A program made the position numbers and the translations under genes. Below are positions 1 to 64,000 of a DNA stretch of 64,000 nucleotides, piece after piece. Under the pieces are notes generated by a model. It worked only from the letters and a program-made list of their open reading frames with translations. It ran no database searches and was not told where the DNA came from. Each line of letters starts with the position of its first letter. Within the stretch, counting starts at the first letter, position 1. Origin of the DNA: Paenibacillus sp. FSL K6-3182 (GTDB lineage: Bacteria; Bacillota; Bacilli; Paenibacillales; Paenibacillaceae); contig NZ_CP150265.1 of assembly GCF_037976325.1 (NCBI RefSeq), forward strand, positions 1,917,501 to 1,981,500, in the 5' to 3' direction.

Positions 1-2
1 GG

Positions 3-1766
3 GAGCTGAGCGCGCAGGAACAGGTCACGATAAACATCAATCTTTTGGAAGCGGATAAAGGCGTTGGCAATGACGAGCTGCAGCATCTGGTAATCAATCG
101 CGAAGCCATTTCTCCATCTGCAAGGCTCTCGTGGAAAGCTTATTGCTGGGATGAAGCAGCAGGGACAGCAGGGTGGATGCCCGTTGAAGTGATAGAGGAT
201 GAGACGCTCCATTTGACGCTTAGCGGTAAAATATCATTTTGCCTAAGAGCGCCGATGCGAACGGTAACTGTGCATCCTGCAAGCGAGCAACCGCGATATT
301 GGATATGTGCAACAGTTGAGGAGTCTGGTTATGAAATGCCGCCTCGCATTCGTCAGCTTATGCTGCATACGGTCAAAGCTGAGCAGAAGGATACATTAAG
401 CGAAGTGATTGATTTTACGGTATCGGGAGAGCCCCATGAAGAAATACATATTGCTACCTACTTAGCTGTTTTTGGACAAATACGAGTTCAAGTGCAGGAT
501 GCTGATGGCGCATGGCGATACTGGCAGGAGATTGCTTCCTTTGAGGAGCTGCCTCACTCTGATCGCCCGCCTGCGTTTTATACCGTTATAAGACATGCTT
601 CGATGGACCATGTAACGGTACAGTTTAGCGACGGCTCTACCGGAGCTGTTCCGCCGCCTGGACAAACGGTTCGTATCATTGCTAGTGAACCTAGGTTTGA
701 CCTTTACCGATTTATTGGACGAAGCAATGGGCTGCCGAGCCAAAGCTTTGAGCTGTACAATCTATCCTGCAAGAAACGCGAGGCACTAAAGCTGCAGGTA
801 GGTGAACAAGAGCCGAATGGCCATTTCAAATGGCAGGATTGGAAGCGTGTAGATGAGTTTGACCGCTCTAAGCCAGGCGATCGTCATTATATTTATGATC
901 CCGTCAAAAGACTCATTTACTTCGGCAATGGCGAAAAAGGAGCTATTCCGCCAGTCAGTATGGACACCAATATAGTTCTTACCGGTTGCGAATTAGGCGG
1001 TGGTGATCGTGGCAACGTTAAGCCTTATCTCATATCTGAGTGGGTGAACGAAGCACATAAAGCATTGCAAATCGAAGTGAATAATCCAAGTTTTGCAGCT
1101 GGAGGCTCGGAAGCGGAAACGCTGCAGGTAACGCTGCAGCGGGCGCAGTCAGAACTGAAGCATACATTCCGTGCCGTCACCAATGAGGATTACGAAACTT
1201 TGGCTTTAGCAACACCAGGCGCTGCCGTAGCTAGAGTGCATGCAATTCCTCTCTATAAGCCGGGACTTGATGATTATCCGCGAGAGAAGGCAAATGGTCA
1301 AGTTTCTGTTGTAGTCGTACCATACGGTTTAAGCGATACACCAACGCCAAGCGCCGGTTTTCTGCAAACTGTAAAACGTCATTTGGATACAAGAAGATTA
1401 ATAACGACAGAAGTACATGTCATTCCCCCCATTTATATTAAAGTAACCGTCAATGCCGTTGTTGTTGTCGAGCCTCAATTCGTAGATGAAGGACAACGTT
1501 TAGTAGAGCAATTGAAAAAGCTGCTAAGACCGCTTGATGGTGAGCATGAAACCAAAGGCTGGAAATTTGGCCGGTCTGTCTATAAGGGAGACATTTATAA
1601 TGCGCTAAGCAAGGCGAGCGGCGTAGTATACGTACAGGATTTGTGGATTGATGCGGAAGGTGCGCATGTTAGGAAAAGTGCAGGAGGAGACATCATTCTT
1701 CCGCCGCAGGGACTTGTTTACTCGGGGCAGCATGAAATTGAACTCATTAGTCGCACCCATCTATAG
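3..1766 (+). CDS. Putative baseplate assembly protein (phage J-like), 5' end missing
   Basis: The reading frame is open to the left edge (frame starts at base 3), so the N-terminus is outside the window; a TTG at 45 is internal rather than a convincing start. The visible 587 codons end in a TAG at 1764. Around bases 1100-1260 the protein has a glycine-rich GGSEAE stretch followed by FRAVTNEDYETLA and a PGAAVARVHA segment, the pattern typical of gpJ/gp6-like baseplate proteins (the 'putative baseplate assembly protein' family of contractile tails and extracellular contractile injection systems). Upstream sequence looks beta-rich and is probably a decorating domain. A strong RBS for the next gene follows 20-odd bases after the stop, so the three tail genes are likely one operon. 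In the particle it would join the spike/hub to the sheath wedge. Family is fairly sure; phage versus injection-system origin is inferred from neighbours. Confidence 0.8.
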   Translation, partial: ELSAQEQVTININLLEADKGVGNDELQHLVINREAISPSARLSWKAYCWDEAAGTAGWMPVEVIEDETLHLTLSGKISFCLRAPMRTVTVHPASEQPRYWICATVEESGYEMPPRIRQLMLHTVKAEQKDTLSEVIDFTVSGEPHEEIHIATYLAVFGQIRVQVQDADGAWRYWQEIASFEELPHSDRPPAFYTVIRHASMDHVTVQFSDGSTGAVPPPGQTVRIIASEPRFDLYRFIGRSNGLPSQSFELYNLSCKKREALKLQVGEQEPNGHFKWQDWKRVDEFDRSKPGDRHYIYDPVKRLIYFGNGEKGAIPPVSMDTNIVLTGCELGGGDRGNVKPYLISEWVNEAHKALQIEVNNPSFAAGGSEAETLQVTLQRAQSELKHTFRAVTNEDYETLALATPGAAVARVHAIPLYKPGLDDYPREKANGQVSVVVVPYGLSDTPTPSAGFLQTVKRHLDTRRLITTEVHVIPPIYIKVTVNAVVVVEPQFVDEGQRLVEQLKKLLRPLDGEHETKGWKFGRSVYKGDIYNALSKASGVVYVQDLWIDAEGAHVRKSAGGDIILPPQGLVYSGQHEIELISRTHL

Positions 1767-1799
1767 CATCGTGGCAATCGGCTGCAAAGGAGGTACAGC

Positions 1800-3905
1800 A
1801 TGAACGGAAAAGACCAGTTTTTCTCGATTAACCGCGAGCAGGATTGGCTGCGCGGCACCGGGTATAATCTTGATTTTCATTTAGCAGGCTTCGGCGTTTG
1901 CCGCGATAACAAATACGGAATAGCGGGAACGATTCAGCTGAGTGACCTCGCAGGTACAGCTGCCATTCAAGAGCTGGCTGTTTCCCAGCATGAGCATATG
2001 TTTTTGCTGGATGAGCGCGCGGATCTGTGGATTTACGACCGCCGTAATGCTGATCATAAGCGCTTGTTTACACAAGGGCATGGTCTGTTCAGCTCCCATG
2101 CTAGACTTGCTGCCTCCGGCGAGCTTTTAATTGCCGCCGATCGCACGGGTGAGAGGACAGTCGCTGCTTACCATACCGGCAATGGACAAACGCTTTGGTC
2201 GCGCGGAGGCAATGAAGCAGATGGAGTTTTGCTGCATCCGCTTGCGATAGCAGCGGATAACCGGTATGTGTACGTGCTGACACCGCTTGAACTCGATACG
2301 GGAGGCGATGAGCCGTCAATAGCAGAAGGCGCTAAGCTCGGGATCATCCAGTTTACGTTAGGCGGCGCACTTGTCAGTGTATGGAGTGATCCAAAGTTTA
2401 CACAGCATGTACGAGCGAAGCTAAGGCATTTGAACCGAACTTACTTCATGACCGTCGCGGCATCGGGTGAGCTTTATATATTTGATACGTTATACGCAAA
2501 GCTATTTTCATTCGGGCCTACTGGAACATTGAGTGCGAAACGTGAACTCCCTGCTCTTCCTTATGCAGGACTTTGTGCTGACAGCAGCGGCATGATTTAT
2601 ATTGGCGACACGAGGCAAATGGATCAAGTGAGCGAGGATGACCGCTTTATCGTCCAGTTGAATGCTGCTGGCGAGACAGTTGGACGCATTACAGGTTTCC
2701 GTGGCAAAGCGGATCAGCTGTTGATTGATGAGAAGGATCGCATGTACATTTTGAACAGCGAAGACGGAACGATTACGATCTTGAACTTACAGCCGCAGAC
2801 GCTGTTGATGGAGGAAACGGGTGTTCCTGAAGGGGTCTGGCTTTCACGGGCGTTCGATAGCGCAGAAGCCGAAACCGTCTGGCACAAGATGGCGCTTAAC
2901 TCCTTTATTCCAGATGGCACACAGATTCATATATCCTATTTCAGTCAAAATGACGATAGCTGCATTATCGCCGGAAGCTATCGAAAAGTAGACGATTGGC
3001 TAGCTGATGCGACGATTCCCTACCGCGAAAAGCTGAATGCACTAGCCGAATTTTGGTCAGTGCCGGTTATTAATCCGAGTGATGCATTGTTTTTTGGAGC
3101 AAAAGGACGTTACTTGTGGCTAAAAATCGAATGGATCGCTTCGGAGCGGTATACGCCGCTATTGGAGTCCCTGCGAATTTATTTTCCGAGAGACACTTAT
3201 TTAAATTATTTGCCTGCTGTCTATCAAGAGGACCCGGCAAGCCGTGATTTTCTTGAGCGTTATTTATCATTATTCGGCACGTTGTTTTCCGAGATTGAGG
3301 AAGAAATTGAGGATTTATCGGAATACATCGATCCTGAACGGGCAACGGGCGAGCATTTACGCTGGCTGGCGACTTGGGTTGGCCTGGAAACGGATGATTA
3401 TTGGACGGATGAGCAGGTGCAGGCGTTCATTCAGGCCGCACCGGAGCTTTATCGTTACCGTGGCACGCGTCAAGGCTTAATGAAAACGATCGAGATTTAT
3501 ACGGGTATTGCACCGCTCATCGTGGAATATTTTCAAACAAAGGCGATGCGCGACAACGGAGAGCTGCGGCATCTGACAGATCAGCTTTATAGCGGTGATC
3601 CGTATACGTTTACCGTGCTGCTGCGGCCGGAACAAGCGCCAACAGAGAAGCAGCGAGTCGTTATCGAACAGCTGCTGGATGAGCAAAAGCCGGCCTATAC
3701 GGAAGCGAAGCTGGTGCTGCTGCAGCCTTGGATGTATTTGGATTTACATACGTACTTAGGCATAAATACGGTGCTGACTGAGCCTTCACTGCTCAAGCTG
3801 AACCCTGATCGTTCGATGCCAAATGACACGCTGATCGTTGACGTTGGCATGGAGAAGCGCATGGATATCCATACCCGTTTAGAAATGGATTCAGAGCTGG
3901 AATAG
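1800..3905 (+). CDS. Phage tail protein I-like baseplate protein with N-terminal beta-propeller
   Basis: ATG at 1800 is preceded by AAAGGAGGT, an excellent RBS. The 701-residue product has two parts. Residues about 50-330 carry repeated NHL/SMP-30-like blades (short strands such as DGVLLHPLAIAADNRYVYVLT and SSGMIYIGDT). Residues about 465-600 match the gpI-type tail domain: YLPAVYQED, FLERYLSLFGTLFSEIEEEI, HLRWLATWVGLE and YRYRGTRQGLMKTIEIYTG. This domain sits at the baseplate wedge of contractile tails. The large propeller fused in front is common in injection-system versions and not in plain phage gpI proteins (family knowledge), which favours an extracellular contractile injection system here. 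The gene lies 33 bases after the J-like gene and 26 before the next. Confidence 0.8.
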   Translation: MNGKDQFFSINREQDWLRGTGYNLDFHLAGFGVCRDNKYGIAGTIQLSDLAGTAAIQELAVSQHEHMFLLDERADLWIYDRRNADHKRLFTQGHGLFSSHARLAASGELLIAADRTGERTVAAYHTGNGQTLWSRGGNEADGVLLHPLAIAADNRYVYVLTPLELDTGGDEPSIAEGAKLGIIQFTLGGALVSVWSDPKFTQHVRAKLRHLNRTYFMTVAASGELYIFDTLYAKLFSFGPTGTLSAKRELPALPYAGLCADSSGMIYIGDTRQMDQVSEDDRFIVQLNAAGETVGRITGFRGKADQLLIDEKDRMYILNSEDGTITILNLQPQTLLMEETGVPEGVWLSRAFDSAEAETVWHKMALNSFIPDGTQIHISYFSQNDDSCIIAGSYRKVDDWLADATIPYREKLNALAEFWSVPVINPSDALFFGAKGRYLWLKIEWIASERYTPLLESLRIYFPRDTYLNYLPAVYQEDPASRDFLERYLSLFGTLFSEIEEEIEDLSEYIDPERATGEHLRWLATWVGLETDDYWTDEQVQAFIQAAPELYRYRGTRQGLMKTIEIYTGIAPLIVEYFQTKAMRDNGELRHLTDQLYSGDPYTFTVLLRPEQAPTEKQRVVIEQLLDEQKPAYTEAKLVLLQPWMYLDLHTYLGINTVLTEPSLLKLNPDRSMPNDTLIVDVGMEKRMDIHTRLEMDSELE

Positions 3906-3931
3906 TATAATTACGCGAAGGAGCGGTACAA

Positions 3932-5602
3932 GTGAAAAAATCGAGGCTGTATCCATTTGAGAGAAATCGTTATTTTTACGGGAAGCTGTTGACGGTACGC
4001 GATTTCGAGTCGGAGCAAAAATATTTTAATGATAAAAGAAGGCTGTTGAACCGTCTGCTCTATGGCAGCGGCGTGTTGTCCGGCATGCAGGTTGTAGCGG
4101 TAGATGACAAAACAATTTCGGTCGAAATGGGCGTAGCAATCGATTATATCGGACGAGAACTGGTTATTCCTTCACCTGTAACGTTAAAGCTGTCGATGAT
4201 CGAGGGCTTTACAAACAATGAATATAAGAAAAACGTATACTTGTGCGTCGCTTATGATGAGAAAGGCAAGGAGCCCGTTCACTCGGTAGGCAATTCAGCA
4301 ATTCGCAACGATGAAGTGAGCGAATACAACCGTGTGCTTGAATCCTATCGTTTATTCATTAATGAAGAAGCGCCTGCACCGTCCTCATTTGAATTCGTTA
4401 GATTGCTTGAAAATGTAGCTACGATTTATGAAGATGCGAACGTACGGATTACGCAGCGTATGCCAAAGTATGTGAATGTTGGCGAGGTTGTTGAGGTCAA
4501 GCTGGTGGTTGAGAAGACACTGCAAACGCCGCGAATTGCTTTCCAATATGATTATGAAGCAATGGGCTTCACCTCTGTTGGCCATGATGGGAATACCGTT
4601 ATGTTTGTTGAGCCGGGCGATGCGCAGGAAACGGAGTACTCGGTTAGTTTTCATTTGAAAGCGCCGCAGACTGCTGGCATCAAAGCACAGCTTACTGTAC
4701 CTAATCATGCTGCGAAGTTAACCATTGGCGACTCGGCTATTCCACTGGATACGAATGCGAAGCACATCATTGAGGTGCTGGACGAGCCTGTAGCGAATCG
4801 TATATTGAAGGATTGGCATGAACGCAGCTTAGAGCAGGCAGTAGAGGGTTCTGCTGATCAAAGCATCTGCTTAGCCAAAATCAGCTTGCTCCAAATGGGA
4901 CCGACCTACATGATTGAGAAGGTGGATCGTGTACCTTTTGATGAATATATCGAGAGCACCGCGCTGCTGCAGCGTTTAACGCAAACGTCGCAATCCTCAT
5001 CGCTTCATAAGTTTTATGCGAGCGCGGAGACGCATGATCTGGAATACGATGAGAAGCCAACTCTTGATGTACAGTATCATCCCGAACGCAATGAATTTGA
5101 TTTCAAGCTTGGTATTCCGCGGCCTCAGCATTTGTATGATGAGATTTCAACGGGTACAATGGAAGTAGCGCTGGAGTCTATCGGCAAGACAGGCGGCTTC
5201 TTCTTCTCGCGCGGCAAAAAAAACTATGTGTCTGATGAAATTCAGCATGGCCTTGGCGAGGGTCAAGTATCGGTTGTAGTCGGCTTGGAAGAGATCGATA
5301 AGACGATTTTGGCTGACCAAGCAAGCACGATGAAAAAAGTATATTATGGACAAAGCGACGTATTTAAAGGCACAGAGTTTGAGCCTGATATACCGAATGT
5401 ATCGCTTGGAACAATTGTTTATCCAGAGAAGGGCACATTCCGTATCGGAATGAAGCTTCAAGGTGAAACCGAGTCGGCTGCGTCTGTAATCGCCGTTCGC
5501 TGGTGGGCATTCAAAAGTTTAGGTGCGGCGAAAGCGGCTGATCAAGTAAATGATGAGATAGATCAAGGGTTTGCAGAAGCGGCTGCATCGCAGCAGGAGT
5601 AA
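3932..5602 (+). CDS. Conserved protein associated with contractile injection systems
   Basis: GTG at 3932 follows GAAGGAGCGG with good spacing and gives 556 residues. The N-terminus has the sequence RNRYFYGKLLTVRDFESEQ followed by a YFNDKRRLLNRLLYGSGVLSGM segment. This pattern (short tail start, 'F-E-S-E-Q' and a helix leading to 'G-V-L-S-G') recurs in uncharacterised proteins beside J-like and I-like baseplate genes. The middle (about residues 175-280) looks like an Ig-like beta domain, and the C-terminal part is acidic with a stretch of alanine and glutamate at the very end. No catalytic motif or membrane segment is visible. It is the last gene of the tail operon, before a terminator. A structural or assembly role in the particle is inferred from position only. 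Confidence 0.6.
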   Translation: MKKSRLYPFERNRYFYGKLLTVRDFESEQKYFNDKRRLLNRLLYGSGVLSGMQVVAVDDKTISVEMGVAIDYIGRELVIPSPVTLKLSMIEGFTNNEYKKNVYLCVAYDEKGKEPVHSVGNSAIRNDEVSEYNRVLESYRLFINEEAPAPSSFEFVRLLENVATIYEDANVRITQRMPKYVNVGEVVEVKLVVEKTLQTPRIAFQYDYEAMGFTSVGHDGNTVMFVEPGDAQETEYSVSFHLKAPQTAGIKAQLTVPNHAAKLTIGDSAIPLDTNAKHIIEVLDEPVANRILKDWHERSLEQAVEGSADQSICLAKISLLQMGPTYMIEKVDRVPFDEYIESTALLQRLTQTSQSSSLHKFYASAETHDLEYDEKPTLDVQYHPERNEFDFKLGIPRPQHLYDEISTGTMEVALESIGKTGGFFFSRGKKNYVSDEIQHGLGEGQVSVVVGLEEIDKTILADQASTMKKVYYGQSDVFKGTEFEPDIPNVSLGTIVYPEKGTFRIGMKLQGETESAASVIAVRWWAFKSLGAAKAADQVNDEIDQGFAEAAASQQE

Positions 5603-5610
5603 GCCATTAT

Positions 5611-5662
5611 AAGCTGTTCAGAAGGTCGATAAGAACGATGATCTTGCTGAGCAGCTTTTTTT
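5611..5662 (+). terminator. Rho-independent terminator after the tail operon
   Basis: AAGCTGTTCAG pairs with CTGAGCAGCTT through one wobble, the stem continues inside with AAGGTC/GATCTT, and a run of T follows the 3' arm. It ends the tail-gene operon. Confidence 0.75.
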
Positions 5663-5708
5663 ATATATGGCGTAAACTAGTATAGGTGTACAAGAAGGAG
5701 GCTTTTAT

Positions 5709-6758
5709 TTGAAAGACCTTTATGAGCGTTTAAGGGAGCTGAGCGAGGGTGAGGCTAGAAGCCTTCTAAACGACCTTCTAAAGCTGACTGTACCGTTTAC
5801 TGAACAAGGAAATGGGGAGCAGATGGCTCTGGCTGACTCCATTGTACAAATATATGAAAAAAGCGTGCAGCACTCACATTCCTTGCGAGTTGAAGCTGAG
5901 CAGCGCAAAAGCATGGTTCATCTCGTATGCAGCATGTCGGATGCAGGGTCTTTGAAAGTAGCCCTAAGCAATTTAGGAAAACATGCAGACAATGAGGTAT
6001 TGTCGTTTAATGATTGCTTTTCAGTAGGTCCAATTAAGAATATTGATCGTGTGGAAGGACAGCGGTCTCGAGAATTTTGGCAAATGGAGAAGCTGTCTGG
6101 TTTTATGTTTAATCACCACATGAATCGTGAGCATCAGATTCAGAGAATGATCGAGAAAATAACAGCCATAGCTGAGCATAAATCTATCATCATCTGGTGT
6201 GCCGATAACGCGCACGATCAGGTAGGACTGCGTTTCATCATGCATTTGCTAAAGAATCGTACCAATAGCGTACATATGATGAATGTTTCTGAGCTTTTTC
6301 GGCTTAACGCGGCAAGCATGCAGACTAACCTGCCTCACTATGCGCAAGGGCTGCTAGAGAGGGATGTTTACTTAAATATCGTAAACGGATATGAGCAAGC
6401 AGAGAAAATAGTAGATAGTGAGAGACGACGCTATGAAGCAGAGTGGTTGGAGCTGTCTCAGGAAGAGTGTACACTGCGTTTATGGGAAGATGGCAAGATT
6501 AAGCATGCTGCTGAAGAGGAGCTTGATAGGAGGCTTATAACTATTATTGATAAGCTTGCAATCGAAAGCGAGGATGGATTTGTAAAGGCAGGAGCTGTTA
6601 TTGGAGAATTACAGGACCACTATTTTCAGCTAATCGACTTTCGTTTCACTGAATATCGGCTGTGGACGCTAATTAGCGATGGCTGCTTGGCGTTTAGAGG
6701 ACTGCCGGGTGCGATGCATCAATATTCCGTGCGAAATAACAGAGGGAGGACAATTTGA
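5709..6758 (+). CDS. DUF1835 domain-containing protein
   Basis: TTG at 5709 follows AAGAAGGAGGC. The 349-residue product shows the DUF1835 pattern from about residue 68 (VHLVCSMSDAGSLKVAL, then NDCFSVGPI and later IIWCADNAHDQVGLRFIM), with a DUF3658-like helical C-terminus ending in a region that predicts a restriction-like or winged-helix fold poorly. The family is widespread in Bacillales and its function is not known. The stop codon overlaps the ATG of the following hydrolase by one base, so the two are probably cotranslated. It has its own start after the tail terminator and need not belong to the injection system. Confidence 0.7.
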   Translation: MKDLYERLRELSEGEARSLLNDLLKLTVPFTEQGNGEQMALADSIVQIYEKSVQHSHSLRVEAEQRKSMVHLVCSMSDAGSLKVALSNLGKHADNEVLSFNDCFSVGPIKNIDRVEGQRSREFWQMEKLSGFMFNHHMNREHQIQRMIEKITAIAEHKSIIIWCADNAHDQVGLRFIMHLLKNRTNSVHMMNVSELFRLNAASMQTNLPHYAQGLLERDVYLNIVNGYEQAEKIVDSERRRYEAEWLELSQEECTLRLWEDGKIKHAAEEELDRRLITIIDKLAIESEDGFVKAGAVIGELQDHYFQLIDFRFTEYRLWTLISDGCLAFRGLPGAMHQYSVRNNRGRTI

Positions 6759-8437
6759 TGAAGCCGTTATTTGGGAAGGATTCTGCTATTCCAGATAAGA
6801 AAAAGATCGTTTTTCTAGGAGACAGCATTACGGATGAGGGTACGTTTATTGCTTACATGGATGCTTATTTCCTGCAGCATATGCCAGCCAATCAAATGAC
6901 ACTCATTAACCTTGGCGTAAGCAGCGAGACAGCATCTGGCTTAAGCGAACCGGAGCATCCTTTTCCTCGTCCCTGCGTGCATGATCGGCTTGCCAAGGCT
7001 CTAGCGGAAAGCAAACCGGACTGGGTCGTTGTATGTTATGGAATGAATGACGGCATCTATTATCCTTATTCTTCTGATCGATTCGAAGCGTATCAACAGG
7101 GGTTATTACGGGCTGTTACTCAGATTAAGGCCATGGGAGCCAAAATAATTCTTATGACGCCGCCTCCATTTGATGCCGCATCGTTTACCGGCGGCAGCTT
7201 GCTTCCTTCTGGGCAACCAGCATACAGCTATTCTCAACCTTTTGCTGACTATGAGGATGTATTGAAGCGATACGCAGACTGGGTGCTGACTTTGGACGAT
7301 GTCGCAGATGCGCTCGTTTCTATCCATGATCCCATGCTGCGCGAGTGGGAGCATAAGCGTAAGGAGAATAACAATTATGTAACGGGGGACGGCATTCATC
7401 CGAATGCTGAGGGGCACTGGCTGATCGCCGCTGCTCTGCTTCGTGTGTTGTTTAATATATCACTGGAGCAAATGCCCGAATATGTGCTCCAACCAGACTC
7501 TTCATCGCTGTTCTCGGCTGTAGAGCAGCGCCATCGATTGCTCAGCTCGGCATGGAAGGAGCATGTCGGACATACGAACCCGAATAAAGCGGAAGCGCTG
7601 CCGCTGGAGCTGGCATTGAAGGAGGGCGAAGCGCTTAAAAATCTTATTCTCTCCTTGGCTGATCATCCAGAGAACAAAAATAATAGCCGTACTTCAAGCT
7701 GGAAGGGCTGTGAGCGTATCGATTTTATGCTGGAGGGAAGAGAAGGACTAATCGTTTTTCCTAAAACATTTGCGCAAGGCAGGCCATGGATATGGCGCGC
7801 TGAGTTTTTTGACGCGTTCTCCTACCCCGATATGGCTTTGCTCGAGCAGGGCTGGGCAATTGCTTATTATCGACTAAGCGACATGTATGGATGCCCGGGT
7901 GCGGTAGAGCGGATGCGAACGTTCCAAACCTACGTGACAAAAGCTTATGAGCTCGCTCCAAAAACGGTGCTTTTTGGGTTCAGCCGCGGCGGTTTATATG
8001 CGTTTAACTATGCAGCCAAGTACCCAGACCAAGTGAAGCTGCTGTACTTAGATGCCCCTGTACTCGATATGCGCAGCTGGCCGGGCGGGAAAGGCGCAGC
8101 TGCAGGTGGAGCGGCTGAGTGGGAGGAGTGTCTGGCTGTTTACGGTGAGCTGGAAGAAACGGAATCGTCACTTAAGGGCTGCTCTCCTCTGGACAGAGTA
8201 GAAGAGCTGGCAGCAGGCGGTATTCCCGTTTTGATCGTTGCAGGTGATGCTGATATTCCGCTGCCTATAGAAGAGAACACGCTGCCTATAGAAGAGAACA
8301 CGCTGCCATTCGAGAAACGTTACCGTGAGCTTGGCGGGACCATTAAAGTCATTGTGAAGCCGGGAGTTGGCCATCACCCGCATAGCTTGGAGCAGCCAGA
8401 GCCGATTTTATCTTTTATTCAGCAATATTCCGAGTGA
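6758..8437 (+). CDS. Two-domain esterase: SGNH hydrolase fused to alpha/beta hydrolase
   Basis: The ATG at 6758 has GGGAGGA 8 bases upstream and is preferred to a TTG one codon earlier. The 559-residue product contains two hydrolase modules. The N-terminal half is an SGNH/GDSL hydrolase: block I GDSITDEG with the nucleophile at Ser23, block III GMNDG, and block V DGIHPNAEGH with the Asp-His pair. The C-terminal half, from about residue 310, is an alpha/beta hydrolase with the elbow GFSRGG (Ser409), an acid-loop VAGDADIPLP and a VGHHPH segment for the histidine. No signal peptide is visible, so both should act in the cytoplasm. Substrates are unknown; deacylation of a carbohydrate is the usual guess for such SGNH domains. 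A perfect 21-bp tandem duplication adds seven residues after the acid loop. Confidence 0.8.
   Translation: MKPLFGKDSAIPDKKKIVFLGDSITDEGTFIAYMDAYFLQHMPANQMTLINLGVSSETASGLSEPEHPFPRPCVHDRLAKALAESKPDWVVVCYGMNDGIYYPYSSDRFEAYQQGLLRAVTQIKAMGAKIILMTPPPFDAASFTGGSLLPSGQPAYSYSQPFADYEDVLKRYADWVLTLDDVADALVSIHDPMLREWEHKRKENNNYVTGDGIHPNAEGHWLIAAALLRVLFNISLEQMPEYVLQPDSSSLFSAVEQRHRLLSSAWKEHVGHTNPNKAEALPLELALKEGEALKNLILSLADHPENKNNSRTSSWKGCERIDFMLEGREGLIVFPKTFAQGRPWIWRAEFFDAFSYPDMALLEQGWAIAYYRLSDMYGCPGAVERMRTFQTYVTKAYELAPKTVLFGFSRGGLYAFNYAAKYPDQVKLLYLDAPVLDMRSWPGGKGAAAGGAAEWEECLAVYGELEETESSLKGCSPLDRVEELAAGGIPVLIVAGDADIPLPIEENTLPIEENTLPFEKRYRELGGTIKVIVKPGVGHHPHSLEQPEPILSFIQQYSE
8261..8302 (+). repeat. 21-bp in-frame tandem duplication
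   Basis: Two identical 21-bp units (8261-8281 and 8282-8302) encode LPIEENT twice, followed by a third partial LP. It lies in the alpha/beta hydrolase domain of the preceding gene and keeps the frame. Confidence 0.95.
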
Positions 8438-8506
8438 GAGAATGATAGCCATAAAGAACGGATGATGGGAAATGGACGAAAATGACAGTCTTCAACTTTG
8501 GTGTGT

Positions 8507-8695
8507 GGAGCTAACGGACATCAGAGCAGTTAGTTGCTCGAAATCTCCATCTTTAAGGAGCTAACGGACATACAGTCTCTTATTTGGCTTCAAGAGCAAT
8601 GGTTATCCTTCAATTTGGATAAATAACGCATCTGATGTCCGTTAGAATTCGAAATGGGCTTAAAATCAGTAAATAGCGGAATGTATGTCCGTTAT
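8507..8695. repeat. Cluster of four CTAACGGACAT repeats in two orientations
   Basis: Two direct copies (GGAGCTAACGGACATC at 8507 and GGAGCTAACGGACATA at 8557) are followed by two inverted copies (8631-8645 and 8684-8695). Copy 1 and copy 3 form a 15-bp perfect inverted pair, and copy 2 and copy 4 a 12-bp pair. No gene is visible in this stretch. It looks like an intergenic repeat family, possibly able to fold into a large hairpin. Confidence 0.8.
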
Positions 8696-8698
8696 AAT

Positions 8699-9066
8699 AT
8701 GCTCCCCAAATAGTAGACAGGTGAAGTAATAAAAAAACCTATTGCTATGAGTGGAGCATTTTTATGTCTAAATCCAATAGAGAAACTAACCATTATCGAA
8801 GAAATCGAAAGTGGCGAACTTGGCCCTATAGCCGCTGCCTTCAACAGTCCCAGAATCCTTCTGGGGAACCCTGAAGTGCGAAAAATATTATTTGCAAACA
8901 TACCGAACTTTTGATGAGCTTGAACAGGACATTGAAGCCTACATTCACTTTTACAATTACGAACGATTACAGGCAAAACAAAACAGCCTCAGTCCAATGG
9001 AGTTTAGGACTAAGGCTGTTTAACGATTTTTATTATTTGTACTGTTACTTGACGGGGGCAGTTCAC
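8699..9066 (+). mobile_element. Internally deleted IS3-family (IS150-like) element
   Basis: A frame from ATG 8747 reads LNPIEKLTIIEEIESGELG, an IS3-type OrfA N-terminus, until about base 8850. From about 8874 another frame encodes an OrfB C-terminus: KCEKYYLQTYRTFDELEQD, YIHFYNYERLQAKQ and LSPMEFRTKAV, ending at the TAA near 9022. Everything between, including the DDE catalytic core, is missing. The outer ends (TGCTCCCCAAATAGTAGACAG on the left, and CTGTTACTTGACGGGGGCAG on the right) resemble IS150-group inverted repeats. Exact boundaries are uncertain by a few bases. The element cannot transpose on its own. Confidence 0.75.
8747..9022 (+). pseudogene. Transposase remnant (OrfA start joined to OrfB end)
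   Basis: This is the coding trace of the deleted insertion sequence: about 34 codons of an OrfA-like HTH region, then after a deletion and frame change about 50 codons of the integrase-core C-terminus. The retained OrfB end has the FYNYERLQ motif typical of IS3-family transposases. The DDE residues are absent. Confidence 0.75.
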
Positions 9067-9074
9067 TTTTATTG

Positions 9075-10898
9075 TTATTCCTCAGGAATGATATAGGACA
9101 TTTCAAGTCGTACAGGCTTATCTTTATTTAATAAAAAAGTGAGAAGCGTACTGCCTGACTTGAACAGAACCCGTACTCGGCCATTGTCGAGCTTTTCCTT
9201 GGTGGATACCGTTTTGGCGGCTAATAATCTGCTGTACGTTTGTTCCATGACAACTGGATTCCATGTCGTCAGTTGACTTACAAAAAAAGCTTCTGGATTG
9301 TCTTCATCGACTTCCAGTACAAAGGACATTTGCATTGCGCTGAACGTCAGCGTTTGCGGCAGTATTGGATCGAGTGCTAAGTCGGGATCAACAAATACAG
9401 GGTCTTCGCTTTTTGTTGTATCATTCTCTGTGTTCGCAGCCGATTCCTTGGTGCTGCCAAGTGCAGCAGGTAGAGCAGTGGAGCCGCCAGCAGCCATTGT
9501 CTTTGTCTGAATGCTTTGCGGTGTTGCTGTTGGCATTGCGGCTGAATTACTGCTGCCCTCCGGCGTCGCCGAAGGTGCTATCGCTGCTTGGTCAGTCGCA
9601 TTCGGTTCAGGTGATGAAGAATCTGCTGAGGCATCAGCTTCTTCGGTCGTTATAGGTTCTGTAGGCTCGTCTACAAAAATTTCTTCAGTAAGCTCTTCCT
9701 CAGGAACAGTTACAGGAGCATCAGGAACACCCAACGTTTCTTGCAGCTTTACGAGCGACAGATTCATGAAGCCTTCAGCGTACAAGCTGCCGTCTCTGAA
9801 AAAACCTTTGTAGAGAGGCGCGCCGTCCATATCGTACAGTGCTCCTATGCCTTCATATTTGTTATTGACGAATTTGCCGTCATAGACAACACCGCCTGAG
9901 GCATTAAACATTTGTCCGCTGCCATTCTGCTGTCCGCTGGCGAATGACCCTGTATAAACAACGGAGCCTGTCTCATTGAATAAGCTGCCAACACCATGAT
10001 AGCTGCCGAGAAGAAAGGCGCCGTCGTATTTTACGAAGCCTGATGGGTAATATTGTTTTCCCGGGCCTGACAGCTTGCCAGCAAGGAAGTTGCCTTCGAA
10101 TAATAAAACGCCATTATTGTCAAACTGCTTGCCTGTACCCTCATAAACCCCATTATTAAATTGGCCTTCATAGATCTGCTTGCCTGATTCATTGTAAAGT
10201 TTGCCATCGCCGCTGTATGAACCCTTCAGAAAGGCGCCAGCATAGATGATCCCGCCGCCAGCATCATATGCTGTACCAGCTCCATCGTACGCTCCGACTG
10301 CAAACTCGCCCACATATTGAGGTTTTCCCCCTGAATAAAATAAAGTTCCAGCACCCGCATATTGATCGTCAGCAAATTGTCCGCGGTAGAGAAGCTCTCC
10401 CTCTTCATTAAACAACTCGCCTGAGCCCGCCATCATTCCTTTAGCGAAATCTCCTTGGTAACGAAGCTTGCCGTTTGGATAATATAGCTTCCCTGGACCG
10501 CTGTATTGACCATCGACCAGTTCTCCTTTAAACAGCAGATTACCTTCCGCGTCAAGGACGGATGCAGCTCCTGTGAAGCTGCCATTTGCCGCAGCAGCTG
10601 CTTCCAGCTGAGGCGTTCGTCCGAACCATTTGTTAATGAAGGCTGGCGGGCTTACAAATCCAAAATAAACGATGATCAGGGTAATGACGAGAACAAGTGC
10701 GATAAGCTTCTTCGCTATGTAGTAGCTCCCGATGCGCAAATAATTGTTGAGCGATCGAAGCGGGCCAAAAATAGCAGTGACCAGCCATTTGCGGATCACA
10801 GCAAGCATACGCTTTGGCAGCGTTTTCGCCCGTTTAAGAGGCGCAATAATTTTTCGCTTAATGGGCTTGATTATGGGATTTAGAATTTGCGCTATCAT
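9075..10898 (-). CDS. Membrane-anchored MORN-repeat protein
   Basis: The 607-residue product begins with a strongly basic segment, then one hydrophobic helix at about residues 63-88 (KKLIALVLVITLIIVYFGF). From about 100 to 365 it carries about eleven MORN-like repeats of about 23 residues, each of the form YxGxGKLYxxxGxxxYxGxF. A proline/serine/threonine-rich linker (about 400-500) leads to a compact C-terminal domain of about 100 residues. The gene starts one base after the stop of the DUF4280 gene and is surely cotranscribed with it. MORN repeats in bacteria are found in effectors and structural surface proteins; with a PAAR-like partner and tail genes nearby it could be cargo, or a membrane anchor of the particle. 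That is inference. Confidence 0.75.
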   Translation of the reverse strand: MIAQILNPIIKPIKRKIIAPLKRAKTLPKRMLAVIRKWLVTAIFGPLRSLNNYLRIGSYYIAKKLIALVLVITLIIVYFGFVSPPAFINKWFGRTPQLEAAAAANGSFTGAASVLDAEGNLLFKGELVDGQYSGPGKLYYPNGKLRYQGDFAKGMMAGSGELFNEEGELLYRGQFADDQYAGAGTLFYSGGKPQYVGEFAVGAYDGAGTAYDAGGGIIYAGAFLKGSYSGDGKLYNESGKQIYEGQFNNGVYEGTGKQFDNNGVLLFEGNFLAGKLSGPGKQYYPSGFVKYDGAFLLGSYHGVGSLFNETGSVVYTGSFASGQQNGSGQMFNASGGVVYDGKFVNNKYEGIGALYDMDGAPLYKGFFRDGSLYAEGFMNLSLVKLQETLGVPDAPVTVPEEELTEEIFVDEPTEPITTEEADASADSSSPEPNATDQAAIAPSATPEGSSNSAAMPTATPQSIQTKTMAAGGSTALPAALGSTKESAANTENDTTKSEDPVFVDPDLALDPILPQTLTFSAMQMSFVLEVDEDNPEAFFVSQLTTWNPVVMEQTYSRLLAAKTVSTKEKLDNGRVRVLFKSGSTLLTFLLNKDKPVRLEMSYIIPEE

Positions 10899-10899
10899 A

Positions 10900-11286
10900 T
10901 CATGGCACCTGTATCGTCATCTGTCCCGGATTCACGAACTGAATGACGCCTCCCCAGTTGCACATGCATTTCGACGAATTATTTAAAGCGGGCATGTTTG
11001 CAACTAACACGGTTGGCGAGCCGGGCACCCATGGAGCAGCAGTAACGGGGATACAGGGCTGAGGGGTAAGTACGCCTAAGGCAGCAGCAGTTGCGGCTGC
11101 GACCATCGGATTGGCCAGCGAATTACATACTCCAAAGGGCAATATATTAACCATCGGTTTATTATCCATAATGTTCGCGATCGGCATAGCCGTCAAAACG
11201 CGATTGGCAGGCAACACATTAAACGTGCCGGGAGCTGCTCCAAAAGAGCATTGCATGGTAGCTCCTCCGCATATAAGTTGTCCCAT
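10900..11286 (-). CDS. DUF4280 (PAAR-like) spike-tip protein
   Basis: The minus-strand ATG at 11286 has AGGAAGGAA upstream. The 128-residue product has the DUF4280 pattern: MGQLICGGATMQCSFG at the start, PFGVCNSLANPMVAAATAA in the middle, then CIPVTAAPW and KCMCNWGGVIQFVNPGQ near the end. DUF4280 proteins are PAAR-like tips found in injection systems (family knowledge); the conserved Cys residues likely bind a metal. It lies immediately upstream of the MORN gene with a one-base gap, and only 6 kb from the tail genes on the opposite strand, which supports the view that the cluster belongs to a contractile injection system. Confidence 0.85.
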   Translation of the reverse strand: MGQLICGGATMQCSFGAAPGTFNVLPANRVLTAMPIANIMDNKPMVNILPFGVCNSLANPMVAAATAAALGVLTPQPCIPVTAAPWVPGSPTVLVANMPALNNSSKCMCNWGGVIQFVNPGQMTIQVP

Positions 11287-11345
11287 ATAATTCCTTCCTG
11301 AGAGTAGGCCTTACTTAATGCCTCTCCTGTTTTTTTGCTATATTC

Positions 11346-11361
11346 TACTATTTTAATAGTA
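11346..11361. promoter_or_regulatory. Palindrome in the divergent promoter region
   Basis: TACTATT-TT-AATAGTA is a 7-bp perfect inverted repeat, located between the start of the DUF4280 gene and the divergent cyclase-like gene. It could be an operator for either side. No protein can be assigned. Confidence 0.35.
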
Positions 11362-11486
11362 CTATAAGCCCTAAAAGCCATCAACATAAACCTACTAAAA
11401 TAGCTAACATTCGATGAATACTTACAACAATGCTGATGCTAAATGACTAAACATGTAGTAATATGGAAATAGAAATATTTTGAAAA

Positions 11487-14249
11487 ATGAAAGCGATGGT
11501 GCACATGCGAAGGTCCACTATGGGTATGACTCTTCTGAGTATAATAGCAATTTGCCTCGGCTTCTGGCTTTATCCAAACATAAATCACTTTCAAACCCCT
11601 CCGTATAAAACAGAGAAACCCCTCACTTATTTATCCAAGGCATCGGCAGGGCCGGATGGAAGCATGATCGTTATCGGAGATTCACGTCAAGAGATTATAC
11701 GAATCGGCAGCAAAGGATCTATTGAAGAGGTCATTCGGCAGGATGATGCTACCATAAGACATGATTTTACAGATATAGCGGTGGCGGCTGACGGCACAAT
11801 CTATGTTCTTGATACGATTTTGGACGGATATGGGCTTTATGTACGCGAAGAAAGAATTGTTCGCTACGCGATAGGCGATACAAAAGGAACGGTCCTGTTT
11901 ACGTTCGAGGGAAGCGGTACCAACAAACGGGTAGGGCTGATCAAAGGTCTTCAAGTTGTAAAGGAAGATATTTATTTCTACATAAACGAAGAGACGAACG
12001 TACAATTAAATCGGTTATCTGCTGCGGGCGGCAAGGCAGAGGAGCTGCTAACATTTAAATTGCCTGCAGATCGTTACTTATCAGAAATCGTAGGTTATGC
12101 GCCGGATCAAATCTATTACTCTACGAAGCGCGGCGCTATTTTCAGAGTGAATGCAGGAGGCGAAAGCGAGCTGTCCTATCCGTTGGAAGGCATGGATCGC
12201 ACTCGCAAAAACTTCCCTGAAGGACTGCTTCTGCACGAGAATGGAAAATTATATTTTATTGATCGCCTAGTAAATGCAGTTACGAGTATGAATGCGAAGG
12301 ATTCCAGTAATTTAAGAACGGTCATAGATGAGGCATCATTAAAGACAAAAGCACCGCATGCGGAAAGCCTTGATATTATGGATTTGACAATGAATACAGC
12401 GGGTCAGATGGAGCTTGCTTTAGGTGACAGCATCGTCAGCATGGATGAGGCTGGCAGCCATACGAGTGTCCTTACGAAGCTAACTTATGATCGCGGTTCG
12501 GTGGTACAGGGCTGGATTACGTGGCTGGCAGCTGCCGTATTGCTCGTTATTTTAGTTATGATAATTAGACTGTTCTATGTACATGTGCTTAATCGCAGAA
12601 TCTCATTGTTTTTCAAACAAGTTTTTGCAATTGTACCGATATTGATAATAGCGATGATTATGTTATCCAATTTTATTTATGATAGTTTCTCCAGCAAAAT
12701 GGAAGATGAGATGCAGAAGCAGCTGTCTTTGCTTGCTCGCAATGGTCAAAATATGATTAACGGCGACCAGCTGAATCGATTGACTTCGCCAAACGATTAT
12801 ATGAGCAAGGATTATGAATCGATTCGGAGCAAAATGAACTTCTTGTTCGAAAGCGAGGATCCTGCAAATCGCAAAGGCCTCTACAGCACATTGTACAGAT
12901 ATGAAAATGGTGAAATCTTCATCATTATGGATGATGATGACGGCGTCAATATGTACAAGCCTTTTCCTAAGAACGAGCTGAACCGGCTAGTGGTTGAGAA
13001 GGGCGAGGTTGTAACGGACCGATGGGAAGATGCTACAGGCAAATGGCTATATGCAATTGGACCTATCTATGATTCTACTAACAAAATTGTAGGCGTTTAT
13101 GAAACAGGCCGGGATTTGAATGTATTGTATCAATCCAACCAAACTATTTACAAAAGCATCATGCGAAACATTGGGCTTATAAGCTTAGTATTAATCGTTC
13201 TCGTACTCGCTGTAACGTATTATCTGCTCTCGTCGCTGCGCAAGCTTCGCAAAAGCGTAATGGAGATGGCAAATGGCAACTGGGATGTGAAGGTGAACAT
13301 ACGATCACAGGATGAGGTCGGCGATTTGGGAGAGCAGTTCAATCGCATGGCGCTTCATATTCGAACGTACATAAAGGACATTACTTCGTTCAGCGAAGCT
13401 TCGCATCGTTTTGTACCGCAGCAGATTTTTAAATATTTAGGCAAAAAGGGAATTACCGATATTCACCTTGGAGATCAGGTTCAGCAAAATATGACGGTAA
13501 TGGTCGCGAATATTCGCTCATTCCATCATTTATCGAAGCAGCTGACTCCAAAGCAAAATTTTGATTTTATGAACACCTTTCTAAAACGGTTTAGTCCATT
13601 CGTTCGGACAGAGGAAGGACTAATAAGCAAATATTTGGGCGCAGGTTTTATGGCTCTGTTCCCTTCACGAAATGAAGATGCGCTGCGCGCGGCTGTTGCG
13701 ATACGCAGAGAGCTCGTTTCCTATAATGAAAGCTTGAAGGCTTCCGGCTTTGCTCCGGTTGATCTAGGCATGGCCATACATAAAGGCCCGCTTATGCTTG
13801 GGATCGTGGGTGAAGAGCAGCGGATGGAGGGCAATGTTATCTCCGATGATGTGAATATTACAGCAACATTAGAGCGGATGTCCGATACGATGGGTGCATC
13901 AATACTTGTCACTCGTACGTTCTATGAGCAGCTGCGTTCACCGGAACGCTTCCGCTTCCGTCTGCTTGGTCGTGTACGAATTGACGGCAAGGATGATCCG
14001 ATTGAGCTTATTGACGTATATGAGGGAGATTCAGATACAGAGCGTGCTTTAAAGGATCGTACAAAGCCGCTGTTTGAGAAGGGGATTATGCTTTGCCAAG
14101 AGGGGCGTTTCTTCGATGCGAGAGAAACCTTTATAGAAGTGATCAAAATTAATCGTTTCGACAAAGCGGCAAAGTTATATTTTTATCTTTGTGATGAGTA
14201 TTACCAGAAGGGATCGACTGAGGGCTGGAATGGCACACTCGCCGTTTAA
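11487..14249 (+). CDS. Membrane sensor with beta-propeller, HAMP and degenerate adenylate cyclase domain
   Basis: The start is uncertain: ATG 11487 lacks a good RBS, while ATG 11520 has CGAAGGT seven bases upstream and still keeps the N-terminal hydrophobic helix. Numbering here is from 11487. The order is: N-terminal membrane helix (about 10-28), an extracytoplasmic NHL-like propeller (about 50-335), two membrane helices (about 350-410), an extracytoplasmic sensor-like segment (about 415-550), a further helix (about 555-580), a HAMP domain with DEVGDLGEQFNRMA, and a class III cyclase fold. The cyclase lacks key residues: the first metal Asp is Asn675 (VMVANIRSF), the second is Ala719 (YLGAGFMALF), and the transition-state Arg is Thr794, although Asn790 is kept. 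It is therefore probably a pseudo-cyclase. The gene runs with the GNAT and transporter genes. Confidence 0.75.
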   Translation: MKAMVHMRRSTMGMTLLSIIAICLGFWLYPNINHFQTPPYKTEKPLTYLSKASAGPDGSMIVIGDSRQEIIRIGSKGSIEEVIRQDDATIRHDFTDIAVAADGTIYVLDTILDGYGLYVREERIVRYAIGDTKGTVLFTFEGSGTNKRVGLIKGLQVVKEDIYFYINEETNVQLNRLSAAGGKAEELLTFKLPADRYLSEIVGYAPDQIYYSTKRGAIFRVNAGGESELSYPLEGMDRTRKNFPEGLLLHENGKLYFIDRLVNAVTSMNAKDSSNLRTVIDEASLKTKAPHAESLDIMDLTMNTAGQMELALGDSIVSMDEAGSHTSVLTKLTYDRGSVVQGWITWLAAAVLLVILVMIIRLFYVHVLNRRISLFFKQVFAIVPILIIAMIMLSNFIYDSFSSKMEDEMQKQLSLLARNGQNMINGDQLNRLTSPNDYMSKDYESIRSKMNFLFESEDPANRKGLYSTLYRYENGEIFIIMDDDDGVNMYKPFPKNELNRLVVEKGEVVTDRWEDATGKWLYAIGPIYDSTNKIVGVYETGRDLNVLYQSNQTIYKSIMRNIGLISLVLIVLVLAVTYYLLSSLRKLRKSVMEMANGNWDVKVNIRSQDEVGDLGEQFNRMALHIRTYIKDITSFSEASHRFVPQQIFKYLGKKGITDIHLGDQVQQNMTVMVANIRSFHHLSKQLTPKQNFDFMNTFLKRFSPFVRTEEGLISKYLGAGFMALFPSRNEDALRAAVAIRRELVSYNESLKASGFAPVDLGMAIHKGPLMLGIVGEEQRMEGNVISDDVNITATLERMSDTMGASILVTRTFYEQLRSPERFRFRLLGRVRIDGKDDPIELIDVYEGDSDTERALKDRTKPLFEKGIMLCQEGRFFDARETFIEVIKINRFDKAAKLYFYLCDEYYQKGSTEGWNGTLAV

Positions 14250-14274
14250 AAATTGAAGTTAGGAGGAAGGTCGA

Positions 14275-14772
14275 ATGCTTGTTGGACAGTTTCGGATTAG
14301 TCGCATCTCCACGGTAGATGAGGCGGAAAAAGTCGTCGCATTTTTATTATCAGGCTTTTCATTTGATGATACTCGATACACGCCAGGCGAGCTGACGCAT
14401 TTCCGAGAGCTTCCATTTCGCGCGGTAAATAATGAAATTTATTTCTGGTATGCCGAGGATGAGGATGGAAATGTCATAGGCATAAATTGCATCGCCGAAA
14501 ATGAGCAAAAAACCGGAGGTTTCAATTGGGACTACATGGTTGTTCATCATGATTATCGCAAAGTAGGCGTTGCGGCGCTGCTGATGGAGCAGATGTATGA
14601 CTTTTTGGGAGAAGTAAACGCCAGATATCTAGTAACCTATACTTGCGATCTGCCAGAGTACAACCGCATTCGTCAATTGTTTGAGAGCAGCGGCTTTACA
14701 CTGGTTGGTAGATGTCCAGATTATTACTACGAAGGGGAAGACCGCTTAATCTATCATCGAAAGCTGGTTTAA
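14275..14772 (+). CDS. GNAT family N-acetyltransferase
   Basis: ATG at 14275 follows TAGGAGGAAGG. The 165-residue product has the GNAT core: the beta4-alpha3 acetyl-CoA loop is in YMVVHHDYRKVGVAALLME (R-K-V-G-V-A in place of the usual Q/R-x-x-G-x-G/A), followed by DLPEYNRIRQLFESSGF, the common last-helix segment. The substrate is not predictable. It starts 25 bases after the cyclase-like gene and ends 6 bases before the transporter gene, so the three are probably one operon. Confidence 0.8.
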   Translation: MLVGQFRISRISTVDEAEKVVAFLLSGFSFDDTRYTPGELTHFRELPFRAVNNEIYFWYAEDEDGNVIGINCIAENEQKTGGFNWDYMVVHHDYRKVGVAALLMEQMYDFLGEVNARYLVTYTCDLPEYNRIRQLFESSGFTLVGRCPDYYYEGEDRLIYHRKLV

Positions 14773-14778
14773 AAAGAT

Positions 14779-17700
14779 ATGACTAAAGATACCATATTGC
14801 GCGCAATCGGTGCCCGTCCAGAGGATCAGCGAAAGCTGCTTATGATGGCACCTGTTTTTTTTATTTGCGGCATATCTGAAATGCTTAATTACAATGGCTT
14901 TATGACGTTGTTCAATCAGCGGTTCGGAAGTGAATACCTTCCCTATGTATATGCGGCGGAGGCTATCATTTTGCCGCTAGAGGCGTGGCTCTTGTCCTGG
15001 CTTGCTGCTAGGCTGCCAAAGCCGAAGCTGATGCGCGTCTTATATGGAATAATGTTAGGTATCGTTGCCGTAAATGCATTGATGCTGCTAGTATTGCAGA
15101 GCTTCGATCTAGAGCTGAGAGGGTATTATCCCGTCTTGTTCATAGCTTCCAGCTTTGTCGTTAGGCAGCAGACCCTATTGCTTTGGAGCTTGGCCGTTGA
15201 TTTGTGCTCGACGCAGCAAGCGAAGCGTCTCATGCCCGTGTTCGTTGGCTCTGCAACGCTTGGCGGAGTAGCGGCAGGTTTGCTTGCACAGCTTTTAAGC
15301 CTATTTTTTGGACCCGAGGTTATTTATGCCGCTTCCGGTTTGCTGCTTCTGGCTGCATTGCCGAACTATCGTAAAGTGATTACCCGTTATTTAGTACCAT
15401 TATCGATCAAAATTGAAGCAAATGCTCTGGAGGAGGAACCGGTGTCAACGGGAGCGGTGTTTAAGCACGCGCTTCGATCTCCTTTTTTGCTAACCGTTAT
15501 TTTGCTTATGACACTGATGCCAGCTCTTTATTTTCTAATGGAATATGAGTTTCTGAACGTGACAAAAATGTCATTTCCAAGCGAACAGGCTTTCAGCCGG
15601 TTTTTTGGGATGATTACGATGGTGTTGTTTGTTCTTGCCTTTTTGCTGCAAACCGTCTCAGGCAAGCTGATGGCACGCCTTGGTGCAAGCCAAATGCTTA
15701 CGGCTATATCAGGCGTTTATGTTCTCGCCTTTGCCGGCGCTTTATTTTTTGTTGGCGGTCCAGCGGCGCTTCCAATGATTTCGATCGGCTACATGCTGTT
15801 ATATTTGCTGCTTTATTATTCAGCCGAGCCTTCCTATCAGCTGTTCTTCAAGACGCTTCCGCTTGCGCAGCGTGACAGCTACAGATATGCAGCGCAAGGA
15901 ATTGCGGCTACGGCGGGCATTTTGATCGGCGCTGGCTTGCAGTTTTTGCATTCAGGCTTTGGGGTATCCTGGACAGCCTTGTCGTTTGTAGGATTTGCAG
16001 GCGCCGTGCTGCTGTTTGTGCTTGCTTGGTTCGGCAGAAGGTTCTATATGCGCGAGCTTGTAGGCAGCATACAGACAATTGGCGAGCAGGACTTAGCGGA
16101 GCAGTTCGATGAATTTAGTCGAAACGAAGCTGCAATGGCAGAGCTCAGGGCCATGTTGAAGCAGCCGATAGACTCTGCGAAAGAAATTGCCTTGCAAATT
16201 ATCGGCAGGCAACAAAATCCGAATGATGTTGCCGATTTGCTGGCGCTGATTGATGATCCGAATCCACGCATTCGCGTTGCTGCGGTTAGGGCGATGAATC
16301 TTGAGCGCGCAGACCTGCATGCGATGGTGAAGGTAGCAGCATTTCTTGAGGATCAGGACGATGAGATGCGTGCTGAAGGAGTAAGACAGATTGGCAGAAT
16401 GAAGCATATGGAGCATCAGGCTTTTTATTTCCTGCGGCAAAAGCTGCTTGATCGGCATCCGAGTGTCATTGCAGAGGCAGTCAAAGCGATGTACTCCTTT
16501 AACAATGCAGCAAGCCTCGAGGCATGTGCGGAAGTGATCGATCGTATTCTTGATGCAGGAGGCGAATCCTCAGTTTATATTTGCCGAGTTATCGCGGAGC
16601 TTGAGCTGTATTCGTTTGTGCCGAAGGTTGAGAAGCTTGTTGATGATGCGCATCCAGCGGCAAGGGTTGCAGCAATCGCATGTTTGGGAAGGCTTAAGGT
16701 TACATCCATTATACCCATTCTGCTGGAGCGTCTCCCGCTTATGGACCAAGAAATGTTCCGCACGACGACAGAAAGCTTTATTCAGATGGGCGATGGTGCG
16801 ATCGAGCTGCTGACTGACAGCTTGAATGGCGCGCCGCCGAAGCGATGGACAGCTGTGATGATTACGCTCTCGGCACTTCTGCCAGACGAGCAGGTACGTT
16901 CTAAGCTAACGGATGAAGCGCTAAATCGTTTAAGTGAGCTTGAGGCAGCGTCAGGTTATTCATTGTCACTCAAACAGCTAGGGAAGACGGAGCTTGCAGA
17001 GCTTGCTTTGCTGCGCTGGCGAGAGGTTCGCGACTTTATTTTTACAGGAGTATGGGCGGTGCTGACCAAGCTTGCGGATGAGCAGGTTGTTGATGCGATC
17101 AGAAGGGCAGCTGCTGATGAAGACGAAGAAATTCGCAGCAATGCTTGGGAAGTGCTCGCAGAGGGCATGGGTGAGCGCAGATTATCGCAGTTTTTGCTGA
17201 CCGTTCTAGAGCGCGGCGAAGCTGGAAGAGAAGTAACTGCCGATGAGGAAGCGACTGTCCTATTGGAGGCAGCACTAAACGGAAATGATGATTGGTGGCG
17301 GGAGATCGCTGCAGTGGCGTTAGTGGAGGAGGGGGAACAAATGTCCAAAGACCAGCAGATGATGAGCCGTTTAAACAAAGTAGTCTTTTTAAGGCAGGTT
17401 CCCTATTTCGCTGATTTATCGCTTGAGGAGCTAGGCTTAATCGCTAATATTGCCGAGGAGTATGTATGCCCGGATGGAGAGAATCTGCTGCAAAGAGGAG
17501 AGCCTAACCCCGCGATGTATGTCATCGTTGACGGCAATATCGAGCTCACGAGCATTTCCGCAGCAGGCTGGGAAGGAACGATCGGCGTACTCGGTGCAGG
17601 GGATGTGTGCGGCGTAACTTCAGCGCTCGACAGCACCTCATCAACAGTAACGGCGCAATCCTTGCTTGGCGATGTGAGAGTGCTGAAGCTGCTGGGCGAT

Positions 17701-17811
17701 AATGTGTCAAGGCTCATTCGTTTGTACCCGGAAATAGGAATCGGGCTGCTCCGAGCGTCGTTCGCACGCATTCGATTGCTGGAAGAAATGATGATGCGAA
17801 TTGATTCGTAA
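14779..17811 (+). CDS. Membrane transporter-HEAT repeat-cyclic nucleotide-binding fusion
   Basis: ATG 14779 lies 6 bases after the GNAT stop and has no clear RBS, so it may rely on coupling. The 1010-residue product has three parts. Residues 1-420 hold about 12 membrane segments and resemble the Npt1/Npt2 nucleotide-carrier or MFS-like fold. Residues about 450-850 are alpha-helical HEAT-like repeats (for example DLLALIDDPNPRIRVAAVRAM). Residues about 870-1010 form a cyclic nucleotide-binding fold (VPYFADLSLEELGLIANIAEE, then LLQRGEPNPAMYVIVDG). In the phosphate-binding cassette the usual Arg is not found (DSTSSTVTAQS), so nucleotide binding is doubtful. The layout suggests a membrane transport unit gated by a cytoplasmic scaffold. 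Pairing with the degenerate cyclase gene is notable. Confidence 0.7.
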   Translation: MTKDTILRAIGARPEDQRKLLMMAPVFFICGISEMLNYNGFMTLFNQRFGSEYLPYVYAAEAIILPLEAWLLSWLAARLPKPKLMRVLYGIMLGIVAVNALMLLVLQSFDLELRGYYPVLFIASSFVVRQQTLLLWSLAVDLCSTQQAKRLMPVFVGSATLGGVAAGLLAQLLSLFFGPEVIYAASGLLLLAALPNYRKVITRYLVPLSIKIEANALEEEPVSTGAVFKHALRSPFLLTVILLMTLMPALYFLMEYEFLNVTKMSFPSEQAFSRFFGMITMVLFVLAFLLQTVSGKLMARLGASQMLTAISGVYVLAFAGALFFVGGPAALPMISIGYMLLYLLLYYSAEPSYQLFFKTLPLAQRDSYRYAAQGIAATAGILIGAGLQFLHSGFGVSWTALSFVGFAGAVLLFVLAWFGRRFYMRELVGSIQTIGEQDLAEQFDEFSRNEAAMAELRAMLKQPIDSAKEIALQIIGRQQNPNDVADLLALIDDPNPRIRVAAVRAMNLERADLHAMVKVAAFLEDQDDEMRAEGVRQIGRMKHMEHQAFYFLRQKLLDRHPSVIAEAVKAMYSFNNAASLEACAEVIDRILDAGGESSVYICRVIAELELYSFVPKVEKLVDDAHPAARVAAIACLGRLKVTSIIPILLERLPLMDQEMFRTTTESFIQMGDGAIELLTDSLNGAPPKRWTAVMITLSALLPDEQVRSKLTDEALNRLSELEAASGYSLSLKQLGKTELAELALLRWREVRDFIFTGVWAVLTKLADEQVVDAIRRAAADEDEEIRSNAWEVLAEGMGERRLSQFLLTVLERGEAGREVTADEEATVLLEAALNGNDDWWREIAAVALVEEGEQMSKDQQMMSRLNKVVFLRQVPYFADLSLEELGLIANIAEEYVCPDGENLLQRGEPNPAMYVIVDGNIELTSISAAGWEGTIGVLGAGDVCGVTSALDSTSSTVTAQSLLGDVRVLKLLGDNVSRLIRLYPEIGIGLLRASFARIRLLEEMMMRIDS

Positions 17812-17831
17812 CAATAAAGCAAGCTTAGCGG

Positions 17832-17860
17832 TTGCAACGGTACTTCAGATTGCATATAAT
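17832..17860 (+). promoter_or_regulatory. Sigma-A promoter of the pheST leader
   Basis: TTGCAA (17832-17837) and TATAAT (17855-17860) are separated by 17 bases. Transcription would begin a few bases into the T-box leader. Confidence 0.8.
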
Positions 17861-17884
17861 ATAGATTATTATTTCATATTCGAA

Positions 17885-18190
17885 GTAAAGCGATGATGGA
17901 GAAGAGTAAGCAGTGCTTTCGCACAGGAAGAAGACGCCGTAGACTGAGAGCGTTTTTGTGAAAATAGGCTGCCGAAGTTCACTCCTGAGCAGACACCTGA
18001 AACGCCATAATATACGGCGCGTGTAGGGAAGGTCCGGTTCCCGCCGTTATGGGGCTAAGGGATTGTCATTCAGCGCCTCTAGGCGACGTTAGCCACACTT
18101 GGTTATGCGTACAGGCTGATGCTCAATCCGAATTAGGGTGGTACCACGGTTCTTTCGTCCCTTTAGGGAGAGAGGGCCTTTTTTTTGTGT
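17885..18190 (+). ncRNA. T-box riboswitch (phenylalanine specifier)
   Basis: The leader carries the hallmark T-box AGGGTGGTACCACGG at 18135-18149, then a terminator hairpin (about 18149-18180) and a T-run. Stem I contains an AGTA bulge near 17906 and the specifier-loop segment GAAGTTCACTCC, in which TTC (17978-17980) codes for phenylalanine. This matches the downstream pheST genes. Uncharged tRNA-Phe would stabilise the antiterminator and allow transcription of the synthetase. Boundaries are approximate. Confidence 0.9.
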
Positions 18191-18230
18191 AAATATAACA
18201 GTTTATAAGGATGTTAGCTTATAGAGTGCT

Positions 18231-18292
18231 TATATTTCACCGCGAAACGATAGCTAAGCCTCCTAAGGATGGCTTTAGCCGTTACGCTTGCA
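18231..18292 (+). other. Structured leader element A before pheS
   Basis: A stable hairpin: AACGATAGCTAAGCC pairs with GGCTTTAGCCGTT around an inner TCC-TAA-GGA loop, with GCG/CGC outside it. It lies between the T-box terminator and the pheS RBS. It shares a GAAACGA-AGC-...-CCTC-...-GGA-GGC-...-CCGTT pattern with the region before the ZapA gene. Role unknown. Confidence 0.5.
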
Positions 18293-18326
18293 TGATTTAG
18301 GGATGATGATATGGAGGCGAAGAAAA

Positions 18327-19361
18327 ATGAAGGAAAGATTGGAAGGACTGCGCGTTGAAGCATTGCAGGAGCTTCAGCATGTGGATACGCCACAGCAGCT
18401 AAATGATTTGCGCGTTAAATATTTAGGTAAAAAAGGCGCTTTGACTGAAATTTTGCGCGGCATGGGTGGACTAAGCGCTGAAGAACGTCCAGTAATTGGT
18501 CAAGTAGCCAATGATGTTCGAGCAGCTATTGAAACGGTTATCGATGAGAAGCAGGATGCATTCCAGCAAGCTGAGACGAACAATAGACTCCTTGCAGAGA
18601 CGCTGGATGTTACGCTGCCAGGCAAGCAATTGCCTACAGGCGCAGTGCATCCTTTAAACAAGGTAGCCCAAGAAATTGAAGATATTTTTATCGGTCTTGG
18701 CTATACAATTGCCGAGGGTCCAGAGGTTGAAGAGGATTATTACAACTTCGAGGCATTGAACTTGCCTAAGAACCATCCAGCCCGCGACATGCAGGATTCG
18801 TTCTATATTACGGATGATATCTTGATGCGTACGCAGACCTCCCCGGTTCAGGTTCGTACAATGAAAGCAATGAAGGGCCAAACGCCTGTTAAAGTCATTT
18901 GTCCGGGTAAAGTTTACCGCCGTGATGATGACGATGCGACACATTCATTCCAGTTCAATCAAATCGAAGGTCTTGTCATCGGCAAAAATATTCGGATGAG
19001 CGATTTGAAAGGAGCATTGCTGCAATTCGTTCAGCAAATGTTCGGCTCACAAGCGCAAATTAGACTTCGTCCAAGCTTCTTCCCATTCACGGAGCCAAGT
19101 GCTGAGGTTGACGTTACTTGCGTTCAGTGTGGCGGTAAAGGCTGCCGCATGTGCAAGCATACAGGCTGGCTTGAAATTCTTGGCTGCGGAATGGTGCATC
19201 CACGCGTTCTTGAAATGGGCGGTTACGATCCGGAAGAGGTCAGCGGCTTTGCATTCGGCATGGGCATTGAGCGTATCGCGTTGTTGAAATACGGCATTGA
19301 CGATATTCGTCATTTCTATACGAACGATCTGAGGTTCTTAAGCCAATTCGCAAGAATGTAG
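18327..19361 (+). CDS. pheS: Phenylalanyl-tRNA synthetase alpha subunit
   Basis: The ATG at 18327 follows GGAGG at 18313-18317 and yields 344 residues, the length of the Bacillus enzyme; a longer frame from 18288 has no RBS. It couples phenylalanine to tRNA-Phe as part of the alpha2-beta2 enzyme in the cytoplasm. The N-terminal coiled-coil arm ([19 protein letters not shown]) is followed by class II motifs: motif 1 around [19 protein letters not shown], motif 2 in [17 protein letters not shown], and motif 3 in [37 protein letters not shown] segment near residue 270 is typical of this family. Expression is controlled by the T-box leader. pheT follows after 24 bases. Confidence 0.95.
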
Positions 19362-19385
19362 CAATGAGAGAAGGGAAGAAAAGAG

Positions 19386-21827
19386 ATGAATGTATCCTAT
19401 AAATGGTTAAATGAATATATCGATTTGTCCGGCTTCACAGGACAGGAGCTTGCGGAGAAAATGACGCGCGGCGGCATTGAAATCGATGTTGTGGAATCCC
19501 GCAATAAAGGCGTGACCGGCGTCGTAGTTGGTTATGTGAAATCGAAGGAAAAGCACCCGGACGCGGATAAGCTGAACGTGTGTAAGGTTGACGTTGGCAC
19601 TGGCGAAGAGCTGCAAATCGTTTGCGGAGCCAAAAATGTCGATGCAGGCCAGCTTGTTCCGGTTGCAGTAATCGGTGCTGTATTGCCTGGCGATTTCAAA
19701 ATTAAACGTGCAAAGCTTCGCGGCGTTGAATCCCAAGGGATGATTTGCTCGGCGAAGGAGCTTGGTTTGAATGAAAAGCTTCTGCCAAAAGAACAGCAGG
19801 AAGGCATTCTTGTTCTTCCAACTACAACGAAAATCGGTGCGCCAATTGGCGATGTGCTTGGCATTAACGATGAGGTGCTCGAGCTTGATTTGACGCCAAA
19901 CCGTTCAGACTGCCTCAGCATGATTGGTGTTGCTTATGAGATTGGAGCTTTAACTGGCCGTGAAGTTCGTCTGCCAAAGGCTGTTATTAATCATACAGCC
20001 GTACGTGCGGATAGCCTTGCAACGGTCAGCATTAGTGCACCTGAGCATTGCTCGCATTATTCGGCTCGTTATATTAAAGGCGTAAAAATCGGTGAGTCCC
20101 CATTGTGGCTGCAAAACCGATTGATCGCTGCCGGCGTTCGTCCAATCAACAACGTTGTTGACGTTACAAACTTTGTTATGCTTGAATATGGCCAACCGCT
20201 TCATGCTTTTGATGCAGATCGTTTGCCTGGCGGCCGCATTGATGTTCGCCTTGCCAAAGCTGGCGAAACGCTTGTTACCTTGGATGATCAAGAGCGCAAG
20301 CTAGAGCCGCATATGCTCGTTATTACTGATGGTGAGCAGCCAATTGCCCTTGCAGGCGTAATGGGTGGAGCAAGCACCGAAGTTACAGGCGAGACGGTCA
20401 ACATTTTGCTTGAATCAGCAAAATTCGATGGCGGCACCGTGCGCAAAACGTCACGTCAACTAGGACTTCGCTCGGAATCAAGCATTCGCTTTGAGAAAGA
20501 AGTAGATCCGGCGAGAGTTATTCCTGCGCTCGATCGTGCAGCTTCCCTTATCGCAGAGCTTGCTGAAGGTTTAGTTGCTGAAGGCATTGTAGAAGTGCAT
20601 GCAGGTGAAGTGAAGCCAGCTAAAGTGTCCGTTTCATTGGATAAAATTAATGGCTATCTGGGTACGGAGCTGTCCAGACTTGAAGTTCAGACGATATTTG
20701 GCCGTTTGCACTTTGAATATGAGCTGTCAGGCGACAATGTATTTACTGTAAATGTTCCTACACGCCGCGGTGACATTACGCGTGCAGTAGATCTAATCGA
20801 GGAAGTAGCTCGTTTGCACGGCTATGATGAAATTCCTACTACGCTCATTCACGGCGATGTTGTGCCAGGTTCGCTAACGAAGCCCCAAGCTATTCGCCGC
20901 GAGCTGCGCAAGCGCCTGTCAGATGCAGGTCTGCATGAGGTTGTCAGCTATTCCTTCACGGGACCTGAGCGGACGAAGTTATTCCCTGCACTGGCGGAGC
21001 ATACGAATCCAATTCGCCTAGCCATGCCTATGAGCGAGGATCGAAGTGTACTTCGTACGACGCTTATCGCACAGCTTCTGGAGACTGCGGCTTATAACCG
21101 AAATCGCAAAAATGAATCCGCAGCGATCTTTGAGATCGGCAGCGTATTCCATACCGATGAAGAGCAACTGACTCGCCTGCCTCATGAAAAGCATCGTTTT
21201 GCAGCTCTTCTGACTGGCAATCGTTCAGAAGCTGAGTGGAATACAAAAGCGGCTCAAGTTGATTTCTATGATGCGAAGGGCATTTTGGAAACGGTATTTG
21301 CCGTACTTGGCTTAACAGCCAGCATATCATTCGAAGCGGCTCAGCCTGAGCATTTCCATCCAGGCAGAACGGCTGCCGTTCTTCTTCACACGCCTAAAGG
21401 CAATGAAGTAATTGGTTATGTTGGCCAACTGCACCCTGCTCTTCAACTTGAGGAGGATCTAGCTGATACGTACGTGCTGGAAATTGGGCTTGACCTCATC
21501 TATGAGCAAGCAGATGCGGCAATCGAATATAAAGTATTGCCTCGCTACCCGGCTATGCAGCGTGATATTGCAGTAGTCGTGGATCAAGAGGTTGCTGCTG
21601 CCAAGCTAACTGGCGTGGCATGGGACATTGCAAGCGAGCTGCTTGAATCTGTACGCGTCTTTGACGTATATACTGGAGAGAAGCTGGGAGCTGGCAAGAA
21701 GAGCGTGGCCATATCGCTTGTTTACCGTCATGGCGAGCGTACATTGACGGATGAAGAGGTAACAGAGCTGCATGGCAAGGTTGTTTTACAATTAGAACAA
21801 TCTTTTGCAGCAGAATTACGCAAGTAG
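19386..21827 (+). CDS. pheT: Phenylalanyl-tRNA synthetase beta subunit
   Basis: ATG at 19386 follows GAAGGGAAGAAAAGAG; the product is 813 residues, normal for the family. Domains in order: EMAP-like tRNA-binding OB fold (about 40-150, with EKHPDADKLNVCKVDVG and QIVCGAKNVDAGQ), the B3/B4 editing domain (about 210-390), the B5 domain (about 405-475, with PTRRGDITRAVDLIEEVARLHG), a catalytic-like core, and the C-terminal FDX-ACB anticodon-binding domain (about 715-813, with LPRYPAMQRDIAVVVDQEV). It corrects misactivated tyrosine and binds tRNA-Phe with PheS. A terminator follows directly. Confidence 0.95.
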   Translation: MNVSYKWLNEYIDLSGFTGQELAEKMTRGGIEIDVVESRNKGVTGVVVGYVKSKEKHPDADKLNVCKVDVGTGEELQIVCGAKNVDAGQLVPVAVIGAVLPGDFKIKRAKLRGVESQGMICSAKELGLNEKLLPKEQQEGILVLPTTTKIGAPIGDVLGINDEVLELDLTPNRSDCLSMIGVAYEIGALTGREVRLPKAVINHTAVRADSLATVSISAPEHCSHYSARYIKGVKIGESPLWLQNRLIAAGVRPINNVVDVTNFVMLEYGQPLHAFDADRLPGGRIDVRLAKAGETLVTLDDQERKLEPHMLVITDGEQPIALAGVMGGASTEVTGETVNILLESAKFDGGTVRKTSRQLGLRSESSIRFEKEVDPARVIPALDRAASLIAELAEGLVAEGIVEVHAGEVKPAKVSVSLDKINGYLGTELSRLEVQTIFGRLHFEYELSGDNVFTVNVPTRRGDITRAVDLIEEVARLHGYDEIPTTLIHGDVVPGSLTKPQAIRRELRKRLSDAGLHEVVSYSFTGPERTKLFPALAEHTNPIRLAMPMSEDRSVLRTTLIAQLLETAAYNRNRKNESAAIFEIGSVFHTDEEQLTRLPHEKHRFAALLTGNRSEAEWNTKAAQVDFYDAKGILETVFAVLGLTASISFEAAQPEHFHPGRTAAVLLHTPKGNEVIGYVGQLHPALQLEEDLADTYVLEIGLDLIYEQADAAIEYKVLPRYPAMQRDIAVVVDQEVAAAKLTGVAWDIASELLESVRVFDVYTGEKLGAGKKSVAISLVYRHGERTLTDEEVTELHGKVVLQLEQSFAAELRK

Positions 21828-21841
21828 GCAGGAAACCTTCA

Positions 21842-21888
21842 AAGCCGCATCGAAATAGTTCCTAGTGAGCTATAGATGCGGCTTTTTT
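21842..21888 (+). terminator. Terminator after pheT
   Basis: AAGCCGCATC pairs perfectly with GATGCGGCTT, followed by six T. It separates pheST from the ZapA gene. Confidence 0.9.
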
Positions 21889-21943
21889 CCTTGTAAATAT
21901 AAGGAATGATTGGTTTTTTCATAACGATCATGTATTTATATTT

Positions 21944-22039
21944 GCTAGAGAAACGAAAGCAGTTCCTCTCTGGACGGCAACGGTTGAGAACGTAAACAAC
22001 GTATGCCCCTGAAGGATGATGTCAGCCGTTTAAGCTAGC
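21944..22039 (+). other. Structured leader element B before the ZapA-fusion gene
   Basis: The outer stem pairs GCTAG with CTAGC and AAACG with CGTTT. Inside are small hairpins: TCC-TCTCT-GGA, a GGCA...GTTG/CAAC...TGCC stem, and CC-TGAA-GG. It resembles the element before pheS in its 5' part. It ends about 12 bases before the RBS of the ZapA gene. No known RNA family could be assigned by eye. Confidence 0.5.
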
Positions 22040-22069
22040 TCTACTTGTATATTAGGAGGATTCGCCTTA

Positions 22070-25000
22070 ATGGATGCTGAACAAACGGTAGTTACGGTTG
22101 ATATATATGGAATTCAATATAAGTTAAAGGGCCATACCAACGTAGAATATATGAAAAGGGTTGCAGCGGCGATTGACGAGAGCATGAAGAAGCTGGCGAA
22201 GGGGTATCCGCGTCTTGATATGCCGAAGCTGGCTGTCCTCTCTGCTGTGCAAATAACAGAGGAAGTATTTCGATTGCGCCGCGACAATACAAGACTTCTG
22301 GAGGAAGAAGCGAAGCTTAATCTCCTGATCAGAGAGCTGGAGCAAATGAGCGAGCAAGCGGTCTCGCTTAAAGCTGAGCTTGCTGAGACGAAGCGTATGG
22401 CGAGCGAGCAATTGCAAAAGGCTAAAGCTGCGGCAGAAGCAGAGCTGAATGAAATGCTGGCGCTTGCCGCAGAGCAAGCTTCAGCTCAGCAAGCAGCAGC
22501 AGCCGAGGCAATGAAAGTGCAAGAGGAGACGATCATCCGTCTTACACAAGAAAATGTGGAACGGATTACAGCGCTCAGAACGAAAAAGGATGAGCAATTT
22601 GCACAGCTCCAAGCTCGGAAGGATTCAGAGCTGAATGAATTAAAGCGTATGATGGAAACGAAAATAGAAGAGCTTAGCAGCAAGAAGGCTGCTGAGCTTG
22701 CAGAGCTTGCAAATCTGAAGGAAACAGAACTTGCAGAGCTTGCAAGTCAGAAGGAAACAGAACTTGCAGAGCTTGCAAGTCTGAAGGAATTAGAACTTGC
22801 AGAGCTTGCAAGTCTGAAGGAATTAGAACTTGCAGAGCTTGCAAGTCAGAAGGAAACAGAACTTGCAGAGCTTGCAAGTCAGAAGGAATTAGAGCTGGCA
22901 GAGCTTGCAAGTCAGAAGGAAGCAGAGCAAGCAGAGTTTGCCATGCTGAGAAAACAAAAGGATGAAGAACTGGCTGAATTGCGATTGTCCAAGGACAATC
23001 AGCAGCTTGAATTGGAACTGGAGAAGGAAGAACTGCGATTGGAGCTTGAACAAGTGAAGGCAGATGAACTGGCTTCACTTAGACAAGAAAAAGAAGCGCA
23101 ATTAAATGCTTTAGCCTCAGAGCAAGAAGCGCTGCTTGCAGCATTAAAGGCAGAGAAAGAGGCGCAGCTGACTGAGCTTGAAGGAAGCTGGCAGAGTAAA
23201 TGGGATGAGCGAGAACTCAGCTGGTTAGCCCATGCAGAAACCTCGCAGCTAGAAATTGCCCGCCAGAGTGAAGAGCGTGAGCAGGCTTGGAAGGCAGAAA
23301 CTGCTAAATCAGAACAAGCTTTTCGTGCTGATCTTGAGCGGCGTAGAAACGGCTGGCTGGAGGAGCGAGGCAAGCTGCAAACCCAAATTGCTGAGCTTCA
23401 AGAAGGCTGGAAGAAGGACAAGGAATTATTTGAAAATCGTATAAATTCAGCAGATGAGCAGCTCGTACAGGCAATGGAGCAGGAGGAATCCTTCCGCACA
23501 TCATATGCTCAGCTGGAACAGGAGCTCCGTGAAAAAGAAAATGAATGGGAGCTACTGCAAAGCGAGCTGAATGAAACACGCAGCAAGATCGAGAAGCTGC
23601 AGGAACAGAGCAGCCAGTCCTTAGCACAAATCCAAGAGCTGGAACAGAAGCTTGTTCATGAACGCAGTCATGTTTCCGCTGCGGATAAGCGGGCGACAGA
23701 TTTGCAAACGCGATTGAAAGAAGCAGCGGATCGTGAGCAGCAGCAGGAACAGAAGCAGCTTGAGCTTGAAGAGGAGTTATTAAAGCTGCAGCTTGAGCTG
23801 GAAGAGCAAGAATTGATGAGTCAGAAGCAGACAGAAGAGCATAACAACCTGCTTCGGATTGAGCTTGAAAATCAGAAGGAATTGCTCGAAGAAGAGCATG
23901 AGCAGAAACTGCAAAAGCTTGAGGATGAGAAGCGTGAGCTTGCTAGGACGCTGCGCGAGGAGCATGAAGGGCAGCTGCGTATAGTCGAAGCCGACAATGA
24001 CGAGCTGTTTAAGCAAATGACGGCAGAAAGCAATGAACGCTATGAGCAGTTGGCAGAAGAGAAGGATGCCAGGTACAAGGAGCTCGCAGCAAGCCATGAG
24101 GAACTGAATAAGAAGCTTGCTAGACAATATGAAGAGCAGCTTCAGCAGCAAGCAGAGCAACATGAAGAGCAGCTTCTAGAGCAGGCTCTGCTATATGAGG
24201 AGCAAAGTAAACAGCTTGTCCTTGAATATGAGGAGCGGAGCAAGCAAAAAGCAGCTGAGCATGAAGCAAATAATAGAGAAATGGCTACGCTTCATGAAGA
24301 ACAGCTGCTAGAGCAGGCTGTGCAATACGAGGAGCAAAATAAGCAGCTGGCTCACGATTATAATGAGCAGGCAAAGCAAAAGGCAGCCGAGTATGAAGTT
24401 AGGCAGAATGAACTTGTTCAGAAATATGAAGAGAAGCTGCTTGAGCAAGCGATTCAATTTGAAGATGCTCAGAAGCAGCTGACAAATGATTTTGAAGCCA
24501 AGTCCAAAGCAGCGGCTGTTGAGCAAGCCGCTATTGCGGAGCAGCTCGTTGACCAGTATGAAGAACGCTATAATGAGCTTGCTGCCAAGCAGGATGAGGT
24601 TCGTAAGCAGCTAGTGAATGAACGTGAAGCTCGCTTGCAGCAACTGGCAGCAGAGCATGACGAGCAATTGAAGCAGCTATCTGCGGATCAAGAGGAGCTG
24701 CTGCTGCTTCAGCAGCACGATTACGAGACTGCGACCCAGAAGTTGCAAGCACAGCTGGACAAAATTGAGCAAATTGCGGCTTCTGCGGCAAACGGTGAGC
24801 AGGTCTATAAGGCTGATTTGGAGAAACTGCAAATTAGAGAACAAGAGCTAACGGAGCAGTTGGAATGGACAGCAGCTCGAGAGCGCATTGCAGCTCAGCA
24901 GCTAGAAGCAGCTTCTGCCCGTGAACGTGAGCTCAGTGAGCGATTGCAGGCACAGCAGCAATATGCGGAACAGGTGGCTGCTGAGGTGAAGCAGTATGAG

Positions 25001-25357
25001 CTTGAGAAGAAGTCGCGTGAATCAGCGGAAGAGGAGCTGAGAGAGCGGCTGGAGCGAGCAATGCAGGAAGCAGCTGCCGCATCCGATTTGAAGGAAGAGC
25101 TGAGCGAGCATACGTCTAAGCTTGCAACAGAAAGAGATGAAGCAGCTCGTCAGGCTGCGCGATTAGCCAGTGAGCGTGATGAGGCGGCAAGCGCACTTGA
25201 ATCACTTGTCTATGAACGCGATGAAGCAGCTCGTTCTGCAGAGAGGCTTGCTGAAGATCATGCTGATCTGCAGGAGCAGCATCATAAGCTGAAAAATGAA
25301 TATTCGAAGCTGCAAACTGAATACAACGAATGGATCGAGCTCATCGAGCACAGCTGA
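22070..25357 (+). CDS. zapA: ZapA domain fused to giant coiled-coil protein
   Basis: ATG 22070 has TTAGGAGGA upstream. Residues 1-85 are a clear ZapA domain (VTVDIYGIQYKLKGHTNVEY, then KLAVLSAVQITEEVFRLRRDN). ZapA binds FtsZ and promotes Z-ring assembly at mid-cell; the normal protein is only about 85-110 residues. Here the reading frame continues for a further 1000 residues, nearly all charged coiled coil rich in Glu, Gln, Ala, Leu and Lys. It includes seven tandem 11-residue units and, at about 650-850, tyrosine-marked stretches such as YEEQ and HEEQLLEQA. No membrane segment or catalytic motif is present. The position after pheST and ahead of mutS2 matches the ZapA locus of Bacillus. The long tail could act as a spacer or bundling rod. 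The domain call is sure; the function of the extension is inferred. Confidence 0.85.
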   Translation: MDAEQTVVTVDIYGIQYKLKGHTNVEYMKRVAAAIDESMKKLAKGYPRLDMPKLAVLSAVQITEEVFRLRRDNTRLLEEEAKLNLLIRELEQMSEQAVSLKAELAETKRMASEQLQKAKAAAEAELNEMLALAAEQASAQQAAAAEAMKVQEETIIRLTQENVERITALRTKKDEQFAQLQARKDSELNELKRMMETKIEELSSKKAAELAELANLKETELAELASQKETELAELASLKELELAELASLKELELAELASQKETELAELASQKELELAELASQKEAEQAEFAMLRKQKDEELAELRLSKDNQQLELELEKEELRLELEQVKADELASLRQEKEAQLNALASEQEALLAALKAEKEAQLTELEGSWQSKWDERELSWLAHAETSQLEIARQSEEREQAWKAETAKSEQAFRADLERRRNGWLEERGKLQTQIAELQEGWKKDKELFENRINSADEQLVQAMEQEESFRTSYAQLEQELREKENEWELLQSELNETRSKIEKLQEQSSQSLAQIQELEQKLVHERSHVSAADKRATDLQTRLKEAADREQQQEQKQLELEEELLKLQLELEEQELMSQKQTEEHNNLLRIELENQKELLEEEHEQKLQKLEDEKRELARTLREEHEGQLRIVEADNDELFKQMTAESNERYEQLAEEKDARYKELAASHEELNKKLARQYEEQLQQQAEQHEEQLLEQALLYEEQSKQLVLEYEERSKQKAAEHEANNREMATLHEEQLLEQAVQYEEQNKQLAHDYNEQAKQKAAEYEVRQNELVQKYEEKLLEQAIQFEDAQKQLTNDFEAKSKAAAVEQAAIAEQLVDQYEERYNELAAKQDEVRKQLVNEREARLQQLAAEHDEQLKQLSADQEELLLLQQHDYETATQKLQAQLDKIEQIAASAANGEQVYKADLEKLQIREQELTEQLEWTAARERIAAQQLEAASARERELSERLQAQQQYAEQVAAEVKQYELEKKSRESAEEELRERLERAMQEAAAASDLKEELSEHTSKLATERDEAARQAARLASERDEAASALESLVYERDEAARSAERLAEDHADLQEQHHKLKNEYSKLQTEYNEWIELIEHS
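22691..22921 (+). repeat. 33-bp tandem repeat array (seven units)
   Basis: Seven consecutive 33-bp units encode [A/T/L]ELAELA[S/N][Q/L]KE. Units differ only in the first codon and the S/N and Q/L positions. An 11-residue (hendecad) period suits a coiled coil. The high DNA identity suggests recent expansion by slippage or recombination, and unit number may vary between strains. Confidence 0.95.
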
Positions 25358-25373
25358 TCCAGCGTTAAGAACC

Positions 25374-25433
25374 AAGAAACCGCAGAAACAAACAAAGGCT
25401 ATTGCCGACGTTTGTTTCTGCGGTTTCTTTTTA
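25374..25433. terminator. Bidirectional terminator between ZapA-fusion and SDR genes
   Basis: A 20-bp perfect inverted repeat (AAGAAACCGCAGAAACAAAC at 25374-25393 and its complement at 25410-25429) is followed by T on the plus strand. It lies between two convergent genes and probably serves both. Confidence 0.9.
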
Positions 25434-25437
25434 GAGA

Positions 25438-26118
25438 TTAACCATAAGATACAATTGTGCCAGTTGGACCGCCGGCTGATAAGCTTGCTAGACGAATCAA
25501 GTCCGGTGTAACGATTGCAGGATCTTTGCCGGTCGCGTGCATTTCTGTACGAAGCATGCCGGGATTATAGAGGTTTGCAAGAATACCATGCTCATACTCC
25601 TCATCGGCTAAGGTGCGTGTCAACGACTCTAGTCCTGCCTTGGCTGCGCTATATGCTGCATAGCCGCCTGCGCCGTTCCATGACAGGCCGGAGGTAATAT
25701 TAATAATTCGTCCATATTTTGCTCTGCGCATAGTTGGTAAAACAGCCTTAGTCAGCAGAAATGGTCCTGTCAGATTGATTGCAATTTGATTTTGCCATTC
25801 TTCTGAGGTTAGTTCGAGCACGCTGCCTGATTCAAGAACAGCAGCATTGTTCAAAATAATATCGATATGCCCAAATTGCTGGACGACTGCTGAAATGGTG
25901 TCTTGGACTTGCTGCTCATCGGAGACATCTGTTTGCAGCACTAATGCATCTTTTCCCGTCTTTGCCTTTACAATCGAAGCTGTTTCCTCAAGCTTTGCAA
26001 GTCTTCTCCCAAGCAGCACAACATCTGCGCCTTCTGCTGCAAACGAGATTGAAGCTGCACGTCCAAGCCCCGTACCAGCTCCACTAACAATGGCGACTCG
26101 ATTTTGTAAAATTCCCAT
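25438..26118 (-). CDS. Short-chain dehydrogenase/reductase
   Basis: The start at 26118 (MGILQNRVAIVSG) is set by AAAGGAG eight bases upstream; the frame extends further but without an RBS. The 226-residue product is a classical SDR: cofactor loop SGAGTGLG near residue 12, LLGRR after beta2 (favouring NADP), NNAA near residue 88, the catalytic serine in NITSGLSWN, and the YSAAK motif. It is slightly short at the C-terminus compared with the usual 245-255 residues, so the substrate loop is compact. The substrate is not predictable. It is a single gene convergent with the ZapA-fusion gene. Confidence 0.85.
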   Translation of the reverse strand: MGILQNRVAIVSGAGTGLGRAASISFAAEGADVVLLGRRLAKLEETASIVKAKTGKDALVLQTDVSDEQQVQDTISAVVQQFGHIDIILNNAAVLESGSVLELTSEEWQNQIAINLTGPFLLTKAVLPTMRRAKYGRIINITSGLSWNGAGGYAAYSAAKAGLESLTRTLADEEYEHGILANLYNPGMLRTEMHATGKDPAIVTPDLIRLASLSAGGPTGTIVSYG

Positions 26119-26459
26119 CACCATTTCTCCTTTCGCTTTGCATATTGTTAATATTTTATCAGAGGGGACAAGGAGGGGAAAGAGGAAGGTCATCAATTTT
26201 TTTTACTCGATTGTTAAATAAAAATGATATATGCGATAAAAGAAAAATATATGTAGTTTGGCTGCGTGAATAGAGAAAAAAATGATATGATGCCCAAAAT
26301 GCTCACTGCTTAGGTAAAAAATAAATATAACGGAAGTTTCTCCTGCTTTAACCTCTCATCTCAGAGTAAAATAGAACAGGAAACAACAAAAAAAACAGCA
26401 GAGCAGATTCATTCCATCCGGCTCGGCTGTTTTTAAGTTTTATTTATTTTCAGAATTGT
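26119..26459. other. Intergenic region without a recognisable gene
   Basis: This 341-base AT-rich stretch separates the starts and ends of two minus-strand genes. Apart from the SDR upstream region at the left and the terminator of the lipoprotein gene at the right, no ORF, RNA or repeat is supported. Confidence 0.6.
26387..26434 (-). terminator. Terminator of the CuA-like lipoprotein gene
   Basis: Read on the minus strand, AAAAACAGCCGAGC and GCTCTGCTGTTTTT form a stem with one mismatch, followed by a T-run. Confidence 0.75.
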
Positions 26460-26846
26460 TTATTCTACGACCAATACAGCTTTCATTTCTCTATGCCCTG
26501 CTCCGCATGGAACGGAACAAATCATTTGATAGCTTCCCGGCTCACTAATGTTTACAGCGATCGTGTCGCCATTTGAAAGTTTGTAGTCGGTTTTTTGGAT
26601 CTGAACGCCATGAATGCCGTCAACCGAATCAAGCTTGAGATTAACCGTCTCGCCGGCTTTGATTTTATATTCCTTCTTGTCAAATTTCCAGTTAGAAGCT
26701 GTCATGACAAGGTCAGATGAAGAAGCTCCGCTATCTGCTACTGTTGTATTTGTTTCTTTATTTTCGGGTTTGGCTGTGTTTGTGCCGCATGCAGCAATGA
26801 CAACGACTAAACACATAGCGCTTGCAAATAATAACCATTTTTTCAT
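26460..26846 (-). CDS. CuA-type cupredoxin lipoprotein
   Basis: The 128-residue product starts with a lipoprotein signal peptide and lipobox VIAAC (Cys20), so it is anchored on the outer face of the membrane after a Thr/Asn/Ser-rich linker. The body is a small cupredoxin. Near its C-terminus it has CSVPCGAGHREM: Cys110, Cys114, His118 and Met121, exactly the CxxxCxxxHxxM spacing of a CuA site, and an upstream His79 could supply the fifth ligand. This is the copper site of cytochrome c oxidase subunit II, but there are no subunit II membrane helices and no oxidase genes nearby. It may carry copper or electrons, or deliver copper to an oxidase. Copper binding is well supported by the residues; the role is inferred. 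Confidence 0.85.
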   Translation of the reverse strand: MKKWLLFASAMCLVVVIAACGTNTAKPENKETNTTVADSGASSSDLVMTASNWKFDKKEYKIKAGETVNLKLDSVDGIHGVQIQKTDYKLSNGDTIAVNISEPGSYQMICSVPCGAGHREMKAVLVVE

Positions 26847-27013
26847 TCGTAAAACGTCCCCTTTCGATTATCCAATGTAATAGGAATGTTTTGGATTGTA
26901 TCTATTGTACCTTAACTAGCTTTCAATTGCAGTGACGGTGTGATGACAAACTCATGAATTTCTTGTGAAATGATTAGGGGAAACGCGAAAATTTGGCAGT
27001 ACGCAGCAATCAG

Positions 27014-27048
27014 CCCTTGACCGCCATTAAGGCAATCAAGGGCTGGTC
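27014..27048. other. Inverted repeat downstream of the YvlD-like gene
   Basis: CAGCCCTTGA and TCAAGGGCTG form a 10-bp perfect stem. There is no clear T-run on the minus strand, so a terminator role is only possible. Confidence 0.5.
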
Positions 27049-27064
27049 TCACATAAAGCCTGCA

Positions 27065-27424
27065 TTAATCGCGATCGCGTCTGCCTGCTTCATAGGGAGT
27101 GCTGACCGGAATGAATAGGTCGATGATCCCGATAACAAGAGCAGCTAAGATGGCGCCAAGCAAGGTTACAGTTACGCCGCCTACGATAAACTGAGCAATC
27201 CAGATAACAGCTGCGCTTGCGATGAAGCCGACGATTCCTCGACCAAAGGGTGTAACCCGCTTGCCGAATATGCCTTCAATTACCCAGCCTAGTGCAGCAA
27301 TGACAAGCGCTAAGAAAAAGGCGCTCCAAAATCCGCCTACGCTAAATTGTGGAACGATAAACCCAACAAGCATTAATACCAGCGCGGCTACGATAAACCG
27401 GACGACATGTCCCAAAAAAGACAT
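27065..27424 (-). CDS. Small four-helix membrane protein, YvlD/phage holin IV-like family
   Basis: The 119-residue product has four hydrophobic helices (about 7-27, 30-50, 60-80 and 83-106) with short loops and a polar tail ending in RRDRD. It matches the PF04020-type 'phage holin family' proteins such as YvlD, which in spite of the name are usually chromosomal in Bacillota and are not proven holins. The minus-strand ATG at 27424 has AAGGAGGGT upstream. In Bacillus, YvlD belongs to an envelope-stress operon, but no partner is seen here. Confidence 0.75.
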   Translation of the reverse strand: MSFLGHVVRFIVAALVLMLVGFIVPQFSVGGFWSAFFLALVIAALGWVIEGIFGKRVTPFGRGIVGFIASAAVIWIAQFIVGGVTVTLLGAILAALVIGIIDLFIPVSTPYEAGRRDRD

Positions 27425-27676
27425 TTTATAACCCTCCTTAAGTTTAACAAATGGAAAACAAAACTGGAGCTGTTTTGGTACTTGTGTAGCTTATAGTCGC
27501 CCACGTTCGCAGTTCTTTGTTATTTCCTTCCGTACAGTATTGCTAAAGTTGCGTCGTTAGACGGCTCGTTCGTTTATATTGTGACCAATTGAGCATCATT
27601 TATGTATGAAACAACGGTTCAGTTCGTGCATCAAAGTCGTGATTCGGCTATAATAGGAAGGCGAGAGGAGTGTTAA

Positions 27677-30049
27677 TTGTTGGACACTAAAATTTTGAAG
27701 ACACTTGAATATCCTAAAATCATACATAGATTGTCTCAGCATGCAGCAACATCGCTTGGGAAAACCATTGCTGAGTCGCTGCAGCCGGTTTCGGATCTGG
27801 AATCGGTAAAGCAGATTTTGCAAATTACCGACGAGGCCTACACAGCTGATCGTCTCAAAGGCAGTGCGCCATTTGGGGGAATTGTGGACATCTCAGCGCC
27901 GCTTCACCGTGCCCGTATAGGCGGTACCCTTAATCCGGCTGAGCTTCTGGATATTGCGAATACCGCACGGGGCGGTAGACGTGTAAAACGGCATATCAGC
28001 GTCTTGCATGAAGATAATCCCATTCCAATGCTGCACCATATTGCAGATCAAATAAGTGAGCATAAGTCGCTTGAGGATGCGATTTTTGATTGCATCGATG
28101 ACCAAGCGGAAGTGATGGACAGCGCTAGTGCTGAACTGGCATCTATCCGGCGCGAGCTTAGAAATGGCGAATCACGGATTCGTGAGAAAATGGATCAAAT
28201 GGTCCGTTCCTCGTCCGTTCAAAAAATGCTGCAGGACGCCATTGTAACACTTCGCAACGATAGATATGTTATTCCAGTGAAACAGGAATACCGTTCTCAC
28301 TTTGGCGGAATTGTGCACGATCAGTCAGGTTCTGGCGCAACATTGTTTATCGAACCGGAAGCCATTGTTGCGATGAACAATAAGCTTCGAGAGCTAAAGG
28401 CAGGCGAGCTGCGGGAAATTGAGAAAATTTTGCAGAAGCTAACTGCTTTGGCATCCGATTATGTAGAAGATCTTATTTATAACTTGGATTTGCTTGGCCA
28501 AATCGATTTTGCTTTTGCAAAGGCTCGGCTTGCTCATCTCATGAAGGCTACACAGCCTCGGATGAATGACCGAGGTTTTCTGAAAATAAAACGTGGACGC
28601 CATCCGCTAATTGCACCTGAGCAGGTTGTTCCACTCGATGTGGAGCTGGGCAATCAATACACATCCATCATTGTAACGGGACCGAATACAGGCGGTAAAA
28701 CGGTTTCCTTGAAAACGATCGGACTGCTTAGCCTTATGGCCATGTCAGGATTGTTTGTACCTGCTGAGGATGGCAGCCAGCTTTGTGTATTTGATGCTAT
28801 CTATGCCGATATCGGTGATGAGCAAAGTATTGAGCAAAGCCTCAGTACGTTTTCCAGCCATCTCAAAAACATCATTCGCATTTTAGGCTCCATGACATCA
28901 AAGAGCTTAGTGCTGCTTGATGAGCTTGGTGCAGGAACAGATCCAGCTGAAGGCTCGGCACTTGCTATTGCCATATTGGAGCATGTTCATGCTATGGAAA
29001 GTCGTATTGTAGCAACTACGCATTACAGCGAGCTGAAAGCTTATGCTTATAATCGCAAGGGAGTCATTAACGCCAGCATGGAGTTTGATGTTGCTACGTT
29101 AAGCCCTACGTACCGTCTGCTTGTTGGTGTTCCTGGACGAAGCAATGCATTTGCTATCGCTGAGCGTTTAGGACTTGCTCGTTCGATTATTGAGCATGCA
29201 AGAGGAGAAGTAAGCGAAGAGGATCAACGGGTTGAAAATATGATCGCCTCCCTTGAAGAGAACCGGTTAGGCGCTGAAACGGAACGTCAAACGGCAGAGT
29301 CGCTCCGCCGTGAGATGGAGACGCTGCGCGCACGCCATGAGGCAGAGAGTCTGCGCTTTGAAGAGCAGAAAGAAAAGCTGATGCAGAAGGCGCAAGATGA
29401 GGCTCGCGAGGCTGTCCTCAAAGCCAAACGCGAAGCTGAACAAATTATTGCGGATTTGCGCAAGCTTGCAATGGAGGAGGGTGCCTCCGTCAAGGAGCAT
29501 AAGCTCATTGAGGCACGCCGCAAGCTGGATGAAGCGGCTCCCGAGCTTCAGAAATCGAAGCGGGGAGCTTCCAAAACAGCAACGAAGCAGGTTAAGATTG
29601 AAGCTGGCGACGAAGTAACCGTATACAGCTTAAATCAGAAGGGCACGGTTGTGGAAATTCATGGTTCCGATGCTACAGTGCAGCTGGGCATTATGAAGAT
29701 GAAGGTTGCGCTGGATGATTTGGAGCTGCGAAGCTCTGGAGCTGCCGCTAGTAAGACACAACAGCCGAAGCAAGCAGCCAGCTTACAGCGCACCAGAGAA
29801 GAAAATATTAAGATGGAGCTCGATCTTCGCGGAGAAAATCTGGAAGAAGCAATCCTTGAGGTTGACCGTTTTCTTGATGAGGCCTTTTTATCAGGCTTAG
29901 CTCAGGTTGCTATTATTCATGGTAAAGGCACTGGTGTGCTTCGTACAGGAATACAGCAATATTTGCGTAGACACAGCCATGCGAAGAGCTTTCGACTCGG
30001 CAATTATGGCGAGGGCGGCGTTGGCGTGACGGTTGTGGAGCTTAAATAG
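27677..30049 (+). CDS. mutS2: Endonuclease MutS2 / ribosome-rescue factor MutS2
   Basis: A TTG start at 27677 (or 27680) has GAGAGGAGTG upstream. The 790-residue protein has the MutS core and ATPase: Walker A GPNTGGKT near residue 335, ST-rich signature around SLSTFSSHLKN, and Walker B LVLLDELGAGTDP near residue 411. A long coiled coil (about 515-635) and a KOW-like segment precede the C-terminal Smr domain from about 716, with LDLRG and HGKGTGVL. It lacks the mismatch-binding N-terminal domain of MutS. Family members suppress recombination and, in Bacillus, split collided ribosomes. It is followed after about 50 bases by the DUF350 gene, as in Bacillus. Confidence 0.93.
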   Translation: MLDTKILKTLEYPKIIHRLSQHAATSLGKTIAESLQPVSDLESVKQILQITDEAYTADRLKGSAPFGGIVDISAPLHRARIGGTLNPAELLDIANTARGGRRVKRHISVLHEDNPIPMLHHIADQISEHKSLEDAIFDCIDDQAEVMDSASAELASIRRELRNGESRIREKMDQMVRSSSVQKMLQDAIVTLRNDRYVIPVKQEYRSHFGGIVHDQSGSGATLFIEPEAIVAMNNKLRELKAGELREIEKILQKLTALASDYVEDLIYNLDLLGQIDFAFAKARLAHLMKATQPRMNDRGFLKIKRGRHPLIAPEQVVPLDVELGNQYTSIIVTGPNTGGKTVSLKTIGLLSLMAMSGLFVPAEDGSQLCVFDAIYADIGDEQSIEQSLSTFSSHLKNIIRILGSMTSKSLVLLDELGAGTDPAEGSALAIAILEHVHAMESRIVATTHYSELKAYAYNRKGVINASMEFDVATLSPTYRLLVGVPGRSNAFAIAERLGLARSIIEHARGEVSEEDQRVENMIASLEENRLGAETERQTAESLRREMETLRARHEAESLRFEEQKEKLMQKAQDEAREAVLKAKREAEQIIADLRKLAMEEGASVKEHKLIEARRKLDEAAPELQKSKRGASKTATKQVKIEAGDEVTVYSLNQKGTVVEIHGSDATVQLGIMKMKVALDDLELRSSGAAASKTQQPKQAASLQRTREENIKMELDLRGENLEEAILEVDRFLDEAFLSGLAQVAIIHGKGTGVLRTGIQQYLRRHSHAKSFRLGNYGEGGVGVTVVELK

Positions 30050-30100
30050 CTCCTAGCCATTGCGCAATCGAATACGGCAGATGATGGAGGGGTCTTGTAA

Positions 30101-30523
30101 ATGAGTAATGAAGTCGATCAGTTGCTGAGCAATCCGTATGCTGCTTCACTTGTTTATGTATCGGTTGCGGTGCTGTCTCTCATCGTTTTTTTATCGTGCT
30201 TTGAGCTCGTAACCAAATATAAATGCTGGACGGAGATAAAAAAGGGAAACGTTGCTGTTGCTATGGCGACAAGCGGTAAAATATTCGGTATTTGTAATAT
30301 TTTCAGGTTTTCCATCGAGTCCAACGATTCGGTGTATCAAAGCCTTATTTGGGGTGCGTTCGGTTTCGTCATACTTATGGCAGCATATTTTTTATTCGAA
30401 TTTCTAACGCCAGTTTTTCGAATCGATGACGAAATCGCTCGTGATAACCGTGCGGTAGGGCTTATTGCAATGATCATTTCTGTATCTTTATCTTACGTGA
30501 TTGGTGCAACTGTCATTATATAA
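30101..30523 (+). CDS. DUF350 membrane protein (YshE-like)
   Basis: ATG at 30101 follows GATGGAGGGG. The 140-residue product has four membrane helices (about 15-35, 50-75, 82-102 and 117-138), with a conserved NVAVAMATSGKIFGIC segment in the second. It is in the position of Bacillus yshE after mutS2 and fits the DUF350 family. The role is not known. It is followed directly by a very small membrane peptide gene. Confidence 0.75.
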   Translation: MSNEVDQLLSNPYAASLVYVSVAVLSLIVFLSCFELVTKYKCWTEIKKGNVAVAMATSGKIFGICNIFRFSIESNDSVYQSLIWGAFGFVILMAAYFLFEFLTPVFRIDDEIARDNRAVGLIAMIISVSLSYVIGATVII

Positions 30524-30538
30524 ACGGGGTGAAACCAT

Positions 30539-30619
30539 ATGAAATATTTATGGAGAATACTAGCGGTTGTCGCTGTTTTGTTTTTTGTATTCGGTATCGT
30601 ATATTTAATGAATCATTAG
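30539..30619 (+). CDS. 26-residue single-pass membrane peptide
   Basis: ATG at 30539 is preceded by a CGGGGTGA segment 7-8 bases upstream. The ORF encodes MKYLWRILAVVAVLFFVFGI plus VYLMNH, a basic N-terminus and one hydrophobic helix, then a stop. It sits between the DUF350 gene (16 bases) and the zinc-ribbon gene (11 bases) in a tight unit, so translation is likely. Similar small proteins can modulate larger membrane proteins; the neighbour DUF350 protein is the obvious candidate partner, but this is inference. Confidence 0.6.
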   Translation: MKYLWRILAVVAVLFFVFGIVYLMNH

Positions 30620-30629
30620 AGGGGAAGTT

Positions 30630-31256
30630 ATGAGCATGGATGAGCATTTGATATGTCCTTGGTGTTTAACGGAAATTGTATGGGATGAAGAAATTGGGCC
30701 GGAATCGCATTGTCCGCATTGCGACAATGAATTAAGCGCATATCGTACGATAGAGCTTGGTTATGATGAGGATGAAGTGGAAGCTGATGAGCATGAAAAA
30801 GCAGTTCAGGCGCTAAAAATCAATGATGCTCGCAGAGCAGCAAAGCAAAATGGCGAGGAAACTGAAGACGATTGGTCAGACGATGAACTGGAGGAAGAAG
30901 CGGAAGAAGACGATTCCGATGATCCGAACCATAAACGTTGGCTAGCTCAGGGTGATGGTTTCCGCAATGCTGACAGTTCACGATTTGCTGTGGAAGAAAC
31001 GGTTCAGCGTGTGCTTGATGATCAGGATGAAGTACCTGAATGCCCGGCATGTCGGGCGTATATGATCGAAGCAGGCGTACAGACAATTGACGGGCAGCAA
31101 TTCGAGTCGAGAATCGCTCCATCTTTAGGAAAAGCGGTGCTCGAAACTCCTTTTCAATTGACCTTGTACGTTTGTCCCGTTTGCTATCAAACCTCGTCCT
31201 TGCTGAGTTCAGGCGATCGCGAGCAAATGATCAATCGTCTAACACCGGAAGAATAA
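30630..31256 (+). CDS. Zinc-ribbon protein of unknown function
   Basis: ATG at 30630 follows AGAGGGGAAG. The 208-residue acidic product has two Cys-x2-Cys pairs at the N-terminus (CPWC and CPHC) and two more near the C-terminus (CPAC and CPVC), likely forming two zinc ribbons, joined by a Glu/Asp-rich segment (about 50-100). No enzymatic motif is seen. It is the last gene of the mutS2-DUF350-peptide unit. Confidence 0.6.
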   Translation: MSMDEHLICPWCLTEIVWDEEIGPESHCPHCDNELSAYRTIELGYDEDEVEADEHEKAVQALKINDARRAAKQNGEETEDDWSDDELEEEAEEDDSDDPNHKRWLAQGDGFRNADSSRFAVEETVQRVLDDQDEVPECPACRAYMIEAGVQTIDGQQFESRIAPSLGKAVLETPFQLTLYVCPVCYQTSSLLSSGDREQMINRLTPEE

Positions 31257-31383
31257 CAGACAACTGGCAATAATGGACGGGCATGGGCTGCATCCAATAA
31301 GGGAATCTTACAAAATGTAATTCTGATACGTAAAGGGCCAGACATGTGAATGCATGAACTGGCCTGCGGCAGGAGGAATCGTT

Positions 31384-32589
31384 TTGGCAAAAACCTTAAA
31401 TGGACAAGCAGCCCTTTTACTTATTGTGCAGGCGCTTTACGGTATTGCGAACGCGCTGTCCGGGACGTTTGTTCCCGTATACTTATGGAAAGCAAGCCAA
31501 TCTTATATGTTGATCGGTTGGTTCACTATGGGTCAATATGTAATGAGTGGTTTAACCTTTTGGGTTGTTGGGAAATGGGTAAAAGAGCATAACAAAATGA
31601 ATAGTTTGCGCATAGGCATTATTTTGTCAGGCGTGTTTTATTGTTCAGTATTGCTGCTGGGTACACAAGCGAAAGTATATTATTTGCCGCTTGGCCTTTT
31701 AAATGGGATGGCACTCGGTTTTTTTTGGGTCGCATTTAATGTAGTTTATTTCGAAGTGACAGATCCAGATAATCGGGATCGTTTCAATGGCTGGTCGGGG
31801 CTGCTTGGTTCTGCGGCAGGTATCGTGGCGCCGTGGGTATCAGGCTTGCTTATCACGTCGATGCAAGGAGAAAAGGGATATAGGCTTATTTTCACCCTTT
31901 CATTAATCATATTTTCTATAAGTGTAGTGCTCAGCTTTTGGCTTAAAAAACGCCATGGTCAAGGCCGCTATAATTGGAAGCATGGCTTCCAGCAGCTGAT
32001 GCAAAAAGGAAATCCATGGCGTCGCATGTTTCCAGCTATTGCAGCGCAGGGCGTGCGAGAAGGCGTATTTATGTTTCTTGTTGGCCTTACGGTATACGTA
32101 GCTACGCAAAACGAAAGCAAGCTAGGAACGTATTCACTCATTACATCCTTAGTTGCTTTGATCAGCTTCTGGATTGTTGGCAAAAAGCTCAAAAAAAACA
32201 ATCGCAAATGGGCGATGCTCATAGGCGTTATCATGATTGGAATCGTTATATTGCCGCTGTTCTGGAAGGTCTCTTATGCTACATTGCTTATGTTCGGAAT
32301 CGGAACATCACTGTTTATGCCGCTTTATATTATACCTATGACCTCAAGAGTATTTGACCTCATTGGCCAGTCCGAGGAAAGTGCGCGGGAACGAGAGGAA
32401 TTTATCGTCCTTCGTGAAGCGGGATTAGTTTTTGGCAGGATTATCGGCTTATCGTCATATTTAATCGTTTTGCCGCTGAATCATTCTGCTGTCGCCATTA
32501 CTTGGCTCTTGTTTGCGGTTGGCATCGTGCCGATTGCTGGTTGGTGGTTCATGAAGCCGTTTCTTACAGAGCAGCAAGCACAAACCTAA
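31384..32589 (+). CDS. MFS transporter
   Basis: The TTG at 31384 has AGGAGG seven bases upstream, so it is preferred to the ATG at 31354, which would put the RBS inside the gene. The 401-residue product has about 12 hydrophobic segments, a cytoplasmic loop with WLKKRHGQGRYNW after helix 6, and the usual MFS layout. The N-terminus ALYGIANALSGTFVPVYLWK fits a two-domain permease. The substrate is not predictable. The stop lies 19 bases before the cysK start; cotranscription with cysteine synthase is likely. Confidence 0.8.
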   Translation: MAKTLNGQAALLLIVQALYGIANALSGTFVPVYLWKASQSYMLIGWFTMGQYVMSGLTFWVVGKWVKEHNKMNSLRIGIILSGVFYCSVLLLGTQAKVYYLPLGLLNGMALGFFWVAFNVVYFEVTDPDNRDRFNGWSGLLGSAAGIVAPWVSGLLITSMQGEKGYRLIFTLSLIIFSISVVLSFWLKKRHGQGRYNWKHGFQQLMQKGNPWRRMFPAIAAQGVREGVFMFLVGLTVYVATQNESKLGTYSLITSLVALISFWIVGKKLKKNNRKWAMLIGVIMIGIVILPLFWKVSYATLLMFGIGTSLFMPLYIIPMTSRVFDLIGQSEESAREREEFIVLREAGLVFGRIIGLSSYLIVLPLNHSAVAITWLLFAVGIVPIAGWWFMKPFLTEQQAQT

Positions 32590-32608
32590 ATTGAAAGGAA
32601 GTGAAGAA

Positions 32609-33526
32609 ATGCCGAAAGTAGTTGCAGACATTACGCAATTAATTGGGAATACGCCTGTCGTAAGGCTAAACCGTCTTCCAGAGGAAGGCAGCGCCGAAGT
32701 ATGCGTTAAGCTGGAACGCTTCAACCCAAGCGGCAGCGTAAAGGATCGCGCAGCCTTCTCTCTTATTAATGATGCCGAGAAGCGCGGTTTGATTAAGCCT
32801 GGTGATACCATTATTGAACCAACTAGCGGCAATACAGGCATAGGCCTAGCCATGAACGCAGCAGCTAGAGGCTACAACATAATATTAGTTATGCCGGACA
32901 ACATGACTGCTGAGCGGATTAAACTGCTGCAAGCATACGGAGCGGAAGTTGTGCTTACGCCTGCTGCTGAACGCATGCCGGGAGCAATTCGAAAAGCGGA
33001 GGAGCTTCGGGCTGAGCGCCCGGGCAGCTACATACCGAATCAATTCGAGAATCATGCGAATCCGCAGATTCACCGAATGACGACTGCGATAGAAATTATC
33101 GAGCAGACAGATGGCAAGCTAGATGCTTTCGTTGCTACCGCTGGAACAGGCGGCACGATCACAGGAACAGGTGAAGCGCTAAAGGAAGTGCTCCCTCATT
33201 TGTATGTAGCGGTAGTAGAGCCGCAAGGGTCACCGGTGTTGTCAGGAGGAAAGCCAGGCCCGCATAAGCTTGTCGGCACTAGTCCTGGTTTCGTGCCCGC
33301 TATTCTTAATACATCGATTTATGATGAAATCATTCAAGTTTCAGATGAGCATGCTCTAACGACAATGAGAGCGTTAGCGACGCAAGAGGGTTTGCTGCTA
33401 GGCCCTTCCTCAGGCGCTTCGGTATGGGCAGCAATGCAAATTGCAAAACGCCTTGGTGCTGGGAAGCGAGTACTGTGCATTGCTCCAGATACTGGAGAGC
33501 GGTATATGAGCATGGATATTTTTTGA
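32609..33526 (+). CDS. cysK: Cysteine synthase A
   Basis: ATG at 32609 follows AAAGGAAG; the product is 305 residues. It makes L-cysteine from O-acetylserine and sulfide with PLP. Seen are the PLP lysine in FNPSGSVKDR (Lys45), the phosphate/substrate loop TSGNTGIGLA, the glycine-rich phosphate cup TAGTGGTITG and the C-terminal serine loop GPSSGASVWA. These are all at their usual positions. It cannot be told from the sequence alone from an OSBS or cystathionine beta-synthase-like paralog, but length and motifs favour CysK. Confidence 0.88.
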   Translation: MPKVVADITQLIGNTPVVRLNRLPEEGSAEVCVKLERFNPSGSVKDRAAFSLINDAEKRGLIKPGDTIIEPTSGNTGIGLAMNAAARGYNIILVMPDNMTAERIKLLQAYGAEVVLTPAAERMPGAIRKAEELRAERPGSYIPNQFENHANPQIHRMTTAIEIIEQTDGKLDAFVATAGTGGTITGTGEALKEVLPHLYVAVVEPQGSPVLSGGKPGPHKLVGTSPGFVPAILNTSIYDEIIQVSDEHALTTMRALATQEGLLLGPSSGASVWAAMQIAKRLGAGKRVLCIAPDTGERYMSMDIF

Positions 33527-33533
33527 TCAGCAT

Positions 33534-33560
33534 ACGGGAGTGGTTTATAACCATTCCCGT
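33534..33560. terminator. Hairpin between convergent cysK and cotH
   Basis: ACGGGAGTGGTT pairs with ACCATTCCCGT, with a TATA-type loop. It overlaps the 3' end of cotH. A T-run is lacking, so efficiency is uncertain. Confidence 0.5.
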
Positions 33561-34615
33561 AATGATTGCTGCAATATATTGCGTCTTTCATCAATATAAT
33601 TATAAATAAAGGCTGGTTCTGCTAAAAAGGTGTCATAGCTCGCTTTTCGCGTATAATCGCTGCGAATAGCCGGAGATAACTGTGCATGCATCTGTGAAAT
33701 GACGGGTTCCAGCTTCTCGGCAGTAAATGCGGATAACAGCAGTTTCTTTATTATCGCTCTATATTTTCGTCTGCACGATGGGAATGTAAATAGCTTCTCT
33801 GTCAGCGTATTGTAGCCCTGAAGACGGACGAGATCGCTGCCGCAAGGCTTTCCGTAACAGTTTCTCCCCCAGGTTCCCTCGTAATCCCATGGAATGATTC
33901 GATATTTCCCACTTTTGCTATGCTCATAAAGCGCATAGTTTTGATCAAATCCATCGTAATTTCCTGTCAATACAGCTCCCGCAAGCCATAATAAATATTG
34001 TGATACATCAAGGCGTTTGGCATGATGTTCATTCAGTTTACTGCCAGACAAACGATTGATATTTCGAACGAACGATACGAGCCTCTTTTTTGTCCCCGTC
34101 TTTCCCAGCTTCAATTCATAACCATCAAATAACGAAGCTTTCGTACCTTTAGAGACAGGGTCCGTTAAGCTGAAGTCGGCACTGTCATTGACGGCATAGA
34201 GAAGAGAACGGCAACCAATGCCCCTTTTTTCGAAAAAAAGTTGATCTACCGCTTCGATTTCCAAATAAACGCCTCGAGGCACGTCATTTATTATGAGCCA
34301 GAAATGGTTGGTTTGAGGGGATGGCACACCAATTTTATTGAAAAAGTAAAAGGAAAGTGCGTTCCGCATCATGGATGGATCGTCATATTCCGCATTCCAA
34401 TGAAATGTTTTGCCATTTTCAAGCCGAACCTCATAAGATTTTTTGGAATAATTACGTGTATGTCCTCCCCGCAGGCCAAACTCTGCAGTATAGGTTTGTC
34501 CCTCCATCTCGAGCTGTGCCGGTTTGAAGGAACGCCCCCAAGCATCGCCTTGTATCTCTTGGAAATCAGAAGCATTCATGCGTATGGAACGTATCGGCAA
34601 GACTTCAGCAACCAT
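33545..34615 (-). CDS. cotH: Spore coat kinase CotH-like protein
   Basis: The minus-strand ATG at 34615 has AGGAGATGG upstream; the product is 356 residues. CotH is an atypical protein kinase that phosphorylates the coat proteins CotB and CotG in the mother cell. The fold markers are present: RGGHTRNYSKKSYEVRLENG near the N-terminus, GVYLEIEAVDQLFF, TGNYDGFDQNYAL, and the metal-binding segment IIPWDYEGTWG. It is transcribed divergently from two CotB-like genes. That arrangement recalls the cotB-cotH-cotG cluster of Bacillus and suggests the neighbours are substrates. Confidence 0.85.
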   Translation of the reverse strand: MVAEVLPIRSIRMNASDFQEIQGDAWGRSFKPAQLEMEGQTYTAEFGLRGGHTRNYSKKSYEVRLENGKTFHWNAEYDDPSMMRNALSFYFFNKIGVPSPQTNHFWLIINDVPRGVYLEIEAVDQLFFEKRGIGCRSLLYAVNDSADFSLTDPVSKGTKASLFDGYELKLGKTGTKKRLVSFVRNINRLSGSKLNEHHAKRLDVSQYLLWLAGAVLTGNYDGFDQNYALYEHSKSGKYRIIPWDYEGTWGRNCYGKPCGSDLVRLQGYNTLTEKLFTFPSCRRKYRAIIKKLLLSAFTAEKLEPVISQMHAQLSPAIRSDYTRKASYDTFLAEPAFIYNYIDERRNILQQSLREWL

Positions 34616-35038
34616 CTAACCATCTCCTAAAAGCAAAAGATAAAGCCTACCGTTGCACGATAGGCGTTTTGATCTTAATACTCTATTCAGCTAATGCCCA
34701 GATGGTCACGATTATTTGGTCATGAATGTTTTCAATCCTAATGATCATAATGGAAAGCTTCCATATCTGAACCAGTAGAGTTCAAAATCTATAATTATAC
34801 TACTCTATTATTTATAGGGGAATTGCTCAATCTCTCATAAATAGATAACAATCTAGTACCACTTCTATACGGTATACATATAAATATATTACATTTCGTA
34901 TCTCATGATAGATGGAGTGAATGGGAGAAGGAGGATGAAAAGCAACAGAGTAATGAATGGGAAGTGAATAGGTCGTAAGGGCGTATTTGAAGACAGGCTT
35001 TGAACAACAAACAATGAAATTATCGGAGGGATTTTTTT
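34616..35038. other. Divergent cotH/cotB intergenic region
   Basis: About 420 AT-rich bases between divergent coat genes. It contains one hairpin (GCCTA-c-CGT-tgc-ACG-a-TAGGC at 34645-34665) in the cotH leader and some CATATA-type tracts near 34880 that might be mother-cell promoters, but no match is good enough to call. No ORF of note is seen. Confidence 0.55.
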
Positions 35039-35728
35039 ATGAGTCTATGGTACAACAATGGTTATTCAGCTGGTCAATCGGTTGCTAGTAATAACAATAG
35101 CCACAAAAGCAGCCAGAGTGGAAACAAGGATCATAATTTTTTACAAACGATGGTAGGCAAAAATGCAAAAATTAATCGCGGCGGACCGGAATCACTCCAA
35201 GGCAAGCTTCACTCTGTAAAAAGCGACTATCTCGTTTTAGTCACAAGTGAAGGTGTCGTATATGTTGCAACTAGCCATGTTAAAAGTGTTACGGAGGCAG
35301 GAGCCGGCAATACAAGCAGCGGCAGCAAAGGCAATAGAAGCGGCAGTGGCAGCACAGCGGTTATTAATGCAAGCAATTTTAATGGCATTATCCGTGCCCT
35401 GAATCAAACCTTCGTACAGCTTAATTCTGGCGGACCTGAGAAGGTTGAAGGTTTCATTGCTCAAGCAGGAAACAACTCAATTCTTCTCGTTTCCGGTAAA
35501 GAGGCTATGCAAATCCAGAACTACCACATCAAATCGATTAAAGCTGCGAGCAACCGTTCTGGCGGAAACAACAATAACAAAAACGAAAACAAAAGCAACA
35601 GCAAAAACGAAAACAAAAGCGACAGCAAAAACAACAATAAAAACAAAACACAAGGCAATCGCAGCGGTGGAAAAAGTAATGCAAATGCGGCTGCCGTAAA
35701 AACAACTCGCAGTTCAGTAAAAAAATAA
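35039..35728 (+). CDS. CotB-like spore coat protein
   Basis: ATG 35039 follows a TCGGAGGGA RBS. The 229-residue product has two beta-rich Sm-like repeats, each with a GGPE motif: first FLQTMVGKNAKINRGGPESL with GKLHSVKSDYLVLV and YVATSHVKSV, then IIRALNQTFVQLNSGGPEKV with IQNYHIKSI. The same RGGPES/GKL..VKSDY/HIKSI pattern is found in Bacillus CotB. The C-terminal 55 residues are low complexity, rich in Asn, Lys and Ser, with an octad KNENKS(N/D)S repeated, and could be a CotH phosphorylation target. The gene is divergent from cotH. Confidence 0.8.
   Translation: MSLWYNNGYSAGQSVASNNNSHKSSQSGNKDHNFLQTMVGKNAKINRGGPESLQGKLHSVKSDYLVLVTSEGVVYVATSHVKSVTEAGAGNTSSGSKGNRSGSGSTAVINASNFNGIIRALNQTFVQLNSGGPEKVEGFIAQAGNNSILLVSGKEAMQIQNYHIKSIKAASNRSGGNNNNKNENKSNSKNENKSDSKNNNKNKTQGNRSGGKSNANAAAVKTTRSSVKK
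35578..35650 (+). repeat. Asn/Lys/Ser-coding tandem repeat
   Basis: A 24-bp unit (AAAAACGAAAACAAAAGC plus a six-base variant) is present twice and then decays, encoding the low-complexity tail of the CotB-like protein. Confidence 0.75.
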
Positions 35729-35738
35729 TAATGGCCTG

Positions 35739-35766
35739 TCGGGCAAAAGGTAGAGCTTTTGCCCGA
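35739..35766 (+). terminator. Hairpin after the CotB-like gene
   Basis: TCGGGCAAAAG and CTTTTGCCCGA form an 11-bp perfect stem with a 6-base loop. There is no T-run after it, so it may slow but not end transcription into the next gene. Confidence 0.5.
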
Positions 35767-35802
35767 TTAAGCGATCTATCCGGATGAAAGGAGGTTAATT
35801 GC

Positions 35803-36477
35803 ATGAAAAACCGTCATCCGCTGTTGGATAAGCAGGTCGAATTGGAGATTTCAGGGAAAGTAGCGCCTATACGAGGTAAATTGATCGAGTTTGGTCAGGA
35901 TATATTAGTGCTGCATAATGGAACACAATTTTTGTATATCCCGCTTATTCATCTGCAGCAGCTTCGTCTTTCAACTCATAAAGAAGAAGCAGAAGAAATA
36001 TATGAAGTACCGGAAATGCCTTTCGAGCCTTATAATGAACCCGTCTCGTACCGAAAAATATTGATGAACGCAAAAGGTATGTTCTCTGAAATTTATATTA
36101 CAGGTAATCAGTCTATTCATGGTTATTTGACCACCGTTATGAATGATTTTTTCGTCTTCTATTCACCTGTATATCATACGGTGATCATCTCTCTCCACCA
36201 TATGAAATATTTAATTCCGTACAGTCCTAACGTAACACCATACACGTTAACACCAGAACAATTCCCTCTAAAGCCATCCCCGCTAACCCTTGCAAGAACT
36301 TTTGATCAACAGCTTCGTAAATTAATCGGCGAATTCGTCGTGCTTGATCTCGGCGAGAATTCAAATAAAATCGGCGTTCTGAAAAATGTCGATCAAAGCA
36401 TGATTGAGCTTGCGACTGTAAGTGGAAACCCCGTTTTTTTACATTTTGATCATGTGAAGACGGTTCATATTCCGTAG
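35803..36477 (+). CDS. Second CotB-related protein
   Basis: ATG 35803 follows AAAGGAGGT with good spacing. The 224-residue product shows three short beta-rich units of the CotB/Sm-like type (for example VELEISGKVAPIRGKLIEFG with LVLHNGTQFLYIPLIHLQQL, SIHGYLTTVMNDFFVFYSPV, and FVVLDLGENSNKIGVLKNVD ending HFDHVKTVHIP). It lacks the low-complexity Ser/Lys tail of its neighbour. It probably forms part of the coat with the upstream CotB-like protein. A strong terminator follows. Confidence 0.65.
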   Translation: MKNRHPLLDKQVELEISGKVAPIRGKLIEFGQDILVLHNGTQFLYIPLIHLQQLRLSTHKEEAEEIYEVPEMPFEPYNEPVSYRKILMNAKGMFSEIYITGNQSIHGYLTTVMNDFFVFYSPVYHTVIISLHHMKYLIPYSPNVTPYTLTPEQFPLKPSPLTLARTFDQQLRKLIGEFVVLDLGENSNKIGVLKNVDQSMIELATVSGNPVFLHFDHVKTVHIP

Positions 36478-36485
36478 GAAAGAAG

Positions 36486-36528
36486 ACTATGCTCTTAGCC
36501 AGTAAACGGCTTAAGCATAGTTTTTTTT
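36486..36528 (+). terminator. Terminator after the CotB-like pair
   Basis: ACTATGCTCTTAGCC pairs with GGCTTAAGCATAGT, with small internal mismatches, and eight T follow. Confidence 0.9.
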
Positions 36529-36611
36529 GATCTCTTTAAATAAAAGATTGACAGGATGCATTTAGATACATAGATCTGGAAACATTATCTTTGGAAGGAA
36601 GTGACAAGATT

Positions 36612-37739
36612 ATGAAAGTGAAACCATTTGGGATTTTACCCTCTATGTTAATGATGGTTTTGTCTGTTGGACTTGTAAATCATGTTCTGGTTGTACCGCT
36701 GCTGCTTGATGCTGCTAAGCGCGATGCATGGATTTCTGTTATTTTTGGCCTTGTAATCGTCCTTCCTTGGGTTTTGTTTCCTTTTTATGGAATACTAAAG
36801 CGAATGGATGGAACTCCGTTTGATCAATGGCTCATACAGCTTATGCCGCGGTTTTTGGCTTGGATGATTATTAGTATTTTTCTGCTGGTACAGCTGAGTA
36901 TTGCTTTTGAATCGCTTATTATTACAGCTTCGTGGACTGCGACAACCTATTTGCCCAATACGCCCTCCATGGTGGTTTGTACTGTTTTTTTAGGTCTTTG
37001 TTTGTTTGCATCAGTCTCAGGGCTGCGGACCATTGCTTATGTTAGCTGTATATTATTGCCGATCGTTGTGTTTTTAGGCGATTTTGTCATGTCTGCGAAC
37101 ATGCCTCACAAAGATTATCACTATTTGCTGCCTATGCTCGAGAATGGGATGAGCCCGGTCATGAAAGGTATTTATTATGTGTTGACTTCGTCTTGCGAGT
37201 TTTTTGGGTTCATGTTCATCCAGCATCATATCCATGGAAAATTTAAAAGATGGCATTTCATCGTGCTTGTTTTGTTCTTATCGCTGCTGACACTTGGTCC
37301 GGTTATGGGAGCGATTGTAGAATTCGGCCCCGTTGAAGCGGATAAAATGCGCTACCCTGCTTTTTCGCAGTGGAGACTGGTCTCCATCGGCAAATATTTT
37401 GAGCATGTTGATTTTTTTGCTATTTTTCAGTGGATGTCAGGAGCACTTATTCGGCTATCGATATCCATTCACATTTTGTCAGAGTTTTGGCCGCTGCGCC
37501 GTTTAAAACAGAAGTGGATATCACCTACTGTGCTCGGCGTGATTATTTTGGTCATCTCGGGCGTTGGCATCAAAAATATGCTTCAGGTAAGGACCGCATT
37601 ACATGCTGCATTTCAGTACACCGGCATTGTCGTCATGCTCTTAACGATCGTAATTTGGATCGTGTCTATGTTTAGAAAAAAACAGGGTGATAAAAAGAGA
37701 ACAGCCATTATCGGTTCGGAGGAGGCAGAGCAGTCATGA
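36612..37739 (+). CDS. Spore germination receptor permease subunit (GerAB type)
   Basis: ATG 36612 has GGAAGGAAGTG upstream, so the TTG at 36591 is not used. The 375-residue product has about 10 membrane helices and resembles the amino-acid-permease-like B subunit of germinant receptors (start KVKPFGILPSMLMMVLSVGL, a VSGLRTIAYVSCILLPIVVF helix, and SLSI... near the end). It would sit in the spore inner membrane and bind the germinant. It overlaps the next gene by 4 bases (ATGA), so the operon order is B-A-C rather than the usual A-B-C. The nutrient sensed is not predictable. Confidence 0.8.
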   Translation: MKVKPFGILPSMLMMVLSVGLVNHVLVVPLLLDAAKRDAWISVIFGLVIVLPWVLFPFYGILKRMDGTPFDQWLIQLMPRFLAWMIISIFLLVQLSIAFESLIITASWTATTYLPNTPSMVVCTVFLGLCLFASVSGLRTIAYVSCILLPIVVFLGDFVMSANMPHKDYHYLLPMLENGMSPVMKGIYYVLTSSCEFFGFMFIQHHIHGKFKRWHFIVLVLFLSLLTLGPVMGAIVEFGPVEADKMRYPAFSQWRLVSIGKYFEHVDFFAIFQWMSGALIRLSISIHILSEFWPLRRLKQKWISPTVLGVIILVISGVGIKNMLQVRTALHAAFQYTGIVVMLLTIVIWIVSMFRKKQGDKKRTAIIGSEEAEQS

Positions 37740-39190
37740 TTCATGACGAGCATAATAGTGAGACCGATCACAACGATATTTCGTTGGATCAGTTAAAACA
37801 CATATTGAAGGATTGTCATGATGTTATTGAATATAAGCTGACACTCGACGTAGACGGTCCAATGGAAGTGACTTTGTTTTATTGTGATGGATTAATCGAC
37901 AACCAACAATTGCAGCTAGGCTTACTGCCGCTATTGGAGAAATGGGCAGAGCAACTCAGAACGGTGCCAGCTGCGGATACTGGTGAAAAACATAAGCCCA
38001 GCATGTTATTTAGTAAAATTCAGTCTGGTGATCTTGACAGCAACGTATTTGCACGCTTATTTGCAGGCAGCGTCATTTTGTCTTTTGCTAAATTCGAAGG
38101 ATTGTTTGAATTTGACATCGCTAATCAGCCAGGGAGGACACCTGAGGAGTCGGTGCTTGAAGTATCGATTCGAGGACCGCGCGACGGGTTCGTCGAACAG
38201 CTTTCAACGAATGTTGCATTAGTCCGCATGAGGCTAAAAACACCAGATATGCATGTTGAGTATAGCAAAATCGGCTCCGAGTCATTGACGGAGGTAGCTT
38301 TGCTTCATATGGAGGGCAAGGCTGATCCCAAGCTTGTTAAAGAAGCTAGAAGGAGACTGGACAATATTGATATTCCGGCTCTAGTAGGAGGAAGTCAACT
38401 GGAGGAGCTTTTATCCGACCGCCGCTTATCATTATTTCCACTTGTTGAATTTGTAGGGCGGCCTGATTATGTCGTTCAATCGTTGCTGCAAGGCAAGGTA
38501 GCGATATTGCTCCATGGGTCGCCATCGGCACTTATTGCTCCAGGAAATTTATTGCTGCTCATCAAATCACCGGAGGACGCACATTTACCCTTTTATTATG
38601 TTTCATTAGAACGGTTGTTAAGGCTCGTAGGTCTCGTATTGTCTATTTGTTTGCCAGGTTTTTGGATTGCGTTGTCGGCATTCAACACGGATCAGATTCC
38701 CTTTACGCTGCTTGCAACCATTACGATGTCGCGAATCGGATTGCCGCTGTCGGCAACGATGGAGATGTTTCTGATGCTGACCATGTTCGAGCTATTCAGG
38801 GAAGCTGGCGTGAGATTGCCAAGAGCAGTAGGTCAAACCGTTTCTGTTGTAGGCGGATTGATCGTTGGAGATGCAGCAATCCGTGCGGGCATGACATCGC
38901 CAACGATGCTCGTAATGGCCGCGGTAACGGCGGTATCAACCTTTACTCTCGTGAATCAGTCATTAAGCGGCTCTGTAAGCATCATCCGTTACCTTGTCCT
39001 TCTTTGCTCATCTGTGCTAGGCATTTTCGGTTTTTTTGTCGGCTCCTTTGCCGTTCTTATCTACATGTGCACGTTAGAATCATTTGGACGCTCTTACTTA
39101 TACCCGGTTGCACCTATGCGCTTAAAAGAGCTGCTGCCAGCGCTTATACAAATGCCATGGAAGCTTAAGAGTACTAGGAGGGATAAATGA
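37736..39190 (+). CDS. Spore germination receptor subunit GerA type
   Basis: ATG at 37736 overlaps the preceding stop by 4 bases, and CGGAGGAGGC supplies the RBS. The 484-residue product has the GerA layout: a large soluble N-terminal domain (1-280, with SGDLDSNVFARLFAGSVILSF-like strands and PRTPEESVLEVSIRGPRDGF region, including RGPRDGFVEQLSTNVALVRMR), then about five membrane helices (from about 285) with ALSAFNTDQIPFTLLAT. It associates with the B and C subunits in the spore inner membrane. The stop overlaps the C subunit start by 4 bases. Confidence 0.88.
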   Translation: MIHDEHNSETDHNDISLDQLKHILKDCHDVIEYKLTLDVDGPMEVTLFYCDGLIDNQQLQLGLLPLLEKWAEQLRTVPAADTGEKHKPSMLFSKIQSGDLDSNVFARLFAGSVILSFAKFEGLFEFDIANQPGRTPEESVLEVSIRGPRDGFVEQLSTNVALVRMRLKTPDMHVEYSKIGSESLTEVALLHMEGKADPKLVKEARRRLDNIDIPALVGGSQLEELLSDRRLSLFPLVEFVGRPDYVVQSLLQGKVAILLHGSPSALIAPGNLLLLIKSPEDAHLPFYYVSLERLLRLVGLVLSICLPGFWIALSAFNTDQIPFTLLATITMSRIGLPLSATMEMFLMLTMFELFREAGVRLPRAVGQTVSVVGGLIVGDAAIRAGMTSPTMLVMAAVTAVSTFTLVNQSLSGSVSIIRYLVLLCSSVLGIFGFFVGSFAVLIYMCTLESFGRSYLYPVAPMRLKELLPALIQMPWKLKSTRRDK

Positions 39191-40362
39191 TGCTCTTTGC
39201 ATGGATTGAAAAGCGGGGAATACTGCTTAGAAAGTGTGCTGCACTGACAGGCATCGGGTTTATGTCCTTGCTGCTGCAAGGCTGCTGGGATGAAGTTAAC
39301 TTGGCGGATGTGAGCTATATATCCGCATTTGGCATCGATTATAAGGACGGACAATACGATATTTATGCCCAAACGATTAAATTTGGCCTAATTGCAAAAA
39401 CAGAATCGCTTCAGCCTGATCCAAACCCGGTTTGGATCGGAAAAGGATCGGGAGATACTGTACTGCTTGCTCTAAATGACCTTGCTCGCTCTGGCCAAAC
39501 GATTTTAAGCTTGGAGCATTTAAAAACCGTGATCGTACAGGAGAGAGCGATGAGCAAAATTGCTGACATCATGGACGGGGTAAATCGTCAGCGGGCATCG
39601 CGGTACACCTCGCTGCTATTTGGAACTAAAGCACCGATTAATAAGATTTTTACTAGCGATACTTTTTTTGACCAATCACCGCTTAACAGCATTATGTATA
39701 TGCCGGGCCCTCTCGACAGTCAGAGGAGCTTCATTCGTCCTTATTCCTTGCAGCTAGCGGTACAGACGCTGAATGAACCCTCTATGGTAACTACTCTCCC
39801 TGCTTTGAATGCAAATGAAGAATACTGGAAAAGAAAGAAACAACCGCTTCAAATCCAGTTAATAGAAGGGATATTTATATTTAAAGATCTTAAATATCTC
39901 GGTTATCTTACGGAGCCTGAAGCCACAGGGCTAAGATGGGCAGATCCTGAATTCAAGCATTTTCTGCTCAAAGCGCAAGGGGAAAAAGGGAAAGCAGCAA
40001 TCGCTGTCGTTTCATCCAGAGGGAGTGTGGATGTGAGTTTTAAAGGTGACAAGCCCATTTTCACATTAAAGATGCGAGTAGACGGTAATGTAGCAGAAAT
40101 GGATGGCGTTATACAGGAACATGAAATTGTTTCGTCAGTTAAAGCGCGGATTAAGCAGGAGATGGAGGATACGTTCCGCAAGGGGCTGGAGAAGAAAGTT
40201 AGTTTCTTTCAACTGGAGCATCATCTGTACCGTTACCATCAAGCTTATTGGCAGCAAGCATGCAAAGGCAAGGAGTGGCTGCCAAAGCCCGATCAGTTAA
40301 TTATAGAGGTGGATTTCCAATTAATTCACACCGGCAATTTCGATTTAAATATTGACACATAA
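39187..40362 (+). CDS. Spore germination receptor lipoprotein subunit GerC type
   Basis: ATG 39187 follows TAGGAGGG and overlaps the A subunit stop. The 391-residue product has a signal peptide and lipobox LLQGC (Cys33), so it is a lipoprotein at the outer face of the spore inner membrane. The mature N-terminus WDEVNLADVSYISAFGIDY is a family hallmark. Domains follow the usual three-domain Ger(x)C plan. It completes a gerB-gerA-gerC operon. Confidence 0.88.
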   Translation: MMLFAWIEKRGILLRKCAALTGIGFMSLLLQGCWDEVNLADVSYISAFGIDYKDGQYDIYAQTIKFGLIAKTESLQPDPNPVWIGKGSGDTVLLALNDLARSGQTILSLEHLKTVIVQERAMSKIADIMDGVNRQRASRYTSLLFGTKAPINKIFTSDTFFDQSPLNSIMYMPGPLDSQRSFIRPYSLQLAVQTLNEPSMVTTLPALNANEEYWKRKKQPLQIQLIEGIFIFKDLKYLGYLTEPEATGLRWADPEFKHFLLKAQGEKGKAAIAVVSSRGSVDVSFKGDKPIFTLKMRVDGNVAEMDGVIQEHEIVSSVKARIKQEMEDTFRKGLEKKVSFFQLEHHLYRYHQAYWQQACKGKEWLPKPDQLIIEVDFQLIHTGNFDLNIDT

Positions 40363-40450
40363 ATATAGGAAATTTAGCTCATAATACGTTTGGCACGAAA
40401 TAAATGGATCAAATCGTAATTTTGAACCAAGTTTAGAGGAGGATGACTAA

Positions 40451-40675
40451 ATGATGCAGCCAATGACGGCAAAAGAGCTGGAGTACATTGCAGACTCTAT
40501 GTCCAACGAGGATTTATTAATTAAGCAATGTGCAACGCTTGTTGCTACCGGTACTACACCAGCGCTTAGAAATTTATGCTCACAAATGATTCAAACCCAT
40601 CAGCAGCACTATGATTCTTTGCTGCATGCGATCTCGCACCATCAGCAAATGGCTCCAACACAGCCTCAACAATAA
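40451..40675 (+). CDS. Small spore coat protein, CotF-like
   Basis: ATG 40451 (or 40454) follows AGAGGAGGATG. The 74-residue helical product begins MTAKELEYIADSMSNEDLLI and ends in a Gln/Pro-rich tail. It shares the ferritin-like CotF pattern of short helices with a conserved KQCA segment. It precedes a second CotF-like gene by 37 bases, and they probably form one late-sporulation operon. Confidence 0.7.
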   Translation: MMQPMTAKELEYIADSMSNEDLLIKQCATLVATGTTPALRNLCSQMIQTHQQHYDSLLHAISHHQQMAPTQPQQ

Positions 40676-40711
40676 GAAGGATTTTAAAAGAAGATTAGGA
40701 GGTCAATCATA

Positions 40712-41107
40712 ATGCAGCAACAACAAAAGCAATCGATATTGACTGAGGAAGATTTGGCAGGCACGATCCTTAGCGATTTGAAAAGAGTTGTTCGTGAATA
40801 TGCAACAGCAGCAACAGAATCTACTTGTCCTGATATTCGCCAGCTGTTTACGAAATTGACAGACAGCACGTTGGCACTGCAAGGCCAGCTGTTTACGGCG
40901 ATGCAGCAAGCGAATATGTACAATACATCCTCGCCTGCGCTGCGTCAGGAGCTGGACAAGCAGGCTAAGCAATATCAGCAAACCAAACAAAAAACGAGCC
41001 AGTTTTTACAGCAAAACCTTGGGCAACAGCAAAACCAAACAATGTATACGCCGCAAATGCAGCAGTCCGGCCAATATCAACAAGGCTCACAAACGCATTA
41101 CATGTAA
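40712..41107 (+). CDS. CotF family spore coat protein
   Basis: ATG 40712 follows TTAGGAGGTC. The 131-residue product has the CotF helical core (LTEEDLAGTILSDLKRVVREY then TALQGQLFTAMQQANMYN-like segment LALQGQLFTAMQQAN) and a Gln-rich tail from about residue 95. CotF is deposited on the forespore coat; its exact role is unknown. A terminator follows the stop directly. Confidence 0.8.
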   Translation: MQQQQKQSILTEEDLAGTILSDLKRVVREYATAATESTCPDIRQLFTKLTDSTLALQGQLFTAMQQANMYNTSSPALRQELDKQAKQYQQTKQKTSQFLQQNLGQQQNQTMYTPQMQQSGQYQQGSQTHYM

Positions 41108-41133
41108 AGACCCCTTTGGGGTCTTTCCTTTTT
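41106..41133 (+). terminator. Terminator after the CotF-like pair
   Basis: AAAGACCCC pairs with GGGGTCTTT around a 3-base loop, followed by CCTTTTT. Confidence 0.9.
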
Positions 41134-41194
41134 ATAAGGAATAGGAAGCAGAAGCAGCTTTTACATATCATGCTAATATTTCTCCGAGAGAAGT

Positions 41195-41229
41195 GCTGAA
41201 GCCGCCAAAATAAAGGCTTCAGCCTTTTA
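41195..41229 (+). terminator. Second hairpin before alaR
   Basis: GCTGAAGCC and GGCTTCAGC form a 9-bp stem followed by CTTTTAT. It lies 75-110 bases before the alaR start, so it could be a backup terminator. Confidence 0.5.
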
Positions 41230-41305
41230 TGCTTTGATTGCGCAAGGAACAAAAACGTTGTAAAATATTCTTTATAATTGCAGTTGTACTGGAAGGAGTT
41301 ATACA

Positions 41306-41797
41306 ATGACCGAATTACAGTTGAAAGTGCTTGAACTGCTTCAGGAGGATGCGCGCAGGGATGCAGATTTGATCGCAACCATGTTAGCCGTAACAACCGA
41401 GGAAGTAAAGCAAGCCATCGCCGAGCTAGAGAAAGACCATATTATCGTGAAGTATGCGACAGTCGTAAACTGGAGCAAGATTGACGACCAGAAGGTAACT
41501 GCACTTATTGAGGTACAAATTACACCAGAACGCGGTCGCGGTTTCGAAGGAATCGCTGAGCGCATTTATTTATATCCAGAAGTAAAATCCGTCTACCTGA
41601 TGTCGGGAGCATACGATTTGCTCGTTGAGGTTGAAGGAAAAACGTTGAAAGAGGTCGCCTCTTTTGTATCGAATAAACTATCGCCTATTGACGCGGTATT
41701 ATCGACAAAAACATTTTTTATTTTGAAAAAATACAAACAAGACGGCATTATCTTCGAGGAGCATGAAGGTGATCATCGGTTGATGGTTTCGCCGTGA
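41306..41797 (+). CDS. alaR: Lrp/AsnC family regulator AlaR-like
   Basis: ATG 41306 follows GGAAGGAG. The 163-residue product has an N-terminal winged helix-turn-helix (LELLQEDARRDADLIATMLA and EEVKQAIAELEKDHIIVKY) and a C-terminal RAM ligand-binding domain (ALIEVQITPERGRGFEGIA, then VYLMSGAYDLLVEVEG). The pairing with an AlaT-like aminotransferase downstream by 8 bases matches the alaR-alaT (yugG-yugH) pair of Bacillus subtilis, where AlaR activates alaT. Symbol assigned on that basis. Confidence 0.78.
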   Translation: MTELQLKVLELLQEDARRDADLIATMLAVTTEEVKQAIAELEKDHIIVKYATVVNWSKIDDQKVTALIEVQITPERGRGFEGIAERIYLYPEVKSVYLMSGAYDLLVEVEGKTLKEVASFVSNKLSPIDAVLSTKTFFILKKYKQDGIIFEEHEGDHRLMVSP

Positions 41798-41804
41798 AAA
41801 AAGG

Positions 41805-43034
41805 GTGATGGCAATGATTAAAGATGAAGAGAAACAACCCTCCACACCTTTGCAGCGTCAATCGATGGCTGATTATTTGTCACCGCTCGTTCGGGGCATC
41901 AAACCGTCGGGAATCCGTCGGTTTTTTGATTTGGTCAGTACGCGCAAGGATGTTATTACATTAGGAGTAGGGGAACCGGACTTTGTGACGCCATGGCATG
42001 TTCGGGAAGCTGCTGTATATGCGCTTGAAATGGGGAAAACGCAATACACGTCAAATGCAGGTATGCCAGAGCTTCGCGAAGCCATTGGGCAGTATTTAAA
42101 TGATCAATTTGCCGTACCTTACAACCCTGCCAGCGAAATTTTAGTAACTGTTGGCGGCAGTGAAGCCATTGATCTTGCCCTTCGAGCGTTTATTTCGCCA
42201 GGCGATGAAATCTTGATTCCTGAGCCATGTTATATTTCCTATTCACCAATAACCGCACTTACCGGTGGAAAACCTGTCGGTATTGAAACGTTTGCCAAGG
42301 ATGAATTTAAGCTGAAGGCAGAGTCGCTTCAAGCCGTTATAACGCCAAAATCAAAAGTACTTATTTTATGTTATCCAAGCAACCCTACTGGCGGAACTAT
42401 GACCTATGAGGACTGGCTGCCTATTGCAAAGCTAGTGGAAGAGAATGATCTTATTGTTATTTCCGATGAGATTTATGCGGAGCTTACTTACGGCTCCAAG
42501 CATGTAAGCTTTGCAGCAATGCCGGGGATGAAGGATCGAACCATTCTTGTGAGCGGCTTCTCGAAAGCTTTCGCGATGACAGGCTGGCGGATGGGTTATG
42601 CTTGCGGCCATCCCGATCTTATTGCAGCTATGCTAAAAATTCATCAGTATACAGTGATGTGCGCGCCGATTATGGCGCAGTATGCAGCGCTTGAAGCACT
42701 TCAACATGGCTTAGAAGAGAAGGACCGCATGGTGGAGGCTTATAATCAGCGCCGGCGTCTTGTCGTAAAAGGATTCAGGGAAATCGGACTCGATTGCCAT
42801 GAGCCGCAGGGTGCATTTTATGCATTCCCATCGATCGTATCGACTGGCTTATCAAGTGAGGAGTTTGCGCAGCGTCTGCTCGACGAAGCGAATGTTGCAG
42901 CTGTTCCGGGAGATGTATTCGGTCTCGGAGGCGAAGGCCATCTTCGCTGTTCCTATGCAACTTCTGTCACGAATCTGACCGAAGCGCTTGATCGAATAGG
43001 CGGCTTTGTACATCGCTTGAAGCAAGAAGGCTAA
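41805..43034 (+). CDS. alaT: Alanine transaminase AlaT-like (class I aminotransferase)
   Basis: Starts GTG 41805, ATG 41808 and ATG 41814 are all in frame; AAGGGTGA favours 41814, five bases downstream. The product is a PLP-dependent fold-type I aminotransferase of about 407 residues. Recognised are KPSGIRRFFDLVS, LGVGEPDFVTPWHVREAA, the substrate-binding YPSNPTGG, ISDEIYAELTYG, and the PLP lysine in SGFSKAFAMTGWRMGYA. These agree well with AlaT (YugH), which transfers amino groups between alanine and 2-oxoglutarate. Because such enzymes are easily confused with PatA or MalY-like relatives, the substrate call relies on the adjacent AlaR. Confidence 0.8.
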   Translation: MMAMIKDEEKQPSTPLQRQSMADYLSPLVRGIKPSGIRRFFDLVSTRKDVITLGVGEPDFVTPWHVREAAVYALEMGKTQYTSNAGMPELREAIGQYLNDQFAVPYNPASEILVTVGGSEAIDLALRAFISPGDEILIPEPCYISYSPITALTGGKPVGIETFAKDEFKLKAESLQAVITPKSKVLILCYPSNPTGGTMTYEDWLPIAKLVEENDLIVISDEIYAELTYGSKHVSFAAMPGMKDRTILVSGFSKAFAMTGWRMGYACGHPDLIAAMLKIHQYTVMCAPIMAQYAALEALQHGLEEKDRMVEAYNQRRRLVVKGFREIGLDCHEPQGAFYAFPSIVSTGLSSEEFAQRLLDEANVAAVPGDVFGLGGEGHLRCSYATSVTNLTEALDRIGGFVHRLKQEG

Positions 43035-43049
43035 TTTAGCGCCTTTAAT

Positions 43050-43085
43050 AAACAGCAGGTCAGGAGCTTATCCGACCTGCTGTTT
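43050..43085 (+). terminator. Terminator after alaT
   Basis: AAACAGCAGGTC and GACCTGCTGTTT form a 12-bp perfect stem; only a short T tract follows. Confidence 0.6.
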
Positions 43086-43129
43086 GCATGAATAGAGAGT
43101 AATGGTTGAAAAAAGAGGAGGCAAGGCCG

Positions 43130-43702
43130 ATGAAACTATACACAAGAACGGGCGATAGCGGTCAGACATCTTTAATTGGCGGCCGCGTGCGCAAGGATGA
43201 TGTTCGTGTTGAGGCATATGGTACCATAGACGAATTGAATTGTTTTGTAGGTCAGGCAGCGGCGGAAGCTGCCAAACATGAAGAGCTGGCAGAAATGGCA
43301 GCTTGGCTCGTTGATATTCAGCAGGAGTTGTTTGACTGCGGCTCAGATCTTGCTTACGCCGTTGAAGGCGCGCCTCTAAAAATATCGGCAGAGCCGTCTA
43401 AACGTCTGGAAGAATGGATTGACCAATATACGGCAGAGGCACCGGAAATCACGAGGTTTATTTTGCCGGGAGGAAGCTCTGTTTCTGCAGTTCTGCATGT
43501 ATGCCGAACGGTATGCCGCCGTGCAGAGCGCCGCGTTGTAACACTTGCAGCGGAGCATTCGATTAATGCCGATGTACAAACGTATTTGAATCGATTGTCC
43601 GATTTTTTCTTCGCCGCTGCTAGAGTTGCAAATGCGAAGCTTGGCGTATCAGATACGGAATATGTACGCAGCGCAGAAGTATTTCGGAAGCCGAAAAAAT
43701 GA
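43130..43702 (+). CDS. ATP:cob(I)alamin adenosyltransferase, PduO type
   Basis: ATG 43130 has AGAGGAGGC upstream; the longer frame from 43106 starts inside the RBS region. The 190-residue product carries the PduO signatures: YTRTGDSGQTSLIGGRV at residue 3, RKDDVRVEAYGTIDELNCF, and the FILPGGSSVSAVLHVCRTVC / RRAERRVVTL helices with the ATP-binding arginines. It attaches the adenosyl group to corrinoid and acts as a trimer. It overlaps the pseudouridine synthase gene by 4 bases, although the two functions are unrelated. Confidence 0.88.
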   Translation: MKLYTRTGDSGQTSLIGGRVRKDDVRVEAYGTIDELNCFVGQAAAEAAKHEELAEMAAWLVDIQQELFDCGSDLAYAVEGAPLKISAEPSKRLEEWIDQYTAEAPEITRFILPGGSSVSAVLHVCRTVCRRAERRVVTLAAEHSINADVQTYLNRLSDFFFAAARVANAKLGVSDTEYVRSAEVFRKPKK

Positions 43703-44658
43703 TGGATAGACTAGAATTATTATATTATCGCCCGCTAGTGGCTGCGGTTAGCGAGGCAGAGCATGGAATGACCGTCCGGCGGGTGCTGGAGCGGCAACTG
43801 GGCGTATCACGCAAGCTCCTCTCGCAAGTAAAGCAAACGGAGCATGGACTGACTGTTAACGAGATTCGTGCCTATACGACAGCTCCTGTTGCAGCGGGCG
43901 ATATCATTCGCGTACGCATGGAGCGAGAAATTTCCGAAGATATTTTGCCGCAGCCTATTCCGGTACAGATCGTATTCGAGGATGAGGATCTGCTAATCGT
44001 AAATAAACCAGCTGGGATGATCGTTCATCCGACTCATGGACATTACACGGGGACGCTTGCTAATGGTATCGTCTACCATTGGCAAGAGGCGGGAGAGAAG
44101 GTGCGTTTCCGTCCTGTCCACCGCCTTGATGAAGAAACATCCGGACTTGTCGCTATTGCAAAAACCTCCTATGTACATCAACAGCTTTCGGAGCAAATGC
44201 AGGCAAACGGTATTTTAAAGCTGTACCGTGCATATGTTTATGGCTGCCCTGCACCAGCTGCGGGAACGGTGGATGCGCCGATTGACCGTGACCCAGACCA
44301 GCCGCATGTTCGCATCGTCACGCCGAAGGGTTATCCGTCTATTACGCATTATGAGACGATTGCACATTATGACTCTACTTCGGACAAGCCTGCCGCAGCG
44401 GCTGTGCGCTTAAAGCTCGAAACGGGACGGACGCATCAAATTCGCGTTCATATGAAGCATATCGGCTGCCCGCTTATCGGAGATAAAATGTATGGTACTC
44501 AGCAAGGTGTGGAGGAAGAGTGGGAGGATGCAGTCGGTCGTCAAGCACTCCATGCCGAGATACTGGGCTTTACCCATCCAATTACAAAAAAATGGATGGA
44601 ATGGCGTGCGGATTTGCCGCCTGAGCTAGAACGATTAGAACGAAGTCTGTCAAAATAA
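43699..44658 (+). CDS. RluA-family pseudouridine synthase
   Basis: The start overlaps the cob(I)alamin transferase stop by 4 bases. The 319-residue product has an N-terminal S4-like segment (VRRVLERQLGVSRKLLSQVK) and the RluA catalytic core, with the catalytic Asp in HRLDEETSGLV near residue 140 and the RTHQIRVHMKHIGCPLIGD region. It would isomerise uridine in rRNA or tRNA; RluD-like paralogs in Bacillota act on 23S rRNA, but the target position cannot be read from the sequence. Confidence 0.88.
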   Translation: MMDRLELLYYRPLVAAVSEAEHGMTVRRVLERQLGVSRKLLSQVKQTEHGLTVNEIRAYTTAPVAAGDIIRVRMEREISEDILPQPIPVQIVFEDEDLLIVNKPAGMIVHPTHGHYTGTLANGIVYHWQEAGEKVRFRPVHRLDEETSGLVAIAKTSYVHQQLSEQMQANGILKLYRAYVYGCPAPAAGTVDAPIDRDPDQPHVRIVTPKGYPSITHYETIAHYDSTSDKPAAAAVRLKLETGRTHQIRVHMKHIGCPLIGDKMYGTQQGVEEEWEDAVGRQALHAEILGFTHPITKKWMEWRADLPPELERLERSLSK

Positions 44659-44696
44659 ATGGGACTAGTCAGCCCAATGCTGGAGGAAACAAGAGG

Positions 44697-45077
44697 ATGA
44701 CGAAACAAAAGGAACTAACTATCATTCAATATCCAAAATGCGGTACATGCCGCTCAGCGCTTAAATCGCTGCAAAATAAGGGCAATGATGTCGTATCCAG
44801 AAATATTGTTGAGCAAACACCTACAGCTGCAGAGCTGAAGGAGATTGTAAAAAATAGCGGTCTGGAGCTGAAAAAGTTTTTTAACACATCTGGAGATGTG
44901 TACAGGGAGCTTGGTTTGAAGGACAAGCTGGCTGACATGTCTGAAGATGAGAAATATGACTTGCTTGCTTCGAATGGTATGCTGATTAAACGGCCTATCG
45001 TGACGGATGGCAAGACGGTTACTGTTGGATATAAGGAAGAACAATACGAACAAGTTTGGAACAATGGAAAAGGGTGA
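44697..45077 (+). CDS. ArsC/Spx family protein (YusI-like)
   Basis: ATG 44697 follows a GGAGGAAACAAGAGG region. The 126-residue product has the thioredoxin-like ArsC/Spx fold, with CGTC at residues about 15-18 (QYPKCGTCRSALKSL), a FFNTSGDVYRELG segment and KRPIVTDGKTVTVGY with the conserved cis-proline region. This is closer to the YusI/YffB reductase-like group than to Spx itself, because the Cys-x2-Cys lacks the extended Spx C-terminus. The next gene starts 8 bases after the stop. Confidence 0.8.
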   Translation: MTKQKELTIIQYPKCGTCRSALKSLQNKGNDVVSRNIVEQTPTAAELKEIVKNSGLELKKFFNTSGDVYRELGLKDKLADMSEDEKYDLLASNGMLIKRPIVTDGKTVTVGYKEEQYEQVWNNGKG

Positions 45078-45085
45078 ATGGACGT

Positions 45086-46291
45086 ATGTCACAAACCAAA
45101 TGGCGTTCCAAGAGGCTGTCGCAGCTAGGATCATCCATATTTGCAGAAGTTGCAGCGTGGAAGCGGTCAGCTGTGGAAAGCGGTCTTGATATTATTGATC
45201 TTGGCATCGGAAATCCGGATCAGCCGCCTTCGCCCGCCGTTAGACAGGCGCTTAGTGAAGCGGCATTGCGCAGTGATATGTACGCGTATCCAGCAATCAA
45301 AAGCGGCTTGCCGTTTCGAGAGCATGCAGCGAAATGGATGAAGCATCGATTTAACGTGGAGCTGGATGCCGGAGACGAGATCGTAACACTGCTTGGCTCA
45401 CAAGACGGTCTTGCCCATCTTGCTATGGCGCTTTGTGATCCTGGCGATATCGTTTTGCTGCCTAATCCGGGGTATCCGATCTATGCTGCATCATTAGCGC
45501 TCGCGGGAGTGGAGTCTGTATTGATGCCGCTGCGCGAGGAGAATGGCTTTATGCCCGATCTGGAGGCAATACCGGATTCGGAGTGGGACCAGGCAACGTT
45601 TATTTTGCTCAATTACCCGAACAACCCGATTTCTGCTATAGCGGATATCTCCTTTTTTGAGCGATTGATTGATAAAGCAAAGCGTCATAACGTGTTGGTC
45701 GTCCATGATCTTGCATATTCCGAGATGGGATTTGAAGGCTGTGAGCCGCCAAGCATTCTAGAGGTACCGGGTGCAATCGATCATGCGGTTGAATTCCATT
45801 CTTTGTCCAAAAGCTTCAACATGGCTGGCTGCAGAATTGGTTTTTTGGCTGGAAATAGAGCAGCAGTCGCCGCTCTCCGCGAGCTGAAAGCGAATATTGA
45901 CTACGGCGTGTTTGATCCTATTCAAGAGGCAGGAATTGTTGCACTTCAGGAAGCGATAGCAAATGTAGAGAAGCCAAAGGCAGGAAAGCTTTATGAGCAG
46001 CGGCGTAATACGTTCCTTGAAGCGCTTCGTGCAGAAGGATGGGATGTTGCTGCACCTCGGGCAACAATGTTCGTTTGGGCGCAGCTTCCTCCTATGCAGT
46101 GGTCGCTTAGCGAGCCGTGGACATCCAGGCGAATTTCCCAGGAAATGCTTCGTCAAACGGGTGTCGTCGTAGTGCCTGGGGAAGCTTTTGGCTCCGAGGG
46201 TGAAGGTTATGTAAGAATAGCGCTGGTTGAAAGCGAAGAACGGTTGAAGGAAGCTGCGGAGCGGATTGGAAAATTTATTCGTGGGCAATAA
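45086..46291 (+). CDS. Class I aminotransferase, LL-DAP/aspartate-like
   Basis: ATG 45086 has AAGGGTGA 9 bases upstream; earlier TTG/ATG codons in the frame overlap the preceding gene and lack an RBS. The 401-residue product is a fold-type I PLP enzyme: LGIGNPDQPPSPAV at residue about 40, YPNNPIS for carboxylate binding, HDLAYSEMGF, and the PLP lysine in FHSLSKSFNMAGCRIGF. Such sequences are usually annotated as LL-diaminopimelate or aspartate-like aminotransferases. The substrate is not certain. Confidence 0.75.
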   Translation: MSQTKWRSKRLSQLGSSIFAEVAAWKRSAVESGLDIIDLGIGNPDQPPSPAVRQALSEAALRSDMYAYPAIKSGLPFREHAAKWMKHRFNVELDAGDEIVTLLGSQDGLAHLAMALCDPGDIVLLPNPGYPIYAASLALAGVESVLMPLREENGFMPDLEAIPDSEWDQATFILLNYPNNPISAIADISFFERLIDKAKRHNVLVVHDLAYSEMGFEGCEPPSILEVPGAIDHAVEFHSLSKSFNMAGCRIGFLAGNRAAVAALRELKANIDYGVFDPIQEAGIVALQEAIANVEKPKAGKLYEQRRNTFLEALRAEGWDVAAPRATMFVWAQLPPMQWSLSEPWTSRRISQEMLRQTGVVVVPGEAFGSEGEGYVRIALVESEERLKEAAERIGKFIRGQ

Positions 46292-46334
46292 ATATAAATA
46301 ATAGTTTGATATGTTTGAGAGGGGTTTTATAACG

Positions 46335-47201
46335 ATGAGTGAACAACGTTTACTTTTGGTTGATGGGATGGCAATCTTATTTCGGGCTTATTTCGCTACT
46401 TCATTCGGAGGGAGCGTTCGTAAAACAAGTGCAGGCGTACCTGTTAATGCAGTACATGGGTTTGTTCGGTATTTCATGGATGCAATCAATACGTTTAATC
46501 CAACACATGTCGTATGCTGCTGGGATATGGGAAGCACGACATTTCGTACGGAGCAGTATGATGGTTACAAATCCAATCGTCCGTCTGCGCCAGAGGAACT
46601 AATTCCTCAGTTTGATCTTGTGAAAGAAGTCGTTGCCAGCTTCGGTGTGCCGAATATTGGGATCGCAGGATATGAGGCGGATGACTGCATTGGAACACTT
46701 GCTGCTGCACTTAAGGATCAAGCACAAATTTTTGTTGTGACGGGTGACCATGATATGCTTCAGCTGGTGGACGACCGGGTATCGGTTGCGATTATGAAGA
46801 AGGGCATCGGGAGCTACATGGTGTATACGCCGGAAACGCTAATGGAAGAACGCCAACTTACGCCTATTCAAATTATCGACATCAAAGGGTTAATGGGAGA
46901 TACAGCGGACAATTACCCAGGTGTAAAAGGCATAGGGGAGAAAACGGCTCATAAGCTTATTCAAGAGCATGGTTCAATCGAGGGCTTGCTTGCTAATTTG
47001 GAGGCAGTATCCAAAACAATCCGAGTGAAAATTGAAGCGGATCTTGATATGCTGCATCTGTCCCGTGATTTAGCGACAATTCGCTGTGATGTGCCTGTAT
47101 CGGCAGAGCTTGATGGCTGCTGCTGGGCGTATGAACGCGAAACCGTATTGCTCAAATTTGAAGAGCTGGAATTTAAAAGCTTAATATCGCTTATTGGATA
47201 A
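46335..47201 (+). CDS. 5'-3' exonuclease (FEN-like, YpcP type)
   Basis: ATG 46335 follows GAGAGGGGT. The 288-residue product is a stand-alone PIN/FEN nuclease: VDGMAILFRAYFA at the start, GYEADDCIGTLA, VTGDHDMLQLV, and the helix-hairpin-helix segment GVKGIGEKTAHKLIQEHGS. The acidic residues line up with the metal sites of the Pol I 5' nuclease domain. It removes flaps or RNA primers in the cytoplasm. Related genes in Bacillus (ypcP/exoR) occur without the polymerase part, as here. Confidence 0.88.
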   Translation: MSEQRLLLVDGMAILFRAYFATSFGGSVRKTSAGVPVNAVHGFVRYFMDAINTFNPTHVVCCWDMGSTTFRTEQYDGYKSNRPSAPEELIPQFDLVKEVVASFGVPNIGIAGYEADDCIGTLAAALKDQAQIFVVTGDHDMLQLVDDRVSVAIMKKGIGSYMVYTPETLMEERQLTPIQIIDIKGLMGDTADNYPGVKGIGEKTAHKLIQEHGSIEGLLANLEAVSKTIRVKIEADLDMLHLSRDLATIRCDVPVSAELDGCCWAYERETVLLKFEELEFKSLISLIG

Positions 47202-47208
47202 ATGAAAA

Positions 47209-47256
47209 GGATCTCCTCTTACGGTTATATAACGTAGTGAGGAGATCTTTTTTTAT
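47209..47256 (+). terminator. Terminator after the exonuclease gene
   Basis: AGGATCTCCTC and GAGGAGATCTT form a long stem with one mismatch, followed by a T-run. Confidence 0.9.
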
Positions 47257-47390
47257 TGACGTTCATAAAAATGGGTAATTATGGTTGAATGAACGAGGAA
47301 GGAATAGATAGTACATGAAATAAAAAAGTTTGTGCATAGTCTTGTTCAGCCTTGGTTTGCGTGTTTTGTGAAGGCTTGTGCAACTAAATT

Positions 47391-48272
47391 TTATATCTTT
47401 TTTGAAAAATCGTATAAATCCAGCTCTTTCAAGTAAGGGTTGTTAGTGATTAAGCTTAGTATTGTATCACGGGTATTTGTCCCCTTTGGCACTTTTTCAT
47501 GCCTACTGTACAATATCCATCTGAGGCATGCGATCGCTTCAAAAAGCTGAACGTCATTTTGTGAAATTGGATTTGTTTTTAGATAAGCAGTACGAAATGC
47601 AGAAGCATTCTGTTCAGACACATAAATGCTCTTTAAAACGAACGACCATGCAAAATCATACCTTATGTCACCTAACTGCCCATTGGTCCAATCAATGACG
47701 GTATACTTTCCATTATTTTCGAGTATATTTGCTAAATGAAAATCACCGTGTATCATTTGTTCTTGATTCATCTCTGTCATGCTCAAAAAATGTGTTAATG
47801 CGAGCAATAAATCGGGATGTTCTTTTATGGCAGAATAAAAGTAGTCGATGAAGTCATACTTTGGAAGCTGTACATGTAAGAGCTCTTCCACTGGAGTTTG
47901 ATGGATACTTGCTAGTAGGAGCGCAAGATCGGACATTTTCTTTTTATTTACTTTCTTAACGGCTGCTCCGTCAAACGATGTGAACAATACCTTTTCGCCA
48001 TTAGCGTTCATCCCCCAGCCAATAGGTTTCGACACGGATAATCCACGGTCAAAGAGTGCATTCAATAAATGAAACTGGAAACTAACATCAGGCCTGGAGT
48101 CCTTGTTCCATATTTTTAATACATAGCTTGTTTGCTCCAAAGTGACCTTAACCACCTCAGCTTCAAAACCTTGATCCATTGTAGAAATGGCTAAGTTATC
48201 TTCTTGTTGCAATAGATGATCGATAAGGTCATTTTTCGCTATCCAGTCTATCGATTTAAGCGAATATATCAT
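47391..48272 (-). CDS. Aminoglycoside phosphotransferase (APH) family kinase
   Basis: The minus-strand start at 48272 (MIYSLKSIDW) is fixed by AAAGGGAGA upstream; a longer N-terminus has no RBS. The 293-residue product has an APH/ChoK kinase fold: VKVTLEQTSYVLKIW for the ATP-binding lysine region, the Brenner motif IHGDFHLANIL, and IDWTNGQLGDIRYDFAW with the metal-binding Asp. It is probably a small-molecule kinase, not necessarily a resistance factor. The gene is more AT-rich than the exonuclease neighbour and is divergent from the sinR-like gene, which may mean it was acquired. Confidence 0.8.
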   Translation of the reverse strand: MIYSLKSIDWIAKNDLIDHLLQQEDNLAISTMDQGFEAEVVKVTLEQTSYVLKIWNKDSRPDVSFQFHLLNALFDRGLSVSKPIGWGMNANGEKVLFTSFDGAAVKKVNKKKMSDLALLLASIHQTPVEELLHVQLPKYDFIDYFYSAIKEHPDLLLALTHFLSMTEMNQEQMIHGDFHLANILENNGKYTVIDWTNGQLGDIRYDFAWSFVLKSIYVSEQNASAFRTAYLKTNPISQNDVQLFEAIACLRWILYSRHEKVPKGTNTRDTILSLITNNPYLKELDLYDFSKKI

Positions 48273-48367
48273 AAATAATCTCCCTTTCAATAAATATTTA
48301 CAGCTTCTGCTTTTGCAAAAATTGTACATCTTTGCTGCTTCTTTGCATAGAAAAAAATGGAATGCTA

Positions 48368-48396
48368 TTGACCTGTTCTCATTAAAGAACTAAAAT
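48368..48396 (+). promoter_or_regulatory. Promoter of the sinR-like gene
   Basis: TTGACC (48368-48373) and TAAAAT (48391-48396) are 17 bases apart. The spacer is almost entirely filled by the 16-bp inverted repeat. Confidence 0.75.
48375..48390. promoter_or_regulatory. SinR-type operator in the sinR-like promoter
   Basis: GTTCTCATTAAAGAAC is an inverted repeat with GTTCT half-sites. The SinR consensus of Bacillus is GTTCTYT (established knowledge). Placement inside the promoter spacer suggests autorepression. Binding is inferred. Confidence 0.7.
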
Positions 48397-48482
48397 ATAC
48401 ATATTGTCTGTTATAAAGTGTTAGTTTGTGTTGTTTTTGTTCAGCTTTACGTTTAGATCTAAACTGGCCGAAGGAGAATATT

Positions 48483-48893
48483 ATGATAGGGGAACGGATT
48501 AAAAGTCTACGGGAAAAAAAGGGCTACTCGATCACGAAGCTTGCTGACCTAGCGGGCGTATCCAAGTCCTACTTGAGCTACATTGAACGCAATATGCAGA
48601 ATAACCCATCTCTTCAGGTAATGGCAAAAATAGCAGCTCCACTAGACTCAAACATTGAATATTTACTCGGAGAAGAGCATTTACCAAAGATTCATATGGA
48701 TGAAACGTTGGATGAGGAATGGCGAGTCATTATTAAAAATGCGGTTGATGAAGGTATGAGCAAGGGTGATTTCCAAGCACTAAAAGACTTGATCCGTTCA
48801 AATATGTGGAAGGAAAGCAGAACGGAGACGAATGTCTACTCTGCTGACAAAAAGAAATCATCAAATATTATTATTCTTCATATCGATAACTGA
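48483..48893 (+). CDS. sinR: SinR/SlrR-like biofilm master regulator
   Basis: ATG 48483 follows GAAGGAGAAT. The 136-residue product has an N-terminal HTH (IGERIKSLREKKGYSITKLA, then GVSKSYLSYIERNMQNNPSL) nearly identical in pattern to Bacillus SinR, and a C-terminal SinI-interaction segment (LDEEWRVIIKNAVDEGMSKG and DFQALKDLIR). SinR represses matrix genes, and SinI or SlrR binds the C-terminal helices to modulate it. Here it lies directly before epsA, codirectional; in B. subtilis the related slrR is beside epsA. No sinI gene is seen nearby. SinR or SlrR identity cannot be fully separated. Confidence 0.82.
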   Translation: MIGERIKSLREKKGYSITKLADLAGVSKSYLSYIERNMQNNPSLQVMAKIAAPLDSNIEYLLGEEHLPKIHMDETLDEEWRVIIKNAVDEGMSKGDFQALKDLIRSNMWKESRTETNVYSADKKKSSNIIILHIDN

Positions 48894-48920
48894 CATGGAA
48901 TAAAAAGTCGGGAAAGTGTA

Positions 48921-48949
48921 TTGACATGTTCTATATAAAGAACTAATAT
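48921..48949 (+). promoter_or_regulatory. eps operon promoter
   Basis: TTGACA (48921-48926) and TAATAT (48944-48949) with a 17-bp spacer form a near-consensus sigma-A promoter ahead of epsA. Its spacer contains the operator at 48928-48943. Confidence 0.85.
48928..48943. promoter_or_regulatory. SinR-type operator in the eps promoter
   Basis: GTTCTATATAAAGAAC is a 16-bp inverted repeat. The first and last five bases match those at the sinR promoter exactly, and it lies at the same place in the spacer. Confidence 0.8.
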
Positions 48950-48958
48950 TGTGTTATT

Positions 48959-48974
48959 GTTCTTTATAACAAAC
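48959..48974. promoter_or_regulatory. Second SinR-type half-site cluster near epsA start
   Basis: GTTCTTTATAACAAAC: its left half is a perfect GTTCTTT. It lies just downstream of the -10 and would add to repression. Confidence 0.55.
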
Positions 48975-48993
48975 ATAGTAAGCAGGTGTGCAA

Positions 48994-49746
48994 ATGGAAG
49001 GTAAACGGCTGGAGGATTCACAAGCATCGCATCATGATCAAGACAGAGTAAAGATTAAAGAAATAAATCTCAAAGCGTTATTTCTCACGGTGAAAAAACG
49101 TCTGTGGATAGTCATGGTCATTACTATTCTCTTTACAGTCGCTGCTGGCTTCTTTAATTCAAAGCCTGAAACGCCAATGTATGTATCAAACACGCGGATG
49201 ATCGTGGCTGCTTCCTCGGATATGATGGGCACAGTGAGGGTATTGTTCAGAGAGCCAATCGTTTTGGATCAGGTAATTGAAAAGCTCGGTCTTAATCTTT
49301 CGGCAGCAGCATTACGAAGCCAAATTAGAGTAGACAGTGTAGATGCCTCACTTGTTACCGTAGTTTCTGTTATGGATACCGATCCAAGGCTTGCAGCTGA
49401 GATCGCGAATACAGCAGTGGAAACCTACAGGCAAGTAGCATCGGAAGTGCTTGGAATTACGAGCATCAGATTGTTGACGAAGGCAGAAGAAAATCCTTTC
49501 CCGATTAATGAAAAAAGCAATCGTATCGTGTACATTGCCTTCTTGCTTGGCATGATTTTGAGCGTAGGGTTAGTATTCCTGCTAGATTCACTCGATGATT
49601 CTATCAAATCAGAACGAGAAGTGGAAGAGCTGCTCGGCCTAACGATGCTTGGTCAAGTTAATAAAATTAAACGAAAAGATTATGCTAGCAGTCGTTTGAA
49701 AAAACAAAAAAGCATTTCTGTAAGAGGTGAGACGATTGGTTCGTGA
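48994..49746 (+). CDS. epsA: EpsA-like polysaccharide chain-length regulator (Wzz/YveK family)
   Basis: ATG 48994 follows AGCAGGTG; a GTG at 48988 lies too close to it. The 250-residue product has two membrane helices, near residues 37-53 (LWIVMVITILFTVAAGF) and 175-195, flanking an extracytoplasmic domain. The layout is that of Wzz/YveK modulators, which activate the BY-kinase partner and set polymer length. The next gene overlaps it by 11 bases. The operon is led by the SinR-type operator. Confidence 0.82.
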   Translation: MEGKRLEDSQASHHDQDRVKIKEINLKALFLTVKKRLWIVMVITILFTVAAGFFNSKPETPMYVSNTRMIVAASSDMMGTVRVLFREPIVLDQVIEKLGLNLSAAALRSQIRVDSVDASLVTVVSVMDTDPRLAAEIANTAVETYRQVASEVLGITSIRLLTKAEENPFPINEKSNRIVYIAFLLGMILSVGLVFLLDSLDDSIKSEREVEELLGLTMLGQVNKIKRKDYASSRLKKQKSISVRGETIGS

Positions 49747-50392
49747 ACGGCAAAAGGTGTCAAAGTCTTATGTAAACAAAAGCTTACTCGCTTATATTAA
49801 TCCGCATGGCATCGTTTCGGAGCAATATCGAACCATTCGAAACAATATTCATTATGCAGCGAGCGGCGGCAAGGTGCGTTCTTTACTGGTTACTTCGCCC
49901 TCAGAGGGCGAAGGGAAATCGACAGCGGCAGTCAACTTAGCAGTCTGTATGGCACAACGTGGCGATAGAGTGCTGATCATCGACGCAAATTTTCGCAATC
50001 CAATCATAAACAAAATCTTTAATGTGCAAACATCGCCAGGCTTGTCGAATGTTTTAGGGCAGCAGCTCGAAATTCGTGAAGCGATCTATAATACGGAGGT
50101 CGAAGGACTCGATATTTTGCCAAGCGGGCAGCGCCTCTATAATTCGACAGAACTGCTCGATTCACAGCTGATGGTAGATGTAATGGCATTTGCAGATGAG
50201 CATTATGACATGGTTCTGCTGGATTGCCCGCCGGTTCTTGGCGTTCCGGATACGAATGCGCTGGTAAGTAAATGTGACGGCGTACTCTTGCTTTTAAAAC
50301 ATGGGAAAACACAGCAGGAGCATGCACTGGAAGCGAAACGTGCCTTGTTGTTTGCAAAAGCTAATATATTGGGTGTCATACTAAATAAGTAG
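49736..50392 (+). CDS. epsB: EpsB-like tyrosine autokinase (BY-kinase)
   Basis: TTG 49736 has AAGAGGTGA just upstream and is preferred to the GTG at 49727. The 218-residue product has Walker A SPSEGEGKSTAAVN, Walker A' VLIIDANFRNP and Walker B MVLLDCPPVLGVPD, the layout of CpsD/EpsB kinases that pair with a YveK-type activator. The C-terminus stops at GVILNK, with no visible tyrosine cluster, so autophosphorylation sites of the usual kind are lacking. It overlaps epsA by 11 bases and is followed by the EAR-like region. Confidence 0.8.
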   Translation: MVRERQKVSKSYVNKSLLAYINPHGIVSEQYRTIRNNIHYAASGGKVRSLLVTSPSEGEGKSTAAVNLAVCMAQRGDRVLIIDANFRNPIINKIFNVQTSPGLSNVLGQQLEIREAIYNTEVEGLDILPSGQRLYNSTELLDSQLMVDVMAFADEHYDMVLLDCPPVLGVPDTNALVSKCDGVLLLLKHGKTQQEHALEAKRALLFAKANILGVILNK

Positions 50393-50428
50393 AGCGTTTG
50401 ATGATATCAATCGGATAGCGCTTTTTTT
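50393..50428 (+). terminator. Possible attenuator/terminator after epsB
   Basis: AGCG...GATGATATC...AGCGCT can fold weakly and is followed by seven T. It lies at the start of the EAR-like region. Strength is uncertain. Confidence 0.4.
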
Positions 50429-50438
50429 ACGGACTAAT

Positions 50439-50454
50439 GTTCTTTATAAAGCAC
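50439..50454. promoter_or_regulatory. SinR-type site inside the epsB-epsC interval
   Basis: GTTCTTTATAAAGCAC resembles the operator of the eps promoter but with one changed base in the right half. No clear promoter overlaps it. Confidence 0.4.
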
Positions 50455-50489
50455 GTTAAGTGTTTGTAAAGGCAATTTCATTCGGTAAT

Positions 50490-50700
50490 GTCTCCTCACC
50501 GTTATCAATGGAGGCACTCGGCCATACTGTGGGTTGCAAAAAAACCTTAGACGCGAGTCGTCAAGAGTGTGGTGTGAGGCGGGGTTCGATGCCCCTAGAC
50601 TCGATTTTAGAGTCTTTAACTAAATGGTTTTGTATAAAGCCTTTTAGTTAAACACTCTAAGAGTGTAGCAGAGATATTAAGCTTGATTCTCTTAAGCCAA
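50490..50700 (+). ncRNA. EAR-like (eps-associated) structured RNA
   Basis: A long noncoding interval between epsB and epsC, the exact place of the EAR element of Bacillus eps operons, which promotes readthrough of terminators (established knowledge). Visible structures: CGAGTC (50535) pairing with GACTCG (50598) around a GGCGGGG-TTCGATG-CCCC hairpin; a strong stem AACTAAA/TTTAGTT with inner GGTTT/AAAGCC at about 50619-50649; and ACTCT/AGAGT about 50654. I could not compare it with an EAR consensus, so the assignment rests on position and structure. Boundaries are approximate. Confidence 0.6.
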
Positions 50701-50746
50701 TCATTTCGTTTGTTTTTTCTATATCTGAAGAAAGGGTGAATGTTCT

Positions 50747-52573
50747 TTGACGTATCGACAAAGATTGTCTTTATTGATTTTAATCGACTCCATTATCGTT
50801 TTTACCGCCATTTTTTTTAGCAGGTTATTGCTAAGTGCTTCACTTGATGTGGTGACTGCACCCATTGTAATCAGCTCGATTACTTTGCTGTTAAGCCATC
50901 ATTTCTTTTCCTTCTACTACAATTTGTATAAGAAGGCATGGGAATATGCGAGTGTAGGGGAGCTATTGATTATTACAAAGGCCGTTTCCTTCTCGATCTT
51001 TGCAGCAGCGATTATTCAGCAAATTGTGATGCAGGATGTGTTTTTCAGGCTGCTGGCCGTGACCTGGATGATTCATATGCTGTTAATCGGAGGTTCGAGG
51101 TTATGCTGGAGAATTTTCCGTGGCAGCTATCAGAAAAATGCTGGATTGCGTAAAAGCACGTTAATTGTTGGTGCTGGCTCTGCGGGTACGATGCTTGCCC
51201 GTCAGCTCCTTAGCAACAATGATATGGAGCTATTGCCAACTGCGTTCATAGATGACGATGTAAACAAACATAATCTAGATATTATGGGTATTCCGGTGTT
51301 GGGCGGAGTTGAAAGCATTGCGAAGGTGGCGCTTGATTATGAGATTAACAATATCGTTATTGCGATACCCTCACTGAGCAAAAAACAGCTCAACACGATT
51401 TTTAGCGAATGCGCTAAAACGAAAGCAAAAACACAAATCATTCCTATGCTTGAGGATTTGGCTACGGGCAGAGTGTCGGTAAGTCAATTTCGTGATGTTC
51501 AGGTTGAGGATTTATTAGGGCGTGAGCCTGTAGAGCTCGATATTGAGAGTATTTCAGGTTACGTTACCCAAAAAGTCGTTATGGTAACAGGCGCTGGGGG
51601 CTCGATTGGATCCGAGGTGTGCAGGCAGGTTTCGAGGTTTTTACCGGAGAAACTTATTTTGCTTGGACATGGAGAGAACAGCATCTATTCCATTGAGATG
51701 GAGCTGAAAGAGCTTTACGGACATACAAAAATAGAATTTGTGACAGAAATCGCCGATATGCAAGACGCAAATAAAATGCTGGCCGTTATGCAAGCTCATC
51801 GTCCGCAGGTCGTTTATCATGCAGCAGCACATAAGCATGTTCCACTGATGGAGAGAAATCCAGAGGAAGCGTTCAAAAATAACGTAATGGGAACCTTGAA
51901 TGCGGCAAGAGCAGCCAGCCAAGCTCGCGTGGATACGTTTGTCATGGTATCGACCGATAAGGCGGTTAATCCAACCAGCGTTATGGGCGCGACCAAAAGG
52001 ATTGCGGAGATGGTCATTCAGCATATGGACCGGTTCAGCAATACCAAATTTGTAGCGGTAAGATTCGGCAATGTTTTGGGCAGCCGCGGCAGCGTTATCC
52101 CGCTGTTCAAGAAGCAAATAGAGAAGGGGGGACCCGTAACGGTTACACATCCGGACATGGTTCGCTATTTTATGACCATTCCTGAAGCTTCAAGGTTAGT
52201 CATTCAAGCTGGTGCACTTGCCAGAGGCGGTGAAATCTTCGTCCTCGATATGGGTGATCCCGTTAATATTACCGATCTTGCACAAAATGTCATTCGGATG
52301 TCGGGCTACTCGGTCGAGGAAATCGGAATTGAGTACACAGGAATTCGCCCAGGCGAGAAGCTATTCGAAGAAATGCTTAAGGATGATGAAATCAATGAAA
52401 AGCAGGTTTATCCAAAAATCTACATAGGCAAATCATCCGAGATTTATTTTGAACATATTGAAGAAATTATTGCCCTGCACGGGGGAATGAGCAAAGCAGA
52501 ATTGCGTACAAGGCTGCTGGATCTAGCGAATAATGTCGTAGAGCTTCCTGGATTTGCATCAGTAACAGGTTAA
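50747..52573 (+). CDS. epsC: EpsC-like nucleotide-sugar 4,6-dehydratase (CapD family)
   Basis: TTG 50747 has AAAGGGTGA upstream. The 608-residue product begins with four membrane helices (residues 1-110), a Rossmann-like segment ([17 protein letters not shown] near 140), then the SDR dehydratase from about 280: [53 protein letters not shown] and a long C-terminus. Such proteins convert UDP-GlcNAc to 4-keto sugars at the membrane. It follows the EAR-like region and lies 25 bases before galU. An isolated GTTCTTT lies across its start. Confidence 0.85.
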
Positions 52574-52598
52574 AAAACGAAGGAGTTGCATAAAAGTT

Positions 52599-53480
52599 AT
52601 GAAGGTTAGAAAAGCGATCATACCAGCTGCTGGTCTGGGTACAAGGTTTCTCCCAGCAACAAAAGCGATGCCAAAAGAAATGCTGCCAATCGTCGATAAG
52701 CCAACTATTCAATATATTGTGGAAGAAGCGATTGAATCAGGCATCGAGGACATTATTATTGTAACGGGTAAAGGAAAACGGGCAATCGAGGATCATTTTG
52801 ATAACTCGCTTGAGCTGGAGCAAATTTTGACTGCCAAACATAAATACGATTTATTAAGTGAAGTGCGCAAATCAGCGGATATGGTGGACATTCATTATAT
52901 TCGCCAAAAGGAGCCGAAGGGGCTTGGGCATGCCATATGGTGCGCTCGCAAATTTATTGGCGATGAGCCGTTTGCCGTACTGCTTGGGGATGATATTATC
53001 TCAGCGGAGAAGCCTTGTATTAAGCAGATGATCGAAAAATATGATGAGTATCATACCTCGATTATCGGTGTGCAGCGTGTGGCGGATGAAGCCGTATCTC
53101 GCTACGGAATTGTAGATGGCACTCTTATGGAGGAATCCTTCCACCGGGTTAGACATTTGGTCGAGAAGCCGTCCAAGGAGCTGGCGCCATCGAATATGGC
53201 GATTATGGGCAGGTATATTTTGAACCCGGCGATCTTCGACATTCTCGGCAATCAATCGCCTGGAGCGGGCGGAGAAATACAACTGACCGATGCGATCGCT
53301 GCTTTAAACCTAATGGAAGCCGTATATGCTTATGAATTCGAAGGAAAACGTCATGATGTTGGCGAGAAAATGGGCTTTATCCAGACGACGATTGAATTTG
53401 CTCTTCAGCGTGAGGATTTGCGTTATGAGCTGTTAAACTATTTATCGCAAATGGTTGAAAGAGAATCTGCTAGAAAATAA
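52599..53480 (+). CDS. galU: UTP-glucose-1-phosphate uridylyltransferase
   Basis: ATG 52599 follows GAAGGAGTTG. The 293-residue product begins [19 protein letters not shown], the nucleotidyltransferase signature, with [20 protein letters not shown] next, and later the sugar-binding [13 protein letters not shown] and AGGEIQLTD. It makes UDP-glucose, the precursor of the exopolysaccharide sugars and also of glycolipids. It is inside the eps operon here, whereas in B. subtilis gtaB is elsewhere. Confidence 0.92.
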
Positions 53481-53503
53481 TTCTAGTATAGGATGGTAGA
53501 AGC

Positions 53504-54667
53504 ATGCCAAATAAAATTTTATTTTGCGCAACGGTTGATTATCATTTCAAGGCATTTCATATGCCTGTTCTCGAATGGTTTAAGCAGCAAGGCTGGGAGG
53601 TCCATATCGCCGCAAAGGGCGAGCTGGAGCTCCCTTTTGTTGACCGGAAGTTTAATATTTCCATTGAGCGCTCACCGTTCCATTCCAACAATGTCAAAGC
53701 ATACCGAGAGCTGAAGGCAATTATTCAGCAGCAGGATTATAATATCATTCATTGCCATACGCCAATGGGCGGCGTGCTTTCAAGACTCGCGGCACAGCCG
53801 GCGAGAAAACAAGGAACAAAAGTTATTTATACCGCGCATGGTTTTCATTTCTGCAAAGGTGGCTCGCTCCTGAACTGGATGCTTTATTATCCAATTGAGA
53901 AGAGACTATCCAGCATGACGGACTGCTTAATTACAATCAATACAGAGGATTATCAGCTCGCTGTCACCAAAAAATTTAAAGCAAAGCGGATTGCTCATGT
54001 TCATGGTGTTGGCGTAAATACAACACATTTTAAGCCTTTGCAAAAGCTTGATAAATGGCGATTGCGTCAGGAGCTCGATTATCGCACGGACGACTTCCTT
54101 ATGTTTTATGCTGCTGAATTTAACCGAAACAAAAACCATCAGCTGCTCATTCACGCGTTGGCCGCTATTAAAGAGGCGGTACCGCATGGCCGGCTGCTGC
54201 TGGCTGGTAAAGGGCCTTTGCTTGAGGAAAGTCAGGCTCTGGCGGAGCGTTTAGGTGTTGGATCGATGGTCCATTTTCTTGGCTATCGGACAGATATCGA
54301 CCGGCTGCTGCCCATGTGCGACGTCGCAGTAGCATCCAGTCTGCGTGAGGGATTGCCCGTCAATTTAATGGAGGCAATGGCCTGCGGGCTGCCCATTGTT
54401 GCCACGCGGAATAGAGGGCATTCAGAGCTCGTTATAGATGGCGAGAATGGATTCGTGCTGGAGCCGACCGATATGGAGTTATTTGCTGACCGGTTAAGGA
54501 AGCTGAGTGAATCGCTGGAGCTGAGGCAGCGGATGGGGGCTACCAGCGCAGATATTGTAAAAAAATATTCATTACCGCAAGTAGCGCATGAACTAAGTGA
54601 AATTTATAAGCCATGGATGGAACAGCCAAAAGATAACTTAGGGGTATTACAATTAGCAGTTCAATAA
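53504..54667 (+). CDS. epsD: EpsD-like glycosyltransferase family 4
   Basis: The start is ATG 53504; the RBS is modest (GGATGG). The 387-residue product has a GT-B fold and opens with KILFCATVDYHFKAFHMPVL, closely matching the pattern of EpsD from Bacillus. It also has IYTAHGFHFCKGG, and the donor-binding C-terminal segment LREGLPVNLMEAMACGLPIV with E-rich loop. It adds a sugar to the lipid-linked chain at the cytoplasmic face of the membrane. Confidence 0.82.
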   Translation: MPNKILFCATVDYHFKAFHMPVLEWFKQQGWEVHIAAKGELELPFVDRKFNISIERSPFHSNNVKAYRELKAIIQQQDYNIIHCHTPMGGVLSRLAAQPARKQGTKVIYTAHGFHFCKGGSLLNWMLYYPIEKRLSSMTDCLITINTEDYQLAVTKKFKAKRIAHVHGVGVNTTHFKPLQKLDKWRLRQELDYRTDDFLMFYAAEFNRNKNHQLLIHALAAIKEAVPHGRLLLAGKGPLLEESQALAERLGVGSMVHFLGYRTDIDRLLPMCDVAVASSLREGLPVNLMEAMACGLPIVATRNRGHSELVIDGENGFVLEPTDMELFADRLRKLSESLELRQRMGATSADIVKKYSLPQVAHELSEIYKPWMEQPKDNLGVLQLAVQ

Positions 54668-54696
54668 CGTAATCCTTAGTGTAAAAGAGGTGCCAA

Positions 54697-55620
54697 ATGA
54701 AATTATTAACTGTATTTACGCCATCATATAATCGAGCCTATTGTTTACATCAATTGTATGAAAGCATGCAGCGTCAAACATCGAAAAATTTCGAATGGCT
54801 TATCATTGATGATGGTTCAACAGATAATACTGAGGTACTCGTCAATGATTGGATTAAGGAAGATTTAGTGCCAATTCGATATTTTAAACAGCAGAATCAA
54901 GGTATGCATGGAGCCCATAATACAGCATATGAGCATATGGAAACGGAGCTTAATGTGTGTATCGATTCGGATGATTACTTAACTGATAATGCCGTAGAAA
55001 TTATCGAATCATTTTGGGAGGAACACCGAAATGATAAATACTGTGGATTTATTGCCCTTGATTGTTATAAAAACGGGCAGATTATAGGGACGGAGTTACC
55101 TAAGCATTTGAAGAGTTCTACTTTATACGATTTATATTATAAGCATGGGGTAGCCGGTGATAAAAAGCTAGTATATCGTACATCGCTAATGAGAGAAAAC
55201 CCATATCCGCTCTTCGAGGGTGAGAAGTATGTAGGATTAAACTGGAAATATCTTCTTTTGGATAAAAGTTATGAGCTGCTTATTCTCCACGAGATTTTGT
55301 GCGTCGTTGAATACATGCCTGATGGTTCAACAAGAAATATGCTGACTCAGTATCGTAGAAATCCTAAGGGATTTGCTTTCTATCGTGTGGAACTAATGAA
55401 GTTGCCATTTAGCAGTTTAGCGTTTCGCTATCGTCAAGCTATTCATTATATTTCAAGCAGTTTAATTTCCAAAAATAAAAATTGGTTAAAAGAAGTTCCT
55501 AATAAAGGGCTTTCGATTTTAGCAATTCCACTGGGTCTGCTTCTTTACTTCTATATCTCATTTAAAACAAGAGGGATTATCTCTCAAAAAGGAAAAATAA
55601 ATGAATATCCTATGGCTTAG
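54697..55620 (+). CDS. Glycosyltransferase family 2
   Basis: ATG 54697 follows AAGAGGTG. The 307-residue product has a GT-A fold: LTVFTPSYNRAYCLHQLYES, LIIDDGSTDNTEVLV, and the metal-binding CIDSDDYLTDNA. A C-terminal hydrophobic segment may anchor it to the membrane. The coding sequence is more AT-rich than the genes before it. It overlaps the next gene by 20 bases. Confidence 0.85.
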   Translation: MKLLTVFTPSYNRAYCLHQLYESMQRQTSKNFEWLIIDDGSTDNTEVLVNDWIKEDLVPIRYFKQQNQGMHGAHNTAYEHMETELNVCIDSDDYLTDNAVEIIESFWEEHRNDKYCGFIALDCYKNGQIIGTELPKHLKSSTLYDLYYKHGVAGDKKLVYRTSLMRENPYPLFEGEKYVGLNWKYLLLDKSYELLILHEILCVVEYMPDGSTRNMLTQYRRNPKGFAFYRVELMKLPFSSLAFRYRQAIHYISSSLISKNKNWLKEVPNKGLSILAIPLGLLLYFYISFKTRGIISQKGKINEYPMA

Positions 55621-56674
55621 CTTACTGGTCGTATTTCTTTGTGCTTTATTTGCACGTTATTTCGCTACTTCGACAAGTGTAGGATCGTCCATTATTCAGC
55701 CCAATAAGCTATTAGCAGCAGGTGCTGCATTAACACTCGCGATTGTAGCCGGTTTGAGAAACAACATCGGAGATACTTTTTTTTATATGCATGCTTATGA
55801 GGTTGAAGATTTCAGCTGGAATGCTATTATTCAACGCAAGGATGTAGGATTCAATATTTTGCAAATGCTGCTGAAACAAATCTCAGATGATCCACAAATA
55901 TTAATATTTGTAACAGCGTTTTTTACAAACATATTAATTGTTATCGTTCTCTACAAGTATTCTAGATTATTGGATCTTAGTTTATATATCTATATTACTT
56001 CTGGAGCCTTTATCGTTTCTATGAATGGCGTCAGACAATTTCTAGCTGCTGCAATCATATTTGCAGCTACTAAATCTCTTTTAGATGGCAAATGGAAAAC
56101 ATTTATGCTGGTTGTTCTCTTCGCATCCTTTTTACATCAAAGTGCTTTAGTTATGATCCCGTTATACTTTATCGTTCGACGTAAGGCTTGGACTGGAATG
56201 ACTTTTTTTTTATTGTTGTTAGCTGTCTTGGTCGTCATAGGCTTTCAACAGTTTTCTGAGCTTTTATTTGCCACTATTAAGAACACGCAATATGGAAAAT
56301 ATGAGAGCTTTAATCAAGGCGGAGCTAACTATCTTCGAGTTATTGTACTTGCAGTGCCACTCTTAATCGCTTTCTTTGGCAGAGAGAAGCTTAGACAGCT
56401 TTTTCCAAAGAGCGACGTCATCGTTAATCTTACGATGATTGGTTTTGTGCTTATGATTATTTCTACGCAAAATTGGATTTTCGCGAGAATGAGCCTCTAT
56501 TTTTGTTTATATCAAATTATTCTTTTAGGCTGGCTAGTTAAATTATTTCGTCCTAAAGATCAGAAGTTTATGTATATAACTATCCTTGTTTTATATTTCA
56601 TTTACTTCTATTTCGAGAATGTTCTTATATTGGATATTCGTTATACAAGTAAATATTTAATGTGGCCATTTTAA
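55601..56674 (+). CDS. epsG: EpsG family exopolysaccharide polymerase
   Basis: ATG 55601 lies inside the end of the preceding gene (20-base overlap). The 357-residue product has about nine membrane helices. Segments AGLRNNIGDTFFYMHAYEV and FIVSMNGVRQFLAAAIIFAA match the conserved loop and helix of EpsG/Wzy-like polymerases, which join repeat units outside the membrane. The gene is AT-rich, similar to its upstream neighbour. Confidence 0.82.
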   Translation: MNILWLSLLVVFLCALFARYFATSTSVGSSIIQPNKLLAAGAALTLAIVAGLRNNIGDTFFYMHAYEVEDFSWNAIIQRKDVGFNILQMLLKQISDDPQILIFVTAFFTNILIVIVLYKYSRLLDLSLYIYITSGAFIVSMNGVRQFLAAAIIFAATKSLLDGKWKTFMLVVLFASFLHQSALVMIPLYFIVRRKAWTGMTFFLLLLAVLVVIGFQQFSELLFATIKNTQYGKYESFNQGGANYLRVIVLAVPLLIAFFGREKLRQLFPKSDVIVNLTMIGFVLMIISTQNWIFARMSLYFCLYQIILLGWLVKLFRPKDQKFMYITILVLYFIYFYFENVLILDIRYTSKYLMWPF

Positions 56675-56687
56675 GGGAGGTACGGTT

Positions 56688-57428
56688 GTGGGAGACATCG
56701 AAAAAATCCCTCGTATACTGCATTACTGTTGGTTTGGGCGTGGAGAGAAATCAAAAAAAATTCAAAAATGCATGGATAGTTGGCAAAAGCATCTTAGCGA
56801 TTACACCATAATTGAGTGGAATGAGGATAATTTTGATCTCAACTCAAACCGTTATGTGAAAGAGGCTTATGTAGCTGGGAAATATGCATTTGTAAGTGAT
56901 TATGTGCGACTACATGCATTATTTCATCTCGGAGGAATTTATGTGGATACGGATGTTGAGGTACTCAAGCCACTTGATTCTTTTCTTCAACATGAGGCCT
57001 TTTCTGGGTTTGAAGATGAAACTTATCTTCAGTCAGCCACGATGGGGGCGGTCAAAGGGCATCCATGGATAAAGGAGCTGCTCATAGATTATGCCAGAAG
57101 AAGTTTTTTACTGCCTGGGGGCAATTTTGACATGACAACTAATACGTCTGTCATTACGGAACTCAGTAAAAAAGATGGATTGATTTTGAACGGAGAATTT
57201 CAAGTGTTACCAAATGGTGTGACCTTTTATCCAAGAACCTTTTTCAGTCCTTATGACTACATTAATGGAGGAAACTACATAACAGGAAATAGTTTTACGA
57301 TTCACCATTTTGCAAAATCGTGGCTGCCCATTCATGTTCGTATGAACAGCAAACTGAAAAGAGTAGCAAGCCGAGTTGTCGGTCCGAGCGTTATTTCAAA
57401 AATGCGAAAGCTGCTATCTTCAAACTAA
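56688..57428 (+). CDS. Glycosyltransferase, DXD family (GT32-like)
   Basis: GTG 56688 follows AAGGGAGGTACGG. The 246-residue product has a short GT32-type fold: RILHYCWFGRGEKS, SDYVRLHALFHLGGIYVDTD (with the DXD metal motif), and IHHFAKSWLP near the C-terminus. It resembles capsule mannosyl/galactosyl transferases. It is part of the AT-rich block 54.7-57.4 kb. Confidence 0.8.
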   Translation: MGDIEKIPRILHYCWFGRGEKSKKIQKCMDSWQKHLSDYTIIEWNEDNFDLNSNRYVKEAYVAGKYAFVSDYVRLHALFHLGGIYVDTDVEVLKPLDSFLQHEAFSGFEDETYLQSATMGAVKGHPWIKELLIDYARRSFLLPGGNFDMTTNTSVITELSKKDGLILNGEFQVLPNGVTFYPRTFFSPYDYINGGNYITGNSFTIHHFAKSWLPIHVRMNSKLKRVASRVVGPSVISKMRKLLSSN

Positions 57429-57461
57429 GAGCAGTTAAACGAGCTACGGGAGCACCTATCT

Positions 57462-58070
57462 ATGACAAAGCGATTATTTGATATTTTTGTTTCGAGTATA
57501 ATCTTACTCATTATGCTTCCAATCATTGGAATTACTGCAATATTGGTACGCGTTAAGCTAGGAACACCAATTGTGTATAAGCAGCAGCGTCCAGGACTCA
57601 ACGGTGCCCCTTTTGTTGTTTACAAATTTAGAACGATGACAGATGAGAAGGACAGCCTCGGTCAGTTGCTGCCGGATCACATAAGGTTGACTCCTTTCGG
57701 GAGCTTCTTACGGAAGTTTAGTCTTGATGAATTGCTTCAACTTATTAATGTAGTAAGGGGCGATTTAAGTCTTGTTGGTCCAAGACCGCTTCTTATGGAG
57801 TATTTACCATTATACACAGAGGAACAAGCAAGGCGGCATCAAGTAAGGCCAGGTATAACCGGCTGGGCTCAAATTAATGGAAGAAACGCAATTTCATGGG
57901 AAGAGAAGTTTGCGCTGGATGTTTGGTATGTAGAGAATTGGAGCATTATGCTTGATTTGAAAATTCTGTTTCAAACGTTCTTAAAGGTTGTCCGTCCGGA
58001 AGGGATAAGTAATGCAAATCATGCAACGATGCCAATGTTTAAAGGGAGTGTCTCGAATCATGAAGGCTAA
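57462..58070 (+). CDS. epsL: Phosphoglycosyl transferase (EpsL-like)
   Basis: ATG 57462 lacks an obvious strong RBS; GGGAGC is 13 bases before. The 202-residue product has one N-terminal membrane helix and the PglC/WcaJ core: VYKQQRPGLNGAPFVVYKFR, LRKFSLDELLQLINVVRG, LVGPRPLLMEYLPLY and RPGITGWAQINGRNAI. It transfers the first sugar phosphate to undecaprenyl phosphate. It overlaps the ATP-grasp gene by 11 bases. Confidence 0.88.
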   Translation: MTKRLFDIFVSSIILLIMLPIIGITAILVRVKLGTPIVYKQQRPGLNGAPFVVYKFRTMTDEKDSLGQLLPDHIRLTPFGSFLRKFSLDELLQLINVVRGDLSLVGPRPLLMEYLPLYTEEQARRHQVRPGITGWAQINGRNAISWEEKFALDVWYVENWSIMLDLKILFQTFLKVVRPEGISNANHATMPMFKGSVSNHEG

Positions 58071-59052
58071 TGAATTGAATCTTTTATTTACAAGCTCGGG
58101 TAGAAGAGTATCACTCATCAAGAAATTTAAAGAGGCTTACGCGCTTCACGGTATTAATGGGAAAATTGTAACTGCTGATGTTAAGACTACTGCGCCAACA
58201 GCCTTTATGAGTGATCGGCATGTATTAGTCCCTAGAGTAGTTGAACAGCATTACTTGGAGACACTTCTTGCGATCTGCGTGGACGAAAATATTCATCTAC
58301 TCATTCCATTAATTGATTCAGAGCTCGTTCTGCTAGCTGCTAATCGTTCGTTATTTGAAGAAATAGGTGTGAAATTGCTTTTATCCAGCAGTGAATTAAA
58401 TGAAATTACGTTTGATAAAGAGAAAACCTATCGGTTTTTCTCTGAGAACGATATTCGGACGCCTAAAGTATACAGCGAAGATGAGATTCACGAAAAAAAC
58501 TATCAGTTTCCGTTAATGATTAAACCAAGAAACGGCAGCTCCAGCCAAGGCGTCACGAAAATTAAAAATGAGAAGGAGCTCCATTTTTTTAAAGAGTACA
58601 TACCTAATGCGATGATTCAAGAGTTTGTAACCGGCGAGGAGTATACCATCGATGTCATGGTGGATTTCTTCGGTAATATAAAAACGATTGTGCCTAGACT
58701 TCGGCTCGAAACAAGAGCAGGAGAAGTAAGCAAAGGGATTACGATGAAAAATCAGGATGTCATAAATGCAGCCGAGCATGTCGTACGCGCATTGCCAGGT
58801 CCAGTAGGATGCATAACCCTGCAATGCTTTAAACAAGCAAACGGCGAGATTACTTTTATAGAAATCAATCCTCGTTTTGGTGGAGGCGTTCCACTAGCTA
58901 TTGAAGCAGGCGCAGATTTTCCATTGTGGACCATTAGGCTGGGTCGCGGGGAAACACTTGATGAGGGACAGGATAATAGCTGGTGCGATCAACTGACGAT
59001 GCTTCGATATGATGAGGCCATTTTTACAAAGGATATTTCCTATGACCATTAA
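58060..59052 (+). CDS. ATP-grasp domain protein
   Basis: ATG 58060 has AAAGGGAGTG upstream; longer N-terminal starts lack it. The 330-residue product has an ATP-grasp fold (MIKPRNGSSSQGV, EFVTGEEYTIDVMVD, and FIEINPRFGGGVPLAIEAG as the metal and ATP loop). It would ligate a carboxylate to an amine or thiol. In capsule clusters such enzymes add amino acid or other modifications to sugars, but the substrate is unknown. It overlaps both neighbours by 11 bases. Confidence 0.82.
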   Translation: MKANELNLLFTSSGRRVSLIKKFKEAYALHGINGKIVTADVKTTAPTAFMSDRHVLVPRVVEQHYLETLLAICVDENIHLLIPLIDSELVLLAANRSLFEEIGVKLLLSSSELNEITFDKEKTYRFFSENDIRTPKVYSEDEIHEKNYQFPLMIKPRNGSSSQGVTKIKNEKELHFFKEYIPNAMIQEFVTGEEYTIDVMVDFFGNIKTIVPRLRLETRAGEVSKGITMKNQDVINAAEHVVRALPGPVGCITLQCFKQANGEITFIEINPRFGGGVPLAIEAGADFPLWTIRLGRGETLDEGQDNSWCDQLTMLRYDEAIFTKDISYDH

Positions 59053-59758
59053 GGCTATAGTGTTTGATATGGATGATACATTGTATGAAGAGAGGCAGTA
59101 TGTCATAAGTGGATTTAAAGCTGTAGATCAGTACGTTATTGAACAATTTGGTGTAACTGGTTTTTTTGAATCAGCGCTTAAATTATTTCATTCCGGAATA
59201 AGAGAGTTCATTTTTAATAAGGTTCTTGATCAGCTTGGAGTAAAGTATGAGGATTCTACTATAAAAATATTAATCAACTGTTATCGAACTCATATACCAT
59301 ACATTCATTTGGCAGAAGACGCGAAGTGGGTGCTGGAGCATCTATCATCAGAGGTCAAATTAGCTCTTATTTCTGACGGATATCTTAATGCTCAACAGCA
59401 AAAGGTTCACGCTTTAAAGCTCGCAGACAGATTTGAAGTCATTGTTTTGTCAGATGAATACGGCAGAGAAAATTGGAAGCCAAGCCCATTAGTATACGAA
59501 GAGGTCAGCAGGAAACTGCAAATCGATCACAATCAATGCATGTATGTTGGAGATAATGCGAAAAAGGACTTCGTAACCGCGAAGCAGCTGGGATGGACCA
59601 CCGTCCATATTCAAAGGGGAAATGGCGAATACGCAAACACTAATGTTACGCCGGAGTATGAGGCACATTACCGTATTGATAGTTTAAGAAAGCTTCCTGA
59701 TCTTTACGCTTGCAAACATATGTTTATTAAGGATGGTGAATCTGTTCATGTTAGCTGA
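59042..59758 (+). CDS. HAD-family hydrolase
   Basis: ATG 59042 is preceded by AAAGGA. The 238-residue product has the four HAD motifs: I FDMDDTLYEE (nucleophile Asp), II LISDGYLN, III lysine in WKPSPLVYEE and IV YVGDNAKKDF. It looks like a phosphatase of the C1-cap type. It overlaps the ATP-grasp gene and the DegT gene by 11 bases each, so it likely acts on the same compound. Confidence 0.85.
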   Translation: MTIKAIVFDMDDTLYEERQYVISGFKAVDQYVIEQFGVTGFFESALKLFHSGIREFIFNKVLDQLGVKYEDSTIKILINCYRTHIPYIHLAEDAKWVLEHLSSEVKLALISDGYLNAQQQKVHALKLADRFEVIVLSDEYGRENWKPSPLVYEEVSRKLQIDHNQCMYVGDNAKKDFVTAKQLGWTTVHIQRGNGEYANTNVTPEYEAHYRIDSLRKLPDLYACKHMFIKDGESVHVS

Positions 59759-60938
59759 GCCAAAGTTTATTTATCTTTCCCCGCCACATATGAGTGGAAA
59801 TGAACAAAAATATATACACGAAGCATTCGCTACGAATTGGATAGCACCGCTCGGTCCACATGTTGATGCCTTTGAGAAAGAAATGGCAGCATATGCTGGT
59901 GTTAAAGATGCTGTTGCAGTAAGCTCCGGAACGGCAGCGATTCATTTGGCGCTTCGTTTGCTGCATGTCAAGAAAGGCGATTTTGTATTTTGCTCAAGCT
60001 TAACTTTTGTAGCGAGTGCTAATCCGATTTTGTACGTTGGAGCCGAACCAGTATTTATCGATTCGGAGTTTGACACATGGAATATGTCACCACAAGCGCT
60101 GCAGCGAGCTTTAGAGAAGGCTAATCAGGAAGGGAATTTGCCAAAAGCAGTTATCGTTGTTCATCTGTATGGGCAAAGTGCCAAAATGGAAGAGATTATC
60201 GCTTTATGCAATCAATATGAGGTTCCTATCATTGAAGATTCCGCGGAGTCTCTTGGATCAAGTTATAAGGGGAAAAAGAGCGGCTCATTCGGAAAATTTG
60301 GCATTTACTCTTTTAACGGCAACAAAATAATAACTACATCGGGTGGCGGAATGTTGGTATCGGATGATGAAGAAGTGCTGCGAAGAGCACGGTTTTTGGC
60401 AACGCAAGCGAGAGACGCAGCTCCTCATTATCAGCATAGTGATATGGGTTATAATTACCGATTAAGCAACCTGCTTGCTGGTGTAGGAAGAGCGCAGTTA
60501 GAAGTTCTGGACGAAAGAGTAATAGCGAGGAGAAACATTTTTGACCGTTATAAAAGAGAATTGGGCCACTTACCAGGGCTTCAGTTTATGCCTGAGTTAG
60601 AGAACACCAGATCAAATAGATGGCTAACTACGATAACCTTGAATTTGCAAGAATCAGGTATTTCCGTACATTATTTACTAGAGGCATTTGGTAAAGCGAA
60701 GATTGAAGCGCGTCATGTATGGAAACCGTTGCACTTGCAGCCTTTATTCAAAGAAAACACTTATTACTCGCATGAAGAAGGCATTAACGTGTCGGAGCAG
60801 TTATTTGAAACAGGTATTTGTTTACCTTCAGGTTCCAGTATGTCGGAGGACGAACAATTGCGAGTGATCAATTGTATTCAATCAGTATATGCTGAAGCGT
60901 CTATTTCCTATCAACATAGCAATGTTAATGTTTCATAA
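59748..60938 (+). CDS. DegT/DnrJ/EryC1 aminotransferase
   Basis: ATG 59748 is favoured over ATG 59733 by the AAGGATGGTGA spacing. The 396-residue product is a sugar aminotransferase: IYLSPPHMSGNEQKY, AVSSGTAAIHLALRLL, EDSAESLGSSYKGKKSGSF and the PLP lysine in SFNGNKIITTSGGGMLVS. It would add an amino group to a keto sugar, probably one made by the EpsC-like dehydratase. It ends the first eps transcription unit; a promoter-like region follows. Confidence 0.88.
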   Translation: MLAEPKFIYLSPPHMSGNEQKYIHEAFATNWIAPLGPHVDAFEKEMAAYAGVKDAVAVSSGTAAIHLALRLLHVKKGDFVFCSSLTFVASANPILYVGAEPVFIDSEFDTWNMSPQALQRALEKANQEGNLPKAVIVVHLYGQSAKMEEIIALCNQYEVPIIEDSAESLGSSYKGKKSGSFGKFGIYSFNGNKIITTSGGGMLVSDDEEVLRRARFLATQARDAAPHYQHSDMGYNYRLSNLLAGVGRAQLEVLDERVIARRNIFDRYKRELGHLPGLQFMPELENTRSNRWLTTITLNLQESGISVHYLLEAFGKAKIEARHVWKPLHLQPLFKENTYYSHEEGINVSEQLFETGICLPSGSSMSEDEQLRVINCIQSVYAEASISYQHSNVNVS

Positions 60939-60964
60939 TTTCACAGTGTCAGGCGGTAAATAGA

Positions 60965-60993
60965 TTGACAACCGACTGTAGAGGTGATAATCT
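60965..60993 (+). promoter_or_regulatory. Promoter of the second exopolysaccharide unit
   Basis: TTGACA (60965-60970) with TAATCT (60988-60993) at 17 bases, or GATAAT at 15 bases. A short inverted repeat follows near the transcription start. Confidence 0.55.
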
Positions 60994-61001
60994 GTACTTG
61001 T

Positions 61002-61017
61002 GTTCGTTTTATAGAAC
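61002..61017. promoter_or_regulatory. Possible SinR-type operator of the second unit
   Basis: GTTCGTTTTATAGAAC: the minus-strand half is GTTCTAT and the whole is a loose inverted repeat. A hairpin GAACAAAAA/TTTTTGTTC follows (61014-61036). Confidence 0.45.
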
Positions 61018-61068
61018 AAAAACAAGATTTTTGTTCGCTGTGAGTTCATCAATATGAAGGAGAAATTC

Positions 61069-62283
61069 ATGAATAACGACGTCTCACTCCAAAAGGAAGA
61101 ACTGTCTGACGAATTGAGACTGCTTCTTTCGATCCTTGTTATGGATCATGGAGCTAAAATAACTTTTGATATACAGGAGCTGCTCCATAAGACGGATTGG
61201 GACAAATTTATAGAGTTAGCAAGACATCATCGTGTTTTTCCCACTCTCAATCTCAAGCTGCAAAAAATGAAATCAACCGATATCCCTACTTTTGTAACTC
61301 AAATGTTTCATCGCGACTATTATCGCAACACTCTGCAGATGTTGGCACTCAGCGGAGAGATGGAACAGCTGGCTAAGATGTTCTCTGAGAACGGCATTCG
61401 TTCGCTCTTTCTTAAAGGGCCAGTCATTGCTGCTGACTTATATGGAGACGTATCACTTCGTACATCATGTGATCTGGATTTCCTAATTCCAATCAAGGAT
61501 CTAGAACGTGCTGAAGCCCTACTCGTATCGCTTGGGTATGTAAAAGACGATTATATCGAATCGGTCTTAAATGACTGGAAATGGCGTCATCATCATACGG
61601 CCTTTGTTCATCCAGGCAAAGCGATCAAGGTTGAGGTTCATTGGCGACTTAATCCTGCACCTGCAAAGGAACCGAAATTTGATGATTTATGGGAGCGTAG
61701 AAGACAGAGCTCACTCATTTCAAGACCAATCTATTATCTCGGTAGAGAAGATTTATTTATGTTTCTCGTTTCCCACGGCGCTCGCCATGGTTGGTCCAGA
61801 CTTCGTTGGCTGCTAGATATTAAACAACTAGTAAATCAAAAAGTAGATTGGCCGAAATTAATTCGTTTGCTGAGGAAGCATCAATTTGCTCATATCGGGG
61901 GGCAAGCGCTTCTATTAGTAGCTAGATTAATGGCAACTCCCTTACGTGAAGAAATGAAGCCGCTAATAACGGACAGAAAGGCAGAATGGTCAGCAGAGGA
62001 CGCAATGTATTATGTTCATCGAATCATAAACTTACATACTCCGCCCATACCGGAGGAAGTAGATCGCTATCATAAAAAATATTTGTTTGGGCTACTTACA
62101 ACGAGACAAAAGTTTTTTTTTATAGCGAGTTTTCTTTATCCCTACCCAGAAGATGCAAAAACGCTTCCGCTGCCTAAACCGCTGCACTTTCTTTATTTTC
62201 CGCTTCGTCCACTTATATGGGGTTGGCGAATGTTGAAAAGGCGCCGCGAGAAAAAGCTGCTATTGAATAGGAGAACGAGATGA
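61069..62283 (+). CDS. Nucleotidyltransferase family protein (PF14907-like)
   Basis: ATG 61069 follows AAGGAGAAATT; the earlier ATG at 61054 is part of that RBS. The 404-residue product has an uncharacterised nucleotidyltransferase fold, with RSLFLKGPVIAADLYGDVSL and the catalytic acidic pair in TSCDLDFLIPIKDL. A second conserved segment is KVEVHWRLNPAP. Relatives occur in polysaccharide clusters and, in Paenibacillus, in lasso peptide loci; no lasso precursor is seen here. It overlaps the next gene by 4 bases. Confidence 0.75.
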   Translation: MNNDVSLQKEELSDELRLLLSILVMDHGAKITFDIQELLHKTDWDKFIELARHHRVFPTLNLKLQKMKSTDIPTFVTQMFHRDYYRNTLQMLALSGEMEQLAKMFSENGIRSLFLKGPVIAADLYGDVSLRTSCDLDFLIPIKDLERAEALLVSLGYVKDDYIESVLNDWKWRHHHTAFVHPGKAIKVEVHWRLNPAPAKEPKFDDLWERRRQSSLISRPIYYLGREDLFMFLVSHGARHGWSRLRWLLDIKQLVNQKVDWPKLIRLLRKHQFAHIGGQALLLVARLMATPLREEMKPLITDRKAEWSAEDAMYYVHRIINLHTPPIPEEVDRYHKKYLFGLLTTRQKFFFIASFLYPYPEDAKTLPLPKPLHFLYFPLRPLIWGWRMLKRRREKKLLLNRRTR

Positions 62284-63497
62284 GAAATGTATTGATTGCC
62301 TCCTATGATATGGAGGTTGGAGGGGTAGAAAGAAGCCTTGCCGGTATGTTGGATGAATTCGATTATAGCCTATATGATATTGATCTTATGCTGTACCGAC
62401 ATAAAGGGGATTTTATGAGTTTGCTGTCAGATAAACCTAATTTACTCCGTGAGATTCCTCAATATGCGACATTTCGTAAATCAATCAATGAAACAATCAA
62501 GGAAAAACAGCTGAGGATAAGCGCCTCGCGCTTACTTGCTAAAGTGCATTCGGCCGCAATAAGCAAAGTTAAAGGAATACCTGAAATGGGCTATTTCCAG
62601 ATGCAGCTTATGTGGAAGTATGCTCTTCCTTTTCTGCCTGAATGTAACAAGCAATACGACGTTGCAATAAGTTACTTATGGCCGCATTACTATGTAGCTG
62701 ATAAGGTGAGGGCGGAAAAGAAGGTAGCTTGGATTCATACCGATTATTCGACAGTTGTAACCAATCGTCAGCAGGATTTGAAGATGTGGGATAAATTTGA
62801 CTACATAATCGCGGTTTCGGACGCATGCAGAGATTCATTTCTAGTAAGTTATAAGTCTTTAAAAAATAAAGTAAAAGTTATAGAAAATATGATTTCTCCT
62901 GATTTTGTCAGAGCATTGGCAAAGGAAGAAGTGTTAGGTAATCCAATGGATAATGATTCGAGGTTCAAGCTGCTTTCTGTAGGCAGATTGTGTCATCCAA
63001 AAGGGTTTGACCAGGCAATAATGGCATTTAAGCAGCTTGTAGATAGAGGCTATAACAATATGGTTTGGTATGTCGTTGGTTATGGTGATGATGAAGCAAT
63101 GCTTAGAGCGCTTATCGCTGAAAACAAACTTGAAGATCAGTTTGTTTTACTGGGGAAGCAAACCAATCCATATCCCTATATGAACAAATGCGATTTGTAT
63201 ATACAACCATCTAGGTATGAAGGCAAAGCGGTTACAGTGACGGAAGCCAAAATTCTTGGTAAACCGATTGTCATTACGAATTATCCAACAGCTCCGAGCC
63301 AAGTTCAGCATGAGGTAGATGGATACATTACGGACTTGTCGATTTTAGGCATTGCGACAGGTATTGAAAAGTTATTTCATGATACAACGCTCAGAGAGAG
63401 ACTGGCCGCAAACTGCGTACAGACAGATTATAGTAATGGAAATGAGATGGAGAAGCTGTATGATCTCATCTCGACTGGAGGGAGGAGCAGTAGGTGA
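62280..63497 (+). CDS. Glycosyltransferase family 4
   Basis: ATG 62280 overlaps the preceding stop by 4 bases. The 405-residue product has a GT-B fold: VLIASYDMEVGGVERSLAGM at the N-terminus, KKVAWIHTDYSTV, LLSVGRLCHPKGFDQAIMAF, and the donor loop PSRYEGKAVTVTEAKILGKP. It transfers a sugar to the growing repeat unit. It overlaps the last gene by 4 bases. Confidence 0.85.
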   Translation: MRNVLIASYDMEVGGVERSLAGMLDEFDYSLYDIDLMLYRHKGDFMSLLSDKPNLLREIPQYATFRKSINETIKEKQLRISASRLLAKVHSAAISKVKGIPEMGYFQMQLMWKYALPFLPECNKQYDVAISYLWPHYYVADKVRAEKKVAWIHTDYSTVVTNRQQDLKMWDKFDYIIAVSDACRDSFLVSYKSLKNKVKVIENMISPDFVRALAKEEVLGNPMDNDSRFKLLSVGRLCHPKGFDQAIMAFKQLVDRGYNNMVWYVVGYGDDEAMLRALIAENKLEDQFVLLGKQTNPYPYMNKCDLYIQPSRYEGKAVTVTEAKILGKPIVITNYPTAPSQVQHEVDGYITDLSILGIATGIEKLFHDTTLRERLAANCVQTDYSNGNEMEKLYDLISTGGRSSR

Positions 63498-64000
63498 ACG
63501 TAAAGGTAAGCATAATTGTACCTGTATTCAATGCAGAACCTTATTTAAGGGAATGTATTGATTCCCTGCTGTCTCAGACAATTAAAGAAGTTGAGCTCAT
63601 ATTTATAGATGATGGGTCTACGGATAACAGCGCAGCTATTATAGAAAGCTATCAAAACTTAGAATCACGTATTAGCCTCATTCAACAACAAAACCAAGGT
63701 GTCAGTATTGCACGTAATGTTGGTTTAGAGGCTGCAAAGGGACAATTTATCGGATTTGTCGACGCTGATGATTACATTGATCCAGATATGTATAAACGAC
63801 TCTATACATCAGCTGTTCAGGACAATTGTGATGTCGTGTTATCCAATTTCGAGAGTGAGATTGAAGGCGCCCATGTTATAACGAGATATTCTTTCCCGAC
63901 AGATATAGTACTAACAACAGAATTTATTCAAAAAGAGGTTTTACCCGCTTTTCTGAAAACAGAAACGTTGAATACAGCATGCAATAAGCTCTACAGAAAT
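63494..64000 (+). CDS. Glycosyltransferase family 2, cut by the right edge
   Basis: GTG 63494 overlaps the stop of the preceding gene and follows GGAGGAGCAG. The 169 visible codons have no stop. The product shows a GT-A fold: VSIIVPVFNAEPYLRECIDS, LIFIDDGSTDNS, and FVDADDYIDPDMY with the metal-binding DADD. The C-terminal part is beyond the window, so only the family can be named. Confidence 0.85.
   Translation, partial: MNVKVSIIVPVFNAEPYLRECIDSLLSQTIKEVELIFIDDGSTDNSAAIIESYQNLESRISLIQQQNQGVSIARNVGLEAAKGQFIGFVDADDYIDPDMYKRLYTSAVQDNCDVVLSNFESEIEGAHVITRYSFPTDIVLTTEFIQKEVLPAFLKTETLNTACNKLYRN

Follow-up and report, generated by a model that had tools for sequence, protein, structure and literature searches.

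Palindromes of the SinR-operator type occupy the promoter spacers of a SinR-like gene and of the neighbouring eps cluster in Paenibacillus

The stretch of DNA analysed here, referred to as the window, comprises 64,000 nucleotides of the genome of the soil bacterium Paenibacillus sp. FSL K6-3182. It carries an eps cluster that is headed by a gene for a SinR-like regulator, followed by epsA-, epsB- and epsC-type genes, an EAR RNA and, further on, a nucleotidyltransferase gene; the coordinates of these features and of the putative regulatory elements are collected in Table 1. A divergent gene for an APH-family kinase (PF01636, 47391-48329) shares its intergenic region with the SinR-like gene.

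Table 1. Genes and candidate regulatory elements of the SinR-like gene and eps region, in positions of the window
Feature	Position	Strand	Remarks
Promoter P1 of the SinR-like gene	48368..48396	+	-35 TTGACC 48368-48373, 17-nt spacer, -10 TAAAAT 48391-48396
Candidate operator O1, GTTCTCATTAAAGAAC	48375..48390	+	occupies the P1 spacer; exact GTTCT-N6-AGAAC
Secondary degenerate element, GTCTGTTATAAAGTGT	48406..48421	+	conserved GTNYGTTAT; 31 bp after O1
SinR-like (Tyr33) regulator gene, heads the eps cluster	48483..48893	+	136 aa; HTH_3 55.9 bits
C-terminal tail SNIIILHIDN of the SinR-like protein	48861..48890	+	follows the single hook, ends the protein
Promoter P2 of eps	48921..48949	+	-35 TTGACA 48921-48926, 17-nt spacer, -10 TAATAT 48944-48949
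Candidate operator O2, GTTCTATATAAAGAAC	48928..48943	+	occupies the P2 spacer; exact GTTCT-N6-AGAAC
Secondary element, GTTCTTTATAACAAAC	48959..48974	+	31 bp after O2
epsA-type gene, Wzz / chain-length protein	48988..49746	+	PF02706 30.5 bits, above cut-off; TIGR01006 90.9 bits, below 296
epsB-type gene, tyrosine autokinase	49727..50392	+	TIGR01007 163.1 bits, above the cut-off of 108
Terminator-like hairpin and T tract after epsB	50391..50424	+	-10.9 kcal/mol, z -2.35; unflagged by a simple terminator scan
Fourth operator-like site, GTTCTTTATAAAGCAC	50439..50454	+	one mismatch; between epsB and the EAR RNA
EAR (epsC) RNA, RF01735	50483..50595	+	113 bits, gathering score 42; full-length, between epsB and epsC
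epsC-type gene, polysaccharide biosynthesis protein (NDP-sugar dehydratase/epimerase type)	50747..52573	+	PF02719 408 bits
Fifth operator-like site, GTTCGTTTTATAGAAC	61002..61017	+	one mismatch; 3' of promoter-like TTGACA (60965)...GATAAT
NTP_transf_5 family nucleotidyltransferase gene, eps cluster	61054..62283	+	PF14907 208.7 bits; preceded by the site at 61002

A preliminary description of this DNA had placed two sites in 17-nt promoter spacers, at the same relative position, and re-reading of the sequence showed both to be correct to the base. Promoters P1 and P2 share one geometry, in which the -35 hexamer is followed by a single T, the 16-bp palindrome and the -10 hexamer, the T and the palindrome together making up the 17-nt spacer; in a consensus promoter scan each promoter matches 10 of 12 consensus bases. 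Exact GTTCT-N6-AGAAC occurs in the window only as O1 and O2, two copies against 0.06 expected, and a count of two was reached in none of 100 shuffles; a chance origin of the pair is ruled out by these figures together with the conservation of the sites in relatives. Sites with up to two mismatches, by contrast, number 27 in the window against 25.4 expected, a chance-like count that disqualifies them as a list of regulon members, so that the signal comes from the exact sites and from where they stand, not from degenerate ones. The exact pattern GTTCT-N6-AGAAC occurs 12 times genome-wide against 6 for the reversed control, and the form with an A/T core, GTTCTHWWWWDAGAAC, five times against none, with seven of the 12 exact matches having cores other than A/T.

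O1 and O2 share their 16-bp arrangement with the inverted-repeat oligonucleotide bound best by B. subtilis SinR, with a Kd of about 300 nM (PMC3163267). Both sites carry the exact GTTCT half-site, at 48375 and 48928, with the halves spaced as in this published oligonucleotide; in the left half GTTCT is followed by CA in O1 and by AT in O2, and not by the YT of GTTCTYT-type half-sites. The earlier naming of the sites as SinR-type operators gains support from this arrangement, from their placement, from their conservation and from a change of the half-site that accompanies a change of residue 33 in two relatives, as described below. The sequence evidence thus supports O1 and O2 as SinR-family operators, whose position at the two promoters would allow a bound protein to block RNA polymerase.

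A scan of named genomes with the 136-residue protein gave 29 loci, of which the 27 of the Paenibacillus group (two of them labelled Bacillus sp.) were used and the two of the Bacillaceae (L082 and L083) were handled apart; with the window, 28 loci were examined. One of these, L055, is of the same species as the window and adds little, and since the named loci overlap with the genus genomes considered below and the genomes are related, the counts are not independent. O1 is an exact GTTCT-N6-AGAAC in 28 of 28 loci, and the TTGACC hexamer with a 17-nt spacer is found in 26, the spacer measuring 18 nt in L062 and L064, where TTGACTTT stands before the site. O2 lies within a TTGAC promoter at the same spacing in 27 of the 28 loci, being exact in 26 and having one mismatch in L063; it was not found in L081, a metagenome piece that ends 158 bases past the gene match. 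When 20 loci were aligned, the bulk of both leaders outside these elements proved mostly less conserved.

A secondary element follows each operator at a distance of 31 bp, which corresponds to about three helical turns of DNA. The element after O2 is the third half-site reported earlier at 48959, and it is real and conserved, GTTC being present at +31 in 26 of 27 readable eps promoters and at +33 in L076. The element after O1, which the preliminary description missed, has its conserved GTNYGTTAT at +31 in 26 of the 28 loci; in L078 and L081 it is displaced by 1 nt. The spacing is not one of whole turns in some two-site regions, such as that of G006 (45 bp).

Across the genus, 181 A/T-core sites were counted in 31 genomes with a window-type gene (control 7) and 14 in 20 genomes without it (control 6), a difference with a Mann-Whitney p of 2e-9, a value that overstates the independence of the counts since the genomes are related. 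Three of these 14 sites are in G014 and 11 in eight other genomes. The context was read for eight of the 11 (L176-L183), leaving out second sites of G022, G030 and G047: four fall in a single GCTGTTCT...AGAACAGC inverted repeat and seem unrelated, a fifth is found 2.7 kb from a sinR copy of G030, and three were without placement.

Two further operator-like sites of the eps cluster, also missing from the preliminary description, were found. The first lies between epsB and the EAR RNA, and a site with at most one mismatch is present between epsB and epsC in 27 of the 28 loci, L081 being too short to reach this region. The RNA itself belongs to the EAR family by its score over the RF01735 gathering score and by its position between epsB and epsC; it differs from the known element in that the full-length match is closely preceded by a terminator-like hairpin and a conserved SinR-like site. 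The order at 50391-50595 is thus hairpin, site and EAR RNA, with the candidate operator directly before the antitermination RNA. EAR RNAs were detected in the window by Rfam, in 12 loci by motif and in three by Rfam, all of one branch; nine loci of the other branch, scanned with Rfam, gave no hit, and the motif search, used alone, gave no match in L074, L077 and L081. The genome holds two copies, the second (G000:C1:6203545-6203655) lying away from the present eps cluster, and the B. subtilis control genome was also positive.

The other additional site precedes the nucleotidyltransferase gene, and exact sites are found before the equivalent gene in L133-L136 and in G014. This site at 61002 has the variant half-site GTTCG in place of GTTCT, a variant that recurs in L220:3755 and 5855 (reverse strand) and in L174:15336, with CGAAC in G014.

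The best solved relative of the window protein is B. subtilis SinR (1b0n, E = 2.6e-26), to which its HTH aligns without gaps. The two share this HTH and a weak SinI-type helical region, which in the window protein scores 24.4 bits against the Pfam SinI-domain cut-off of 31.4; they differ in the side of the tree on which they fall, and a true SinR is encoded elsewhere in the genome. All 28 window-type proteins have Tyr as residue 33 of the recognition helix. This residue is Ser in SinR and Lys in SlrR, and has been linked to the altered specificity of SlrR (PMC3163267). In a tree of 43 proteins, which has long branches and two rows with neither Tyr33 nor Ser33, 26 Tyr33 rows stand apart from 15 Ser33 (SinR) rows with support of 100/99, and each side contains both Bacillaceae and Paenibacillaceae. 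Given the invariant Tyr33, the tree split and the SinI-domain score below cut-off, an assignment of the window protein as a SinR ortholog was rejected. An assignment as SlrR was rejected too: like slrR, its gene adjoins eps and has a SinR-type operator in its promoter, but the protein reaches 88 bits with the SlrR family model NF046032 against a cut-off of 250, has Tyr33 and not Lys33, lacks a second SinI-like hook and bears the SNIIILHID tail. NF046032 was discarded as a discriminator, since the true SinR of the strain scores 89 bits under the same cut-off and the model cannot separate the two proteins.

The tail SNIIILHID is present in all 28 window-type loci (orthologs L055-L081), with codon third positions varying among the 20 aligned. 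Among the wider homologs listed (P0086-P0120 included), 82 of 120 fit a loose form of it, and the others listed have variants (for example SKIIILQID or SNIIIFHID) or none; P0118 retains the tail though Pfam SinI is unmatched. A structure prediction of the window protein has a mean pLDDT of 51.5, too low to be informative, and leaves the tail without structure.

The true SinR of the strain is encoded on the opposite strand (G000:C1:1993909-1994241), 28 kb away at the other end of the eps cluster; it has Ser33 and a SinI domain of 50.4 bits, above the cut-off of 31.4. Convergent with it lies a gene for a SinI of 53 residues (L020:12734-12895; G000:C1 about 1993.5 kb; 37.7 bits against 31.4) that is preceded by an exact Spo0A box, and the pair belongs to the SinI/SinR module type. 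Among 51 genus genomes, 31 have a window-type gene and all 31 of them have SinR; where a single contig holds both genes (28 genomes), SinR is encoded on the opposite strand, 17-35 kb downstream. None of the 31 combines a window-type gene with the absence of SinR, nor does any of three further genomes of the family with the best window-type scores (G224, G168 and G147). Of 40 loci read for SinR, the strain's own included, 37 gave SinR and three (G017, G028 and G002) did not. Ser33 is present in 37 of 37 readings and a SinI motif lies beside SinR in 33, the exceptions among the 37 being G014, one G050 copy, one of three G030 copies and G020. An exact Spo0A box, TTCGACA, stands about 230 bp before the SinI motif in 33 of 33 cases, as against 3.5% of 200 trials with letter-shuffled sequence; outside the genus it precedes the motif in two of three genomes (G224 and G168, not G147). 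Autoregulation of the true sinR is not supported as a rule: only 16 of the 37 readings have an exact site in the 400 bp upstream, and several of these sites face a divergent gene.

Bistable cell fate has a textbook example in the SinI/SinR/SlrR switch, which was worked out in B. subtilis. Compared with the B. subtilis epsA-O system (PMC3163267, PMC4238804, PMC10134886, PMC8481266), the Paenibacillus locus is alike in having SinR-type eps operators beside a gene of the SinR type, SinI, a predicted control of sinI by Spo0A and an EAR RNA. Judged from these comparisons of sequence, the Paenibacillus circuit is a genuine variant of the SinI/SinR/SlrR-eps-EAR circuit known from B. subtilis, and a conserved one. 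The two differ in layout. The SinR-like gene of the window is co-directional with eps, whereas in the B. subtilis-like loci L207, L208 and L211, and in the more distant L209 and L210, an slrR with Lys33 is divergent from epsA. The operator here lies between -35 and -10; in L207-L211 one palindrome lies upstream of the eps promoter of the consensus scan, outside the spacer, with half-sites also on the slrR side. At the B. subtilis eps promoter SinR overlaps sites of the activator RemA (PMC4238804, PMC8481266), while the spacer placement in the window predicts direct blocking of the polymerase in place of competition with RemA.

In L083 (Bacillus sp. MRMR6) and in L212 a Tyr33 gene adjoins eps but, unlike in the window, is divergent from it and lacks the SNIIILHID tail. 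L083 falls on the Tyr33 side of the tree and has an exact site upstream of epsA; L212, outside the sample of the tree and with the family label of the B. subtilis-like loci, has TTGACA C GTTCTTTATAAAGAAC TATGAT, again a spacer-filling site, with a second site 62 bp on. Beside the eps genes of the EAR-bearing loci L213-L215 and L217 neither a site nor a SinR-like gene was found, and L216 has a site without such a gene. In the open-licence literature we found no description of SinR control of eps in Paenibacillus with this layout; one paper on P. polymyxa eps mentions SinR as a regulator of B. subtilis (PMC7911366).

Several genomes bear on the reading of the operators. G014, which serves as a natural test, has an eps cluster and SinR and lacks the window-type gene; its epsA promoter is nevertheless TTGACA-C-GTTCTATATAAAGAAC-TAAAAT. 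The +31 element is present in a weak form, and further sites lie before epsC (one mismatch), before a nucleotidyltransferase-type gene and before an asparagine-synthase-like gene. This one genome indicates that the operator does not need the window-type protein, and that the +31 element does not need the Tyr33 protein. In G168 (L218, L222) and G147 (L219, L223) residue 33 is Asn in SinR and His in the protein at the head of eps, which has no tail. In their eps promoters TATACT or TATAAT comes after TTGACA-C-GTTCGTTATAATGAAC; the site keeps its place in the spacer, and the fifth base of the half-site is changed, which looks like a natural switch of specificity. No GTTCT-N6-AGAAC with up to one mismatch was found before epsA in these two genomes, and no operator was seen before their head gene. 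As they are one lineage in which both proteins have changed, they support a reading by the SinR family and do not say which protein reads the site. The coupling of residue 33 to the fifth base has exceptions, as shown by G224, where the head protein has Tyr33 and SinR has Ser33, the eps site is GTTCTATATAAAGAAC and the head gene's own site is GTTCGTTATAAAGAAC. A search for the variant site GTTCRWWWWWWYGAAC finds the eps sites of G168 and G147, and also six sites in the genome of the window (control 1).

The preliminary description had suggested the adjacent SinR-like protein as the blocker of both promoters. That assignment does not sit well with a true SinR 28 kb away that is accompanied by SinI and an exact Spo0A box, with the retention of the operator in the same spacer of G014, where no adjacent gene is present, or with Tyr33 in place of Ser33. 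The presence of SinR in 31 of 31 genomes with the gene, together with the G014 operator, makes SinR the likelier main repressor. We consider it fairly probable that the true SinR would bind and repress at these sites, and that the adjacent Tyr33 protein would act as an SlrR-like partner or modulator.

In such a circuit, a SinR-family dimer in the spacer would cover promoter DNA needed by sigma-A and RNA polymerase, so that the SinR-like gene and eps would be repressed together, and the weaker element 31 bp downstream could let a tetramer bridge two sites on the same face of the DNA. A 17-nt spacer is already optimal; a protein bound there should thus repress and not activate, and MerR-like activation through the spacer was set aside. 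Spo0A~P would raise SinI and SinI would remove SinR; as SinI is encoded beside SinR behind a Spo0A box, Spo0A~P would lift the repression. The SinR-like gene and eps would then switch on together, and the Tyr33 protein might modulate SinR and so feed back on the switch, as SlrR does in B. subtilis.

Some observations weigh against SinR as main repressor with a Tyr33 partner. The HTH of the Tyr33 protein is close to that of SinR, and the protein may bind the same sites; the co-occurrence of the two genes could come from descent as one cluster; G014 is a single case, in which no SinI was detected; G168 and G147 have a head gene without a visible operator-bearing promoter; and the secondary elements in general are degenerate. 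In a possible but weaker reading, the adjacent protein would directly repress its own gene and eps through O1 and O2, with no need of a distant SinR. Its gene adjoins both sites, which stay with it across the 28 loci examined, its HTH aligns to SinR gap-free, the Tyr33 gene of L212 lies beside an eps promoter with a spacer-filling operator, and in G168 and G147 residue 33 of the head protein changes along with the operator. In the same two genomes, however, residue 33 of SinR changes as well, and the sites kept in G014, the true SinR in every genus genome with the gene, Tyr in place of Ser at position 33 and a SinI-type domain below cut-off make direct control by the neighbour unlikely.

The two proteins might also act jointly, as co-repressors or in a mixed tetramer. 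SinR would then occupy the palindrome, the Tyr33 protein would take the degenerate +31 element, and the ratio of the two would set the output. Each promoter indeed combines one perfect palindrome with one degenerate element at the same spacing, the variant half-site GTTCG is found in L220 and at 61002 of the window (CGAAC in G014), and a SinR-SlrR heterotetramer on one pair of each kind of site has been discussed (PMC3163267). Yet the +31 element of G014, weak as it is, exists despite the absence of a Tyr33 gene, and we regard joint occupancy of this kind as quite unlikely. That some other regulator uses the sites, or that they belong to the promoter or the RNA and have nothing to do with SinR, could be argued from the chance-level degenerate matches in the window and the seven exact genome matches with other cores; set against the match to the published SinR operator (PMC3163267), the conservation of both half-sites, the enrichment of the sites in genomes with these proteins and the change of the half-site together with residue 33, it is very improbable.

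Paenibacillus arranges the same switch parts in another way, with the operator inside the spacers of the regulator and eps promoters, and the Tyr33 lineage, marked by the conserved tail, offers a defined regulator to investigate. A broader picture can be sketched, which as a whole we hold to be doubtful. In it, the Bacillales would have a second, old SinR-like lineage, mostly with Tyr33 and separate from both SinR and SlrR, that sits at matrix operons. Together with true SinR, this protein would make up a ratio-sensing switch in Paenibacillus, both reading shared twin operators made of a perfect palindrome within the promoter and, three turns downstream, an element with a variant half-site; the fifth base of the half-site would be read by residue 33. 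The SNIIILHID tail would be a tag for regulated degradation or docking, and the operator before the EAR RNA would couple repression to antitermination.

The conserved sites point to a small regulon consisting of eps, an internal promoter of the eps cluster, a lasso-peptide-like cluster and a gene for an AMP-binding enzyme. Genes of the asparagine-synthase, HPr-kinase-like, PqqD and transglutaminase-like types adjoin sinR (L020:13573-17541), and two exact sites lie between sinR and this group, which is possibly a lasso-peptide-like cluster under the same control. In the genome of the window, an exact site at L021:5012-5027 lies upstream of the AMP-binding-enzyme gene (Pfam), which is followed by an acyltransferase gene; among the matches listed for this distant site, the downstream gene starts alike in five of nine relatives (L124-L128, not L129-L132). 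In Neobacillus bataviensis (L082:3093-6348), a SinR-like protein with Gln33 is encoded divergently from tapA-, sipW- and tasA-like genes, with a one-mismatch site between them.
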